Assembly: GCA_021772915.1 (NCBI GenBank)
Contig: JAJFLB010000050.1
Coordinates: forward strand, 1-54,758
DNA: 54,758 bases
Direction of reading: 5' to 3'
Origin: Gammaproteobacteria bacterium
Lineage (GTDB): Bacteria > Pseudomonadota > Gammaproteobacteria > Xanthomonadales > SZUA-36
The position numbers and the translations under genes are program-made. Numbering within the stretch: the first letter of the stretch is position 1; each line of letters starts with the position of its first letter. The notes under the pieces were generated by a model. It did no database searches and was not told the DNA's origin. It saw only the letters and a program-made list of their open reading frames with translations. Below, one piece after another: positions 1-54,758 of the stretch.

Positions 1-162
1 GACTGGTGCGCTTCATATGGAAGCAGCACAAAGAACGAAAACCCTGGTGCGCCATCAGCTGACTGCCATTAGATACAAAGGATGGCCTTCATCAGGGATG
101 CGTTTGGCCAGTTGACCGGAGACGGCTAATGGGTGACCCCAGTTATTTCCAGTTATTTCTGG
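1..162. other. Left edge, no gene assigned
   Basis: The first 162 bases lie downstream of the DUF302 gene. Short open stretches cross the window edge: frame 3 is open from the edge to a stop at about position 62, and frame 2 to about position 113. Either could be the C-terminus of a plus-strand gene that begins outside the window. Neither stretch shows a recognisable motif, so no gene is called. Confidence 0.4.
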
Positions 163-555
163 TCAGATCGCTTCGAGCACGTTTTCAAGTTTCTCTTTCA
201 CCTGGGACGCAATTTGCTCCAGCTGCGGGTTGTCCACGAGGCCTAAAACAGCACTTGGGTCCATACAGGAAACATGCACCTTACCCTCATCATCCTCCCG
301 CACCAGCACATTGCAGGGCAGCAGCAAACCGATCTCGGGTTCCATGGCCACAGCCTGATGGGCAAGCACCGGGTTACAGGCGCCCAGAATACGATAGGGC
401 GGGATGTCGGTATCCAGCTTCTTCTTCAGGGTTTCGCGCACATCAATATCTGACAATACACCAAAACCTTCTTTGGCCAGTTCTTCGGTAACCACTTCAA
501 TGGTCTCGTCAAAACCCAGCCCAACTGTTGTTCCAAACCCGAAATTAGTGTTCAT
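163..555 (-). CDS. DUF302 domain protein
   Basis: A 130-residue soluble protein that is almost entirely one DUF302 domain. Seen: the family's pattern of an N-terminal beta strand and helix (FGFGTTVGLGFDETIEVV), a central YRILGACNP segment, and a LLLPCNVLV strand followed by a DPSAVLGL turn. The family is small, widespread and often found in sulfur and metal-stress settings, but its biochemical role is not settled. The ATG at 555 is preferred to the in-frame TTG three bases upstream because GAGAGG lies about nine bases before it. It is downstream of and co-directional with the peroxiredoxin-like gene, with a 64-base gap, so the two may be co-transcribed. Confidence 0.8.
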   Translation of the reverse strand: MNTNFGFGTTVGLGFDETIEVVTEELAKEGFGVLSDIDVRETLKKKLDTDIPPYRILGACNPVLAHQAVAMEPEIGLLLPCNVLVREDDEGKVHVSCMDPSAVLGLVDNPQLEQIASQVKEKLENVLEAI

Positions 556-619
556 CAATTATACCTCTCAGGAATGGCCTACATTATAAACGCTCATATG
601 AAGACCTGTATCAAACCGG

Positions 620-1312
620 TTACTCACTTTTCTTTCTTTGTTGCTCACGTCTTTGCCGAAGCCGCTTGTCCGTGTCATCCAGATACGCTGAGGCCGCGGC
701 CAGCAGGACATCCGGGTGCAACCGGGCGTGGTAGTCCGGATTGGTATAAGCAAAGCTGATGATGCCGTCTGTACCGATGAGGAAAGTCGATGGGGCAGGC
801 AGTACGTGGTGGTTCTCACCCGAGGCCGCTTCCAGGTCGATCTCGTGCTTGAGGTAGCGTCCGACTGTCTCGTCATCCACGCGGAAGGCCACCCCGTAAG
901 CCCGGGTTGCGTTCAATGACGAATCTGAAAAAATGGTATAGCCGATATCCGGATCATCCAGACTTTCCAGTAGCAATTCTGGTTTATCAATACTGATAAA
1001 CCAGATATCGAAGCCCATTTTTCTGAGTTGTTGTTCCGTCAAACGCATCTCCGCCAGGTGCAGGTTGCAATAGGGACACCAACCGCCACGATAAAATGTC
1101 AGAATCACCGGTTTGTCATGAGCACCGGCCTTGAATTCGAAAGTTTGCGCGTGCGCGTCCCTGACGACAAAGTCTGCCGCCTTCATCCCTGGCATCAGTG
1201 GCTGGACCAATTCCGCAGTGGCATGGATGACCTCCCGCCCGTCTGCTCCGGTAGCAAGAGGCGCAGCCAAAAACACCAATACGGCCGTCATTGTGATGGT
1301 GAATTTATTCAT
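620..1312 (-). CDS. Exported peroxiredoxin-like (AhpC/TSA) protein
   Basis: A 230-residue protein with an N-terminal signal peptide (hydrophobic residues about 8-21, small residues before ADGRE). A thioredoxin-fold peroxiredoxin-like domain follows. The active-site stretch reads FYRGGWCPYC, with C79 and C82, after a TFY strand as in AhpC/TSA proteins. A conserved LPAPSTFLIG strand with a cis-proline follows near residue 168. The fold suggests reduction of peroxides or a thiol-disulfide reaction in the periplasm; which one is inference. The C-terminus is a highly charged tail rich in Arg, Gln and Lys. The start is well supported by AGGGAG about six bases before the ATG. It lies upstream of the DUF302 gene on the same strand. 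Confidence 0.8.
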   Translation of the reverse strand: MNKFTITMTAVLVFLAAPLATGADGREVIHATAELVQPLMPGMKAADFVVRDAHAQTFEFKAGAHDKPVILTFYRGGWCPYCNLHLAEMRLTEQQLRKMGFDIWFISIDKPELLLESLDDPDIGYTIFSDSSLNATRAYGVAFRVDDETVGRYLKHEIDLEAASGENHHVLPAPSTFLIGTDGIISFAYTNPDYHARLHPDVLLAAASAYLDDTDKRLRQRREQQRKKSE

Positions 1313-1377
1313 TAGCTACTCCCTGATCAGACCTGTCCTAATGGACCCGCCATAGACGCATTCTATTGCATCGGAAG

Positions 1378-1473
1378 AGGGGGTCAGAGTCAAGGGGCAG
1401 AGTTGTTACTCTGACCCCACTCATTCCCCACTCATTCTTTACTCTGACCCCACTCATTTGACCCCACTCATTT
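1378..1473. repeat. GGGGTCAGAGT / ACTCTGACCCC repeat cluster
   Basis: One arm, GGGGTCAGAGT, lies at 1380-1390 and its exact reverse complement at 1408-1418. The reverse-complement unit ACTCTGACCCCACTCAT recurs at 1408-1424 and 1441-1457. Shortened copies appear near 1426-1437 and 1458-1473. Related degenerate copies occur elsewhere in this window: about 6825-6850, inside dsrN at 21102-21280, and about 29480-29530. This looks like a dispersed non-coding repeat family, possibly mobilised in trans. Confidence 0.75.
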
Positions 1474-1585
1474 AGGCACTGACTTTTGGCCCATGTATTG
1501 ACCGGTTCTTTGTGGTCTTATATGGCTGCCCCTGAAGAACTGGTCATTCATCGGGGTAGAAGTTACCCGATTTAACAATAAGAGT

Positions 1586-1604
1586 AACAATTTTAGAAAT
1601 TGTT
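1586..1604. promoter_or_regulatory. 19-bp perfect palindrome, candidate operator
   Basis: AACAATTT-TAG-AAATTGTT is a perfect 8+3+8 inverted repeat about 130 bases upstream of the RND membrane-fusion gene. Efflux operons are often controlled by TetR- or MarR-type repressors bound to palindromes of this size. No regulator gene lies next to the operon, so the binding protein is unknown. Confidence 0.4.
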
Positions 1605-1660
1605 TCGTCATAGATCTAAAGAACTAACAAGTGTTGAAAAAGAGGGCTGGTGTTTGTGCG

Positions 1661-1677
1661 GACATGTACTGCATGTC
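1661..1677. promoter_or_regulatory. GACATG-N5-CATGTC palindrome, candidate operator
   Basis: A perfect 6+5+6 inverted repeat lies 59 bases upstream of the fusion-protein start. It is nested in a larger imperfect palindrome: GGTGTTTGTGCG on the left (from about 1649) faces CGCACACC on the right (to about 1712). This is consistent with a repressor site or a structured leader for the RND operon. The role is inferred from position only. Confidence 0.4.
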
Positions 1678-1735
1678 AGGGCTAAACAACATCCGCCCAT
1701 ATTCGCACACCTGACAGAATGATCGAGATCACGAA

Positions 1736-2932
1736 ATGAAACGTAAATATGAGGGATTAACCGTGAAAAAGTTACTGAAGATTATCGCCCCGGTGATGGT
1801 ATTGGTGGTAAGTATTGGCGTGGTACAGGCACTCAGTGCCACCAAACCCGAACCAGAAAAGAAGGACGATACACAACGTCTGATTTCACTTTATGTTGAT
1901 GAAGTTAAATCTGACACAGTCACCATCTCGGTTCACACCCAGGGCGAAGTTCGCCCCAAGACTGAAATCGACCTGATACCACAGGTTTCCGGTCGAATCG
2001 TTGCCATCTACGGAGCTTTCGCAGAAGGCGCCGAATTTGACGCAGGTACAACACTGGTCAAAATCGACGATACCGATTACAAACTCGCCGTCGTGCGTGC
2101 ACAAGCCCGCGTTGCAACAGCACAGGTTGCGCTGCAACGAGAACTGGCCAACGCCAAGATAAAAGAGGATCACTGGCTGGATAAACGCACCGCCGGTGAA
2201 CCGTCTGCCTACGCATTGAATAAACCACAGGTCATGGAAGCCGAAGCAGGTTTGCTGTCTGCTGAAGCCGATCTTGAAGAAGCTAACCTAAACGTAGCCC
2301 GTACTGAAATCAGTGCGCCATTCCTGGGCCGTGTACGCGAAAAGAGCGTGGGCATTGGTCAATATGTGACCGCAGGCACAAGCCTCGGCCGGGTATTTTC
2401 CACCAACACTGTAGAGGTCCGTTTACCACTGACCGATGTACAACTGGAAGAGCTGAATCTGCCAATGGGTTTTATGGCTGACGAACTCAATACGCCGGAC
2501 GTTCAATTCACGGCCAGGGTGGGTAACAAAGAGCATAGCTGGAGCGGACACATTGTCCGGACCAACGCCGCAGTTGACCAGCAAACACGTCTGATTTACG
2601 CCATTGCCGAAGTGCAAGATCCCTACGGCGCAGGTTCGGACGACGGCGCGCCCATCGCGGTTGGAATGTTTGTAAGTGCTGAGATCGCTGGTGTAACAAG
2701 CCAGGCGGCCATGGTACTTCCGCGTCTGGCACTGCGCAGTGCCGATAAAGTGTATGTGATCAATGCTGAAAACCGCCTGGAAATTCGAACCGTCAAGGTG
2801 CTTTCCACCTCGGAGGAAACCGTACTCGTTACGAATGGCGTCGAACCCGGCGACAAGGTCGTGACATCAACGATTCCAGCCGCCGTAGATGGTATGGAAG
2901 TCCGCGCAATTACACGCGAACAGCAAAGCTAA
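1736..2932 (+). CDS. RND efflux periplasmic adaptor (membrane fusion protein)
   Basis: A 398-residue HlyD/AcrA-type adaptor that links an inner-membrane RND pump to an outer-membrane channel. Seen: a basic N-terminus and one hydrophobic anchor (about residues 12-34). Next come the first half of the lipoyl domain (VSGRIVAIYGAFAEGAEFDAG), an alpha-helical hairpin (about 120-195) and the second lipoyl half (ISAPFLGRVREKSVGIGQYV). The beta-barrel and membrane-proximal domains follow, with the typical VTNGVEPGDKVV near the end. There is no lipobox cysteine, so it is probably membrane-anchored rather than lipidated. An in-frame GTG about 27 bases downstream is a possible alternative start. The pump gene follows after 12 bases. 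Confidence 0.92.
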   Translation: MKRKYEGLTVKKLLKIIAPVMVLVVSIGVVQALSATKPEPEKKDDTQRLISLYVDEVKSDTVTISVHTQGEVRPKTEIDLIPQVSGRIVAIYGAFAEGAEFDAGTTLVKIDDTDYKLAVVRAQARVATAQVALQRELANAKIKEDHWLDKRTAGEPSAYALNKPQVMEAEAGLLSAEADLEEANLNVARTEISAPFLGRVREKSVGIGQYVTAGTSLGRVFSTNTVEVRLPLTDVQLEELNLPMGFMADELNTPDVQFTARVGNKEHSWSGHIVRTNAAVDQQTRLIYAIAEVQDPYGAGSDDGAPIAVGMFVSAEIAGVTSQAAMVLPRLALRSADKVYVINAENRLEIRTVKVLSTSEETVLVTNGVEPGDKVVTSTIPAAVDGMEVRAITREQQS

Positions 2933-2944
2933 GAGGGCTCCAAA

Positions 2945-5900
2945 ATGCATGGTCTGATTGCCTGGTGGGCACGTAATTCTGTAGCCGCCAACCTCGTCAT
3001 GGTTGGTATTTTTGTCTCCGGCATCATCGGTTTCACTTCGATGGAACGTGAAATGGATCCGCAGGTGCGCTTCCCGGGTCTGCAGATTGAGGTCTCCTGG
3101 CCGGGTGCGGCTCCGCAAGAAGTCGAAGAGCAGATTGTTGCGCGAATTGAAGAGTCAGTCCGCGATATGGATGCCATCGAATGGGTCCGCTCCTCTTCAG
3201 GCGAAGGCAACGGCCGGGTCTGGATCCTGGCTGAACAGCAGGTCGATTTCACCCAGTTCATGAACGATGTGAAAATACGTGTGGATTCCATTTCTTCTTT
3301 CCCACGCGATATTGAGCCTCCCCAGGTTCAACAATGGGTCAACCGTCAGGAATTCATGCGTGTTGCAGTTCATGGCGATATCGGTGAACGCGCGCTCAAA
3401 CGACTGGCAGAGCAACTGAGAAGCGAAGCAGCGCACCTGCCGGCAGTAACCGTTGTGCAATTATTTGGTGTTCGTCAGGAAGAGGTTTCCGTCGAGGTCA
3501 GTGAAGAAGCCCTCAGACGCTATGGCCTGAGCTTTGCCCAGGTAGCCGATGCAATCCGCAACACCTCTATTAACCAGTCTTCAGGTTCGGTACGCACCGA
3601 GGTCGGGACCTACCAGCTCAAGGTACGCAGCCAGGCCGACACGGAAGAAGAATTTGGCGATATTATTGTTCGGGAGACACCCGCAGGTGGGGCCATACGG
3701 GTCCGCGATATAGCCACGGTTGTTGACGGCTTCGAAGACAACCCAATACTGGCTACACTCAACGGCAAACCCGCTGTTCTCATCCAGATCATGTCCACTG
3801 AAATCATGGACATCGTTACCGCTTCAGAGTCCATTCGCAAGTGGATTGACGAACGTCAGGAAACCCTGCCGGCCGGCGTCAGCCTGACCCTTTGGACTGA
3901 CAACGCAGTAGACTTTAAGGGCCGTATGGCCACCATTGGTGGTTCTGCCGCCATGGGCCTGATGTTGGTAATGATTGTACTGGTACTGACCTTGCGGCCA
4001 ATCGTCGCCTTGTGGGTGGCGGTAGGTATTGCCACGGCCTATGCAGGTGCCTTTGTTCTGCTGCCTTCGGTCGGTGTTTCCTTAAACATGCTATCCACAT
4101 TTGCGTTCCTGTTGGTACTGGGCATTGTCGTGGATGACGCAATCGTTGTGGGAGAAGGTATCCACACTGAAGCCCACCGGATTGGTGGTGGTGTCAATGC
4201 CTCCATTGCCGGTGCTCACCTGGTGGCCAAGCCGGTCGTTTTCGGTGTTATCACAACCATCCTGGCCTTCCTGCCGTGGTTATTTTTGGGTGGTTCAACC
4301 TCCGAATTCACACGCCACATTACCTGGGTCGTCATCCTGGCACTGGCTTTCTCCTTGATCGAGTCCCTGTTGATTCTGCCGGCTCACCTGGCAAACATGA
4401 AACCACGGACAAATCTGAGAAGCTTCGGAAAATTCCAGAAACGGATCGCAGATAGTATTCTAAGCTTTGCACAAGTTCGATACCGCAAGATCGGCCGTTG
4501 GTCATTGGACCACCGCTACCTCACAACCAGCATATTTCTGGGTTTGTTAATCATTTTCTTTGGCATGTTCAGCACAGGCTGGGTCAAGAAAAGCTTTATG
4601 CCGGACATGGAATCTGACGAGATTATCGTCAACGTTGTCATGCCGGAAGGCGCGCCTTACAGCCGTGCACTCGAAATTCTGGCCCAGTTACAGGCTGCCG
4701 AGTTGGCGCTCGAGGAAGAGGTCAACCAGCGTACTGATGGCGAAGGTGTGTTGATAGAAAATTGGTACACACGCTCACGCCGGGACAGTGTCTTGGCGAT
4801 CGTCAAGTTGGCACCACCTGAGGTTCGCGACATGACCGCCAAAGAGGCGTCAGTACGTTTGCGTGAACTGATGGGTGATGTACCGGACGCCAAGGAAGTT
4901 TCAGTACGCTACACACAAAACGACAATGGACCGGGTTTTGAGCTGTCTATCAGGCATCCCGATCTCGACGTACTGCGTGCCGCAACTGCAGATATCGAGA
5001 AACAATTACGCACCTATGCAACCCTTTATGACGTACGCAATAATCTCGAAGGGGCTTCCGAGGAAATACGTTTAACCATGAAGCCAGGTACCGCCAAGCT
5101 GGGTTTGACCCTGGCTGACGTCAACCGCCAGGTACGGCAAGCCTACTTCGGTGAAGAAGTTCAACGGCTGCCACGCAACGGTCAGGATGTCCGTGTCAAG
5201 GTTCGTTACCCACTGGAATCCAGACGCTCGATTGAAAGTCTGAAAAATTTCCGGGTGCGCACCAGCGATGGTCGGGAGTTGCCACTTCTTTCGGTTGCCG
5301 ATCTGGAATATGCACCGGGCATCACGAGAATCTCACGCTGGAACGGCAACCGGGCCTCGCGGGTTAGTGCTGACCTGAAAGACAATGTACGCGATGACAT
5401 CATGAAAGACCTGGAAGATAACTTTTTCCCCGAGTGGGAAAAGCGCTACCCCGGTATCATCCGTGGTGCGGTAGGACAGGCCGAAGGCGAAAAACGCTTT
5501 ATTGCTGAAGTATTGGGTTTGTACCTGATTGCATTTTTTGCCATGTACACCATGCTGGCAGTGGCTTTCCGCAGTTACTGGCAACCGATATTGATCCTCA
5601 TCGCGATGCCGTATGCTTTTGCCGGCGCCATCTTCGGTCACGCCGCATTGGGGCTGACCATGGCAATATTCAGCTATTTTGGTATTGCCGCAGCTGCGGG
5701 TGTAGTGGTGAACGACAACCTGGTTTTGATGGACTACTGTAACCGGCTCAGGGACAAAGGCATGTCCCCGGCTGATGCCATTGTCGAGGCCGGTGTTGCC
5801 CGATTCAGACCGATCCTGTTGACCTCGGTCACCACCATTGTCGGTCTGATGCCAATGATGCTGGAACGTTCCATGCAGGCCGCGTTTTTACAACCCATTG

Positions 5901-6082
5901 TGGTCGCGCTCGCATCTGGCGTGTTCTTCGCGTTTTTTGTAACCCTGTTGATGGTGCCGTCCCTGTACGGAATTGGACTTGATATAGGTGCCTTCTTTAG
6001 CCGCCGCAAACAGTGGGTGAGCGGCAAACTCTCACGTCGTACACAGGGTATGACTGATGACCCTGGTACTCTTTCAGGGTGA
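2945..6082 (+). CDS. RND family efflux transporter permease
   Basis: A 1045-residue inner-membrane pump of the AcrB/HAE type, full length for the family. Seen: TM1 after MHGLIAWWARNSVAANL, a large periplasmic loop (about 40-330), and a TM2-TM6 block. The proton-relay aspartate pair lies in TM4 as GIVVDDAIVVGEG (about residue 395). A second periplasmic loop (about 550-840) precedes TM8-TM12, which contain a VVVNDNLVLMDY segment equivalent to the TM10 relay region. It should export hydrophobic or amphipathic compounds using the proton gradient. The substrate cannot be read from sequence. It forms an operon with the adaptor upstream. No outer-membrane TolC-type gene is present, so a channel encoded elsewhere is presumed. 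Confidence 0.94.
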   Translation: MHGLIAWWARNSVAANLVMVGIFVSGIIGFTSMEREMDPQVRFPGLQIEVSWPGAAPQEVEEQIVARIEESVRDMDAIEWVRSSSGEGNGRVWILAEQQVDFTQFMNDVKIRVDSISSFPRDIEPPQVQQWVNRQEFMRVAVHGDIGERALKRLAEQLRSEAAHLPAVTVVQLFGVRQEEVSVEVSEEALRRYGLSFAQVADAIRNTSINQSSGSVRTEVGTYQLKVRSQADTEEEFGDIIVRETPAGGAIRVRDIATVVDGFEDNPILATLNGKPAVLIQIMSTEIMDIVTASESIRKWIDERQETLPAGVSLTLWTDNAVDFKGRMATIGGSAAMGLMLVMIVLVLTLRPIVALWVAVGIATAYAGAFVLLPSVGVSLNMLSTFAFLLVLGIVVDDAIVVGEGIHTEAHRIGGGVNASIAGAHLVAKPVVFGVITTILAFLPWLFLGGSTSEFTRHITWVVILALAFSLIESLLILPAHLANMKPRTNLRSFGKFQKRIADSILSFAQVRYRKIGRWSLDHRYLTTSIFLGLLIIFFGMFSTGWVKKSFMPDMESDEIIVNVVMPEGAPYSRALEILAQLQAAELALEEEVNQRTDGEGVLIENWYTRSRRDSVLAIVKLAPPEVRDMTAKEASVRLRELMGDVPDAKEVSVRYTQNDNGPGFELSIRHPDLDVLRAATADIEKQLRTYATLYDVRNNLEGASEEIRLTMKPGTAKLGLTLADVNRQVRQAYFGEEVQRLPRNGQDVRVKVRYPLESRRSIESLKNFRVRTSDGRELPLLSVADLEYAPGITRISRWNGNRASRVSADLKDNVRDDIMKDLEDNFFPEWEKRYPGIIRGAVGQAEGEKRFIAEVLGLYLIAFFAMYTMLAVAFRSYWQPILILIAMPYAFAGAIFGHAALGLTMAIFSYFGIAAAAGVVVNDNLVLMDYCNRLRDKGMSPADAIVEAGVARFRPILLTSVTTIVGLMPMMLERSMQAAFLQPIVVALASGVFFAFFVTLLMVPSLYGIGLDIGAFFSRRKQWVSGKLSRRTQGMTDDPGTLSG

Positions 6083-6090
6083 CATTAAAT

Positions 6091-6156
6091 GACCGGTAGT
6101 GGTCGGTGTAAGTAACCCTCATCTTGCACCTTTGGCATCTACCGGTCTTATTTTTT
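6091..6156 (+). terminator. Two-tier hairpin terminator after the RND pump
   Basis: Outer stem GACCGGTAG (6091-6099) pairs with CTACCGGTC (6139-6147). An inner stem GGTGTAAG (6105-6112) pairs with CTTGCACC (6123-6130) with one G-T wobble. The outer stem is followed directly by TTATTTTTT (6148-6156). Placed between convergent genes, it should stop transcription of the RND operon. Confidence 0.75.
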
Positions 6157-6164
6157 CACAACAA

Positions 6165-6794
6165 TCACCAGCGGGCCTCTAACCGACCCGCAGTAACCCT
6201 GCTCTCAAACTGATCCAGCGGCCGGCTGCCCTTGGCCACACATTCACCGCTGATAACGTCGAAGACCCACTTGTGTTTCGGGCAGGTCAGTTGCTTGCCT
6301 GCGACTGCAAGTTCAGGAATATCCGTGGCCTGGTGGGGACAACGGCTGTCGTACACGTGGCAATCGTCACCGGCCCGGTAAATAAATACATTTCTTCCGT
6401 CACAATCATTGACATAGGTTATGCCGCCGTCCTTGACCTCATTCCAATCAATCAGGCCGTGCCAGGCAGGTTCGGCAACCAGCATTTCCAGACGAAAACC
6501 CGGAATGTCCATGTCCAGCATGATATCGATCGCCCAGATTATCTTGGCCAGACCCAGCGTTGGGAAGGCCGTGAGGATGGCATCGAGTACCTCTTGCGGG
6601 CTGGCGCCATCGTGGAGCGCCCGTGGTAGATACTGCCGCAAACCACGTTCGGTCTGGCTGTCGATCTTGGTGATTAGTGATATCAGCGAGCGGGTTTTGG
6701 GATCGAGGTGTCTGCCAGCTTCCTTCAAGAAGCCGAAATAGGATTTCATCGCCTCGGGGCGGGCCCTCATCAGGTAGCTTAGTGCGTCACTCAT
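6165..6794 (-). CDS. Carboxymuconolactone decarboxylase-like / Rieske fusion protein
   Basis: A 209-residue two-domain protein. Residues about 1-95 resemble the AhpD/carboxymuconolactone decarboxylase helical fold (ARPEAMKSYFGFL, LISLITKID, DGASPQEVLDAI). Residues about 112-209 form a Rieske [2Fe-2S] ferredoxin, with ligands visible as C152-P-H154 and C171-P-K-H174. The CxxC redox pair found in AhpD-type members is absent, because the corresponding region reads KIDSQTERGLRQ. The first domain may therefore be structural or ligand-binding, with electrons entering through the Rieske cluster. The protein is soluble, with no signal peptide. The start is supported by TAAGGAG nine bases upstream. 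Its redox partner and substrate are unknown. Confidence 0.8.
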   Translation of the reverse strand: MSDALSYLMRARPEAMKSYFGFLKEAGRHLDPKTRSLISLITKIDSQTERGLRQYLPRALHDGASPQEVLDAILTAFPTLGLAKIIWAIDIMLDMDIPGFRLEMLVAEPAWHGLIDWNEVKDGGITYVNDCDGRNVFIYRAGDDCHVYDSRCPHQATDIPELAVAGKQLTCPKHKWVFDVISGECVAKGSRPLDQFESRVTAGRLEARW

Positions 6795-6866
6795 GCTTCG
6801 TACTCCTTAATGTTTGGAACTGGGGTCTGAACTTGACTCTGATCCCGAAACCTCTCGCACTGGTCC

Positions 6867-6899
6867 CTGTAGGACTGACGAGCTCGCTCGTCGGGAACC
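6867..6899 (+). repeat. REP-like palindromic repeat, copy 1
   Basis: The unit starts with CTGTAGGAC, has an inner stem GACGAGC / GCTCGTC and ends with CGGGAACC. A second copy lies at 48253-48285 on the opposite strand. Its stem has changed to GATGAGC / GCTCATC, a compensatory pair of substitutions, while both flanks are unchanged. The layout resembles repetitive extragenic palindromes of Pseudomonas and relatives. Confidence 0.7.
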
Positions 6900-6913
6900 C
6901 TGACCTGTAAGAC

Positions 6914-7035
6914 ACACCAGCCCGGGTTAGATAGCGCGCTCAGAGACTCGCTGCCAGTACACCCCTGTAGCGCTCTGTCGCCAACGTCCTGTTGGCTCAA
7001 GGTCTCTGACCGCACTATCTAACCCAAGCTGGTGT
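6914..7035. repeat. Long inverted repeat, 34-bp arms
   Basis: Arms at 6914-6947 and 7002-7035 are complementary at 30 of 34 positions and enclose a 54-base loop. It lies between cysG and the Rieske-fusion gene. It resembles in size and layout the two palindromic elements at 21958-22113 and 22180-22336. Like them it has GGGT in the arm and an AGGAC- or AGAGAC-like inner end, but its loop is mostly different. The inverted repeat is directly visible; membership of one family is inference. Confidence 0.7.
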
Positions 7036-7065
7036 TTGTGTGAGTATTACCAGTTTCCACGGGTT

Positions 7066-8463
7066 CTAATTTTTGTTGGCATACCAGGAAAGCTTATCCC
7101 GCAATGTGACCACGCTGCCGACGATGACCAAAGCGGGACTCTCAATTCCAGCCTCTTCAGTCTTATCCGCCAGGGACTCCAGGGTTCCGGTGATGACACG
7201 CTGACCTGTGCGGGTTCCGTTTTCTATAATCGCTGCCGGTGTTTGCGGGTCTGCACCGTGGTTCAGGAAACCCTCGGTGATTGTTCCCAACGATGACAGT
7301 CCCATGTAAATAACGACTGTCTGACGGGCTTGCAGCAGGCTGTCCCAGTTCAGGTTCAACTGACCATCCTTCTCGTGCCCGGTCACAAAAACACAGGCCT
7401 GGGCGTGGTCGCGGTGGGTCAGTGGGATACCCGCATAGGCCGCACAGCCATTGGCGGCAGTCACACCCGGTATAACCTGGAATGCAATCCCGTGCTCTGT
7501 CAGTGCTTCAATCTCTTCTCCACCACGTCCAAACACAAAGGGGTCACCGCCCTTCAAACGCAGCACCCGTTTGCCCTCGCCTGCCAGGCGGATCAGCATG
7601 TTGCCGATTTCCTCTTGTGGCACGGTGTGCTGCTCCGGCAACTTGCCGACATAAATACGTGCTGCATCCCGCCGGACGAGGTTGAGAATGCCCTCACCAA
7701 TCAAGCGGTCGTGGAGCACCACGTCCGCTTGCTGCATCAGACGCAGTGCACGGAAAGTCAGCAGATCCGGGTCACCGGGACCGGTACCAACCAGGTAAAC
7801 CTCACCCACGGGCTGCAGGTCACCGCCTTTGGTCGCGTCTTCAAGTAAACGTTCCATCAGCGACCCTGCCAGGTCGAGCTGACCTGAAAACAGGTGCTCG
7901 GCGACGGGGCCGGCAATCATCTCTTCCCAGAAACGCCGCCGCCGGGTCAGGTTGGGTATGAGTTCCTTGATCCTGTCCCGATAATTGCCGGCGAATTCAG
8001 CCAACTGACCATAGGCAGCCGGCGTGCTCGTCTCAAAGCGGGCTTTGAGCATCCGCGTCAATAAAGGCGAGGAGCCACCACTGGAGATCGCGACCAGCAC
8101 GGGTGAGCGGTCGACTACGGCCGGCATGATGAAGTCACTGTTGTCTGATTGATCACTAACATTGACCATGACCCCTGCAGTCGCGGCCAGTTCGCACAAG
8201 TGTTCGTTAACTGCCTGGTCATTGGAACAACCAAAGGCTATGACACAGTCGGCGAAGTTGCCGGCGGACAATTCCTCTGCCTGGTGCGCAAATTCGTGGG
8301 TCTCGGCGAGCCTGGTTAGTTCCTCGTCCAGTTGTGGGGCAACGATGGTCAGCTCAGAGCCCGCTCGCAACAACAGATCTGCCTTACGCGCCGCCACTAC
8401 CCCGCTGCCAACGACGAGTGTCCGCTTGCCCTTTACATCGATGAAAATGGGTAGATGGTCCAT
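7066..8463 (-). CDS. cysG: Siroheme synthase
   Basis: A 465-residue trifunctional enzyme, full length for CysG. It turns uroporphyrinogen III into siroheme by two SAM-dependent methylations, NAD-dependent oxidation and iron insertion. Seen: the N-terminal Rossmann segment of the dehydrogenase/ferrochelatase (KGKRTLVVGSGVVAARK) and a central dimerisation region (about 115-205). The C-terminal methyltransferase begins GEVYLVGTGPGDPDLLT and contains LRLKGGDPFVFGRGGEE and GVTAANGCAAYAGIPLTHRD. Siroheme is the precursor of the DsrAB cofactor. Placement last in the operon that diverges from dsrA suggests dedicated cofactor supply; a role in assimilatory sulfite reduction is also possible. Confidence 0.96.
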   Translation of the reverse strand: MDHLPIFIDVKGKRTLVVGSGVVAARKADLLLRAGSELTIVAPQLDEELTRLAETHEFAHQAEELSAGNFADCVIAFGCSNDQAVNEHLCELAATAGVMVNVSDQSDNSDFIMPAVVDRSPVLVAISSGGSSPLLTRMLKARFETSTPAAYGQLAEFAGNYRDRIKELIPNLTRRRRFWEEMIAGPVAEHLFSGQLDLAGSLMERLLEDATKGGDLQPVGEVYLVGTGPGDPDLLTFRALRLMQQADVVLHDRLIGEGILNLVRRDAARIYVGKLPEQHTVPQEEIGNMLIRLAGEGKRVLRLKGGDPFVFGRGGEEIEALTEHGIAFQVIPGVTAANGCAAYAGIPLTHRDHAQACVFVTGHEKDGQLNLNWDSLLQARQTVVIYMGLSSLGTITEGFLNHGADPQTPAAIIENGTRTGQRVITGTLESLADKTEEAGIESPALVIVGSVVTLRDKLSWYANKN

Positions 8464-8478
8464 CGTGATTCTCTGCCC

Positions 8479-8694
8479 TTACGCTGGTGTTGTGCGGTCG
8501 GCCCAGGCGAGCATTGCACTTCCCCAGTGCCTGGCGGTTTCGGTGTCGATATCCATGATAGTGAAACGATTGCCCTCGCGGATACGGATCCGCAGTAAGC
8601 GCAGTCCACTTTCGTATTCGACATCCTCCAGTATTAAATCTCTTCCGTAGGGCGCCGAAAATTCATCCAGCCTTTCGATTGATGCGTCACTCAT
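8479..8694 (-). CDS. Small conserved-looking protein upstream of cysG
   Basis: A 71-residue soluble protein not recognised as a named family. It is rich in charged residues and predicted to be beta-rich in the middle (LILEDVEYESGLRLLRIRIREG, in part), followed by a helix with TARHWGSAMLAWAD. The ATG at 8694 is chosen because it overlaps the stop of the upstream small gene in an ATGA junction, which indicates translational coupling. The stop lies 15 bases before the cysG start. Position between a dioxygenase and cysG, divergent from dsr, suggests a link to the Dsr system, but no function can be assigned. Confidence 0.7.
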   Translation of the reverse strand: MSDASIERLDEFSAPYGRDLILEDVEYESGLRLLRIRIREGNRFTIMDIDTETARHWGSAMLAWADRTTPA

Positions 8695-8894
8695 GGTCCA
8701 CCTGCTCCAAAGGCCGTTTCCATTTTCCACTGCCAGTTACGCGGTGTGTCACGGTAATCGGGTTTGACGTCAAAGTTCAGAAACAACATATCCTCGGAGG
8801 TGATACCGCGAACCGCGCTGAGTAACTCATCAAAGGAATTGATTTCCGGGTGCTGAATGATGATATCACTGAGTTTAAGCTCTATTGCTTGCAT
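8691..8894 (-). CDS. Small protein downstream of the TauD-like gene
   Basis: A 67-residue soluble protein of unknown family, starting MQAIELKLSDIIIQHPEINS. It has a predicted helix (FDELLSAVRGI) and a Trp-rich end (RNWQWKMETAFGAGGP). The ATG at 8894 has AAGGA about seven bases upstream; an in-frame GTG at 8918 is less likely. Its stop overlaps the next start (ATGA). The gap to the dioxygenase stop is 36 bases. The two small proteins probably act together, since overlapping starts are common for subunits made in equal amounts. Confidence 0.68.
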   Translation of the reverse strand: MQAIELKLSDIIIQHPEINSFDELLSAVRGITSEDMLFLNFDVKPDYRDTPRNWQWKMETAFGAGGP

Positions 8895-8930
8895 ACCGTG
8901 GTCCTTTGCTGTTGACACTACACCAGGGTG

Positions 8931-9782
8931 TCAGCTTGATTCAATCCGCTCAAGAAAGCGAGCGCGATACATGCGGCGTTTTTGTTCCGGGGTGTCCTCG
9001 AAAGACGTGCGGTTATGCAGCACGTTGTTGGAAATCACTCCTTCACCTGCCTGCAGACGGTAATGGAATACTGGCCCATTATCCGCGGCGAGAATTTCTG
9101 CCAGCTTGTCCCTTGCCTGACCGAGCAAATCATCGTCACGCCACTGAATGTTCTTTTTGCGGGCGCTGTAGCGCATATGCAAAACACCATTGCGGTCATA
9201 GGAGAACACCGGCCCACAAACCGCAGCGCGGATTTCCCCACCTGCATCCAGATTGGCGGGTATGGTCATGCATTCGGGATGCTCCAGGGCGGTGATGAAC
9301 TCGGGGTTTTCATCACGTAACTGGAGGTACAGCATTTCTGGATCAAGCAGTGCATTTACCCCACCCCGGACAGCACTGCTCACACAGTGCAATACCACTG
9401 CCCGTATCGATCTGGGACTCTCATTGTAATAACCGTCTGTATGCCAACTCAGACTGCGACTTGAGTAAGGGACATAGCCGCTGCGGACCCCATTTTCGGC
9501 CACTGTAAGCTCAGCGACGCCGTTGTCGTTTGCACACAGGTGATGGTCAATTCGCCGCAGGCCAAAATTTTCGGCAAACGCGAGTATCGCCCCACCGTCG
9601 ACGAATTTGTCACGACATCTGTAGATGGCCATATTGGCTCTTTTACAGGTCTTTGTGATGGCGATTTTTTCTGTCGCACTCATCCTGGCCAGTCCACCGA
9701 TACCCACAACAATCTCGGCCAGACTGCGTGGGTAGCTTGCGAGTTTGGCCTGGCGCCATTGCCGGTAGCGGGCTTCATCCAT
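8931..9782 (-). CDS. TauD/TfdA-family Fe(II)/2-oxoglutarate dioxygenase
   Basis: A 283-residue enzyme of the taurine dioxygenase fold. Seen: the HxD iron motif in SLSWHTDGYY. The distal His and 2-oxoglutarate-binding Arg lie in LHNRTSFEDTPEQKRRMYRARF near the C-terminus. The facial triad is therefore complete and activity is expected. TauD itself releases sulfite from taurine; whether this protein acts on a sulfonate is not shown by sequence, as the substrate region is not recognisable. It heads a minus-strand operon with two small genes and cysG and diverges from dsrA across 143 bases. The ATG at 9782 is used; a GTG at 9797 preceded by AGGA is the alternative. Confidence 0.85.
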   Translation of the reverse strand: MDEARYRQWRQAKLASYPRSLAEIVVGIGGLARMSATEKIAITKTCKRANMAIYRCRDKFVDGGAILAFAENFGLRRIDHHLCANDNGVAELTVAENGVRSGYVPYSSRSLSWHTDGYYNESPRSIRAVVLHCVSSAVRGGVNALLDPEMLYLQLRDENPEFITALEHPECMTIPANLDAGGEIRAAVCGPVFSYDRNGVLHMRYSARKKNIQWRDDDLLGQARDKLAEILAADNGPVFHYRLQAGEGVISNNVLHNRTSFEDTPEQKRRMYRARFLERIESS

Positions 9783-9797
9783 GATTGGATTTATCAC

Positions 9798-9925
9798 TCC
9801 TGTCCTGAAAGTATTGACACCCGTAGTGCACTGCAGAAGGTACCTCGCTGGAATTGGGGATGGAAATTATATATCATTAAATCTTAATATAAGACAGATT
9901 GACAGCAGACTCGGCGGGGGCGCAC
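9798..9925. promoter_or_regulatory. Divergent promoter region, dioxygenase-cysG operon / dsr operon
   Basis: This gap must hold the promoters for both divergent operons. A TTGACA hexamer sits near 9811 on the plus strand. The stretch about 9864-9895 is very AT-rich (TATATATCATTAA, TTAATATAAG) compared with its surroundings and could supply a -10 region. No well-spaced consensus pair was found. A purine-rich GGCGGGGG precedes the dsrA ATG. Confidence 0.45.
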
Positions 9926-11176
9926 ATGGCAAAAAAGGCACACGACACACCATTATTGGACGAATTAAAAAGTGGTCCATGGCCTAGCTTCGTCGAGGGA
10001 CTTGAACGTCTGGCAGGGGACAAAGACAGGCCCTACGCCGAAATGATGAAGGACCTGCTGGGGCAACTTGAGCACTCCTACGAAACCCGAACGGGCTACT
10101 GGAAGGGCGGCACGGTCAGTGTCTTTGGGTACGGTGGGGGCGTCATTCCCCGGTTCTCGGAAGTTGCCGAAGAGTATCCCGCGTCCAAGGAGTTTCACAC
10201 CTTAAGGGTGCAACCACCGGCGGGTATGCACTACTCGACCGATCTGTTGCGCAAGATGTGTGATGTCTGGGAAGAACACGGCTCGGGCCTGATCGCACTG
10301 CATGGCCAATCCGGAGACATCATGTTCCAGGGTTGTACCACCGAGAACGTCCAAAAAGCCTTTGACGGTTTGAACGAAATCGGTCTCGACATGGGTGGCG
10401 CGGGACCTGCTTTGCGGACTTCCATGAGCTGTGTTGGTCACGCCCGCTGTGAGCAATCATGTTACGACGAAATTCGTGCACATCGGATGATCATTAACGG
10501 TTTGCTCGACGAGATGCACCGACCGGCCCTGCCTTACAAGTTCAAATTCAAGTTTTCCGGCTGTCCGAATGACTGTGTAAATTCCATTCATCGCTCAGAC
10601 TTCGCGGTCATCGGCACCTGGCGCGATAAAATTCAGGTCGATCAGGAAAAAGTCAAAGAGCACGTGGCCAGGGTGGGCCGCAAACAGATGATCGACACCG
10701 TGATCGCCCACTGCCCGACCCGTGCACTCAGCCTCAACGATGACGACAGCCTGGATATTGACAACAGCAGCTGCGTCCGCTGCATGCATTGCATCAATGT
10801 GATGACAAAAGCCCTTTCTCCGGGTAAAGAACGCGGTGCCACCATCCTTATCGGCGGCAAACGCTCTTTGAAAATCGGCGACCAAATGGGCACCGTCGTC
10901 ATTCCGTTCATGCGTCTTGAGACCGACGAAGATTTCGAGCAACTCAATGAGCTGGCAGAAACAGTGGTCGATTTCTTTGCTGAAAACGCACTGGAACACG
11001 AACGCATAGGTGAAACCATTGATCGTATCGGCCTCGCCAATTTCCTGGACGGTATCGGTGTGGACGTCGATCCCAACATGGTCTCTCACCCACGTACCAG
11101 TTCCTATGTTCGCACCGACGACTGGGACGAGGAAGCCGGAAAATGGTTCGAGCGTAAAAAGGTGGGGGCTGAGTAA
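9926..11176 (+). CDS. dsrA: Dissimilatory sulfite reductase alpha subunit (reverse type)
   Basis: 416 residues. With DsrB it forms the alpha2beta2 siroheme enzyme that in sulfur oxidisers releases sulfite from sulfur bound to DsrC. Seen: the cluster ligands C169 and C175 (CVGHARC, CX5C) and C213 and C217 (CPNDC, CX3C). An inserted ferredoxin domain has CVRCMHC and an upstream HCPTRAL. The ATG at 9926 is preferred to an upstream in-frame TTG because it follows a purine-rich stretch and gives MAKKAHDTPLLDEL, which resembles the N-termini of oxidative DsrA proteins. The direction of the reaction is inferred from the neighbours dsrEFH, dsrL and dsrN. It is the first gene of a 12-kb operon. Confidence 0.97.
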   Translation: MAKKAHDTPLLDELKSGPWPSFVEGLERLAGDKDRPYAEMMKDLLGQLEHSYETRTGYWKGGTVSVFGYGGGVIPRFSEVAEEYPASKEFHTLRVQPPAGMHYSTDLLRKMCDVWEEHGSGLIALHGQSGDIMFQGCTTENVQKAFDGLNEIGLDMGGAGPALRTSMSCVGHARCEQSCYDEIRAHRMIINGLLDEMHRPALPYKFKFKFSGCPNDCVNSIHRSDFAVIGTWRDKIQVDQEKVKEHVARVGRKQMIDTVIAHCPTRALSLNDDDSLDIDNSSCVRCMHCINVMTKALSPGKERGATILIGGKRSLKIGDQMGTVVIPFMRLETDEDFEQLNELAETVVDFFAENALEHERIGETIDRIGLANFLDGIGVDVDPNMVSHPRTSSYVRTDDWDEEAGKWFERKKVGAE

Positions 11177-11208
11177 CATGCACAACCGAAGAGTCGGGAG
11201 AGCGGGCA

Positions 11209-12288
11209 ATGACTGACAAGGTCATGCCGCGCAGAGCAAACGAGTCCGGCGTTCCGGATCCCTTTCCGCACATGCATCCCCTGCTGAAGGAAAACTATGG
11301 ACAGTGGGCCTGGCATGACCGCCCACGACCCGGGGTGTTGCACCACGTCGCCCACACCGGCGACGAAGTCTGGACGGTACGCGCCGGCACCCAGCGCCAA
11401 CTGGATGTGTATTCAATCCGCAAAATGTGTGCAATTGCGGATGAATTTGCCGATGGCCATATGCGATTTACCTCCCGCAGCAACGTGGAGTTCATGGTCA
11501 CCTCGCAAGACAAAACCGGACCATTGATAGAAAGTCTGAACCAGGCGGGCTTCCCGGTCGGTGGCACCGGCAACTCCCTGTCGATGATTTCCCACACCCA
11601 GGGGTGGTTGCATTGCGACATCCCCGGCACCGATGCGTCGGGTGTCGTAAAATCCCTGATGGATGAATTGCATCACGAATTCACCCATGAAGAAATGCCC
11701 AATCGTGTACGTATGACGACCTCGTGCTGTCAGATCAATTGTGGTGGTCAGGGTGATATTGCCATCAACGTGCAGTACGCCAAGCCACCCAAAATTAACC
11801 ACGACCTGGTGGCCAATGTCTGTGAACGTCCCGCAGTCGTGGCACGTTGTCCGGTCGCGGCGATCCGCCCGGCGATGGTTAATGGCAAACCATCGCTTGA
11901 AGTCGACGAGAAAAAGTGTATTTGCTGTGGTGCGTGTTATCCACCCTGCCCGCCGATGCAGATCAATGGACCGGAATCTACCAAGCTGGCGATCTGGGTG
12001 GGCGGCAAGCATTCCAATGCGCGCTCAAAACCGACCTTTCACAAACTGGTGGCTGCGGGGCTGCCGAACAACCCTCCACGGTGGCCTGAAGTGGCCGAAA
12101 TCGTAAAAACGATTCTCTTTGCCTATAAGGAAGATGCGCGCGAGTGGGAGCGCATGGGAGAGTGGATTGATCGTATTGGCTGGCCACGATTTTTTGAAAA
12201 AACCGGACTGGCCTTTACCAAGCATCACATCGACAACTGGCGTGGTGGACGCAGTAGCCTGAACGCTTCAGCCCACATTCACTTCTGA
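11209..12288 (+). CDS. dsrB: Dissimilatory sulfite reductase beta subunit
   Basis: A 359-residue partner of DsrA carrying the catalytic siroheme. Seen: C136 in GWLHCDIPG and the CC-X3-C motif (C173, C174, C178 in TSCCQINCGGQGD), which bind the siroheme-linked [4Fe-4S] cluster. A ferredoxin domain with KCICCGACYPPCPP lies at about 240-255. The start lies 32 bases after the dsrA stop, preceded by GGGAGAGCGGGCA. It is full length for the family with no anomalies. Confidence 0.97.
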   Translation: MTDKVMPRRANESGVPDPFPHMHPLLKENYGQWAWHDRPRPGVLHHVAHTGDEVWTVRAGTQRQLDVYSIRKMCAIADEFADGHMRFTSRSNVEFMVTSQDKTGPLIESLNQAGFPVGGTGNSLSMISHTQGWLHCDIPGTDASGVVKSLMDELHHEFTHEEMPNRVRMTTSCCQINCGGQGDIAINVQYAKPPKINHDLVANVCERPAVVARCPVAAIRPAMVNGKPSLEVDEKKCICCGACYPPCPPMQINGPESTKLAIWVGGKHSNARSKPTFHKLVAAGLPNNPPRWPEVAEIVKTILFAYKEDAREWERMGEWIDRIGWPRFFEKTGLAFTKHHIDNWRGGRSSLNASAHIHF

Positions 12289-12301
12289 TGACATCTTTTA
12301 C

Positions 12302-12661
12302 ATGAAATTTTCAATCCTGATCAAGCAAGGTCCGTTTACCCATCAGGCTTCTGACAGCGCCTATCATTTTACCGTGGCGGCGCTTGCCAGCGGGCACGAG
12401 ATTTTCCGGGTGTTTTTCTATAACGACGGCGTGTACAACTCCAACCGACTCTCGGAACCACAAACGGATGACCGTAACCTGGTATCACTGTGGTCAAAGC
12501 TGGCCGCGGAACATGAAATCGACCTGGTTGTCTGCATTGCAGCAGCACAAAGACGTGGTGTGAAAGAAGAAATACTCGAACAGGGGTTTCGAATTTCGGG
12601 CCTTGGCCAACTGGTTGAAGCCGGCATTGAAGCCGACCGCACCATCGTATTTGGCGACTAA
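12302..12661 (+). CDS. dsrE: Sulfurtransferase subunit DsrE
   Basis: A 119-residue subunit of the DsrE2F2H2 hexamer, a cytoplasmic sulfur-transfer complex that passes persulfide sulfur to DsrC. The conserved sulfur-binding cysteine is C78 in DLVVCIAAAQRRG, the same number as in A. vinosum DsrE. The TusD/DsrE fold is visible from MKFSILIKQGPF. Presence of dsrEFH indicates the oxidative pathway, because sulfate reducers lack this set. It follows dsrB by 13 bases. Confidence 0.96.
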   Translation: MKFSILIKQGPFTHQASDSAYHFTVAALASGHEIFRVFFYNDGVYNSNRLSEPQTDDRNLVSLWSKLAAEHEIDLVVCIAAAQRRGVKEEILEQGFRISGLGQLVEAGIEADRTIVFGD

Positions 12662-12675
12662 AGGAGCAGACTTGA

Positions 12676-13068
12676 ATGGAGCCATGGGAAGAAGAAGAGG
12701 GTCCGGAAGTCGTCAAACACTTCATGTATGTCAACCGACGGGCGCCCTACGGCACGATATTCGCCCATGAATGTCTAGAAGTTGTGCTGATTTCCGCCGC
12801 ATTCGAGCAGGACGTGAGCGTGGCGTTCATGGACGACGGTGTCTATCAGTTGAAGAAGAATCAGGACACAACAGGTATCGGGATGAAGAACTTTTCAAAG
12901 ACCTACCGTGCACTTGATGATTACGACGTCGAGAAAATATATGTTGAAAAGGAGTCACTGGATGCCCGTGGTCTAACCGCCGATGACCTGATCATCCCGG
13001 TTGAAGTCGTCTCCACACAGGCAATGCGCGATCTTCTGGGCCAACAGGACGTCGTGATCAGCTCATGA
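12676..13068 (+). CDS. dsrF: Sulfurtransferase subunit DsrF
   Basis: A 130-residue TusC-like subunit of DsrEFH. It has an acidic N-terminal extension (MEPWEEEEGPE) before the conserved core VNRRAPYGTIFAHECLEVVL. The core continues with the FMDDGVYQL strand-turn typical of the DsrE/F family. It is structural in the known complex. AGGAG lies nine bases before the ATG, and the stop overlaps the dsrH start in an ATGA. Confidence 0.95.
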   Translation: MEPWEEEEGPEVVKHFMYVNRRAPYGTIFAHECLEVVLISAAFEQDVSVAFMDDGVYQLKKNQDTTGIGMKNFSKTYRALDDYDVEKIYVEKESLDARGLTADDLIIPVEVVSTQAMRDLLGQQDVVISS

Positions 13069-13376
13069 ATCGCATACTGCACATCGTGAACAAATCGCCT
13101 ACCGACAGAAGGGCGTTTGACACCTGCTTTCGCATGGCAAAAGCTGAAGACTCGATCCTGTTGATAGAAGATGGTGTTTATGCAGCCGTGGCAAATGCCG
13201 GATTTGCCAGCGAGGTCAATAAGCGGCTGGATGATTTTTCTTTTTACGTTCTGGGTCCCGATGTTGCCGCACGGGGTCTTGGTGATATATCTTTGATCGA
13301 TGGCATTGAGGTGGTCGACTACAAAGGCTTCGTGGATCTGGTCGCAGAAAATGATGTCACACAATCCTGGTTGTGA
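13065..13376 (+). CDS. dsrH: Sulfurtransferase subunit DsrH
   Basis: A 103-residue TusB-like subunit. It has a conserved cysteine at position 21 in DTCFRMAKAEDSILL, equivalent to Cys20 of the A. vinosum protein. The LLIEDGVYAA stretch is diagnostic for the TusB/DsrH family. Its ATG overlaps the dsrF stop, so it is translationally coupled to it. Confidence 0.95.
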   Translation: MNRILHIVNKSPTDRRAFDTCFRMAKAEDSILLIEDGVYAAVANAGFASEVNKRLDDFSFYVLGPDVAARGLGDISLIDGIEVVDYKGFVDLVAENDVTQSWL

Positions 13377-13414
13377 ATTGGGATTTGCCAGAATTATTAT
13401 TTGGGAGGTAAGCC

Positions 13415-13747
13415 ATGGCTTATGAATATAACGGTACGGTCGTAGAGCACGACGAAGAAGGCTATATCACGGATATCAGTGTCTGGAACCCGGAATTGGC
13501 ATTGCTGATTGCAGCTGACGAGAACATTGAAATGAGCGACGACGCATGGGAGGTCGTTAATTTTCTTCGCAATTACTATGAGGAATACCAGATCGCCCCG
13601 GCCGTGCGTGTACTGACCAAGGCGATCAAGAAGAAGCTGGGACCGGATAAAGGTAACAGTCGATACCTCTACGAATTATTCCCCTATGGCCCAGCCAAGC
13701 AGGCCTGCAAAATTGCCGGGTTGCCAAAACCGACGGGCTGTATTTGA
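13415..13747 (+). CDS. dsrC: Sulfur carrier protein DsrC
   Basis: A 110-residue sulfur carrier. The mobile C-terminal arm ends ACKIAGLPKPTGCI. It has both redox cysteines, C98 and the penultimate C109, eleven residues apart as in functional DsrC. It accepts sulfur from DsrEFH and presents it to DsrAB; the oxidised trisulfide or disulfide form is handled by DsrMKJOP. The core shows the family motifs WNPELALLIAADENIEMS and AVRVLTKAIKKKLG. A strong GGGAGG ribosome site precedes it, which suits the high expression usual for DsrC. Confidence 0.97.
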   Translation: MAYEYNGTVVEHDEEGYITDISVWNPELALLIAADENIEMSDDAWEVVNFLRNYYEEYQIAPAVRVLTKAIKKKLGPDKGNSRYLYELFPYGPAKQACKIAGLPKPTGCI

Positions 13748-13797
13748 GGGTTGCCGGTTATTCGGCCAGCACACTGTAAAAAAAGGAGCAGGCCCTT

Positions 13798-14490
13798 TTG
13801 CTGAGCACAATTTATGCAGTGCTGTTTTACATTGCGATGGCGGTTTTTACCGTTGGCCTGGTGTATCGGATCCGTCTTTATGCCCGTACTCCCGCGCCAC
13901 TGAAAATTCCCACCACGCCAGCACCCGTGACCCGCTCCGGGGTGGTCCTGCGGATGGCAAAGGAGGTGGTCTTTTTCGAGAGTCTGTTTAAAGCCAACAA
14001 GTGGATCTGGCTGTTCGGCTGGGTGTTCCATGTGGCGCTACTACTGGTGCTGATACGACACCTGCGCTACTTCACCGAGCCGGTCTGGTGGTGGGTGAAG
14101 TGGGCCCAGCCGTTCGGGCTGTATGCCGGATTTGCATTGCTGGGTGGGCTCTTTGCATTATGGGTACGACGCATCGCGGTTGAGCGGATACGCTACATTT
14201 CCGCCCCTTCTGATCACTTGATGTTGCTGCTGTTGATCGGTATCGGCATCAGCGGGCTGATGATGAAGTTCGTGGCACACACTGACATCGTCGCACTCAA
14301 GGCATTCGTTCTGGGCCTGGTTTACTTCAGCTGGCAACCACTGCCTGCCGACCCGTTGTTGTTGATCCACCTTGGCCTGGTGTTGGTATTGATGATCATC
14401 TTCCCATTTTCGAAACTGCTGCATGCACCGGGCCTGTTCTTCAGCCCCAGCCGCAACCAGGTGGATAATCCCCGTGAACAACGTGGTTGA
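13798..14490 (+). CDS. dsrM: Membrane cytochrome b subunit DsrM
   Basis: A 230-residue integral membrane protein with about five helices, related to the NarI-type diheme cytochrome b. It exchanges electrons between the quinone pool and DsrK. The start is TTG at 13798, chosen because AAGGAGC lies about nine bases upstream and the first in-frame ATG would remove most of helix 1. Histidines suitable for heme lie in WVFHVALLLVLIRHLRYF and later helices. Its last 17 bases overlap the dsrK start region. Confidence 0.94.
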   Translation: MLSTIYAVLFYIAMAVFTVGLVYRIRLYARTPAPLKIPTTPAPVTRSGVVLRMAKEVVFFESLFKANKWIWLFGWVFHVALLLVLIRHLRYFTEPVWWWVKWAQPFGLYAGFALLGGLFALWVRRIAVERIRYISAPSDHLMLLLLIGIGISGLMMKFVAHTDIVALKAFVLGLVYFSWQPLPADPLLLIHLGLVLVLMIIFPFSKLLHAPGLFFSPSRNQVDNPREQRG

Positions 14491-16021
14491 TCACGACACC
14501 CTCACGATCAATACACTGATCGACATCCCGACGCTCAAAAAGGGTGCGATGAAGGACTCTGCCCCGTATGTGGCAGCGCCGGAGTTTCAGCAGGCACTGG
14601 GTTTCCCCGGTGAATTGGTCGACGACTGGCAAGCCCGGGCGATCGAAAAATTCGGAGAGCTGCTCAAGAAATCACGGGCGCTGCAGGTTTACATGGACAG
14701 TTGTGTCAAGTGTGGTGCCTGCACCGACAAGTGTCACTATTTCCTCGGCAGCAGTGATCCCAAGAACATGCCGGTCGCCCGCCAGGATCTGCTGCGTAAA
14801 ATCTATCGCCGTTACTTTACATTTGCCGGCAAGTATTTCCCCAGGCTGGTGGGCGCCGAGGATTTGACCGAGGCGGTACTGGACGACTGGTACAGTTATT
14901 TCCACCAATGCTCCCAGTGCCGGCGGTGTTCGGTTTATTGTCCCTATGGTATCGACACGGCCGAAATATCCATGGCGGCACGCGAGATCATGGACCACAT
15001 CGGGAAAGGTCAGAAATACTGCAATGAAATCCTCGGCAAGGTCCACAAGATCGGCAACAATCTTGGGCTACCGGTAGCGGCGTTGATCAATACCGTGGAG
15101 GACCTTGAAGAGGACCTCGAAGAGGAAACCGGTGTAACGGTCCGATTGCCCGTCGACGAGAAGGGTGCAGATATACTGCTGGTCACACCCAGTGCGGATT
15201 TTTTTGCGGAGCCACATGTCGACGGATTGATGGGTTACGCCAAGGTGTTTCACCAGGCGGGTGTCAGCTGGACGATCAGCTCCTACGCCTCTGAAGCCGC
15301 CAATTTCGCCCTGTTCATCGGCTCTTATGAGCAGATGAAACTGGTTGCTGAGCGTATCCGCAAGGCGGCAGAGGACCTGGGAGTGAAACGCATCATTTTC
15401 GGCGAGTGCGGTCACGCATGGCGCGTGGCCTACAGTTTTCTTAACACGCTGGCCGGGCCGTTCGACTTTCTGGACGCCGCCTACCCGATACCGCAGCACA
15501 TTTGTGAATTTACCTGGGATTTGATCGAAAAGGGCGAGCTGCGGCTGGACAAATCCGCCAACGACCACATGACACTGACCTTCCACGACTCCTGCAACGT
15601 TGCACGTGGCTCACGTATGGGTGATTACCCCGGCGGACAGTTCGAGATTCCCCGTGCGATTATCAGGGCCTGCTGCAACAACTTTGTAGATATGGCTGCC
15701 GACACGATAAAAGAAGGTACGTTTTGCTGCGGTGGCGGTGGCGGGCTCCTGACGGACGACTTGATAGATATCAGGACCAGGGGTGCAGCACCCCGTATGC
15801 AGGCACTGCAGGATGTCGTAACTGACCACGGGGTCACGCACATGGTGGCGATCTGTGCCATCTGCAAATCGCAGTTTGCGAAAGTCATGCCGACCTATGG
15901 TTTCGCGATGGATAATGTCGTCAGCCTGCACCAGTTGGTTTCGAACGCGATTGTGCTCGATGGCCAGAATGTCAACGGTGTTGAACACACCGATCTCGAC
16001 CCGGGAAGCCAAGCTCAATGA
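14474..16021 (+). CDS. dsrK: DsrK, HdrD-like catalytic iron-sulfur subunit
   Basis: About 515 residues. It is the cytoplasmic iron-sulfur subunit of DsrMKJOP, homologous to HdrD of heterodisulfide reductase and believed to act on DsrC. Seen: two [4Fe-4S] ferredoxin motifs (SCVKCGACTDKC and QCSQCRRCSVYCPYG). The CCG-type cysteine-rich segments of the catalytic cluster follow, with HDSCNVARG, FCCGGGGGLL and CAICKSQF. GTG at 14474, overlapping dsrM by 17 bases, is the likely start. ATG at 14549 (MKDSAPYV) is possible but would trim a region usually present before FQQALGFPGELV. Confidence 0.94.
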   Translation: MNNVVDHDTLTINTLIDIPTLKKGAMKDSAPYVAAPEFQQALGFPGELVDDWQARAIEKFGELLKKSRALQVYMDSCVKCGACTDKCHYFLGSSDPKNMPVARQDLLRKIYRRYFTFAGKYFPRLVGAEDLTEAVLDDWYSYFHQCSQCRRCSVYCPYGIDTAEISMAAREIMDHIGKGQKYCNEILGKVHKIGNNLGLPVAALINTVEDLEEDLEEETGVTVRLPVDEKGADILLVTPSADFFAEPHVDGLMGYAKVFHQAGVSWTISSYASEAANFALFIGSYEQMKLVAERIRKAAEDLGVKRIIFGECGHAWRVAYSFLNTLAGPFDFLDAAYPIPQHICEFTWDLIEKGELRLDKSANDHMTLTFHDSCNVARGSRMGDYPGGQFEIPRAIIRACCNNFVDMAADTIKEGTFCCGGGGGLLTDDLIDIRTRGAAPRMQALQDVVTDHGVTHMVAICAICKSQFAKVMPTYGFAMDNVVSLHQLVSNAIVLDGQNVNGVEHTDLDPGSQAQ

Positions 16022-17946
16022 ATGAAAAACTGCTTACCAGGCGCCGCTACAAGGATGGCGACGACGCACCCAAGCCCTGGCAGGAGGAAATCTTTGTCGC
16101 CGACACCTCCCACAAGTGTCCAACCTATGTGCACCGCACACCACCGTGCCAGGGCAGTTGCCCCGCCGGTGAGGATATCCGTGGCTGGTTAAACATCGCC
16201 CGTGGAATTGAAAAGGCCCCGGGTGATATGTGCTGGCAGGAATACGCGTTCAGCCGCGTGACCGAATCCAATCCCTTCCCGGCCATCATGGGCAGGGTTT
16301 GCCCGGCACCCTGTGAAGACGGGTGTAATCGTAATGAGGTCGAAGACCACGTCGGGATCAATGCAGTTGAGCAGTTCATTGGTGACTATGGTCTTGAACA
16401 TCAACTGGAACTGCACCCTTCGGGGGAGGACACCGGCAAACGGGTTGCGATCATCGGTAGCGGAGTTGCCGGTCTTGCCTGTGCCTACCAGCTGCGACGC
16501 ATGGGACACGCCTGTACAGTTTTTGAGACCCACGATGAACTGGGTGGGATGATGCGCTACGGCATTCCAGGTTACCGGATTCCGCGTGAGGTTCTCGATG
16601 GTGAAATCCAGCGTATTCTTGACCTGGGTGTCGAAGTCCGCCGCAACACGAAAATCGGTGTCGATATTCCACTCGAGGAACTGCAAACGGATTTTGATGC
16701 TGTTTTTGTGGGTCTTGGCGCCCAGACCGGTGCAGCCTTGCCCGTGCCGGGTGGAGACGCACCCAACTGTATCAGTGGCATGGCTTTTCTGGAGGCCTTC
16801 AACGACGGCCGATTACAGCATTCCGCCAAACGTGTGTTGGTCATCGGTGGTGGTGATACGGCGATGGACGTGGCCGCTGTTGCGCGGCGTTTGGGACATA
16901 TTGAGCACAAACGTATACACGATCGGCCGGAAAATATTATCCTCGGCCATACGACCCATGATGTGGCCAGCGTGGCCCACCGCCTTGGCGCTGAAGTCAC
17001 CATTGTTTACCGGCGCCCGGTTGCCAAAATGCCAGCCACGAAGATGGAAATTGAGCACGTCACTCAAGAGGGCGTAGAAATCCGTGACTCGCTGGCACCC
17101 GTTGAGGTGGTACTCGGTGAGGACGGACGCGCCACGGCCTTGCGGGTGATCGAGGCGGACTGGAGCACGGGGAAAATGGTCGTTAAGGAGGGTTCAGAAA
17201 CGGACATCGAATGTGACCTGATCGTCGCTGCGATCGGCCAGAAAGGTGATCTCGTCGGACTGGAAGATCTGGACAACGGCTGGGGTTTGGTCGATGCCGA
17301 TCCTTTCTATCGTGCCAAAAACCAAACGGACCTGTTTGTCGGCGGAGATGTCATCAAACCACATCTGTTGACCACCGCCATCGGCCACGCATCCATCGCG
17401 GCACAAGGGATCGACAAGTTCATGGCAGGTGCGGACCCGAGTCGTCGCCCCCGGGTCGATGTGCACCATTTCAGCCTGCTGGACAAGTTACGGGAAACGG
17501 ACCACGCACCCAGCGAATACCAACACGAGCAAGATTGGGCAACGGATGCGGCCGATTACGCAATCCACAACTATGAAGACCGCTCCTCCGTCGAGATCGT
17601 GCCATCAGACGAATTGTTCCTGGCTCATTTCAATTACGATGCCAGACGTCTGCGTCCGGAAAGCGACATAACGGCCGACTCGGTGCTGGGCTACTTTGGT
17701 GAACGCGTCGCTGGTCTTTCAGAAGACGAGGCCCGCGAGGAAGCTGACCGCTGTATGAGCTGCGGTATGTGTTTCGAGTGTGACAACTGCGTTATCTATT
17801 GCCCACAGGACGCTATTTTCAGGGTCAAGAAAACCGAATCGACGATGGGTCGTTATGTTGATACCGACTATGGAAAGTGTATTGGTTGCCATATTTGTGA
17901 AGATGTCTGTCCGTCAGGATATATCCGCATGGGGCTGGGGGAGTAA
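16018..17946 (+). CDS. dsrL: DsrL, NAD(P)H:acceptor oxidoreductase
   Basis: A 642-residue cytoplasmic iron-sulfur flavoprotein related to the small subunit of glutamate synthase. In sulfur oxidisers it interacts with DsrAB and couples its reaction to NAD(P). Seen: an N-terminal cysteine region (CQGSCPAGEDIRGWL, CPAPCEDGCNRNEV). An FAD Rossmann motif (VAIIGSGVAGLACA) and an NAD(P) Rossmann motif (VLVIGGGDTAMDVA) follow. The C-terminal two-cluster ferredoxin has CMSCGMCFECDNC and CIGCHICEDVC. Size and the C-terminal ferredoxin fit the DsrL-1 type of sulfur oxidisers. Its ATG overlaps the dsrK stop. Confidence 0.96.
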   Translation: MNEKLLTRRRYKDGDDAPKPWQEEIFVADTSHKCPTYVHRTPPCQGSCPAGEDIRGWLNIARGIEKAPGDMCWQEYAFSRVTESNPFPAIMGRVCPAPCEDGCNRNEVEDHVGINAVEQFIGDYGLEHQLELHPSGEDTGKRVAIIGSGVAGLACAYQLRRMGHACTVFETHDELGGMMRYGIPGYRIPREVLDGEIQRILDLGVEVRRNTKIGVDIPLEELQTDFDAVFVGLGAQTGAALPVPGGDAPNCISGMAFLEAFNDGRLQHSAKRVLVIGGGDTAMDVAAVARRLGHIEHKRIHDRPENIILGHTTHDVASVAHRLGAEVTIVYRRPVAKMPATKMEIEHVTQEGVEIRDSLAPVEVVLGEDGRATALRVIEADWSTGKMVVKEGSETDIECDLIVAAIGQKGDLVGLEDLDNGWGLVDADPFYRAKNQTDLFVGGDVIKPHLLTTAIGHASIAAQGIDKFMAGADPSRRPRVDVHHFSLLDKLRETDHAPSEYQHEQDWATDAADYAIHNYEDRSSVEIVPSDELFLAHFNYDARRLRPESDITADSVLGYFGERVAGLSEDEAREEADRCMSCGMCFECDNCVIYCPQDAIFRVKKTESTMGRYVDTDYGKCIGCHICEDVCPSGYIRMGLGE

Positions 17947-17949
17947 GTC

Positions 17950-18393
17950 ATGCCTGCCGGCCCGCGTGCAATGGTGTTTGCACTTGTTATTTTGCTGCTC
18001 CCCCCGCTGGTCCGCGCGGCTGAACTGAACGACACACCACCCTCAACTGAAAGGGCCAGCATGGATACCGGCGTGCCGTCACCTGGCATACCCAGGGGAC
18101 AGGGTGAGCACTGCGTTGCAGACACGCAATTCATGCGGCGTAACCACATGACCCTGCTGATGCACCAACGTGATGAAACCGTGCGCCTGGGCGTCCGTGG
18201 TAATCAATATAGTCTCCAGGAGTGTATTAACTGTCACGTGGTTGAGGATGCAGAGGCCAGACCCGTAACCATTACCAACCCACAACACTTTTGCCGATCC
18301 TGTCACGATTACGCAGCGGTGAAAATTGACTGTTTCGAGTGCCATGCATCACGGCCGCAGGCTGAACTCGTGGCGGGTGTGCTGGAAGAATGA
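17950..18393 (+). CDS. dsrJ: Triheme cytochrome c DsrJ
   Basis: A 147-residue periplasmic triheme cytochrome with an N-terminal signal or anchor helix (about residues 6-24, ending at VRAAE). It has three CXXCH heme sites: CINCH, CRSCH and CFECH. It is the outward-facing redox subunit of DsrMKJOP. A notable heme ligation (His/Cys) is known for the family; the relevant cysteine is not assigned here. The stop overlaps dsrO (ATGA). Confidence 0.96.
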   Translation: MPAGPRAMVFALVILLLPPLVRAAELNDTPPSTERASMDTGVPSPGIPRGQGEHCVADTQFMRRNHMTLLMHQRDETVRLGVRGNQYSLQECINCHVVEDAEARPVTITNPQHFCRSCHDYAAVKIDCFECHASRPQAELVAGVLEE

Positions 18394-19169
18394 GCGGAAA
18401 CACAAACAAATTGGACGCACCGACCGGTTTTGATCCGGTTCGGCGTAAATTCCTGAGTGCAGTTACCGCAGCCACGGGTGTGGCACTCGCGCCCGGTGTC
18501 ATGCTTTACGGCATTACCCGTCCATCACCAGCGACAGCCAATGTGGCAAACGAGGCTGTCGCCAACGCTGCTCGCTGGGGCATGCTGATCGATGTCGGCC
18601 GCTGTGCCGATGGTTGTGATGCATGTGTATCTGCCTGCGTCGAAGAAAACGGACTCGAGGGCCACGGCAGACCGGCGACCGACGCGCAGTGGATCAGGAA
18701 AGTCGAAATCCGTAATCCAAGTACGGGCCGGCGTCAATCCCTGCCGGTCATGTGCCAACACTGCGCAGAACCACCCTGTGTTGATGTTTGCCCGACCGGT
18801 GCGTCGTTCAAACGTGCTGACGGTATCGTCCTGGTGGACAAACACCGCTGTATCGGCTGCCGCTACTGCATGATGGCCTGCCCTTACAAGGCCAGATCCT
18901 TCATTGCTGAAGACCTTGAAGATCAGAAGCCCCACGCACCCCGGGGTAAAGGTACGGTGGAGGGTTGCACACTGTGTGTCCACCGTGTGGATGCTGGCAG
19001 GCAACCTGCCTGTGTCGAGGCCTGTGGCGATAGCGGGGGCGGGGCGATGCTGTTTGGTGATCTGCAAGATCCCCAGAGTGAAATATCCAGACGTGTGGCC
19101 AGCCATGCAACCCGGCAAATCCGCGCCGACCTCGGACTTGACCCCGGTGTGCGGTATCAGAATCTTTGA
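18390..19169 (+). CDS. dsrO: Periplasmic iron-sulfur protein DsrO
   Basis: A 259-residue protein exported by the Tat route: the twin-arginine motif is RRKFLSA near residue 15, followed by a hydrophobic stretch. It carries four cysteine clusters typical of NrfC/DsrO: GCDACVSAC, CQHCAEPPCVDVCP, CIGCRYCMMACPYK and CTLCVHRVD. It passes electrons between DsrJ and the membrane subunit DsrP. It overlaps dsrJ at its start and dsrP at its stop. Confidence 0.96.
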   Translation: MSGNTNKLDAPTGFDPVRRKFLSAVTAATGVALAPGVMLYGITRPSPATANVANEAVANAARWGMLIDVGRCADGCDACVSACVEENGLEGHGRPATDAQWIRKVEIRNPSTGRRQSLPVMCQHCAEPPCVDVCPTGASFKRADGIVLVDKHRCIGCRYCMMACPYKARSFIAEDLEDQKPHAPRGKGTVEGCTLCVHRVDAGRQPACVEACGDSGGGAMLFGDLQDPQSEISRRVASHATRQIRADLGLDPGVRYQNL

Positions 19170-20410
19170 TGGGGATGGAAGTGCGCACCACATACCGTGA
19201 AATTTCAGGACGCAGCCCACAGTTCTACACCCTTGGGGTAATTATGGGGACGTTTTTCCTGCTCGGTCTGGCCTCCGTGGCCTACGTGGAACACGCCGGT
19301 CATCACGTTACCGGTGGCAGCAATCAAATTGTCTGGGGAATTCCGGACGTGTTTGCGATGTTGCTGATCGTATCCGCCTCCGGCGCGCTTAACGTGGCCA
19401 TTATCAGCTCGGTCTTTCGCGTAAAACTGTACCAGCCCCTGGAAAGGCTCTCCTGTCTGTTGGCCATTGGATTGCTGATAGGCGGCTTGATGATCCTGAT
19501 CCTTGACCTCGGACGTTCTGACCGTGTCATTGTTGCCATGCTCAACCGCAATTTCAAATCGATATTTGCGTGGAATTTTTATCTCTACACCGGATTTATT
19601 GCGATCGTTACAGTCTACTTGTGGACCCAGATGGAGCCGCGGATGAATCGCTACATTCCTGCTGCTGGCTTGTTCGCGTTTGGCTGGCGCCTGGCATTGA
19701 CCACCGGAAGTGGTTCCATTTATGGTGTCCTCATCGCCCGCGAAGCCTACAACTCAGCCATCATGGGGCCCTTGTTCATCGCCATGTCTTTTTCATTTGG
19801 TCTGGCGGTGTATATTCTTGTGCTACTCGCTGCCTGCAAAGGCAGTGGCAGGGAGATCGGGTCTGTATTATTGCGACGTCTGGCGCGGTTGTTGGGGGTT
19901 TTCATTGTGGTCGTACTCTATTTCACCGCCGTGCAACACCTGACCAATCTTTACGCTGCCGGACGCGGCGGGGTTGAGCACTTCATCCTGTTTGATGGGG
20001 GGCTTTATTCCCTGCTGTTTTGGGGTGGCCAGGTCTTCCTCGGGGGGCTCGTGCCACTGGTGTTGTTGTTCCGGTCTTCCCGAGGTGGCTTGTATCCGGC
20101 TGGCCGCACCGTGGCGCTCGCTGCAGCACTGGTCCTGACCGGTGCATTTGCCCAACTCTACGTGATCATCATCGGCGGCCAGGCCTGGCCATTGACCCTG
20201 TTCCCGGGTATGGAAGTTTCCTCCAGCTTCTTCGACGGCGAGATTGCCGCTTACACACCGAGTCTTCCGGAAATCGGTCTGGGTCTGGGGGGGGTAGCGC
20301 TGGCCGGGCTGGTCGTGTTGTTTGGTACCCGATTGTTGCGTTTTCTACCCACCACGCTGGCGAATTCAGTCCTGGATCCACAGCCGACAGCGCCGGCTGA
20401 AAACAGCTGA
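19169..20410 (+). CDS. dsrP: NrfD-like membrane subunit DsrP
   Basis: About 413 residues with roughly ten transmembrane helices, of the NrfD/PsrC family. It exchanges electrons with quinone in DsrMKJOP. The ATG at 19169 overlaps the last base of the dsrO stop; a TTG directly upstream is not needed. Hydrophobic segments begin at about residue 18 (FYTLGVIMGTFFLLGL) and continue to about residue 395. The sequence around RLALTTGSGSIYG is consistent with the quinone-site region of the family. Confidence 0.94.
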   Translation: MGMEVRTTYREISGRSPQFYTLGVIMGTFFLLGLASVAYVEHAGHHVTGGSNQIVWGIPDVFAMLLIVSASGALNVAIISSVFRVKLYQPLERLSCLLAIGLLIGGLMILILDLGRSDRVIVAMLNRNFKSIFAWNFYLYTGFIAIVTVYLWTQMEPRMNRYIPAAGLFAFGWRLALTTGSGSIYGVLIAREAYNSAIMGPLFIAMSFSFGLAVYILVLLAACKGSGREIGSVLLRRLARLLGVFIVVVLYFTAVQHLTNLYAAGRGGVEHFILFDGGLYSLLFWGGQVFLGGLVPLVLLFRSSRGGLYPAGRTVALAAALVLTGAFAQLYVIIIGGQAWPLTLFPGMEVSSSFFDGEIAAYTPSLPEIGLGLGGVALAGLVVLFGTRLLRFLPTTLANSVLDPQPTAPAENS

Positions 20411-20437
20411 GCCCGGCACCAGGAACGCCCCGGATTT

Positions 20438-21937
20438 ATGGCCCATATATATATCTCAGCCGCACGCAAGTCCTCGGGAAAAACCTCTGTCTCAATCGGC
20501 TTGTGCGCCGCATTGGCCCGGCGGGGACTCAAAGTGCAGCCATTCAAAAAGGGCCCTGACTACATCGACCCACTGTGGTTGACCAGGGCCGCCGGCAGGC
20601 CCTGTTACAACCTCGATTTCTTCACCCAGACCAAACCGGAAATCCTGGCGACTTTCGACGCAGGAATGGCCACCGCCGATATCGGATTGATCGAAGGCAA
20701 CAAAGGGCTATTTGATGGTCTTGATGTCGAGGGCACAGACAGTAATGCCGCCTTGGCCACGATATTGTCAGCCCCGGTCGTACTGGTCATTGATACCTGC
20801 GGTATCACCCGTGGTATAGCCCCACTGGTTCGCGGCTACCTGGATTTTGAACCTGGTGTTGAAATATGCGGCGTAATCCTCAACAAGGTCAGCAGTGCAC
20901 GCCATGAAACCAAGCTGCGAAGCGCACTTGAGCGCTATACCGATGCCAACGTACTGGGGATAATTGGACGTGACACGGATCTCGAAATCCCCGAACGCCA
21001 CCTTGGTTTGGTTCCCGCCAATGAGAGCGATGCGGCCGATACCATGATTTTGCGGCTGGCAGACAGCGTTGAGGCGGGTGTTGAACTCGATCAGATCATT
21101 GAAAAAGGGGGTCAGGGCCATAAAAAGGGCAGTCAGAGCACCAAAAAGAGAGACCAGAACGCTGAAAAAGAAGGGCAGAGTAATAAAATGGGTGATAAAG
21201 GCCCTAATATTGATAGTCAGAGCTCTAATAACGTGGATCAGAGCCCATTTTCTAGGAATAAGGGCCCTGATCCCTCTTTTCTACGTATCGCAGTTGCGCG
21301 AGATGCAGCCTTTGGCTTCTACTACCCGGATGACCTCGAGGCTTTTGCGGCTGCAGGCGCAGAGTTGGTTCCATTCGATACCCTCAGTGACAGCCACCTG
21401 CCGGAGGTGGACGGATTGTTTATTGGAGGTGGTTTTCCCGAAACCCACCTCGCAACAATGGCTGCAAATCAAGGCCTGCTCGCAGACATCCGCCGGGTAT
21501 TGGCGGCGGGGTTGCCCGCCTATGCCGAGTGCGGAGGTTTGATGTATCTTGCACGGAGAATCCGCTGGCGCGGTGAATCACAGGCGATGGTGGGGGCGGT
21601 ACCTGCAGATGTCAGCGTCGGCGATAAACCCCAGGGTAGAGGTTACGTACGGTTGGAGGAAACCGGCAACAGCCCATGGCCCCCATCAACTACAGCCGAT
21701 CATTGTAAAACGAGAGAGATTGGGGCACATGAATTCCATTACGCCAAACTGGAGAATCTCGGTGCGAAATCACGCTTTGCCCACCGGGTGCTACGAGGCA
21801 CGGGTATTGACGGTACCCATGACGGTCTGATTATCGGTAACCTCGTGGCGGGTTTTGTACACCACCGCAACACCCGGGCAAACCCGTGGGTAGAGCGATT
21901 TGTAGCCTTTGTTCGAAGTAAAGGGGGTCGGGGTTAA
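20438..21937 (+). CDS. dsrN: DsrN, siroheme amidase (CobB/CbiA-type)
   Basis: A 499-residue amidotransferase related to cobyrinic acid a,c-diamide synthase, thought to amidate siroheme for DsrAB. Seen: an N-terminal ATPase domain with the P-loop region ARKSSGKTSVSIGL and FKKGPDYIDP (residues about 1-215). The C-terminal type-1 glutamine amidotransferase-like domain (about 282-499) has GLFIGGGFPE and the cysteine in AECGGLMYLAR. Between them residues 222-281 form a low-complexity linker rich in Lys, Gln, Ser, Asn and Gly, absent from ordinary CbiA proteins. At DNA level this linker has inverted-repeat ends (see the separate repeat entry). The frame stays open, so the protein is probably functional. 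Confidence 0.93.
   Translation: MAHIYISAARKSSGKTSVSIGLCAALARRGLKVQPFKKGPDYIDPLWLTRAAGRPCYNLDFFTQTKPEILATFDAGMATADIGLIEGNKGLFDGLDVEGTDSNAALATILSAPVVLVIDTCGITRGIAPLVRGYLDFEPGVEICGVILNKVSSARHETKLRSALERYTDANVLGIIGRDTDLEIPERHLGLVPANESDAADTMILRLADSVEAGVELDQIIEKGGQGHKKGSQSTKKRDQNAEKEGQSNKMGDKGPNIDSQSSNNVDQSPFSRNKGPDPSFLRIAVARDAAFGFYYPDDLEAFAAAGAELVPFDTLSDSHLPEVDGLFIGGGFPETHLATMAANQGLLADIRRVLAAGLPAYAECGGLMYLARRIRWRGESQAMVGAVPADVSVGDKPQGRGYVRLEETGNSPWPPSTTADHCKTREIGAHEFHYAKLENLGAKSRFAHRVLRGTGIDGTHDGLIIGNLVAGFVHHRNTRANPWVERFVAFVRSKGGRG
21102..21280. repeat. Repeat-like insertion inside dsrN with inverted ends
   Basis: The 179-base stretch is bounded by 18-base inverted repeats (21102-21119 and 21263-21280) that match at 15 of 18 positions and contain TCAGGGCC. 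Inside are degenerate units of the GGGGTCAGAGT family seen at 1378-1473 and 29480, such as GGCAGTCAGAGC, GGGCAGAGT and GTCAGAGC. It is read as an unstructured linker in DsrN without a stop in the coding frame. The inverted ends and units are visible; insertion as a mobile non-coding repeat is inference. Confidence 0.7.
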
Positions 21938-21957
21938 GGTGGACATGGCTTCGGTAC

Positions 21958-22113
21958 GCCAAGGGAGTGTAGGGTCTTGTCTCAGGACACTTCGTAAACC
22001 CGTCCATGGGGATTCGGTCGCGACTTGGCCCAGGCCAGTTTCTCGACCGGTTCCCGCTCTCACCTTCTCCCTGTCGCTCACGGTCCTGAGACAAGACCCT
22101 ACACTCCCTTGGC
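21958..22113. repeat. Palindromic element A, perfect 31-bp arms
   Basis: Arms at 21958-21988 and 22083-22113 are perfectly complementary over 31 bases with a 94-base loop. The loop contains ACTTGGCCCAGGCCAG, a CTCGACCGGTTCCCG stretch and TCACCTTCTCCCTGTCGCTC. The same three stretches occur in reverse complement in element B, although the arms of A and B have different sequences. It lies directly after dsrN and may also end transcription of the operon. Confidence 0.85.
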
Positions 22114-22179
22114 TGGGACGGGTTGTAATGCATGCCAGATACTTCGATGTCAGTTGGTTCTACGGCCTCACGGACTTAA

Positions 22180-22336
22180 GCTGTGGTGGGTATCTACTGC
22201 CAGGACCGTGAGCGACAGGGAGAAGGTGAAACCGGGAATCGGTTGAGAGGCCGGCCTGGGCCGTCGGGAACCTGTCGAGAGGCTGGCCTGGGCCAAGTGT
22301 TCACAGCGTGTCCTGGCAGTAGATACCCACCACAGC
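22180..22336. repeat. Palindromic element B, perfect 27-bp arms
   Basis: Arms at 22180-22206 and 22310-22336 are perfectly complementary over 27 bases with a 103-base loop. The loop is an inverted relative of the loop of element A and carries an extra duplicated block: GGCCGGCCTGGGCC and GGCTGGCCTGGGCC are near copies. Arm sequence is unrelated to that of A except for a GGGT core and an AGGAC inner end. It lies 68 bases upstream of the rhodanese-like gene. Confidence 0.85.
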
Positions 22337-22404
22337 GACCCTTGGTTGAATTAAGTGGGACAGCAGTGGATCCGACCCCTTTTACTTTTTAGTGGAGAGT
22401 TACC

Positions 22405-22755
22405 ATGATAAAGACCGCCGCCGAGTTTATTACCGAAGCCCAGACACAGATAAACTGTCTGGATGCAGAATCAGCCTGGGCACTCTATAAAGAGTCAGAG
22501 ACTGCGGTCATTATTGATGTGCGCGAGGCCAATAGTGCGGCTGAATCCAAGCTCAAAGACTCCACAAACATCTCCCGTGGTTTGATCGAAATGAAAGTCC
22601 CCAAACTTTGCCCTGATCCGGATGTGTTGATATTGACACATTGCGGTGGCGGTGGCCGTGCGTCACTTGCTGCATTGACACTAAAAAAAATGGGTTACAC
22701 CAATGTCTGCGCCGTTACTGCAAAATTCGATGACTTGAAAAAAATTTTTGGATAA
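22405..22755 (+). CDS. Single-domain rhodanese-like sulfurtransferase
   Basis: A 116-residue rhodanese-fold protein. Seen: the VIIDVREANSAAESKL segment that follows the first helix, and the active-site loop HCGGGGRAS with the catalytic C80. A C-terminal LKKMGYTNVCAVT helix and strand complete the fold. Rhodaneses move sulfane sulfur between thiols, and placement just after the dsr operon suggests a role in feeding sulfur to DsrEFH (inference). The start has GGAGAG about seven bases upstream. It is separated from dsrN by the two palindromic elements, so it probably has its own promoter or read-through control. Confidence 0.85.
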   Translation: MIKTAAEFITEAQTQINCLDAESAWALYKESETAVIIDVREANSAAESKLKDSTNISRGLIEMKVPKLCPDPDVLILTHCGGGGRASLAALTLKKMGYTNVCAVTAKFDDLKKIFG

Positions 22756-22995
22756 TGGTGTAATAACATCAAAAAAGGGCAAAAAGGAGACTCAAAACCA
22801 CAGCGGTACAATTAGCAAACAACTGACATAGGTCATAGCGTTTCATTTGCCTAACACGGATCATAGTGGTTAGCACGTATGAATTTTTGCGCAAAGTAAC
22901 AGACATAGACATGTCATCAAGCATGGGACCTTTACCTGCTCGCTGGCACTGACACTTGAGCCTGAATATCGGCCACCGAAGCCAAAAGACTCATC

Positions 22996-25900
22996 ATGAC
23001 AACGCGATCTCAAGCCAGCCGTTACCCAGTGTTGTTTCGCTCTGTGTCACTGATCCTGATCCTTCTGTTGGGTTTGACCCCTGCCTGGGCCAAAGCTTCA
23101 AAGTCATTCGCCGGCATTGAGACAGACTTGGTCCCGGCGACCGAAGAGATAACACTGTATTTGCAGTGGTACCATCAGTTTCAATTTGCCGGATACTATG
23201 CCGCTCAAGAAAAGGGCTACTACCAGGAGGTAGGATTGTCAGTTTCGCTTGTTGAGGGTGGTCCAGGCACCGAGACCTTCAAACAGGTACTTGCCGGTCC
23301 TGGAAAATACGGCACAGCCCACGCTGCTGGGTTGCTCACCAGTCGGGCAGAGGGTACACAACTTATCGTCCTTGCCGCTTTGTTCCAACACTCACCCAAC
23401 GTAATCATCGCCCGCGCGGGCAGCGGCATTCAAAGCCCCCATGACCTGGTTGAAGACAGGACAGTTATTTGGCCCGGCGGGCATGTTGAGCTGTCCGCAA
23501 TGCTCGCAAGGGAAGGAATCGATTCGACACCCTTCCGCAAACAACCGGCAGGAGACCATTTACAGGACTTTATTGATGGCAAAAACGACGCAATTGATGG
23601 GTACCTTTCCAATGAAGTGATTACTTTGAGGGAGGCTGAAGTTCCCCTCTTGGTGATTTCACCGATTGACTATGGTGTAGATTTCTACGGCGATGTTCTA
23701 ATAACCTCGAACAGGGAAGTCCAGGAATTTCCGGACCGGGCCAGGGCGTTCAGGGCAGCCAGTCTGCGAGGATGGAAGTATGCCATAGAAAATCCGGAAG
23801 AGATTATCGAACTAATTCTGAACAAGTATCATGCGAAACAATCCCGTCAACACTTGCTCGCTGAAGCCGAAGTAACCAAGTCGTTGGTGTCAAATCCTCT
23901 CATTGAAATTGGCCACATAAATCCAGGCCGCTGGCAACGGATGGTCGATACTTTAGTAGAGTTGGGCATGGTGGCACCCGGCAGCCAGGCGACAGAGTTT
24001 TTGTTTGATCCCAATCCGATCACTGACCTATCGAGCGTCTACCGTGGCTTGCAGATCGGTTCCGCCATAATTATTGCCAGCGCTATTTTGCTCATCGTGC
24101 TTTTTCAATTTAACAGAAAATTGCGACAAGAAGTTAGTGCGCGCAAGTCAACTGAAGAACGTCTGCAACTAGCGCTCAGCGCGTCACAGCAAGGCTGGTT
24201 CGATCTTGACATTCGAACCGGAGAAGTCATTACCAGTCCTGAATATGGCCCCTTGCTTGGATATGATCCAGCCGAGTTTCAGTCCAGTTTCCAAAACTGG
24301 TCGGATAACATTCACCCGGATGATCGTCCTGCCTTAATGGCGGCATTTCAGGGTGCGATGGAGACAAACGAAACTGCTGAAATGTCCTATCGCCGTCGGA
24401 CAAAGTCTGGTGACTGGATATGGATAAGTTCAGTTGGAAAAGTTGTTGAAAGGGATTCAGAAGGAAATCCGGTCAGGATGACAGGTGTTCACGCCGATGT
24501 CACCGAGCGCAAGCAGGCCGAAGACGCACTTATTCAAGTTAACACTTTGTTATCGGAAGCAGAAAGATTGGCCAATATTGGCAGTTGGCAATGGAATATC
24601 ACCAGCAGTGAATTTACTTTCTCAAAGCAATGGCAGCGAATTCACGGCGTCACAGAACCCAGGCTTTCGATGGACGAACTACTACCGATTGTCCATCCTG
24701 ATGACAAAAACGCGGTCACGAAAGCATTTGAGGATGTTCTGAATGGTGTCAAATCAGAATGTGATATCGAGCATCGGATTATCCGCCAAGACAATGGCGA
24801 GGTCAGGTTTGCTCGGGCAATTGGAGAGCTAGGCGGATGGAACACATCAGGTAAACCTGTAAGCATGTTCGGGTTTGCACAAGATATTACCGAACGCAAG
24901 AACGCCGAGACAGAAAAGATTGAAAATGAACTCAGATTTCAGACCTTGTTCGAGGCACTGAGTGAAGGTGTTGTTTATCAAATGAGAGATTCGAGTATCG
25001 TAGCTGCAAATGCAAGTGCGGCACGTATTCTTGGAATGAGCAAGGATCAATTGATGGGCAAAACTTCACTGGACCCTGAATGGGCGTCCGTCCATGAAGA
25101 CGGCTCACCTTTTCCCGGTGACACTCATCCCATGATCCATACATTACGGACAGGAGAGATATCTTCAAATGTCATTATGGGAATTCATATTCCCAAGGGA
25201 GATTTAAGATGGATTTCAATCAATTGCGTGCCAATATTCCATAACGGGGAAGAACTTCCATCCAGTGCGGTAGGCTCGATGGTAGACATCACGGAAAAGA
25301 AACAGCTGGAGTTCGATTTAGACAATCACAGACAACACCTGGAGCAGTTGGTAGAGAGCCGCACCGCAGAATTGGCCGAGGCCCAGGAAAGGGCTGAAAC
25401 TGCCAACCAGGCCAAGAGTGCCTTTCTGGCTAATATGAGCCACGAGATCCGCACTCCGATGAACGCCATTATCGGTCTCACCCACCTACTGCATCAGGAG
25501 AATCTGACAGCTGAGCAGGTACAGCAACTCACCAAGATAGATACCTCCGCCGGACACCTGTTGTCAATTATCAATAACATCCTGGATATCTCCAAGATTG
25601 AGGCCGGCAAGCTCATCCTGGAACAAATGGATTTTCACCTGGCTTCGGTCTTCGAGCATCTCCAGTCGCTGTTCAAGGAGCAAATCATAGCCAAAGGAAT
25701 AAGCATGGAGGTGGACCTGGGTGAAGTGCAGCCCTGGCTCCGGGGTGATCTGACCCGTCTGCGTCAAGCGTTGCTTAATTACATTGGCAACGCCATCAAA
25801 TTCACCGAACAGGGATCGATATCCCTGCGTGCCATCAAGCTGGAAGAAGACGACACCGGCGTCCTGGTGCGGTTCGAGGTGCAGGATACCGGTATTGGTA

Positions 25901-26541
25901 TTGCAACTGAGAAGCTCGCCGGGCTGTTTGAATCCTTTGAACAGGCCGATACCTCCACGACGCGCAAACACGGCGGCACCGGTCTGGGTCTGGGCATCAC
26001 CCGGCGACTGGCGCAGTTGATGGGCGGTGAGGCGGGTGCGGAGAGTGAGTTAGGTCAGGGCAGCACCTTCTGGTTTACTGCCCGGTTGAAACCTGGTCAG
26101 GGGGAGATGCCTAGTGAAGCAGTAGTTGAGAGTACCACTACAGGACTTCTACCCCATCACCAGGGTGCACGTATCCTGTTGGCGGAAGACAATGCCATCA
26201 ATCTTGAAGTGGCGGTGGCCTTGCTGAGTCGTGCCGGTCTGGAGGTGGATACGGCAGAGAACGGCCGTGAGGCGGTGTCGAGGGCCCGTAGCAATGACTA
26301 TGATCTGGTACTGATGGATATCCAGATGCCGGAAATGGATGGGCTGGAAGCAACCCGTTTGATTCGCTCCATGCCGGGAAAAGAGGCACTCCCGATCCTG
26401 GCGATGACTGCCAATGTCTTCGAAGAGGATCGCAAGGACTGCCTGGCGTCCGGTATGAATGACTTTGTGGCCAAGCCGATCAATCTCAACAATCTCTTCG
26501 AAACACTTACAAAGTGGTTACCGGGACAAAGCAAGGACTGA
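22996..26541 (+). CDS. Hybrid histidine kinase with THI5/NMT1-like sensor and three PAS domains
   Basis: 1181 residues. Order: signal peptide (1-32); a periplasmic THI5/NMT1-type substrate-binding domain (about 45-335), recognisable from [18 protein letters not shown] and [17 protein letters not shown]; one transmembrane helix (about 351-373). Three PAS/PAC domains follow (about 385-505, 516-640, 641-770), then HisKA with phospho-acceptor H816 ([12 protein letters not shown]). An HATPase domain (about 920-1030) has [20 protein letters not shown] and [12 protein letters not shown]. The C-terminal receiver domain has phospho-acceptor D1108 ([11 protein letters not shown]). The sensor family binds pyrimidines, nitriles or sulfonates in transport systems; the ligand here is unknown. 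The kinase-receiver part is visibly more GC-rich than the PAS part. No partner regulator is adjacent. Confidence 0.92.
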
Positions 26542-26885
26542 AAAAAGGGGTCCTGGCGTGAGCATGTCAATCTCGCACAACTACTCGCTCAGCAAAAAAT
26601 ACCACTATTAAAAATCCAGCCACCCTCTTGTCAAACTCTGTCACTTCTTACAGTGGGATTGGGCGGGTGATTGAGGCAATCTAACACCTGAGATTAAGCA
26701 GAACTCAAGGACTGAGACTAGCAAGGGGAGCTTTCCGACACGGAAGTCGGCTGTGTTACCAAATAGGGGATTTAATCAAATGCCGGAAACCACAAGGATG
26801 TGGTCTCCGGCATTTGGGTTTAATGCGGTCAGACTTTCTTACAGCCTGATACCCCCTTGGCCATCAGCAGACATCCAAACTTGCT
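26542..26885. other. Gap between convergent kinase and aminotransferase genes
   Basis: No gene is seen in this 344-base stretch. It holds one strong hairpin (26779-26814), listed as a terminator. The rest is unremarkable apart from a short AAAAAAGGGGTC that resembles the edge of the GGGGTCAGAGT repeat family. Confidence 0.5.
26779..26814. terminator. Bidirectional hairpin terminator
   Basis: AATGCCGGAAACCAC (26779-26793) pairs with GTGGTCTCCGGCATT (26800-26814) with one mismatch and a six-base loop. It sits between converging genes. T-rich sequence follows on the plus strand and A/T-rich sequence on the other side, so it can serve both genes. Confidence 0.7.
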
Positions 26886-28022
26886 TTATGAAGTCAGCAG
26901 CGATGCCAGCCGCGCTATGCCTTCGCGGATGTCTGTCTCATTGTAGTGCGCAAAACTCAAACGCAAAAAGTTCTTGAAATCACCCGTACTGGAGAATATC
27001 TCACCCGGCTGGAAACCAACTTCGAATTCTGCCGCCCTGGCATGCAAATCCCTTGTATTGACCTCTTTTGCCATTTCCAGCCAGAAGAAGTAGCCGCCAT
27101 CAGGCCGGGTCCAGCGCAAGTACCCGGACAGCTGCTCTTGCAGGCTTTCGTCCATGGCCGCCACCCTGCCCCGATAGCTGTCGCACAGTTGCTCGATGAA
27201 TGATTCCTGCAAACCCATGTCAATGGCGTGACGCACCACGTGTGAGGTGAAGTGATTGACGGAGCCACCACTGTTCAACCAACCACTGTCCAGGGCACGC
27301 TCCATCAAATGCGCCGAACACTGAATCCAACCCAGACGCAAACCCGGCGCCAGAATTTTGGAGAAGGTTCCCATGGATATCACGTTGCCGCGGTCGATCA
27401 TCTCGCCCAGGGCCGCAGGTACCCCGCCATAGTAGGGCAACAGCTGGTAGACCTCGTCCGCTGCAACAATAAAATCATGCTCCCGGCTCAAATCCACCAA
27501 GCGCTCGCGACGCGAGGCGCTTAATGTCCGGCCACCTGGATTGCTAAAGCTGGGGATGGTGTAGAGCAAGGTCGGTCGTGACTTGGGTAAAACCGCTTCC
27601 AGCGCCTCGATCACCAGCCCGTTTTCATCCATGGGCACAGGCACTATGTTGAGCTGATGATCCCTGAATATTTCAAACGCCAGAAAGTAAGAGGGCTCTT
27701 CAACAATGATGGTATCACCCGGTTTGGTAAAGCGCTCACAAACAAAATCGATCGCCTGCGAGTTGCCGGTCGTCAGCAGCAAGGATTCCGGTTTAGCGTC
27801 TGAGCCATAGGCGAGACTGAGAAAATCTGCAAGGGTCTCGCGAAAGCGAATATCGCCCTGTAGTTCACCGTAGTTGAGTTCTTGAGGCCGTGCTACCGAC
27901 AGGTAGTCATCGGTAGCAGCTCGCAGGAGATCCACCGGCAGCAAATCCGCGGACGGTTGTCCAATGCCCAGGTTGATCACCCCGGGTGGTGGTGCACTAT
28001 CAAACGTTACCTTACTGGTCAT
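26886..28022 (-). CDS. PLP-dependent aminotransferase, class I/II
   Basis: A 378-residue fold-type I enzyme of the group that includes 2-aminoadipate aminotransferases and the MocR effector domain, here without a DNA-binding domain. Seen: VINLGIGQPS at the N-terminus, TTGNSQAIDFV, a cofactor-binding Asp and Tyr in AADEVYQLL, and K222 (Schiff-base lysine) in GTFSKILAPGLRLGW. A C-terminal Arg lies in FLRLSFAHY. The amino acid substrate is not evident. Its start overlaps the symporter stop (ATGA), so transporter and enzyme are coupled: the symporter probably imports the amino acid or a related organic acid. Confidence 0.9.
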   Translation of the reverse strand: MTSKVTFDSAPPPGVINLGIGQPSADLLPVDLLRAATDDYLSVARPQELNYGELQGDIRFRETLADFLSLAYGSDAKPESLLLTTGNSQAIDFVCERFTKPGDTIIVEEPSYFLAFEIFRDHQLNIVPVPMDENGLVIEALEAVLPKSRPTLLYTIPSFSNPGGRTLSASRRERLVDLSREHDFIVAADEVYQLLPYYGGVPAALGEMIDRGNVISMGTFSKILAPGLRLGWIQCSAHLMERALDSGWLNSGGSVNHFTSHVVRHAIDMGLQESFIEQLCDSYRGRVAAMDESLQEQLSGYLRWTRPDGGYFFWLEMAKEVNTRDLHARAAEFEVGFQPGEIFSSTGDFKNFLRLSFAHYNETDIREGIARLASLLTS

Positions 28023-29437
28023 GGTGCTTTTCCATTACTTAACTGAAAACCACGCATGGTGTGCATCACGGCAATGGTCACCAGCGAAACAATCAGACCA
28101 GGCCAAAGTGGCTCAATCGCAAAAATGCCTTTGACACCGAAGCTGGCCGCAATTTTCCAGACAATTACCGTTGGCAGGGACAGGGCAATACTCCAGAAAG
28201 CCGCTTTCGCGTAGGTGCCCTTCCAGAATAGTGCCATCATTGTGGGTACAAAAAGTGCGGCTGAGTTGATCGTAAAGCCCAACAACAACACATCAATGAT
28301 GTCCTGCATTTTCCACGCCATCAGGGTGGCCAGCAATCCCGCCACCACTGAAGACATCATGCTGATACGCATCATTTTTTTCTTGCCTACATCTGGATTC
28401 AGGTAGCGCTGGTAGGCATCACGCGTCAGGTTGGCGGAAGCAGTGAGAATGCAAATGTCCGCACTGGACATGACCGCTGCCAGGATACCCACCAGCACCA
28501 GGCCTTTAATTCCCACCGGGAACAACTCAACTACGAAAGTGGTGAGAATGTCATTGCTGCTCTCCACCGCCGGAAACAGCGCTGCCGATGCCAGTCCCAG
28601 CCAGGTTGCGGCCACTGCAATCGGCAGCAGGAACACGACCGCCCACAATACCCCGCGTCGCGAAGCCGTTGCATCACGTGCGGCAAAACATCTTGTAAAG
28701 CTGTCCATTGCCACAAAAAAACTCAAAACAATGGAAATTACCAGGGCAATAATCCCCGCCCAGCCGGAGGCACCGAGATCGAAATGGCCAGCCGGCAATA
28801 CGCGTGACAATTCGGCAAAGCTACCGGCTTCGGAAATCGCAATCGGTAACCCGATAAAGACAATTCCGACCAGTAAAAGTATGAACTGTGCCCAGTCCGT
28901 GTAGGTCACCGCCAAAAATCCACCGGTCGCCGTATAAGTGATGACAATGGCGCTGGCAAGTAGCAAGGCGTGAGAATAGTCCCAGCCCAGCAGCACATGC
29001 AAAATGCTACCCATCGCTACCAACTGGCCGGCTGCATAGGCGATCATTGCCGCTGAAGTGGTGAGGGTGGCAACAATCCGTGTACGGCTGTCAAAGCGCT
29101 GCTCGATAAAATCGGGGTAGGTGAGATGCTCGTGTTCATCCCCCAGCTTTTTGATCCGGCCTGCGGCAAACAAACCGAACAACAGGCAACCGATTGCAAT
29201 CGCCAGCACGTACCAGATGGCGGTGACACCCATTTCATAGGCGCGTGATGAACTGCCCACGATACTTGCCCCGCCAACCCAAGACGCCAACCACAAACAG
29301 GCGATGGAAAACGGGCCAAGCCGGCGGCCGGCGACATAATAATCTTCAACATTTTTCTGGCGATAACAGGCGTAGAGTCCGATGACAACCATCAGCCCCA
29401 TGTAAATAAAAATAATGTTGGTATCCAGAAGGGTCAT
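28019..29437 (-). CDS. Sodium:solute symporter family transporter
   Basis: A 472-residue inner-membrane transporter of the SSS (PutP/PanF) family with about 12-13 helices. Seen: the family hallmark in the early helices (DYYVAGRRLGPFSIACLWLA, SWVGGASIVGSSSRAYE), an aromatic-rich GWDYSHALLL region and VGILAAVMSSADICILTASA. It uses the sodium gradient for uptake; the substrate is unassigned. ATG at 29437 is used; a GTG at 29446 is an alternative. It is the first gene of a two-gene operon with the aminotransferase. Confidence 0.9.
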   Translation of the reverse strand: MTLLDTNIIFIYMGLMVVIGLYACYRQKNVEDYYVAGRRLGPFSIACLWLASWVGGASIVGSSSRAYEMGVTAIWYVLAIAIGCLLFGLFAAGRIKKLGDEHEHLTYPDFIEQRFDSRTRIVATLTTSAAMIAYAAGQLVAMGSILHVLLGWDYSHALLLASAIVITYTATGGFLAVTYTDWAQFILLLVGIVFIGLPIAISEAGSFAELSRVLPAGHFDLGASGWAGIIALVISIVLSFFVAMDSFTRCFAARDATASRRGVLWAVVFLLPIAVAATWLGLASAALFPAVESSNDILTTFVVELFPVGIKGLVLVGILAAVMSSADICILTASANLTRDAYQRYLNPDVGKKKMMRISMMSSVVAGLLATLMAWKMQDIIDVLLLGFTINSAALFVPTMMALFWKGTYAKAAFWSIALSLPTVIVWKIAASFGVKGIFAIEPLWPGLIVSLVTIAVMHTMRGFQLSNGKAP

Positions 29438-29479
29438 CAATGTCACTTTTGCCAGTGGTACACCGAGGATAACAAATAA

Positions 29480-29535
29480 CGAAGGGGTCAGAGTCGGGTG
29501 CCAGAGTTAAACCTCGTGCACTTGACCCAGACCCC
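29480..29535. repeat. GGGGTC-type inverted repeat upstream of the symporter
   Basis: AGGGGTCAGAGTCGGGT at about 29484 faces ACCCAGACCCCT ending near 29537, giving an imperfect inverted repeat around a CAGAGTTAAACC loop. The unit is the same as in the cluster at 1378-1473. It lies between divergent genes and may belong to their control region. Confidence 0.55.
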
Positions 29536-29603
29536 TGACATGGTTGGGTGTGTAAAATGGGCCACTTCACCACGGAATTTGTATAACCAACGGAGCCCAG
29601 CAC

Positions 29604-30056
29604 ATGCCAAATCAGACCGAAGCCACCCAGAAGCACTACCGGACTGCCTATTTCATAGTCCGGTGGATACTCGGCATCCTTTTTTTGATGGCCGGTTATT
29701 GGAAAGTTTTTGTACTGGGTGCGACCCAGCACGCACAACAGTTTTTTGTAGCGGGTTATGCGGACTATTGGATTCCACCCTGGTTGTTAACCGTGCTTGG
29801 AAACGTTATCCCGTACTGGGAACTCGCCGCCGGGGTTTTGCTGATCGTCGCTTATCGCATGCGGGAGGTGCTGGCCTCACTGGGTGTGCTGTTAATGATT
29901 ACAACCTATGGCCATGCATTGAAAGAGCCCTTATTTGACATTACCGGACACACCTTTTCACGTCTGGCTTTGATCATATTTCTGCTGCTGATGTTTCGCT
30001 ACAAAGATCGACTTGGCGTGGATGGATGGCTCGAACACAAGCAGACCGATTCCTAG
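29604..30056 (+). CDS. DoxX-family membrane protein
   Basis: A 150-residue inner-membrane protein with four predicted helices (about 18-36, 62-82, 88-105, 115-133). The DoxX/SURF4-type pattern is visible in RWILGILFLMAGYWKVF and VIPYWELAAGVLLI. DoxX relatives include a subunit of thiosulfate:quinone oxidoreductase, but most members are uncharacterised, so a link to sulfur metabolism is only a possibility. GGAG lies nine bases before the ATG. It diverges from the symporter gene. Confidence 0.8.
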   Translation: MPNQTEATQKHYRTAYFIVRWILGILFLMAGYWKVFVLGATQHAQQFFVAGYADYWIPPWLLTVLGNVIPYWELAAGVLLIVAYRMREVLASLGVLLMITTYGHALKEPLFDITGHTFSRLALIIFLLLMFRYKDRLGVDGWLEHKQTDS

Positions 30057-30131
30057 TGTACTGTCACCCTTATCGTGACTCTGGCTTGCCGGGATCCACG
30101 ACTGGACCAGTGCAATTAAGCGGTCAACCTC

Positions 30132-30611
30132 TTACACGGGATTCAAAATCATTAGCGGTATAAGCCGATCCGTCCTTTGCTCGTAAACACCATAGCCCTC
30201 GTATACCTCCAGAGCGAGCTGCCATAGCAATTCCCGCTCTTCGGCCCCGGCTTCACGCGCTATGCGATTGCTGCGTTTCCCACCGTGTTCTATTGCACAG
30301 CGGGGATTCGCCTTGAGATTGTGATACCAGTTGGGATTGTTTTCGTTTCCGCCACGTGAGGCTATAAGCACGATATCATCCCCATTAAGGGCGGCCACCA
30401 GCGGAACACACCTCTCCAACCCCGATTTCGCGCCCTGCACAAACAGCAGGACCATATTGTCGTGCATTGTTGTACCCGACGCAGTAGACCAGCGCCCACC
30501 CGACCACCGCATGAGTTTTCTATCGAGCCCGGTGCCAAGATTCATGATGATCCATGTACCCACCCGGCTTGACGCAAGTTTTCCGACGATACGATCGTAG
30601 ACTTCAGACAT
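30132..30611 (-). CDS. Deazaflavin-dependent nitroreductase-family oxidoreductase
   Basis: A 159-residue protein of the DDN/F420-type split beta-barrel family (deazaflavin-dependent nitroreductase). Seen: the N-terminal helix, LRKLM-type core strand (GLDRKLMRWSGGRWS), a LLFVQGAKSGLERCVPLVA segment and the signature SRGGNENNPNWYHNLKANP. The family binds F420 or FMN; which one is used here is not known, and F420 synthesis is not visible in the window. ATG at 30611 is used because AGGAG lies about eight bases upstream; a longer reading (to 30689) is less likely. It is last in a minus-strand gene series. Confidence 0.85.
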   Translation of the reverse strand: MSEVYDRIVGKLASSRVGTWIIMNLGTGLDRKLMRWSGGRWSTASGTTMHDNMVLLFVQGAKSGLERCVPLVAALNGDDIVLIASRGGNENNPNWYHNLKANPRCAIEHGGKRSNRIAREAGAEERELLWQLALEVYEGYGVYEQRTDRLIPLMILNPV

Positions 30612-30698
30612 TCGCTCCACTCCTGATTTTCTTGTGCGTAGCAGTTTACCCGTTTGTGACAGTCGAGCCATAAAAGGCTCCCGGCCCAACTACCCGAC

Positions 30699-31586
30699 TC
30701 ATGTCCGCCGGTTAACCAGGTAAACCCCCGCGGTAACCGTAACCATGGCGATCAACAAAGCCGGTGTGAGTGGCTCATCCAGCACCAGCCACCCCGCAAA
30801 TACACCAAATAGTGGTGCAATAAACGTAAATGACGCCAGCTTGGGTGCTGGATAATGTCGGATAAGCCAGAACCAGGCCAGAAACGTCACCGAGGCAATC
30901 CAGACCGTCTGGTACAGCAAAATTGTAATGGCGAGCACTGAAACATTAACGACCCCCGGCTCGTTGAGAGCCCAGGAGCCAATCGGTAGAATCACGGCAG
31001 ATATTGCCAGTTGGTATAGCAGGGTTTTGCTTTCAGAAACCTTTGCCAGCGGGCTGGCCTTTATGACCACCGTGGTCGCCCCCCAAAGTATCGCGGCGCA
31101 AACCAGCATTGTGTCACCCACCAGCATCTGTCTTGACGGCAAGGTAATCGATTCACCAAAGGCCACGATGACCCCGGCAAACGCCACACCCATACCCATC
31201 AACTGGGCAAAACCCAGCCTTTCACCGGGGATAAATATGTGGGTCCCGATAGCAACAACAAATGGCGAGAGATAAAGAAAAATGATAGCGCGTGATGCAC
31301 GGGTGAATTCAAGCCCCCAATAGATCAAAATGAACTCGATTGAAAACAGCAGACCTACAACGATACCGGCACGAAGAGTCCCATCGCGCTCCAGAAGAGA
31401 CTCGCCACGAATGAGTGCCCACAGGCCAACGAGCAGTGTCGCACCGATAGATCGGATAGTGGCTTGCATCACGGGTGAAATGTCCGCTGCGATCAGTTTG
31501 ATCGCGACCTGCTGTCCACCCCAACTGAGGCAACAAATGAGCAATGCCGCAACTGCAATCCCATCCAGGTGTTTTTTCTGCTCCAC
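30699..31586 (-). CDS. EamA/DMT-superfamily transporter
   Basis: A 295-residue inner-membrane protein with ten helices in two EamA repeats (about 12-140 and 155-292). The family exports or imports amino acids, metabolites or drugs; the substrate is not readable. Seen: LLICCLSWGGQQVAIKL in helix 1 and the end of repeat two, LAWFWLIRHYPAPKLASFT. The start is a GTG that shares its G with the TAG stop of the upstream dehydrogenase, indicating coupled translation. Confidence 0.88.
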   Translation of the reverse strand: MEQKKHLDGIAVAALLICCLSWGGQQVAIKLIAADISPVMQATIRSIGATLLVGLWALIRGESLLERDGTLRAGIVVGLLFSIEFILIYWGLEFTRASRAIIFLYLSPFVVAIGTHIFIPGERLGFAQLMGMGVAFAGVIVAFGESITLPSRQMLVGDTMLVCAAILWGATTVVIKASPLAKVSESKTLLYQLAISAVILPIGSWALNEPGVVNVSVLAITILLYQTVWIASVTFLAWFWLIRHYPAPKLASFTFIAPLFGVFAGWLVLDEPLTPALLIAMVTVTAGVYLVNRRT

Positions 31587-32347
31587 TATCCCGCAACACC
31601 ACCACCGTCCACGACCAGTGCCTCACCGGTCACAAAAGAGGAATCTTCAGAGGCGAGAAAGAGGACTGCGCGGGCAATCTCCTCGGCAGTGCCAACCCGC
31701 CCCAGTGGGCGTTGTGATGCACCCACGAGGTAATCCTCCCACGCCATGCCACGTTTTTTGGCGTCGTCGGGTAGCATCGGTGTCAGAACGTCACCGGGAC
31801 AAACGCAGTTGACGCGGATCCCGTCAGGTCCGTGATCGATCGCCATGGCCTTGGCCATGACAATGAGACCACCCTTGGCAGCACAGTATGCAGCCGCACC
31901 GTCACCACCGAGCACACCCCAGCCCGAGCTGGTGTGGATGATTGACCCGCTGCCGCGCTCGATCATCGAAGGCAGTGCATACTTGGACATCAGGAAGGCA
32001 CCCTTGAGACTGGAGTCGATGGTCTCGTCCCACTCCTGCTCCGTGCAATCAGGAACCGTTTTCGGGTGAAAGACACCGGCGTTGTTAAACAATACATCGA
32101 CCCGACCGAAACGTTCCAGCGTTTGCTCCACGGCTTGCCGGCAATCGTCTGCGACACACACATCAGAACGAAGAAACATGGCCTTACCACCATCATTGTT
32201 AATCGCCTGTGCGACTTCGTCACCGCGCCCCTGGTTGCGACCGGTGATGACCACAGCCGCCCCCTCGCTGGCAAACAGGGCCGCCGTGGCGCTGCCTATG
32301 CCCGAGTTTCCGCCAGTGATTAACGCGACCTTAGCTTCCAGTTTCAT
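31586..32347 (-). CDS. Short-chain dehydrogenase/reductase (SDR) 1
   Basis: A 253-residue classical SDR. Seen: the nucleotide-binding TGGNSGIGSA, NNAGVF, the active-site Ser and YxxxK motif (HTSSGWGVLGGDGAAAYCAAKGG) and a C-terminal VVDGGG. Its start is set at ATG 32347 because AGGAG lies nine bases upstream. It oxidises or reduces an alcohol/ketone with NAD(P); the substrate is unknown. It is co-directional with a second SDR 63 bases upstream and with the EamA transporter downstream. Confidence 0.9.
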   Translation of the reverse strand: MKLEAKVALITGGNSGIGSATAALFASEGAAVVITGRNQGRGDEVAQAINNDGGKAMFLRSDVCVADDCRQAVEQTLERFGRVDVLFNNAGVFHPKTVPDCTEQEWDETIDSSLKGAFLMSKYALPSMIERGSGSIIHTSSGWGVLGGDGAAAYCAAKGGLIVMAKAMAIDHGPDGIRVNCVCPGDVLTPMLPDDAKKRGMAWEDYLVGASQRPLGRVGTAEEIARAVLFLASEDSSFVTGEALVVDGGGVAG

Positions 32348-32409
32348 CGGGAAATACTCCTGCAGTTGTGTCGTTCCATGCAGCGCACCTGGCGCCGGTT
32401 TTACGTCGT

Positions 32410-33174
32410 TTACTCGTGGACCCACTGGCTACACAGACCGCCAGTCGTCTCTGCACCATCCATCACGTACACCTGGCCGGTGGCAAAACCGGCATCATCC
32501 GAGGCCAAAAACGCAAACAGTGCCGCAATCTCTTCCGGTCGTGCGTGCCGGCCAAGCGGAATCTTGCGATTGACCGCATCGAGCATGGCGTCACTGTACT
32601 CGGCACGCTGCATTGGCGTCAGTACATATCCCGGGGATATGGCGTTAACCCGGACATCAGGTGCAAGTTCCAGCGCCATCGTCATTGTCAATGCGATCAC
32701 ACCACCTTTGCTGGCACTGTAATCGGCGTAGTGTGGGTAACCTGTCGTCCCAGCAGTGGAGGCAGTGTTAAGTATCACACCCGAACCCTTTTCAACCATG
32801 TGCCGGGCCGCCGCCTGTGCGATCAGAAACACACCCTTGAGGTTGACGCCGATAACCTGATCCAGTTCGGCTTCGGTGGTATCGAGAAAGTCATGGCGTA
32901 TGCTGATACCGGCATTGTTGACCAGCACATCAAGTGAACCCATGCACTCGATCGCCTCACCGACTGCCTTCTGAACCTGCTCCAGGTTTGAGACGTCGGC
33001 GTCGATCACGGCGCTCAGTGCCGGCAGCTCAACCCCAACTCGCTCGCGTGCTTCGGCGCTGTGGTCAAGCACACAAACGGTACAACCCTCTTCCAGGAAA
33101 CGGCTTGCCGTAGCTTGCCCGATACCACTTGCACCCCCGGTCACCAGTACGTTTTTGCCTGTTAAACCACGCAT
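32410..33174 (-). CDS. Short-chain dehydrogenase/reductase (SDR) 2
   Basis: A 254-residue classical SDR with TGGASGIGQAT, an acidic residue after strand two (VLDHS, favouring NAD), NNAGIS and the catalytic Ser with YxxxK (YADYSASKGG). It has the usual C-terminal FATGQVYVMDGA. The two SDRs are similar in plan but clearly different in sequence. The start directly abuts the stop of the SRA-HNH gene. Downstream genes suggest a small catabolic or export operon. Confidence 0.9.
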   Translation of the reverse strand: MRGLTGKNVLVTGGASGIGQATASRFLEEGCTVCVLDHSAEARERVGVELPALSAVIDADVSNLEQVQKAVGEAIECMGSLDVLVNNAGISIRHDFLDTTEAELDQVIGVNLKGVFLIAQAAARHMVEKGSGVILNTASTAGTTGYPHYADYSASKGGVIALTMTMALELAPDVRVNAISPGYVLTPMQRAEYSDAMLDAVNRKIPLGRHARPEEIAALFAFLASDDAGFATGQVYVMDGAETTGGLCSQWVHE

Positions 33175-34032
33175 CTATGTAATCACCCTTTGATAGCACC
33201 GACGGTGATATGCAATGTGATCCCTGCTCACCGCATGTTCCTCATGTTCAACGAGAGTACCCGACATGCCACCGATAAAACTACCGTCATCCTCAATAGA
33301 AAATGCCCAACCGCTAAACAACACGTGGCAATTGGGACAAAGGCATAAAATGTTGTCAGCAGTATCCGGGCCGTTGTGTGGTCGCCCAAGCGGGCGAATG
33401 TGTGCGCCTTCGGCGTAGGCGCCTCCCGGGCGCTGGATCAGTTCGGTGCAAACCTGGCATTGGTAAGTGTGAATTTTCTTGACCATTTCTGCCACTGCCG
33501 TATCCCTGACCACGCGCGTGGTATAAGACTTGACCCGATCAGGTTCCTGGCTGCCGGTTGGTAACGGCAACTCTCCTGAAGGTGTCGAGACAGCTTTCTC
33601 GTTAATCTGCCGCAACGCATAGCGAAAGATCTTGTGACCCGACCTGCTGATCTCTGCCCACCATCTTTCCACCAGGTACAGCCCGTCATAGCGATAGGTG
33701 CGGTGCCTGGACCTCAGTCCCCTGGTGACCCGCACCGGCAAGCCCCTGATGTAGCTGACAACCAGGGCCAGGTTACCCCGGGTCAGTTCCTGGTCTGCAA
33801 TCTGTAGTTTTGTAACCGGGTCGTTGCCACCTTGTCCCATGTATACGATGTAATCACCGTAATCTTCATCGTCTGCGTAACCGCCAGAAATAACAATCGA
33901 GTCGGCTCCGTTTGATTCAGAGCCACTGATACCTGTCTGGATTGGTTTATGAATGCCTGAAGCGGCGAGCTCAGCACGACTGGCGAACTCGGTGCCGACC
34001 GCAATACCTTCAATCTCACCAAAAACCCGCAC
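33175..34032 (-). CDS. SRA-YDG / HNH endonuclease
   Basis: About 285 residues. The N-terminal half is an SAD/SRA (YDG) domain: FGEIEGIAVGTEFASRAELA, SGGYADDEDYGDYIVYMGQGG and VRVTRG followed by YDGLY. The C-terminal half is an HNH nuclease: CQVC, AEGAHIRPLGRPHNG, DNILCLCPNCHVLF. Known SRA-HNH proteins such as TagI cut DNA containing 5-methylcytosine, so this is probably a modification-dependent (type IV-like) restriction enzyme. GTG at 34032 is favoured, with GGGAG seven bases upstream. A TTG at 34065 has no ribosome site. No methyltransferase is adjacent. Unusually, it sits at the head of a metabolic gene series. Confidence 0.88.
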   Translation of the reverse strand: MRVFGEIEGIAVGTEFASRAELAASGIHKPIQTGISGSESNGADSIVISGGYADDEDYGDYIVYMGQGGNDPVTKLQIADQELTRGNLALVVSYIRGLPVRVTRGLRSRHRTYRYDGLYLVERWWAEISRSGHKIFRYALRQINEKAVSTPSGELPLPTGSQEPDRVKSYTTRVVRDTAVAEMVKKIHTYQCQVCTELIQRPGGAYAEGAHIRPLGRPHNGPDTADNILCLCPNCHVLFSGWAFSIEDDGSFIGGMSGTLVEHEEHAVSRDHIAYHRRCYQRVIT

Positions 34033-34305
34033 CGTAATACTCCCAGGGGACCAGTCGTTAACCAATGTTAGACGTTTTTTGGATGACGAGCCAGACGCGG
34101 AACATTGTCGTCCCGTGTAGTGAGCAAATAGCGGGTTTTGCCTAAAGCCTAATCAGGCGTGCCGGCACTGGTCCTGCTACTCACCCGCAACCAGCAGACC
34201 GGCGCTTTACGCCTCTGTGTACAGTGTGCCGAGCGGATTATTCAGCTACTTGCGTGATCTGATACCAGAACGTGGGTAGGGGTGATTCTAAAAAACTCTG
34301 ACCTG

Positions 34306-34611
34306 TCACTCTTCACGACGGGTACGCGCATAAAGATAAGCGGGTAACGCGCACGACAGACCGATTCCCAAATTCAAGACAATAAATAACCAGGGTTTTG
34401 GTCCACCGGGTCGCTGTTGCCACATCCAGGCCCAAAACACAAAAGAGGAAATTAACAGGTCCGCGGTGAAACCACCTGATGCGCCGTTGACAAACAACGC
34501 GGGTACAAAAGCCAGCATGTCGCTTCCGGTCTCTGTGGAAAAGAACTGCGCAAAAAACGCCATAGGAACCAGCGCTCCAACAATGGCTGCCGCCAGGTAA
34601 AATTTCTTCAT
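34306..34611 (-). CDS. DUF2834 membrane protein
   Basis: A 101-residue protein with three predicted helices (about 2-22, 47-66, 76-95). The conserved DUF2834 pattern is visible as SGGFTADLLISSFVFWAWM. The family's function is unknown. ATG at 34611 has AGGAG seven bases upstream. It diverges from the HxlR-type regulator and shares with it an AT-rich intergenic region containing two palindromes, so it is a likely target of that regulator. Confidence 0.8.
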   Translation of the reverse strand: MKKFYLAAAIVGALVPMAFFAQFFSTETGSDMLAFVPALFVNGASGGFTADLLISSFVFWAWMWQQRPGGPKPWLFIVLNLGIGLSCALPAYLYARTRREE

Positions 34612-34647
34612 CGTGCACTCCTGCAATGATTAAATTAGAACTAATAT

Positions 34648-34666
34648 ACTATATTTTTTATATAGT
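34648..34666. promoter_or_regulatory. Operator palindrome 1, ACTATAT-N5-ATATAGT
   Basis: A perfect 7+5+7 palindrome in the divergent control region between the DUF2834 gene and the HxlR-type regulator. It shares the ACTATAT half-site with palindrome 2, and the centres are 26 bases apart. It probably binds the adjacent regulator (inference). Confidence 0.65.
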
Positions 34667-34674
34667 GTATGTAT

Positions 34675-34691
34675 AACTATATTATATAGTT
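34675..34691. promoter_or_regulatory. Operator palindrome 2, AACTATAT-T-ATATAGTT
   Basis: A perfect 17-base palindrome 61 bases upstream of the regulator start. It has the same half-site as palindrome 1 but a one-base spacer, so the two sites are not equivalent. AT-rich sites of this type also overlap likely -10 elements. Confidence 0.65.
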
Positions 34692-34752
34692 TAGAATTGT
34701 CCTATATGCTGAAGGTCACACATTGGTATTGTCGAACTGAAGGAATTTAGAG

Positions 34753-35403
34753 ATGTCAGCCAGAAATTACGGCCAGGCCTGCTCAGTCGCAAATTTTCTT
34801 GACCGCCTGGGAGGGCGCTGGACGCTGCTGATAATTCGTGATCTCTTGGTCGGCTCAAGACGCTACAAAGACCTGCTGGAGGGTCTTCCGGGTATCGGGA
34901 CCAACTTGCTGGCGAGGCGGCTACAAGAGTTGCAGGACCTTGAACTTATAGAAAAATCTAAAGACACCAACAGTACCGGTGTCTTTTATGTTCTGACTGA
35001 AAAGGGGCTGGCGTTGGAGCCGGTAATTGTATCCATGGCTGCCTGGGGAATGCAGCACCTGCGTGCAGACTATGCCGGCAAATTAGACCGGCCCGATTTG
35101 TTGGTAGTCGCATTTCGAGTGGCTTTTAATGCCGAGCAAGCCGTCGGCATCAGCGAATCATATGAGCTGCGGATTGGTGACACGGTGTTCCATGCCCGTG
35201 TCGATAACGGCAAACTCAGCACCGGCCTGGGACCAGCAGACCACCCTGCCCTGGTTTACATCACCGATACTGAGACATTTGACCGGCTCGCTTTCGGGGA
35301 ACTCAGTCCGGCGTCAGCACGTGAAAATGGCCTACTGGGAATCATCGGAGATGAAACCGCTTTCCAACGCTTTCTAAGCGTGTTCTCAACGCCCGGCCAT
35401 TAA
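34753..35403 (+). CDS. HxlR-family regulator with C-terminal SCP2-like domain
   Basis: A 216-residue protein. Residues about 1-100 form the HxlR winged helix: CSVANFLDRLGGRWTLLIIR, SRRYKDLLEGLPGIGTNLLA, RRLQELQDLELI and a FYVLTEKG wing. Residues about 115-212 resemble the SCP2 sterol-carrier-like domain found fused to some HxlR regulators, possibly as a ligand pocket. It probably represses itself and the divergent DUF2834 gene through the two ACTATAT palindromes. The inducer is unknown. Confidence 0.87.
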   Translation: MSARNYGQACSVANFLDRLGGRWTLLIIRDLLVGSRRYKDLLEGLPGIGTNLLARRLQELQDLELIEKSKDTNSTGVFYVLTEKGLALEPVIVSMAAWGMQHLRADYAGKLDRPDLLVVAFRVAFNAEQAVGISESYELRIGDTVFHARVDNGKLSTGLGPADHPALVYITDTETFDRLAFGELSPASARENGLLGIIGDETAFQRFLSVFSTPGH

Positions 35404-35447
35404 ACTAACGCTATACTCTTACCGATAGAAGCGGGTTTGGTTACCAA

Positions 35448-36011
35448 ATGAGACAGAAGATGAAACAGATAAGCGTTTTGACGTTTGCACTCAGCCTGCT
35501 GGTGCTCACCGGATGCACGGCTGTCTACAGCGTGAATCCGGTCGGCGAAAAGCCCCACGCCATTGAAGCAGATGACTGGGACGGGACCTGGCGCGGGGGT
35601 GGTGACGCCGTTTCCATCAAGGTGATAGATGCTGAAAAGGGAATTCTTCAGATGGCGTGGATCGAAAATATGGAATTTAACCTGTTCCAGGCCCACTTGC
35701 TTGAATCCAACGATTGGGTATTTGTTAATTTCAAAGAGAAAGTAGACGACGACGGGTATCTGTTTGCCCGCATCAAAAAATCCGGTAATACCATTACCAT
35801 GTGGGACCCGGATGTCGACAAGATCAGGGCATTGGTCACAGACGGCACCCTGCCCGGCACAATTAAGGGCTCAAGCAACGGGGTCGAGAGCAATGGCAAC
35901 GTTGTTCTCGGTAAGTTAAGCGCCGAGCACTTGAAGATTATCACTTCGGGTGACAGGGGTATTCTGCTCGATTGGGAAAATCCGATTTTCCTGCGAAGGT
36001 TGTCGGAATAG
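35448..36011 (+). CDS. Lipoprotein of unknown function
   Basis: A 187-residue lipoprotein: the signal peptide ends in a lipobox LVLTGC with the lipid-bearing cysteine near residue 23. The mature part is beta-rich (WDGTWRGGGDAVSIKVIDAEKG, ILQMAWIE) without a recognised domain. Two in-frame ATGs (35448 and 35460) are possible, and neither has a strong ribosome site. The stop is directly followed by the DUF819 gene start. Confidence 0.75.
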   Translation: MRQKMKQISVLTFALSLLVLTGCTAVYSVNPVGEKPHAIEADDWDGTWRGGGDAVSIKVIDAEKGILQMAWIENMEFNLFQAHLLESNDWVFVNFKEKVDDDGYLFARIKKSGNTITMWDPDVDKIRALVTDGTLPGTIKGSSNGVESNGNVVLGKLSAEHLKIITSGDRGILLDWENPIFLRRLSE

Positions 36012-37154
36012 ATGTTGCCACTGATCGGTCCGGACCAGGATTTTGCGCTCTGGGCAATATTGATTGCCCTGGCAGGCTTTGGCTTCTGGTGTGAGCGATT
36101 TCACTGGGGCAGGAAATACTCGGGTGTCATGCTGCTGATGACTGCCGCGATTGTTTTGGCCAACCTGAAAATTATCCCGACCGCCGCGCCGGTCTATGAT
36201 GTGGTGTGGGACTACCTGGTTCCAATCGCCATACCGCTGCTGTTGTTCCGGGCAGATCTCAAACGCATCGTTCGTGAATCCGGTCCGACGCTGGTCGCAT
36301 TTATTATTGGTAGCGCAGCCGTGGTGGCGGGCACGCTCATCGGGGTGTCACTTTTTGACCTGGGACCCGATGAAGCCGAACTTGCCGGTATTTTTACCGG
36401 CACCTACATCGGCGGCAGCCTGAACTTTGCCGCGGTCGCAGAAGCCAGTGGCATGCAGGACGGCAGCATGCTCGCGGCCGCTGTTGCCGCCGATAACGTG
36501 GTCACCAATTTGCACTTTCTGCTGATCATATTGCTACCCGGCGTGGCCTGGATGGCCAGGAACTATCCAACCCATCATATGGACAACGCAGAGCAGTATT
36601 CCAGCGGGTCCCAGGCCAACGTACACCGAATTGCAAATCTCGACATTGCCGGTCTTATGGGTGCCCTGGCGCTTGCATTTGTGCTGGCTGCACTGGGGAA
36701 ATTGTTAGCTGATTTAGCAGCCGTACCGCAATTCGCGATCCTCGTGACAACAGCTCTTACACTGGTGGTCGCCACCTTCGCGCCACGCCAAATTGACAAA
36801 CTCTCAGGTCATGCTGAAGCCGGCAACGTGCTGATGTTTATCTTTCTGGCAAGTGTCGGGGCAACGGCGGACATATGGCAGCTCATTGAGATCGGGCCGG
36901 TATTGTTTGTATTTGCCACCCTTATCATCATCGTACACCTGCTTGTTGTGTTTGGCCTGGGCAAGGTGCTAAAGCTTGATCTGGCAGAACTCGCCATGGC
37001 GTCAGCCGTTTGTATCGGTGGCCCCTCGTCTGCGGCCGCATTGGCCTCTGCGAAAGGCTGGCGCGACCTGCTGATTCCGGGAGTTCTGGCCGGTTCCTTT
37101 GGTTATGCAATTGGCAGCTTTGTCGGCGTCACCGTGGTTGAATGGCTGCGTTAG
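36012..37154 (+). CDS. DUF819 family membrane protein
   Basis: A 380-residue inner-membrane protein with about ten to eleven helices, of the DUF819/YjcL family. Seen: LLMTAAIVLANLKIIP, the YDVVWDYLVPIAIPLLLF motif, GTYIGGSLNFAAVAEASG and, near the end, CIGGPSSAAALASAKGW. The family looks like a transporter but no substrate is established. It starts at the base after the lipoprotein stop, so the two are co-translated. The GST gene follows after 33 bases. Confidence 0.85.
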   Translation: MLPLIGPDQDFALWAILIALAGFGFWCERFHWGRKYSGVMLLMTAAIVLANLKIIPTAAPVYDVVWDYLVPIAIPLLLFRADLKRIVRESGPTLVAFIIGSAAVVAGTLIGVSLFDLGPDEAELAGIFTGTYIGGSLNFAAVAEASGMQDGSMLAAAVAADNVVTNLHFLLIILLPGVAWMARNYPTHHMDNAEQYSSGSQANVHRIANLDIAGLMGALALAFVLAALGKLLADLAAVPQFAILVTTALTLVVATFAPRQIDKLSGHAEAGNVLMFIFLASVGATADIWQLIEIGPVLFVFATLIIIVHLLVVFGLGKVLKLDLAELAMASAVCIGGPSSAAALASAKGWRDLLIPGVLAGSFGYAIGSFVGVTVVEWLR

Positions 37155-37187
37155 AATGGGTAACAACAAGACCGACAAGGAGTCCCG

Positions 37188-37844
37188 ATGATCAAGCTAT
37201 TTTCCGGTCCACTCAGCCTGTTTGGCACCAAGGCCGTAATCGCTGCCGTGGAAAAGGGTTTGGAATTTGAACTGGTCATGGTGCCGTTCAATGCGGATGA
37301 CCGTTACGAGCCGAAACACCCGGAAGTCCTGCGGATCAATCCCAAACGACAGGTCCCCGTGCTGATTAACGACGACCTGGAAATTTACGACTCCACACAG
37401 ATTTTTGAGTACCTGGAAACGCTGTGTCCTGAACCTGCCTTATGGCCTAAGGATGTCAATACCGGAGCCACCGCGCGTCTGCTTGAGCATCAGGCGGATG
37501 AGGTCTATTTTCCACACGTGCTTCAACTGATGATGCTCGAACATGACATTGATGGCCCGGAGGCAAGTGCTGCCCGTGATGCCGCCGAGCGGTATTACCA
37601 GCAGATGGAAGTGCAACTGGCTGACCAGGACTATCTGGCCGGCAGTTATTCCTACGCGGACATCGCTTTTTACATGGCACAGCTTTTTGGTGAGCGAAAA
37701 ACCGCACTGTTGACCACCGCGACCCCGGGCCTGCTGCGTTGGCGGGACACAATGACCCAACGTAAAGCGGTACGGGAAGGGGTGGCACCACTGATTAATC
37801 ACCTCCGGGTATCGGGACGACCGGTTCCGGAATTTCTCCTGTAG
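37188..37844 (+). CDS. Glutathione S-transferase
   Basis: A 218-residue cytoplasmic GST. The thioredoxin-like N-terminal domain (about 1-78) shows NPKRQVPVLINDDLEIYDSTQIFEYL, with the conserved cis-Pro and Ser for glutathione binding. The all-helical C-terminal domain contains YLAGSYSYADIAFY. It should conjugate or reduce electrophiles with glutathione. A strong AAGGAG site precedes the ATG. Confidence 0.88.
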   Translation: MIKLFSGPLSLFGTKAVIAAVEKGLEFELVMVPFNADDRYEPKHPEVLRINPKRQVPVLINDDLEIYDSTQIFEYLETLCPEPALWPKDVNTGATARLLEHQADEVYFPHVLQLMMLEHDIDGPEASAARDAAERYYQQMEVQLADQDYLAGSYSYADIAFYMAQLFGERKTALLTTATPGLLRWRDTMTQRKAVREGVAPLINHLRVSGRPVPEFLL

Positions 37845-37853
37845 CCGTTCTGC

Positions 37854-37875
37854 ACATTCAGCTTGCTGAATGTGG
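37854..37875. terminator. Perfect hairpin after the GST gene
   Basis: CACATTCAGC (37854-37863) pairs perfectly with GCTGAATGTG (37866-37875) around a two-base TT loop. There is no T-run after it, so it may be a weak terminator, an mRNA-stabilising stem or a small palindromic repeat. Confidence 0.5.
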
Positions 37876-37938
37876 CTGGCGCTTGGAATACATACAAGCC
37901 AACTGGCATAATCGGCGCACCCAATCGAGGATATATCC

Positions 37939-39843
37939 ATGCCTAAATTCGAATTCAACCGTCGCCATGTCGTGCTATGCACCATTACGATTCTTGCTCT
38001 GGTTCTCGTCCAGGCGCCCGTGCTGGCGCAACGCACCACGGCCAAGCCGGTTTTACACGGCAAACATTGGGTTGCGGTGACCGGCAAGCCCCTGGGTGCA
38101 TCAGCCGGCGCAATGATATTTGCCCGGGGCGGTAACGCCGTGGACGCGGCTTGCGCAATGCTGGGTGCTACCTCAACCATGTGGGATACGCTCGGCTGGG
38201 GTGGTGAAACACAGGCCCTGATTTATAACCCACACACCGGAAAGGTCAAGGGTATCAATGCACTGGGCGTCGCTCCCAGCGGGGCCACCGCAGAGTATTT
38301 TCGTAGCAAGGGGATGCAATACCCACCTGAGTATGGACCGCTGGCGGCAGTGACCCCGGGAACCCCCGGTGGTTTGATGGTGATGCTGGCGGAATACGGG
38401 CGCCTGAGTCTGGCTGAAGTGCTCGCACCGGCGATACAGATGGCGGCGGGCTACCCCGTGGAGAAATCCCAGGCCGATAACATGGAACGGCGAAAGGCTG
38501 TCATTGCCCAGTGGCCTACTTCTACAAAGGTATTTCTGCCACACATGAATGCCGATGACTCGCAGGAGCGCGCCGCGCCCTACGCCGGGGAAATTCTACA
38601 CCAGGAGAATCTGCAAATAACCCTGCAAAAACTGGTGGCAACAGAAGCCGAGGCGCTGGCCAGCGGAAAAAGCCGCAAAGAGGCAATCTACGCCGCGTAT
38701 GATCGCTTTTACCGGGGTGACATTGCCGAGGAACTGGTGCGTGGCAGTCGCGAGTTCGGTGGCTTGATGACCATGGAGGACCTGGACAAATGGCAGGTCT
38801 ATATCGAAGACCCCGTGACCACCAACTATAAGGGTGTGGACGTGTACAAGCTCACCCACTGGGTGCAGGGACCGGTGATGCTACAGGCGCTGAATATCCT
38901 GGAAAACCTTGATCTGAAAGGCATGGGATATAACAGCAGCCGTTATATCCATGCGCTTTACCAGGCAATGAACCTGTCTTTCGCCGACCGCGATTTTTAC
39001 TACGGTGATCCTTATACACCGCCCGTCGAGCCGATCAAGGGACTTTTATCTAAAGCTTACGCCAAACAACGGCTGGGCCAGATCAACTGGGAAAGCAATA
39101 ATCCCGACACCAAGCCGGGTGACCCCTACAAGTTCCAGAAAGGTAAAAACCCTTATCTCAAATTATTGGAAAAATGGACGCCAATCCCACCAGCAGCAGA
39201 AGCGGAGGGTGAAGACGGGTTTCAGCAGGCCTTGTTAATGGACAAAGACGAGGCTTTTTTGGCAGGTACAACCTCGATACAGGCCGCAGACGAGGAAGGC
39301 TGGGTGGTCTCAATTACACCCAGCGGTGGCTGGATTCCAGCTTTTATTGCCGGCGAAACCGGCATCGGACTGAGCCAGCGGATGCAGAGTTTTGTCCTCC
39401 ATGAAGGACTCAATCCCTACAATGTCGTGGCACCCGGGAAAAGACCCCGCGCAACCCTGACCCCCGGTATGGCGCTCAAGGACGGCAAACCGTACCTGTC
39501 CTTTGCCGTGCAGGGTGGCGATTCACAGGATCAAAACCTGTTGCAGTTCTTCCTGAACGTGGTCGAATTCGGCATGAATGTTCAGGAGGCAGTGGAATCT
39601 GCCAATATCAACAGTTACCAGATGCAAAGCTCTTTTGGCGCCCACGTATCCGAGCCGGGGCGTTTGTTACTGCGTGATGATGTGCCGGACTGGGTGCAAC
39701 ACAAGCTGGGTGGCATGGGTTACAAGATAGAAACCAGGAAACGTACCTCGGGACCGATCACTGCCATCTATTTTGACCGGGAGCATGGCTCCATGTGGGC
39801 TGGGGCCAGTGATTTTGGAGAAGATTATGGACTGGCCTGGTAG
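37939..39843 (+). CDS. Gamma-glutamyltransferase-family protein, exported
   Basis: 634 residues. The signal peptide (about 1-30) ends at VLAQ. The rest matches the gamma-glutamyltranspeptidase Ntn-hydrolase family: AMIFARGGNAVDAACAML, GGLMVMLAEYGRLSLAEVL and the autoprocessing site at T444 in AGTTSIQAAD. Further motifs are MQSFVLHEGLNPYNVVAPGK and RPRATLTPGM. It should self-cleave and act on gamma-glutamyl compounds such as glutathione in the periplasm. The residues around the nucleophile (TTS rather than TTH) differ from classical enzymes, so the substrate may differ. GST upstream hints at glutathione metabolism. Confidence 0.87.
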   Translation: MPKFEFNRRHVVLCTITILALVLVQAPVLAQRTTAKPVLHGKHWVAVTGKPLGASAGAMIFARGGNAVDAACAMLGATSTMWDTLGWGGETQALIYNPHTGKVKGINALGVAPSGATAEYFRSKGMQYPPEYGPLAAVTPGTPGGLMVMLAEYGRLSLAEVLAPAIQMAAGYPVEKSQADNMERRKAVIAQWPTSTKVFLPHMNADDSQERAAPYAGEILHQENLQITLQKLVATEAEALASGKSRKEAIYAAYDRFYRGDIAEELVRGSREFGGLMTMEDLDKWQVYIEDPVTTNYKGVDVYKLTHWVQGPVMLQALNILENLDLKGMGYNSSRYIHALYQAMNLSFADRDFYYGDPYTPPVEPIKGLLSKAYAKQRLGQINWESNNPDTKPGDPYKFQKGKNPYLKLLEKWTPIPPAAEAEGEDGFQQALLMDKDEAFLAGTTSIQAADEEGWVVSITPSGGWIPAFIAGETGIGLSQRMQSFVLHEGLNPYNVVAPGKRPRATLTPGMALKDGKPYLSFAVQGGDSQDQNLLQFFLNVVEFGMNVQEAVESANINSYQMQSSFGAHVSEPGRLLLRDDVPDWVQHKLGGMGYKIETRKRTSGPITAIYFDREHGSMWAGASDFGEDYGLAW

Positions 39844-39963
39844 CGACCAGAGTTTCCGACCGTATTGGGCGGCCGTGGTGTGACCAGAACGGCGACGGTC
39901 TGTTCTTGATGGGTCTCGAACGCACAACCGCCAACGGATCAGTCAATAGTCTCCTTGCTTCAT

Positions 39964-41064
39964 TCAGCTACCGGAACCAAGTTCTGTAGCAATATGCGGC
40001 AGTAGACAGAGGGCGAAGATTTCGTGGGCCCGGGCGCCGGGGTGCCGGCGGAACACGCGATGCCAATCGAGCGATTCTCTGCTGGCGTATTCCCGCGTAC
40101 AGGGTTCGACGTCAAAAAACCGTAGGCGGTCCGGGTCGGCAGCAGCGAAAATTTCCATCCCCCAGTCGTCCAGCCTGGCAATGCTGTTGCCAAGCTCACC
40201 ATTGGCCAGTCGAACCAGGATGAGGCGCACGCCGTGAGCGGCCGCGAGATCCTCGAGATGTCGACGCAGTCCTTCGAAACGAATTTGATACTCGTCCTTA
40301 TAGATGCCCGAAAGGTAGTACTCCCGGTTACGCGCAAATTGCGCCAGCCAGAACGGGGCCAAACTGAAGGTTGAACGCGCCTTGAGGTACTCCTGGTAGA
40401 AGGCAAACAGATCAACAGCAGAGCGCATCTTCCATGCGCCTCCCGCGTAACTCCACAGCACTGGCTTTGTGATGCCAAAACTGAAGTCTCTGGCAGTACG
40501 GTGTAAATCATGTGGAATATAAGAGACCACAACCAGCCGGGGACTCATATGCTCAAGCTCTGCCTCAAGCTTCAGTACAATTTGATCCAATCCAAAACCC
40601 GGCACGGCGGAATTGACGATGCGAACGGGCTTGTTTCCTGAAAGCAAGTCCTGCAGCAACGCGGGATAGGGACGACCCTCATCTTCCTCCACCCCGAATC
40701 CCCTGGTCACCGAATCGCCCAGCATCAAAACGTCTGCGGTGGACCCAACGCCCTCTCCTTCAGGGGGCAACAGTATTGGCGGCCAGTCCCATCCATAATC
40801 CAGACGCGTGTAGGCGGCAAGTCCCGGTAGGTCGCGTCGCGGATCGGCCGCTGCTGCGATCTTCTCGGCGATGTCCTCATCGACAATCCGCACCGACCGT
40901 GCGACGAACTCGAGTACCACGTACCCAATTGCTGCAACGAGCACGACAATGATCGATGACAGGAGTAATGGTGAGGTCTTGCGCTCGGTCACGAATTGAT
41001 GGGCCCGGTCACGGAGTGGGTCTGAGATTATAGCTCGCCGCGATTCGGGTCGACGAATGGGCAA
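39964..41064 (-). CDS. SGNH/GDSL-type hydrolase, membrane anchored
   Basis: A 366-residue protein with a cytoplasmic basic N-terminus and a single helix (about 33-57). The domain starts with VLMLGDSVTRGFGVEEDEG, where the GDS serine is residue 118. Block III-like NSAVPGFGLDQI and a C-terminal HPGARAHEIFA with the likely catalytic His are visible. The group includes carbohydrate O-acetyl esterases and related envelope-modifying hydrolases, so a surface polymer is a plausible substrate. It converges with the gamma-glutamyltransferase gene. An alternative frame here is a shadow. Confidence 0.75.
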   Translation of the reverse strand: MPIRRPESRRAIISDPLRDRAHQFVTERKTSPLLLSSIIVVLVAAIGYVVLEFVARSVRIVDEDIAEKIAAAADPRRDLPGLAAYTRLDYGWDWPPILLPPEGEGVGSTADVLMLGDSVTRGFGVEEDEGRPYPALLQDLLSGNKPVRIVNSAVPGFGLDQIVLKLEAELEHMSPRLVVVSYIPHDLHRTARDFSFGITKPVLWSYAGGAWKMRSAVDLFAFYQEYLKARSTFSLAPFWLAQFARNREYYLSGIYKDEYQIRFEGLRRHLEDLAAAHGVRLILVRLANGELGNSIARLDDWGMEIFAAADPDRLRFFDVEPCTREYASRESLDWHRVFRRHPGARAHEIFALCLLPHIATELGSGS

Positions 41065-41489
41065 GTACGGGTAATGCCCAAGACTGGCTTAACGCGCGAC
41101 TGGCTCTTGGACATATGTTCTGGCCGCGTGCCCTGCTCTCTGGACCTACTGACTAAGAGTTAGCGGACCTGCCACCTAGCTCCATTTTGCCATGCGAAGA
41201 CTGTCCGGTTGTGTACAAAAGCTACCATCTAAACAGAGCCAAATACTCCTACACTGAAGGTCTGCTTGCAACCCAGAGCGAACACTAGTGTTCACCCTAT
41301 TATTTGACGTTAATCGCATTTGCTGACAGAGTGAACTGACTGCCAACGAGTTGTAGGGATCGGTCATTATGTTTTGGCGAAAGATCAAGTTTGTTTAAGC
41401 AAGATCTTCAAGCGTGGGCGGAATCCCTGATTAGGGTGCTGGAAGAGTATCGGACGAGTATTCAATAAGGCTTACGAGAGGTATGTGCA
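41065..41489. other. Gap with no clear gene; 14-bp palindrome
   Basis: This 425-base gap contains a perfect palindrome GAACACTAGTGTTC at 41280-41293. A 70-codon open frame on the minus strand (41176-41388) has no motif, ribosome site or protein-like composition and is not called. The promoter of the following membrane-protein gene must lie here. Confidence 0.5.
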
Positions 41490-42158
41490 ATGGATCCAAT
41501 TGAGATCATTCGACTGCTGGCCGATACTCCCTTACCAACGCTATTGGTGGTAATTGGTTTTGTAATGCTATCCGTAGGATTTGGTTTGAAAGTTAGGGCC
41601 GTAATCGACGTGGATAGCATAAATAGGACCTATGCGAAAATCATTGGATATATCCTTCTTTTGGTCGGTCTTGTCCTTTACATCATGAATATTGTGCCGG
41701 AAACCGGGCCTCAACCAGAAAGTGCTACGGACCCATTCTTCCTTTATTACCTCGTTTCTGTGCCAGTTATCGTGTTTTTCTACTGGATTACCTTGAAATT
41801 GACTAATGGAAAAATGCAAATTCGTACCATGAAGCTCAGTTTTATATTCATTGGAACTCTGCTTACATTTGCGGTTCTCTGGAGGGCAATGGACGTTTAC
41901 CTCTATGTTAATTCTGAAGCTACTCGCAGCGTGCCAGTTGGTCTCGATCATGCGCCCAACTACCTACCATACTTTGCATTACTCGGACCCGCCATTGCCG
42001 CAATTGTCTGGGCTATATACGCACATACACGAGAGAAGGAAAATCGTGAGAACAGGCTGCCAATGCTGAGTTATTTTTTCATCTCCTGTATGTACTTAAC
42101 AGTTTGCAGACTGGCATGGGAACTAATAGATTACCTCGCTGAAAAGCAAATTTCCTAG
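41490..42158 (+). CDS. Multispanning membrane protein of unknown function
   Basis: A 222-residue protein with about six to seven predicted helices (about 15-33, 47-66, 83-101, 113-130, 152-173, 190-207). There are no catalytic motifs. Base composition is more AT-rich than the dsr region. GAGAGG lies nine bases before the ATG. It converges with the three-gene lipoprotein operon. The family is not recognised. Confidence 0.7.
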   Translation: MDPIEIIRLLADTPLPTLLVVIGFVMLSVGFGLKVRAVIDVDSINRTYAKIIGYILLLVGLVLYIMNIVPETGPQPESATDPFFLYYLVSVPVIVFFYWITLKLTNGKMQIRTMKLSFIFIGTLLTFAVLWRAMDVYLYVNSEATRSVPVGLDHAPNYLPYFALLGPAIAAIVWAIYAHTREKENRENRLPMLSYFFISCMYLTVCRLAWELIDYLAEKQIS

Positions 42159-42208
42159 CCCCAGAAACCAATAGGTAGATCACCCAGTGTTGGCCGGAGG
42201 TCACTCGC

Positions 42209-42583
42209 CTAGGTCGCGCGTTTCGACACCTCTTTGCGCGTCTGCTTGATGGTTTTCGCAAAAGCCGTTGCAAGGTTGATTACTCTGTTTACGCTGGCTG
42301 TTTGCACTTCCAATTTCTGCAATTTCGCCAGGGCTGCATCCAGTTTCTTATAGGCCTCTGCAGTTGGTTTCGCAACGGTAACTTCCGCTGCTTTGAGATG
42401 CGCCAGAAAAATACGATTAACATCCAAACGCTCACCTAATTCGGTTATCAACTCCAGCAGTTCACCTTGCTCGGAAAAGTCAGCCAGTAGATATGCCTCT
42501 TGTAACTTGTCAATCGCAATCTCCAGGCCACGCACGGCGCGTGTGATTTGTGCTATGGCTTCGGTCTTGGCGGCTATTGTCAT
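42209..42583 (-). CDS. Helical protein, third gene of lipoprotein operon
   Basis: A 124-residue, almost fully alpha-helical protein with no signal peptide. It shows heptad-like Leu/Ala spacing (ITRAVRGLEIAIDKLQEAY, LDAALAKLQKLEVQ) suggesting a coiled coil or helical bundle. GAGGAG lies seven bases before the ATG. It follows the 181-residue lipoprotein by ten bases and probably works with it. No family is recognised. Confidence 0.7.
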   Translation of the reverse strand: MTIAAKTEAIAQITRAVRGLEIAIDKLQEAYLLADFSEQGELLELITELGERLDVNRIFLAHLKAAEVTVAKPTAEAYKKLDAALAKLQKLEVQTASVNRVINLATAFAKTIKQTRKEVSKRAT

Positions 42584-42593
42584 TGTGTACTCC

Positions 42594-43139
42594 TCATTGG
42601 CTGTTTGCTTCGGCTTCCTCTTCCAAGGTTTTCGCCAACCGTGCAGCCTCTCGTATACGCTTGATCAACTGATCCTTTGCCGATTGGTCTTGCGTCAATG
42701 CGAGTAGCTTTGTGCGTGTAATGCTTAACTGTTGCTGTCGAAAGCTTAAAGAATTAAAGCTCACTTTGTAGCTCGCTTCAAGTTCGGCTTTGCGATTGTC
42801 TTCATTCACTTTTCGCACCCGGGCTCGCGCGTTTTCGTCGCGCAAAAATTGCTGTAGCACGGACACTTGCAAACCCTTGTCTTGTACGATGGCTTGATCG
42901 GTGAGCTTAATGATCCGATTGTGCGTTTCAATTCTCTGTTCAGCCCAGGCCTGGCGTCCCGCAGCCTTGTTCAAGGCCGTGCGTATGTCTTGGTAAAAGA
43001 TCTGTTCAGCATCAATTTTTTTCTTTATTGCGGTTTCGTATGTGTCGATCTGATCAACCAGCAATAGCGCGGCTTCTTTGCTGGGATTGCCGGCGCAACC
43101 GGTCATGACCAACATTGCGATCAGGAGGCACTTTCTCAT
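42594..43139 (-). CDS. Coiled-coil lipoprotein, second gene of operon
   Basis: A 181-residue lipoprotein: MRKCLLIAMLVMTGCAGNPS shows a signal peptide with lipobox VMTGC. The mature part is a long charged helix (about 25-180) rich in Glu, Lys, Arg, Ala and Leu, typical of a coiled coil. The true start is ATG 43139, with AGGAGAG upstream; a longer open frame exists but lies within the previous gene. It starts two bases after the stop of the 634-residue lipoprotein. Confidence 0.78.
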   Translation of the reverse strand: MRKCLLIAMLVMTGCAGNPSKEAALLLVDQIDTYETAIKKKIDAEQIFYQDIRTALNKAAGRQAWAEQRIETHNRIIKLTDQAIVQDKGLQVSVLQQFLRDENARARVRKVNEDNRKAELEASYKVSFNSLSFRQQQLSITRTKLLALTQDQSAKDQLIKRIREAARLAKTLEEEAEANSQ

Positions 43140-43141
43140 GT

Positions 43142-45046
43142 TTATTGCTCTCCTGCGATGACGGTCAACAACCCGGTATTCAGCAAACGCAAGACCGATG
43201 CGATCTGCTCGGTTGTGATACCACCCTGGGTGAAGGCGCTCAGTCCCTGCAGCCCACTTGCGATAAACTGTTCGTGTGCGGTTGCCGCGATTTGCGATGC
43301 CTCGATAGAGCGACGGTGTTCCATACGCGCGACATCGAGCCACAGCGCAATCTCCTGCTCGCGTAGTTCACCTTGCATCGAGAAGTATCCGGACAACAGC
43401 GTAAACGCGTTTTGAATTTCATCGCGAGCCTCCTTGGTGTTGGCGGCGCAACCCTGGCCGTAGTTATTGCTGGCCGTGCGGACCAGACAATCGAGATCGT
43501 GATACACCGTCGTCCTCAAGTCGAAATCGTCCTCTTTGTATTCTTTTAAGTGATTATCGAATCGAGTACCGAAACTTTGCTGCAGCTTGTGTTGTTGCTG
43601 AACCACAGCGACCATTTCGCGCATTAGCGCGAGTTCGCGCTGCAAGGTGCGCAGTTCGTGGTTGTAGAGTGTGACGGTCGCGCGGCGAAAATCATCCCGA
43701 AGCGTGGTACGAATGGCTTGCAGCCTGGACTCGTCAGTGGCCAGGTAGCTAAGGATGTCCTGAATCTTACACGGGCTCGGACAGGCCGAAGATCCAGCCG
43801 TATCGGAGAACGCCTTGGCGAATTCTGCTGATACTTCACGGTCTTTCAGTTCCTTGAATTTGTCACCCAGGTCGAGTCTGTTGCCGAGCATCTCTAGTTC
43901 ATTGACAATGCCACCGCCAAGCATCTCTTCAACTGTGGTTAGCTTTACCAGATCGAGATGTTCCGATTTGCGCAACAGGTCGTTGATCGCGCTGATACGA
44001 TTGCTCAACTGAGTTGGTCCGCCCAGCGCCACGGCGGTCAGTTTCTCAATGTTCCCGAGTTTTACCTCCGCAATATCAACTACGGTGTCCAGTTCTCTCA
44101 GTACGGCGGCGATACCGGAATTTGCGATGCCAAGCTCAAATGTTTGATTAAGTTCGCCGAGGAGACCACTCTTGATTTTATCGAGAATATACTTCTTCAG
44201 TTCTCTAAATTCTTTATCGTCTTCGTCAAAGCCGTCTTGCTCGTCAAAGTCATCCGGAAAAGCATCTTCGGCAGCCTCAATTAATTTGTCGGCCGCCTCC
44301 TGCGGAAGCGTGCGTAAGCTTTTAACCTGGTCGAGGTCATTGCGTATGCTACCAAGAGCATTCCTGACGGCAGCCTCAATATCTGCGCGCTGATCCGGAA
44401 AAGGATCCAATACGGGCTCAAGGAATTTATCAATCCCGGTTTGAATTTGATCAAGCTTGGTACGCTTGACTTCATCGAGTTTGTCGTCGAGTTTTTTGAT
44501 TTCATTTTCGACCCTGCTGATAGCATCGCTAACGCTTGATGTGACGACCAGGTCTGCGGTTTCCGAAACCGGCACATGCTCCGAGACCTTGGTTCGTAAT
44601 GCCTGGATGTTTATTGTCAGCTGCTCAATGGATGATTTGAGGACGGCTATTTTCTCTTCCGTGGGCTGATCGCTCAGTATGCCAAAGTCAAGCGTTGCCA
44701 ATTCGACGCCAAAATCTGCCGCTGCTTCGACAGTCCAACATGATCCGCGTCCACACAGTTGCAGGTCTTGCCAGGTGAGGTTTTCGATATTTGTAAGCTT
44801 GCCTTCAAATCTTTGCTCAGCCGATTTTGCGAGTGCTGCACGTTCTGCCGACCGAGATCGCTCCGCGTTCGCGGACATGGTTTGCCACAGGTCTTGAGTG
44901 TTCGCACTGTCAAAACTTTGCTCAGCCAGCGCAGCGGCTTCTGCAAGTTCGGGATCGTGCAGGTAAATCTGGTCCAAGCCGGCACAACCAACCAGCACAA
45001 GCATGCAGATAAGTGCTGCAATATGCTTGTGGACGCTGAATTCCAA
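43142..45046 (-). CDS. Large coiled-coil lipoprotein, first gene of operon
   Basis: A 634-residue lipoprotein of unknown family. Signal peptide with lipobox LVLVGC (lipid cysteine near residue 21). The long mature part is mostly helical with several predicted coiled-coil stretches, for instance SRVENEIKKLDDKLDEVKR and a Glu/Leu-rich segment near residues 270-310. An early CGRGSC pair could form a disulfide. The start is TTG at 45046, supported by GAGGGAG eight bases upstream; no ATG in this frame precedes the signal peptide. It is first in a tight three-gene operon and divergent from a membrane-protein gene. Confidence 0.75.
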   Translation of the reverse strand: MEFSVHKHIAALICMLVLVGCAGLDQIYLHDPELAEAAALAEQSFDSANTQDLWQTMSANAERSRSAERAALAKSAEQRFEGKLTNIENLTWQDLQLCGRGSCWTVEAAADFGVELATLDFGILSDQPTEEKIAVLKSSIEQLTINIQALRTKVSEHVPVSETADLVVTSSVSDAISRVENEIKKLDDKLDEVKRTKLDQIQTGIDKFLEPVLDPFPDQRADIEAAVRNALGSIRNDLDQVKSLRTLPQEAADKLIEAAEDAFPDDFDEQDGFDEDDKEFRELKKYILDKIKSGLLGELNQTFELGIANSGIAAVLRELDTVVDIAEVKLGNIEKLTAVALGGPTQLSNRISAINDLLRKSEHLDLVKLTTVEEMLGGGIVNELEMLGNRLDLGDKFKELKDREVSAEFAKAFSDTAGSSACPSPCKIQDILSYLATDESRLQAIRTTLRDDFRRATVTLYNHELRTLQRELALMREMVAVVQQQHKLQQSFGTRFDNHLKEYKEDDFDLRTTVYHDLDCLVRTASNNYGQGCAANTKEARDEIQNAFTLLSGYFSMQGELREQEIALWLDVARMEHRRSIEASQIAATAHEQFIASGLQGLSAFTQGGITTEQIASVLRLLNTGLLTVIAGEQ

Positions 45047-45219
45047 TGCGTTTCACTCCCTCTGTGGTCAAATAACTACACGCTTGAATAGTGCCTTGGA
45101 TTGTAAGTCAAATCACAGGACCAACAAAAAAATGAGGCTCACTAGTGCCTCTTAGGAATTGGCTTATGTAGTGCCATATGCTCAGACAACATACACCCTT
45201 TTCCTCACTGCTGGTAATA

Positions 45220-45252
45220 TTAGTGAGAGAAACGAGGGATATCTCTCACTAA
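45220..45252. promoter_or_regulatory. Perfect 11-bp stem in divergent control region
   Basis: TTAGTGAGAGA (45220-45230) and TCTCTCACTAA (45242-45252) are exact reverse complements with an 11-base spacer. It lies 57 bases before the membrane-protein start, between it and the lipoprotein operon. It could be an operator for a dimeric regulator or a leader hairpin. Confidence 0.5.
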
Positions 45253-45309
45253 CAGGGACTGCCTTCGCAACAACCGGTAAGGTTCAATCCGACTGAATTG
45301 GAGAGCATT

Positions 45310-46104
45310 ATGACTGCACATCAACAATCACGATTTCACGGTATCGCGTTACTGGTGATCATCGGCGTACTGATCTTCATGCCGCGCATGCTTGCCGGTG
45401 AACTTTCAAATTCCCGCGCCTGGCTAAGTGTTGTCCTGATGTTGGTGATTTTTACCGTCGTCGCCGGACACTGGGTAACCGGTGTGTGGCGTGGCGCGTT
45501 TATCAATGACCGCAACCGGCTCAGCCTTTCGCAACTCCAGCTTATTCTGTGGACTATTATCGTTTTAGCCACGTTTCTGACCGGCGCGTTTACAAATCTG
45601 GCCATTGCAGATCCCAAACCCCTGAATATCGAAGTCCCCGAAGCCCTGTGGATGTTGATGGGCATCAGCACAGTGTCACTCATTGGTTCACCGTTACTCG
45701 CAAGCCGGAAGAAGGCCCAGCAGGCCAGTCCGGAAGAAGAAGCCAAGGCCATGAACGAAATGGCCGACCGGGGCCGCGATGCTTCAGCCCTGGATACAGC
45801 AGGCAGGCTCCTTTCCAATGCCAAAATCACTGATGCCCGCTGGTCTGACATTTTCGAAGCGGACGAGGTCAGCCGGGCGGGGCGACTGGACATGAGCAAA
45901 ATCCAAATGACGTTTTTCACACTGATTGTGGCGTTGGTGTATGCCAGTGCGCTCGCCAGCAAGATCAACGGACTGGACGCGGAGGGGTTTCATGACTTTC
46001 CGGCAATAAGCGAAAGCATGATTGCCTTGCTGGGGATCAGTCATGCAGGTTTTCTTACCAGTAAAGCGGTACCCGAAAGGGAGAATGTTAAAGCAGCAGA
46101 ATGA
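45310..46104 (+). CDS. Membrane protein of unknown function, next to lipoprotein operon
   Basis: A 264-residue inner-membrane protein with about six helices in three pairs (about 11-47, 76-97 and 110-130, 200-222 and 236-252). A charged cytoplasmic stretch (about 135-185, rich in Glu, Ala, Lys and Asp) separates the second and third pair. The sequence RNRLSLSQLQLILWTIIVL looks conserved but no named family is recognised. ATG at 45310 has GGAGAG seven bases upstream. It is divergent from the coiled-coil lipoproteins and convergent with an SGNH hydrolase. Confidence 0.72.
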   Translation: MTAHQQSRFHGIALLVIIGVLIFMPRMLAGELSNSRAWLSVVLMLVIFTVVAGHWVTGVWRGAFINDRNRLSLSQLQLILWTIIVLATFLTGAFTNLAIADPKPLNIEVPEALWMLMGISTVSLIGSPLLASRKKAQQASPEEEAKAMNEMADRGRDASALDTAGRLLSNAKITDARWSDIFEADEVSRAGRLDMSKIQMTFFTLIVALVYASALASKINGLDAEGFHDFPAISESMIALLGISHAGFLTSKAVPERENVKAAE

Positions 46105-46218
46105 ACTGAACAGCGACACATAGTGGGAAGCACAACCCATGGAGGTGGACCCGTCTTTGTTTAGGCCGCAAACCCGGTTCTGTAATTGGGTTTCAAACCG
46201 ATGTTTAAGTAGCCGTGC

Positions 46219-47109
46219 TTACGTGGCCCGCTGAAGTGCTGGGAAATTCGACTCCATTGCGACATAAATCTTGTCAGCTATGGCTCTGAATCCATCCCGG
46301 TTTGGGTGAATTTCGTTTAACCAGTCACTTTTGTCCTCAAGTGTTCCCCTGGTGTCCACTACGGTGAAATTAGAACGAAGCTGTTCTATTGCAAGACTCT
46401 CTTTGGCCATCATGTCCATGAATCCCTTGATGACACCGGTTTGCAGTTCCTCTGGTATTTCAATCTGGTCCATAAATCGCTTCATCCAACCTTTGGTCTT
46501 GACCAGACCGCCCAGAAAGTTGGCACCAGCAAGTGATGCAAAGGGGTAGTCATAAGTGTGTGTCATGACTACGGTCGTTGGTGAGTAATGATCCCTGATA
46601 TCCAGTAATTCTTGATAAGCGAGCCCAATTTGCTTGATTTTTCGCTCCAATCGCTTAGTTCTGAGACATTGTATTGCCGTATATCCCGCCTTGTAGGGTC
46701 TAATAAAACGTTCAAAATCATTTTCACCTACGATATCGTTACCACCCCCGCTAAAGAGCAGTAAATCAATTGGCTTTCTACTCCTGGACTTTGTGTGCCA
46801 ACGTAAGAGTTTAACCAGTTGATGCTTTTGTTTACCCGATATCATGTCTACCGCTTCGTCACCATTAGACGCCGTGGTGTAGAAATTGGCCTTTCGCCTG
46901 GACCAACCTGAGATCTGAGAAATCAAATTTGGAGGCTTGCCAAATATCAGCCACTTTGGCGGATATGCGAACCACGAGTCTCCTTCAGACACTATGGTCA
47001 CCCGGTCAGGAAACCAGGTTCGCATATTGGCGAACTCATCTTTTCTGTGGGTGTTCTTTCTCCGATATAGATTTCTTCTTCTTTGCTCCAGGCTGCTACT
47101 CGGCATCAT
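46219..47109 (-). CDS. SGNH/GDSL-type hydrolase, cytoplasmic
   Basis: A 296-residue protein without a signal peptide. The four SGNH blocks are visible: EGDSWFAYPP (catalytic Ser), a TASNGDEA block, LLFSGGGNDI (Asn) and, near the end, DWLNEIHPNRDGFRAIA (Asp and His). It probably hydrolyses an ester, but substrate and location are unknown. The N-terminus is very basic (EQRRRNLYRRKNTHRK). Two consecutive ATGs follow AGGAG, and either may start. It converges with the 264-residue membrane protein. Confidence 0.82.
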   Translation of the reverse strand: MMPSSSLEQRRRNLYRRKNTHRKDEFANMRTWFPDRVTIVSEGDSWFAYPPKWLIFGKPPNLISQISGWSRRKANFYTTASNGDEAVDMISGKQKHQLVKLLRWHTKSRSRKPIDLLLFSGGGNDIVGENDFERFIRPYKAGYTAIQCLRTKRLERKIKQIGLAYQELLDIRDHYSPTTVVMTHTYDYPFASLAGANFLGGLVKTKGWMKRFMDQIEIPEELQTGVIKGFMDMMAKESLAIEQLRSNFTVVDTRGTLEDKSDWLNEIHPNRDGFRAIADKIYVAMESNFPALQRAT

Positions 47110-47314
47110 TGTTCTCCTAAGATCATTTGGAGTCAGTCACTCAGTATGTTTGACATGGATATCCACACCAGCACCTTCCATGAAATTTTAATTCATCAAA
47201 TTGCGCCTAATATAGCGATAAATAATTCGAGTAACCGTTTGATTATCTATTACACACGCTCGGTTTCAAAATCCCTCCAAGGGAGTTAACAGATTATGCA
47301 GTCGGGCTTGGTTT

Positions 47315-47623
47315 CTACAGGTCTTGCTCGTTACGGGAGATAAGCCCCCACAATTCCTTTTCCCCATTTGCAGATTCAAACTTCACGGCTCCTGCGCGTA
47401 CCAATATTTTTCTTAACTCATTGTCCTCGAACCCTCCAAGACGTTTTTTTATCGCCCCGAAACTTCTCTTCTGCCAGTTCTCACTCCCAAGAAGGGATTT
47501 GGCAACCTGCTCTGCCATAAACTCGGTACGAAGTTCCAATTTCAATTTGCGTTCTTGAACTGCAAAAGTGACGAAACCAGTGACCAAAGCAACGATAGCC
47601 GAGGTGATGATTGTTGTGAGCAT
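47315..47623 (-). CDS. Small membrane-anchored protein
   Basis: A 102-residue protein with an N-terminal helix (about 2-22, TTIITSAIVALVTGFVTFAV) and a soluble charged domain. It contains RSFGAIKKRLGGFEDNELRK and ends in a small winged-helix-like stretch (LVRAGAVKFE, ELWGLI). Similar small proteins are, to my knowledge, common in proteobacteria without known function. AGGAG lies seven bases before the ATG. Confidence 0.72.
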   Translation of the reverse strand: MLTTIITSAIVALVTGFVTFAVQERKLKLELRTEFMAEQVAKSLLGSENWQKRSFGAIKKRLGGFEDNELRKILVRAGAVKFESANGEKELWGLISRNEQDL

Positions 47624-48018
47624 AGTTGTCTCCTGGATTCTGTAACCCTTTCATTCTCCATTGGGAGAAACAGTCAGTTCTTGATATAGATGCCGATAGC
47701 AGTGTGCATGTAAATGCTCCTATTCCATTGGGCCGGTAACAATCATCACCCGTGGCACATTCTCACAGTTGGCCAGTCTTACGCTTTTGGTATTCGTAAC
47801 GGAAAAAGTTGGGATACTCATGTATACAGTTTCGTAGATTCTGATTGGCGTGCCAAGAGTTTTTGTAGCCTTGAGAGCAAAACCCGGCATCAATGACCAA
47901 GTCCGGCCAAATCAGAGACGCTCATGAAATACTCGGACTAGGGGCACGGATGGCATAGCAAAAACTAAGATCAAGTGGCAGGAATTGAAACACTTGAATT
48001 AATTGGCTTGGGGGAAAA
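47624..48018. other. Gap between small membrane protein and tRNA-Thr
   Basis: No gene, clear repeat or strong hairpin is seen in this 395-base stretch. It lies directly downstream of the tRNA 3' end, where gammaproteobacteria such as Escherichia coli have tRNA-Tyr, tRNA-Gly and a second tRNA-Thr. None of those is present here. Confidence 0.5.
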
Positions 48019-48094
48019 TGGTGCCGGCACCAAGATTTGAACTCGGGACCTACTGATTACAAATCAGTTGCTCTACCAGCTGAGCTATACCGGC
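48019..48094 (-). tRNA. tRNA-Thr (anticodon TGT)
   Basis: A 76-base cloverleaf on the minus strand with encoded CCA (48019-48021). The acceptor stem GCCGGTA pairs with TGCCGGC with one G-T pair. The D-arm starts TAGCTCAGCTGG, the anticodon stem is CTGAT / ATCAG with anticodon TGT at 48059-48061, and the T-arm contains GTTCAAATC. It matches the gammaproteobacterial threonine tRNA that reads ACA. Confidence 0.97.
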
Positions 48095-48252
48095 ACGGTT
48101 TGGATCAGGGGGTGGGATTTTATGATCTGCAAGCCACCAGTGCAATGTTTTGTGTGCAAATCATAAATCCCGCCAGCAACACAAACACTCCGACCCTCGA
48201 GCACTCCCGGTTCCCACGTAGGAGCGAAGACGCAGTCATCGTGAATGCACCT

Positions 48253-48285
48253 GGTTCCCGATGAGCACGCTCATCGGTCCTACAG
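48253..48285 (-). repeat. REP-like palindromic repeat, copy 2
   Basis: Read on the minus strand it starts CTGTAGGACC, has the stem GATGAGC / GCTCATC and ends CGGGAACC. It matches copy 1 (6867-6899) except for compensating stem and loop changes. The TAG in CTGTAGG is the stop codon of the SPOR-domain gene. A partial second unit with GTTCCCACGTAGGAGCG lies immediately to the left. Confidence 0.72.
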
Positions 48286-48918
48286 ACACGGCAAGGGGCG
48301 TTGCATAAAATCGCCCGGGCGGTTTTGCATATCCAGTTCCACCAGGTTTGCACCGGGGTCTTGCTCGTAATCCAGCCAGTAGCGGGGTTCCGTGTGGCGA
48401 CGCACAAGCACTTGTGGTGAAAAACCATTCTCCTCCAACTGATTTATTTGTTTCAACGCATTTTCCTGATTGCGAAAGTAGCCCAGTGATATGGCTCTTG
48501 CCCACTCACCTTCACGAGTGACCGTGAGATTCTCCAGACCCAACACACGTATCGATCGCAATGCCTGATTTGCTTCCTGCAGGGACTCATAGGGTGGCAT
48601 ATAAACCCAATAGCCACGTACCAGTGTGGCCTGGGTCTGTCTTTCATGCACCTCAACTGATACCTCGTCCAGGCGTGCCCGGACCTCGGCAAACTCCTCA
48701 GCGGAGTGAAACGGACCCAGACTGAAACACCGGCGGTGAGCATTCACCAGGTCTTCATCCTGCTTCAGTTCACTGAACTTATGGATGGTTGGCAGATTGC
48801 TGTCCTCGATCACAACCGATTTGGTGATAACTTCTGTGGATGCAGGCGGCTTACTGGCCTGCAATCCGAGCAGCAACAGGTTGGCCACCAACAGGCCGAT
48901 GACTACAACTCTTAACAT
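48280..48918 (-). CDS. SPOR-domain membrane protein
   Basis: A 212-residue protein with one N-terminal helix (about 3-20, VVVIGLLVANLLLLGL). A short linker is followed by a CFSLGPFHSAEEFAEVRARL segment and a C-terminal SPOR-like repeat (WARAISLGYFRNQENALKQINQL, in part). SPOR domains bind denuded peptidoglycan at division sites. A SPOR gene next to this tRNA-Thr is a common gammaproteobacterial arrangement. The last codons and stop fall in the REP repeat, so the C-terminal residues (about RPLPCL) may derive partly from it. ATG 48918 is used; GTG 48924 is possible. Confidence 0.8.
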   Translation of the reverse strand: MLRVVVIGLLVANLLLLGLQASKPPASTEVITKSVVIEDSNLPTIHKFSELKQDEDLVNAHRRCFSLGPFHSAEEFAEVRARLDEVSVEVHERQTQATLVRGYWVYMPPYESLQEANQALRSIRVLGLENLTVTREGEWARAISLGYFRNQENALKQINQLEENGFSPQVLVRRHTEPRYWLDYEQDPGANLVELDMQNRPGDFMQRPLPCL

Positions 48919-48962
48919 GGCCACATTATATGGGGTTCTCGCATGGCAAGCTCATCAGCGGG

Positions 48963-49247
48963 TTACTCACGAAACCCCTTAATGAGGTATGGAATACTCA
49001 AAATAGTGATCAGCGTGTCAGGATCCAGCACGAAGACCCAAAAAATCCAGTCCGAAAACTCAAGTGGCAAGGTCGAATAGCCAACAATGATGAATAGCGG
49101 CCCAACAAACGGGGCTGGAGAACTCCATTGGAAGTTTTTGTCTTTTCTGTTCCTGAAGTTACGCCATTGCCTGACGTAACTTGCAAAGACGATGAGCGTA
49201 CCTGCAAGTAATAAGGCCGCCCCAAAAAGATGCTTCAGAATTTCCAT
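48963..49247 (-). CDS. Small membrane protein of unknown function
   Basis: A 94-residue protein with two to three predicted helices (about 7-24, 47-63, 66-83) and a basic loop (RQWRNFRNRKDKNF). No family is recognised. The ribosome site is weak, and expression depends on an unseen promoter. Confidence 0.6.
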   Translation of the reverse strand: MEILKHLFGAALLLAGTLIVFASYVRQWRNFRNRKDKNFQWSSPAPFVGPLFIIVGYSTLPLEFSDWIFWVFVLDPDTLITILSIPYLIKGFRE

Positions 49248-49478
49248 TTATTCAACCCGTTTGCCAATCGGTGGTTTCCGAACTCCCTTTAGGCCCTCAT
49301 CCCTTAGCATACGTCTTGACGAAACGAGGCTCCAGTACAGGAGCAAAAAATCCAGCCCTGTAAAAGCCGACGGGTTCGTAATTACCGGTGCCGGTCACAA
49401 CGACTGCATTTTGCGGGTCACTCGCCTTTGCACAAGATGCGGGTTAAGGTGATCGCTGGCCAGGACCCGGGGAAACAA

Positions 49479-50993
49479 ATGTCTGTAAGAACACTACTGC
49501 CGGTGTTGTTGTTTTTGTTATGTCCCGTCATTGCCGGCCAGGCGCAGACAACGTCACAGGTTAACGAGTGGCGACAAACCCATGAACAGCAGATCGTAGA
49601 CCGTTTTGCCAAACTCATCAGTATCCCCAATGTGGCAGCAGACACCACCAATATCCGTCGCAATGCCGAGCACATCTCACAGCTGCTCGAAGCAGCGGGG
49701 ATGCGGTCCGAGTTACTGGAGCTGGAAGGCAGCAATCCAGTTATTTTCGCGGAAAGAAACTCACCGGGCGCCGAGCAAACACTGATGATTTATGTCCACT
49801 ATGACGGTCAGCCGGTCAACCCGGACAACTGGGCATCCAACCCCTGGCAAGCGGTAATGCGCACCGACATGGTGGAAAAAGGTGGCCAAACGGTGCCGAT
49901 GAGGGCCCCTTTCGATCCCGACTGGCGTATTTTTGGCCGCTCCACGGGTGATGACAAGGCGCCCATCATCGCGCTGCAATCCGCCTTGCTGGCACTGGCG
50001 GCATCCGGTATCGAACCCAGTGTTAATCTGAAAGTGTTTATGGAAGGTGAAGAGGAGGCCGGTTCAGCAAACCTGCGCCGCATGCTCGAGACCCATAAAG
50101 ACAAACTGACTGCAGATATGTGGTTGTTTTGCGATGGCCCGGCCCACCAGAGCCGTCGTTGGCAGTTGGTCTATGGTGTGCGTGGTACCTATGGCTTCAA
50201 CCTGACGGTCTACGGTGCCGACCGTCCGCTCCACAGTGGCCATTATGGTAACTGGGCACCCAACCCGATCATGCTGTTGACCGAACTCATCAGCAGCATG
50301 CGGGCCGGTGACGGTGAGGTGCTGGTGGATGGGTTTTATGACCAGGTGCGGTCCCTGACGGCGGAGGAGAAAGCGGCGATCGCGGCATCACCACGGATGG
50401 ACAAATTACTGGCCAGTGACATGGGTCTTGGCTCACCGGAAACGAATGATCGCATTGAACTGGCCATCGCCCGACCGGCATTTAACCTTCGCGGTATCAA
50501 CGCGGGCAATGTCGGCGCACGGGCTCGGAATGTAATTCCTCCATCCGCCGAAGCGTCCATCGGTTTGCGTCTCGTGGCAGACCAGACTCCGGACCACCTG
50601 CGCAGTGTTATTGAACAGCACGTTACGGCACAGGGTTATCACGTCATCCATGACGAGCCATCAGCCGACCAACGCCGGCAACATAATCGGCTGGCCCGAA
50701 TCGACTGGCCTTCTTATGGTGGCTACCCGGCTTACCGGGCGCCTTTTGATCATCCACTGGCGCTGCAGATCTCGTCAATACTGGATAAACTTTCAGACCG
50801 CACCCTGATCCAGACCCCGACCATGGGTGGTAGTCTGCCGCTGTATGTCGTCGAGGACGTTTTGCAGGTGCCGATCCTGATCCTGCCGGTCGCCAATCAC
50901 GACAATAACCAGCACGGCGCCAACGAAAACCTGCGCCTACAAAACCTGTGGGATGCTATCGAAATCTACGCGGCGGTATTGACCGGTCTGTAA
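49479..50993 (+). CDS. Exported M20-family metallopeptidase
   Basis: A 504-residue peptidase of the M20 family (carboxypeptidase/dipeptidase type). The signal peptide at residues about 1-20 ends AGQAQ. Metal ligands and catalytic residues are visible: VHYDGQP (His and catalytic Asp), GRSTGDDKAP (bridging Asp), FMEGEEEAGS (catalytic and ligand Glu), and a dimerisation-domain His in RPLHSGHYGNW. It should cleave short peptides or acylated amino acids in the periplasm. ATG at 49479 gives the signal peptide; an upstream ATG would place a charged extension before it. Confidence 0.92.
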   Translation: MSVRTLLPVLLFLLCPVIAGQAQTTSQVNEWRQTHEQQIVDRFAKLISIPNVAADTTNIRRNAEHISQLLEAAGMRSELLELEGSNPVIFAERNSPGAEQTLMIYVHYDGQPVNPDNWASNPWQAVMRTDMVEKGGQTVPMRAPFDPDWRIFGRSTGDDKAPIIALQSALLALAASGIEPSVNLKVFMEGEEEAGSANLRRMLETHKDKLTADMWLFCDGPAHQSRRWQLVYGVRGTYGFNLTVYGADRPLHSGHYGNWAPNPIMLLTELISSMRAGDGEVLVDGFYDQVRSLTAEEKAAIAASPRMDKLLASDMGLGSPETNDRIELAIARPAFNLRGINAGNVGARARNVIPPSAEASIGLRLVADQTPDHLRSVIEQHVTAQGYHVIHDEPSADQRRQHNRLARIDWPSYGGYPAYRAPFDHPLALQISSILDKLSDRTLIQTPTMGGSLPLYVVEDVLQVPILILPVANHDNNQHGANENLRLQNLWDAIEIYAAVLTGL

Positions 50994-51197
50994 GCGAATC
51001 CGGTGGGCCTGTTTCCCCCTCCCGATCCATCAAGGGAGAAACTGACCACCGCAGCTGTTCCGTCTTTGCTGATTTACATGATGCAGGATGGCATTCTCAA
51101 AAGTTGAGAACGTGGCCGGTTTTGAAGAAATGTACCCATGGCGATATCGCCAATTTCATGGCCAGTGGTCGCGCTACTCACGAAGGGGAAATAAAGT

Positions 51198-51217
51198 CCG
51201 TCGGGAGACGGTCTTTT
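51198..51217 (+). terminator. Hairpin followed by T-run after M20 peptidase
   Basis: CCGTC-GGGA-GACGG followed by TCTTTT forms a short intrinsic terminator. It is nested in a larger palindrome with TACTCAC near 51175 and GTGAGTA near 51225. It lies about 200 bases after the peptidase stop, so it may instead belong to a repeat. Confidence 0.45.
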
Positions 51218-51256
51218 GTGAGTAATGACTGTATTGAAAATCACTGGATAACGAAG

Positions 51257-51574
51257 ATGGTGAGTTGGTGGCCTGCTTTACTGGGTTGGCCGGTCCTGTT
51301 GGCCGCGCTGGCCTTGAGTGGATTCGGCACGTTTCATAAACGGCCGTGGTGTTTGTTTACCGCTTCAATTCTGATCTTTCCGGTCAGTTTATACCTCGCG
51401 GTTACACCCCGGTTCACTTTTGTCGGATTATTGGCTCCATTGGCGTTACTGCTGGCAGGGTTGGCGATCAAGCGGGACAGAATTAATCTGGCATTTGCAT
51501 TGATCCTGCCGGTTGTTTTGTTTTTTGGATGGCTCGCCATGATCGTGCTTTGGGAACCGAGCACCTATGGCTAG
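51257..51574 (+). CDS. Small membrane protein of unknown function
   Basis: A 105-residue protein with four hydrophobic segments (about 5-22, 31-48, 53-70, 78-98). An upstream in-frame extension exists but overlaps the M20 gene and looks non-coding. The ribosome site before ATG 51257 is weak. It overlaps nothing and converges with the FAD oxidoreductase, whose stop is one base beyond its own. Confidence 0.55.
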   Translation: MVSWWPALLGWPVLLAALALSGFGTFHKRPWCLFTASILIFPVSLYLAVTPRFTFVGLLAPLALLLAGLAIKRDRINLAFALILPVVLFFGWLAMIVLWEPSTYG

Positions 51575-51575
51575 T

Positions 51576-52721
51576 TCACTGGTATCGCTCGAGCACGTAG
51601 CGGTCAGCTCGGAACCCTTCCGGGATGGTCTTATCCTGGCCAAGCGCAAGCGCGGCAAGCATCCGGCCGGTGGCCGGGCTGTGTTTGAAGCCACTGCCGG
51701 AAAAACCGCAACCTATCACCAGGTTGTCGGCAATACGGTCGATGATGGGATTGCTGTCAGGACTCATGGTGTACATACAGGTTTCCAGAATTGCCGGTTT
51801 TCGGTGATCCAGCAAGGGCAGGTGTTCGCGCACGTAGCGTCTGACCTTTTTGACATACGGCTTGAATGAGACCAGGTCACGGGCATCCGGGTCGGTCTCA
51901 GGCCCACCGTGGTAGAGCATCTTGACAAGACCGGGATACTCGCAGGACGGCAAGCCATAAATACCGGTCAGACGTGCATTAAAGAGAATCGGGAGTCCGT
52001 TCGAGACACTGCAGCTTCCACTTGGGTCACGCCAATAAGTCACCGGTGTCAGCAGGCTGCTCAACAATCCGGCAAGTTGTGGCAGCAAGCCGGCTGTCCA
52101 GGGCCCGGCGCAGACCACCGTGCGATCAAAGGACAGCACTTCGGTCGTGTCGGTTGTAGCCGTGCCTACCTCGATACGTACACCAGTCCCGGGCTGAGAA
52201 TGCACGGATTCCACCCGACCGGTGATTATGCGGCCACCCAGTGTCAGAAAGCGTGACTGGACGGCGTTTAAGCATCGGTGGGCAATGAGGATACCGCCAT
52301 TGGGGTCCCAGGCTGCCCCCCACTCGGACGGGTAAGCGAGCATTGGAAAACGACTGGCGATGGTATCGCTCTCCAGCCACTCGAATGGCCGGCCACCTTC
52401 GCGAAGTACCGTCATGTATTTTTCGAGATCAGGATCCCCCGGGGGGCCGAAGTTGAGCAGGCCGGTCTTGATAAACAGGGTTTCACCGGTCACTGTTTCC
52501 AGTGCCTGCCAGCGCTCCAGTGAGTAATCCAGGCGATCCAGCTCAAGCTCACCCAGCAAGCGGAACGCCCGTGACAGGCCATGCGAGCTGCCGCGCGTGT
52601 GTGGCATGGGGAACTGCTCAATCAGGGTGGTGCGTACACCGGCCTCTGCAAGATGCAAGGCAGCCCACGACCCGATAATGCCACCGCCGATGACACATAC
52701 CGTTAGGGATTGCTGGTTCAT
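51576..52721 (-). CDS. Sarcosine-oxidase-like FAD amine oxidoreductase
   Basis: A 381-residue flavoprotein of the MSOX/N-methyltryptophan oxidase family. Seen: the FAD Rossmann motif VCVIGGGIIGSWAALHLAEAG, SSHGLSRAFR, and C315 in ETCMYTMSPD. That cysteine is at the position that binds FAD covalently in monomeric sarcosine oxidase. The C-terminal GCGFSGSGFKHSPATGR is also present. It should oxidise a secondary N-methyl amine or amino acid. The substrate is not fixed by sequence. Confidence 0.9.
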   Translation of the reverse strand: MNQQSLTVCVIGGGIIGSWAALHLAEAGVRTTLIEQFPMPHTRGSSHGLSRAFRLLGELELDRLDYSLERWQALETVTGETLFIKTGLLNFGPPGDPDLEKYMTVLREGGRPFEWLESDTIASRFPMLAYPSEWGAAWDPNGGILIAHRCLNAVQSRFLTLGGRIITGRVESVHSQPGTGVRIEVGTATTDTTEVLSFDRTVVCAGPWTAGLLPQLAGLLSSLLTPVTYWRDPSGSCSVSNGLPILFNARLTGIYGLPSCEYPGLVKMLYHGGPETDPDARDLVSFKPYVKKVRRYVREHLPLLDHRKPAILETCMYTMSPDSNPIIDRIADNLVIGCGFSGSGFKHSPATGRMLAALALGQDKTIPEGFRADRYVLERYQ

Positions 52722-52918
52722 CAGGTGTAAATTTTACCTGAAAACGGCTTTGCAAGGGGCAAGACACACGACCGGAACCATGGTCAACCAAGGCAGAATT
52801 CCAATTGGCGTCAACCTGACCCCACAAGTGTAATGTTCAGACACAGTTTTCACTTCTTTTTTCCCTTATAGTGGACGGGTGTTCGGGTCCGGGACTCGAC
52901 CTGTGCGTAGGTGAGGTT

Positions 52919-53404
52919 ATGGAAGATTTCGTTTATTTTGGACTGGCTCGCGCCCTTCATGTGGTGGCTGTCGTGCTCTGGATTGGTGGCGTGGCCTTCG
53001 TCACCACCACGCTAATTCCTTCTCTGAATAAAATGGGAGACACGGAAAAGCGATGGGACCTTTTCGAGCGATTGGAGGGCAGGTTTGCTTTCCAGGCCAA
53101 GATAGTCACTTTGGTTACGGGACTGACCGGGTTCTACATGTTGGAGTACATGCAGGCCTGGGAACGTTACCAACAAGTTCAATTCTGGTGGCTCCACCTC
53201 ATGACGCTGGTTTGGCTGATTTTTACCCTCATCCTGTTTGTTCTTGAGCCGCTGGTTCTCCATCGACGTTTCAGGTTGATGGCCACCGAAAACAGTGATC
53301 GAGCACTTGCCCTGCTTCATCGCATGCACGTGGCGCTCCTGGCACTAAGCCTGATCACAGTATTTGGTACTGTGGCTGGTGTGCACGGATTATTTGTATT
53401 TTGA
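52919..53404 (+). CDS. CopD-like membrane protein
   Basis: A 161-residue protein with four helices (about 8-28, 60-80, 88-110, 135-158). The first contains LARALHVVAVVLWIGGVAFV, a pattern shared with CopD-type copper-resistance and related cytochrome-b561-like membrane proteins. Conserved His residues could bind heme or metal. ATG at 52919 is preferred to an upstream GTG. The function is only suggested by similarity. Confidence 0.68.
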   Translation: MEDFVYFGLARALHVVAVVLWIGGVAFVTTTLIPSLNKMGDTEKRWDLFERLEGRFAFQAKIVTLVTGLTGFYMLEYMQAWERYQQVQFWWLHLMTLVWLIFTLILFVLEPLVLHRRFRLMATENSDRALALLHRMHVALLALSLITVFGTVAGVHGLFVF

Positions 53405-53491
53405 CACTTCAATTCACTCAATAGCCGGTGGTCGCCTAAAAGCGGAACCGGTATTCCGGTCACAAATCGGTGCTTCGGGGATATTTAGAAT

Positions 53492-54259
53492 ATGAAAATG
53501 TTTTTATTTACAGCGGATGTCGAGCAGGCGTTGTTGGCCACCCGGTCAGGTGTTGATGGGGTTATGCTGGATTGGGAAAAGAAGCCGGCAGGGTACGACA
53601 AAACGAGGGGAGAGCTTGACTCTGTTGAAGACCTTAGACGTCTGTCGGAAAGACTGGAATTATGTGTTGCTGTCAGAATCAATGGAGACCAACGAGACCT
53701 ATCAGCCGAGGTGCAACTGGCCCTTGAAAATGGTGCGCAATACATAATGTTGCCAATGGCGAGAAACGCGGATGACGTATCCCGTTTTTTTGATTGTATT
53801 GGTGGCAGGGCCAAAACAATTGTGCAGATCGAAACTACTGAGCTGCTGGAAGAACTGTCCGACCTACGTGCCCTTGAATGGGACTATGCGTTTATCGGCC
53901 TACTCGATCTGGCCCATGCCATGGGTACAGAGTGGATATGGCAGCTTTTTGAAGATGGCACAGTAGAAGCGATATGCAAGTCTCTGGAGGGGCGAAAAGT
54001 AGGAGTTGGTGGCATTACTATCGCCAGTGGTGGAGAGCCCGTCCCGTTTGCCCTCTTGCTCGGAGAAATGGTGCGGTTGAATTGTGCACTGGCTTTTATG
54101 CGTCGATGTTTTAAACGAGATATTGGCGATAGAGATTTTGAACGCGAGTTTGGTGCCATAAAGGCCCTCGTTCGGGCTGCACAAAGTCGCGGGCCGGAGG
54201 CAGTTGCCTCCGACCACGCAAGATTTCTACATCATTTAAGCAAGCTGAAGCATGTGTGA
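53492..54259 (+). CDS. HpcH/HpaI aldolase / citrate lyase-family protein
   Basis: A 255-residue TIM-barrel protein of the HpcH/HpaI superfamily. Seen: VDGVMLDWEKK, GAQYIMLPMARN, a metal-binding Glu in VQIETTELLEEL and DYAFIGLLDLAHAMG. Members cleave or form carbon-carbon bonds of 2-keto acids or CoA thioesters with a divalent metal. The specificity is unknown. A TPR gene follows on the same strand after a 226-base gap. Confidence 0.8.
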   Translation: MKMFLFTADVEQALLATRSGVDGVMLDWEKKPAGYDKTRGELDSVEDLRRLSERLELCVAVRINGDQRDLSAEVQLALENGAQYIMLPMARNADDVSRFFDCIGGRAKTIVQIETTELLEELSDLRALEWDYAFIGLLDLAHAMGTEWIWQLFEDGTVEAICKSLEGRKVGVGGITIASGGEPVPFALLLGEMVRLNCALAFMRRCFKRDIGDRDFEREFGAIKALVRAAQSRGPEAVASDHARFLHHLSKLKHV

Positions 54260-54485
54260 ACCCCGCAAACTGACTAGTAAAAAGTGTCTTTTCTGAGATC
54301 CCGCTAAGGCGGAGTTTGGACTATTAACTGGCAGGCAGACGCGACATTGCCGGGATGTCAGCCTGAAAATATTGCACTCGCTCTCCTCATTTAGTATTTC
54401 TACTTAACTATATGGAACTTGATAGTAAAATGAAATTTCATTATTAGTTCAAAACACCCTGTCGGTAGTAGAAGATTTGAATACA

Positions 54486-54758
54486 GTGAGCCCAGAAAAC
54501 TGGCTACAAGCCATGCAGCAAGGCCAGCAGGAATACCAGCAGGGAAAAGCCGAGGCAGCGCTTCAGTATTATGATGAGGCGACAAAAATCCTTCCAGACA
54601 GGGCTGAAGGTTGGCTTAATCTGGGTATCGTGCAAGCGGCAGCGGGGGACCTTGGGTCCGGACTACGCTCACTTGAACAAGCAGCCGGGTTGAGCCCGGA
54701 TGTCATGGTAGTTCACATGGCGATTGGGGATACCCGGCGGCAACTTGGCCAATGGACG
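54486..54758 (+). CDS. TPR-repeat protein, truncated by window end
   Basis: At least 91 codons reach the window edge without a stop. Two tetratricopeptide units are visible (residues about 10-43 and 44-77), with AEGWLNLGIVQAAAGD and a final partial unit (MVVHMAIGDTRRQLGQW). The start is GTG at 54486 or TTG at 54477; neither has a clear ribosome site. TPR modules of this type precede glycosyltransferase or sulfotransferase domains in some bacteria, but nothing beyond the repeats is visible. Confidence 0.7.
   Translation, partial: MSPENWLQAMQQGQQEYQQGKAEAALQYYDEATKILPDRAEGWLNLGIVQAAAGDLGSGLRSLEQAAGLSPDVMVVHMAIGDTRRQLGQWT

Follow-up and report, generated by a model that had tools for sequence, protein, structure and literature searches.

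Oppositely oriented palindromes in a gammaproteobacterial genome point to a class-wide family of T-shaped hairpins with a predicted dual CsrA/RsmA site

How can two neighboring palindromes share parts of their loops and yet have arms that are unrelated in sequence and perfectly self-complementary? The question is raised by two elements, A and B, in the window analyzed here, a stretch of 54,758 nucleotides that makes up contig 45 in a draft genome of 71 contigs and 4.68 Mb. They follow DsrO, DsrJ- and DsrP-like frames and a CobB-type amidase, and precede a frame with weak rhodanese matches; DsrO scores above its NCBIfam cut-off and the DsrJ- and DsrP-like frames below theirs. Element A (21958–22113) is bounded by P1 arms of 31 nt (21958–21988 and 22083–22113, on the plus strand), and B (22180–22336, plus strand) by arms of 27 nt (22180–22206 and 22310–22336, also plus). 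Both pairs of arms are 100% complementary, and when the window was shuffled 20 times by mononucleotides, no perfect inverted-repeat arm exceeded 13 nt (gap up to 130 nt). Direct comparison bore out that A and B are oppositely oriented and that their arm sequences are unrelated.

The loop blocks that the sequence-only reading took to be shared do exist, as an inverted 62-nt block matching at 89%, but they comprise two things: a nested insertion and an inner region common to A and B by descent. An exact scan of genome contigs for the loop blocks gave no match; BLAST of positions 21930–22420 gave at least 142 matches in the host genome (in a first look, 40 of 82 candidates scored). In the aligned copies, B, a spacer of ~66–70 nt (22114–22179 in the window, no strand assigned) and A repeat as one block in which the spacer is kept, and the nested insertion is the cause of gaps of ~42 nt between copies. 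Since copies of A and of B without the insertion occur naturally, the loop blocks correspond in part to this insertion. Beneath it, A and B are paralogues, each built from the stem P1, then a short helix, then a pair of small hairpins. The AGGAC inner end ascribed to the arms is real and adjoins the conserved inner region. The sequence-only reading allowed that all copies might share one stem, A or B being an assembly chimera. Instead, the whole A-spacer-B composite was found repeatedly in the host genome, and each of the two stems belongs to a cluster of related ones (18 for A, 13 for B), some members of these clusters coming from genomes of relatives.

A is a T-shaped hairpin whose GGA strand is probably the minus strand, as the G.U strand asymmetry discussed below suggests. 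Its P2 hairpin (21999–22010, minus) has the loop ATGGAC on the minus strand, which fits ANGGAN, and its P3 hairpin (22020–22077, minus) has the stem GCGAC/GTCGC and a loop AGGGA-N interrupted, immediately 3' of the GGA, by the 42-nt insertion, or core (22026–22067, minus). B is without the stretch separating the two tips and has a tandem insertion (42+32 nt; 22222–22295, plus) immediately 3' of AGGGA. Both window copies are thus damaged by insertion, and neither need be functional. Among 52 distinct copies of the insertion (in 38 own-genome sources and loci of relatives), the 5' neighbor is GGAG, with G at −1 in 47 copies, A at −2 in 47, G at −3 in 50 and G at −4 in 39. By our reading, it follows the P3-loop GGA in A and L082 and the P2-loop GGA in L074 and L088. 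A and B were later struck by this 42-nt element, which enters ANGGA^N loops. This element, GAAGGTGAG...GGCCTGGGCCA, often has a 32-nt tandem copy and enters beside GGA(G), repeatedly in hairpin loops. Another hairpin repeat of the host genome, GCCCGCATATTTCACCAGTATC... (L091, L095, L098, L102), likewise bears it.

The composite ends in inverted copies of CTGCTGTCCCACWTAATY, both present in 10 composites and one in three (L073, L074 and the window copy), allowing up to four mismatches. In the window, the end repeat lies at 22349–22366 (minus; CTGCTGTCCCACTTAATT on that strand) and the other end is missing. The 10 two-ended copies measure 244–452 bp between end repeats. The search for target-site duplications, proposed from the sequence alone, had a mixed outcome: a 9-bp direct repeat lies just outside the ends in two of the 10 composites (L069, AGCTGACCC; L072, GACGAGAGC), and one of 6 bp in two; own flank pairs share a mean of 5.4 nt, compared with 3.8 (maximum 7) for swapped flanks. 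From the end repeats and the two 9-bp repeats we infer that A and B move together as a miniature element with inverted ends. Some composites (L066, L067, L069, L072) have a GGGGTC-like sequence just outside their ends, for which the published comparison is the GGGGWSAS motif (PMC3733652). The inverted ends are 13–14 nt longer in L066 and in one L069 copy.

The structure beneath the insertion was defined from a seed pattern requiring TCCNT in the P2 loop and leaving P3 unconstrained. It listed 24 units, 22 of which were aligned (an insertion-bearing match in L047 and a full unit in L070 were omitted). These 22 units have P1, a 4-nt bulge, P1b, P2 and P3, the last two with six-nt loops. Over 30 pairs, 93.9% of the 658 cells are paired, compared with 75.8% after shuffling; the covariation score is 0.499, compared with 0.158 for shuffled and at most 0.122 for slid alignments, and two-sided changes occur at 14 of the 18 P1 pairs. 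A covariance model, R1, was built from this structure on the strand opposite to the GGA strand; it carries a bias, its seeds having been chosen by TCCNT in P2 and both tips being then weighted by R1. P1 has a median length of 28 bp, and units span at least 88 nt. When four intact units were folded as RNA, the P3 loop was exposed in all four; three also formed a hairpin like P2 whose GGA is exposed, which the Xanthomonas one did not. A third, divergent unit lies in the window at 6930–7019 (minus strand, 34.5 bits), flanked by two minus-strand frames and with the loops AGGAC and AGGGG. An Rfam 15 covariance search (window positions 21700–22600 and 10 unit loci, E ≤ 1) yielded no relevant family; over the repeats it matched models of no relation, those of microRNA and other hairpins, with scores far under the gathering threshold.

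R1 matched at least 46 places in the host genome (E ≤ 0.01; best 150 of 1227 candidates scored). Matches were found in 24 of 41 relatives, that is, in 10 of 10 genomes of the genus (own included), 13 of 15 other family members and one of 16 from the rest of the order; a phylum-level search added G057 of the same order. Class-wide, units occur in 44 of 274 genomes (own included), representing 40 of 222 genera. In a phylum set, 17 of 249 genomes were positive, all of the same class, the proportion of other classes in that set not being given. Among the matches listed (at least 116 stretches), hosts include Xanthomonas, Marinobacter, Microbulbifer, Haliea, Sedimenticola and Stenotrophomonas; of 80 listed loci, 77 were analyzed onward (L217, L227 and L228 were left out). 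To judge by these genera, the class is Gammaproteobacteria. At one intergenic site compared among 15 Xanthomonas genomes, R1 matches 33 times, in 12 of the stretches, and not at all in L356, L359 and L362; L360 has one truncated match at its far end and L354 two weak ones. By this comparison, units come and go at the site, divergence being too high for insertion boundaries. Literature searches by sequence strings on both strands returned nothing relevant, and word searches returned, among the matches listed, no published dispersed ANGGAN repeat; the accessible part of PMC2267715 makes no mention of Xanthomonas. The family of branched hairpins is widespread and apparently undescribed.

The pairing of unrelated arms had been explained beforehand by stem renewal through copying or by strong selection for the structure. 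In stem set A2 (70 units from 50 chosen loci in 21 genomes), 1223 of 1260 P1 cells are Watson–Crick (97%), 21 are G.T (1.7%), five A.C and 11 other, and four pair types occur at most P1 positions. Such near-perfect pairing with saturated pair types is what templated arm renewal would produce, that is, template switching or quasipalindrome correction as the main keeper of the stems, the fold being under little selection or none. Copies within G297, whose heads look much alike by eye and whose stems are strongly different, fit it as well. In G142, G148 and G244, on the other side, stems look related among copies (by eye), which argues against renewal and suggests that stems pass down with the copies instead of being taken anew at every site; an origin of the stems from local target sequence is disfavored for the same reason. 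Most Xanthomonas stems fall into two inherited types, with clusters of 72 and 56. P1b leans in the direction opposite to P1 (70 A2 units: 181 Watson–Crick, 23 A.C, 11 G.T and 64 other), but it is short and its assignment may be wrong.

The kinds of mismatch were then compared between strands. Read on the strand opposite to R1, 204 stems (of 212; eight with helices below 15 bp were dropped) contain 368 G.T, 54 A.C and 183 other cells against 5286 Watson–Crick; G.T exceeds A.C at 75 loci, the reverse holds at 12 and the two are equal at 36. The R1 model, built on the other strand, would favor the reverse bias. Odd pairs are more frequent in the Xanthomonas-rich set (316 G.T, 32 A.C and 149 other against 3245), and outside such sets the asymmetry is weaker (A2: 52 G.T and 22 A.C; within the model, 21 and five). 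To control for descent, 304 of 312 distinct units were clustered by their arms (365 matches, from which edge, N-bearing and duplicate rows were dropped), and event types were counted in the ten clusters with four or more members (188 units). Among one-sided event types, 63 led to G.T and 18 to A.C (p = 5e-7), with 57 leading to other mismatches; when three clusters that repeat the two Xanthomonas types in a shifted register are left out, the counts are 55 and 14 (p = 7e-7). The excess holds in each of the two transition classes (C>T 45 and G>A 15; A>G 18 and T>C 3). This suggests that one strand is under selection for its fold, as RNA or single-stranded DNA. Two-sided event types comprise 67 Watson–Crick, three G.T and 14 other; 30 of the 67 are transversions, with no route through G.U, and these, like the 97% pairing, would suit copying of one arm from the other. 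Copying alone leaves the bias of G.U over A.C on one strand unexplained and predicts no conserved loops, so that the selection part of the earlier proposal is upheld and arm renewal as the whole explanation is quite improbable. The two processes may act together.

The loops suggest what the fold might be for. Both tips fit ANGGAN on the GGA strand in 176 of the 199 normal-length units. Among 274 distinct units, P3 has ANGGAN in 243 (closed by C-G in 238) and P2 in 265 (C-G in 264), and the two GGAs are 20 nt apart in 225 of the 237 units with both loops. The RsmE/CsrA site is described as an ANGGAN hexaloop, with a SELEX consensus RUACARGGAUGU mostly in six-nt loops (PMC7652899, PMC3791407), and a CsrA dimer is reported to bridge sites 10 to 63 nt apart, with an optimum above 18 nt (PMC7652899), a range that includes the spacing in the units. 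CsrA/RsmA binding is thus strongly predicted from the loop motif, its duplication and its spacing. According to the same source, very stable hairpins may disfavor CsrA binding (PMC7652899). For RsmU, changing all four GGAs is reported to leave binding unabolished (PMC7694677), so that GGAs alone are no proof of binding. A CsrA match is present in 40 of the 44 genomes with units and in 195 of the 230 without, and does not discriminate between them; the unit-bearing genomes that lack a match are G068 (75% complete), G128 (88%), G159 (67%) and G254 (98%).

On balance, we lean towards reading A and B as dispersed RNA hairpins with a dual CsrA/RsmA site, belonging to the class-wide T-shaped family. 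In such a unit, the long P1 stem, free in sequence but kept paired, would bear P1b and the conserved two-hairpin head, and the two C-ANGGAN-G tips, with GGAs 20 nt apart on the GGA strand, could be bridged by a CsrA/RsmA dimer. Transcription of the GGA strand, for example by read-through from the end of a neighboring gene, would let the unit fold and dock one dimer, and the folded unit might titrate the regulator, which is a guess, or mark the transcript. Pairing of units in inverted orientation would provide one sense unit whatever the direction of transcription.

The genomic context bears on this reading and on its main rival. Gene neighbors were taken from crude calls of frames of at least 90 aa for 187 unit groups, 44 of which lie within such a frame and 15 at the edge of their stretch. 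The 128 groups with two neighbors are placed between convergent (47), tandem (66) or divergent (15) genes (convergent compared with divergent, p = 6e-5), and single units between tandem genes are co-directional in 13 cases and antisense in 17. Placement at gene ends with no preference for the sense strand weakens a cis-acting role in mRNA. Given that binding is a prediction and that a gene-strand preference is missing, a hairpin mobile at the DNA level, a REP/REPIN-like nonautonomous element of which one strand folds and a transposase recognizes the two loops, stays a serious rival, although we consider it the less likely one. G.T would be better tolerated than A.C in its folding strand. Mobility of this kind would agree with the gene-end preference free of strand bias, with the high copy number (the best 150 of 1633 candidates were scored in one chromosome of Xanthomonas hortorum, and all of them match R1), with the patchy distribution, including the Xanthomonas site matched in 12 of 15 stretches, and with inverted pairs and tandem arrays, as 57 of the 71 groups with several units have their GGA strands in the order (−+)n and 14 differ. 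Unit pairs in tandem arrays reach six units in a row in the Xanthomonas loci L216, L222 and L248.

A linked single-strand transposase, which the sequence-only reading proposed to look for, was not found among the Y1 loci examined. The single Y1 transposase match of the host genome, a RAYT by NCBIfam (L103; G000 C8:93748-94065), is adjoined by GACCAACGAGC...GCTCGTCGGGA repeats unrelated to the units. Y1 matches occur in 13 of 14 further unit-bearing genomes, and none in G297, the genome with very varied stems. Of the 28 Y1 loci (27 from the 13 other genomes and the host RAYT), none has a unit within ~1.5 kb on either side. The Xanthomonas composite was unmatched in 72,556 plasmid and 50,697 phage records and the host composite in plasmid records, the share of records from host genera being uncounted. 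The 61-nt head gave three chance-level partial plasmid matches (E 0.4); phages and E. coli had no match, and a search with the head pattern matched one viral contig. Furthermore, two C-ANGGAN-G loops at a constant distance are not something that DNA-level mobility predicts. In L182, a pair of units separated by 2 kb was considered as a transposon and rejected, as the 607-aa frame between them resembles, by eye, an ordinary cellular ATPase.

The interrupted window copies and the gene-end preference could also suit inert repeat debris or long terminators without a protein partner, which we consider barely credible in view of the covariation, the strand asymmetry and the persistence of loop motif and spacing in many families. 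Going further than the dual-site reading, one may imagine an unrecognized dispersed CsrA/RsmA buffer, with tens to at least 150 strand-specific two-site hairpins per genome, titration by read-through and stems renewed from arm to arm, so that neighboring copies would need no common stem sequence; we hold this extension to be doubtful. If the dual-site reading is true, a dispersed intergenic repeat would be tied to a global post-transcriptional regulator, with a concrete partner named. The units also offer a natural experiment, in which long near-perfect stems stay paired during complete turnover of their sequence.

Among known repeats, REP, BIME and REPIN sequences are, like the units, dispersed extragenic palindromes in inverted doublets, and compensatory changes reported in REPIN spacers add to the likeness (PMC3733652, PMC3116915, PMC2817692). 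REPs are described as ~20–60 bp long and GTAG- or CGTC-tagged (PMC3733652, PMC3116915, PMC2817692), whereas units have at least 88 nt, are branched and were found beside none of the Y1 transposases examined; with flanks read by eye, no common GTAG/CGTC tag was noticed at the unit foot. Bacterial MITEs are given as 70–300 bp (PMC3733652), and the host composite has likewise inverted ends, with the 9-bp flanking direct repeat in two of 10 copies. It differs from them in its 244–452 bp and in the two branched hairpins inside.

Among RNAs, Rfam 15 holds a model of TwoAYGGAY, which, judged by its name, has two hairpins with AYGGAY loops and is hence like the units; it was absent from the Rfam matches (E ≤ 1) at 10 unit loci. 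The taxa listed for TwoAYGGAY include gamma-Proteobacteria (PMC2864571). CsrB, RsmX/Y/Z and RsmU resemble the units in having GGA hairpin loops, several per RNA, with a spacing suited to the dimer (PMC7652899, PMC7694677). These RNAs come from one or few genes and most have more loops, whereas the units have two loops, a long stem of free sequence and a dispersed distribution in tens to at least 150 copies, and, where grouped, lie mostly in inverted groups.
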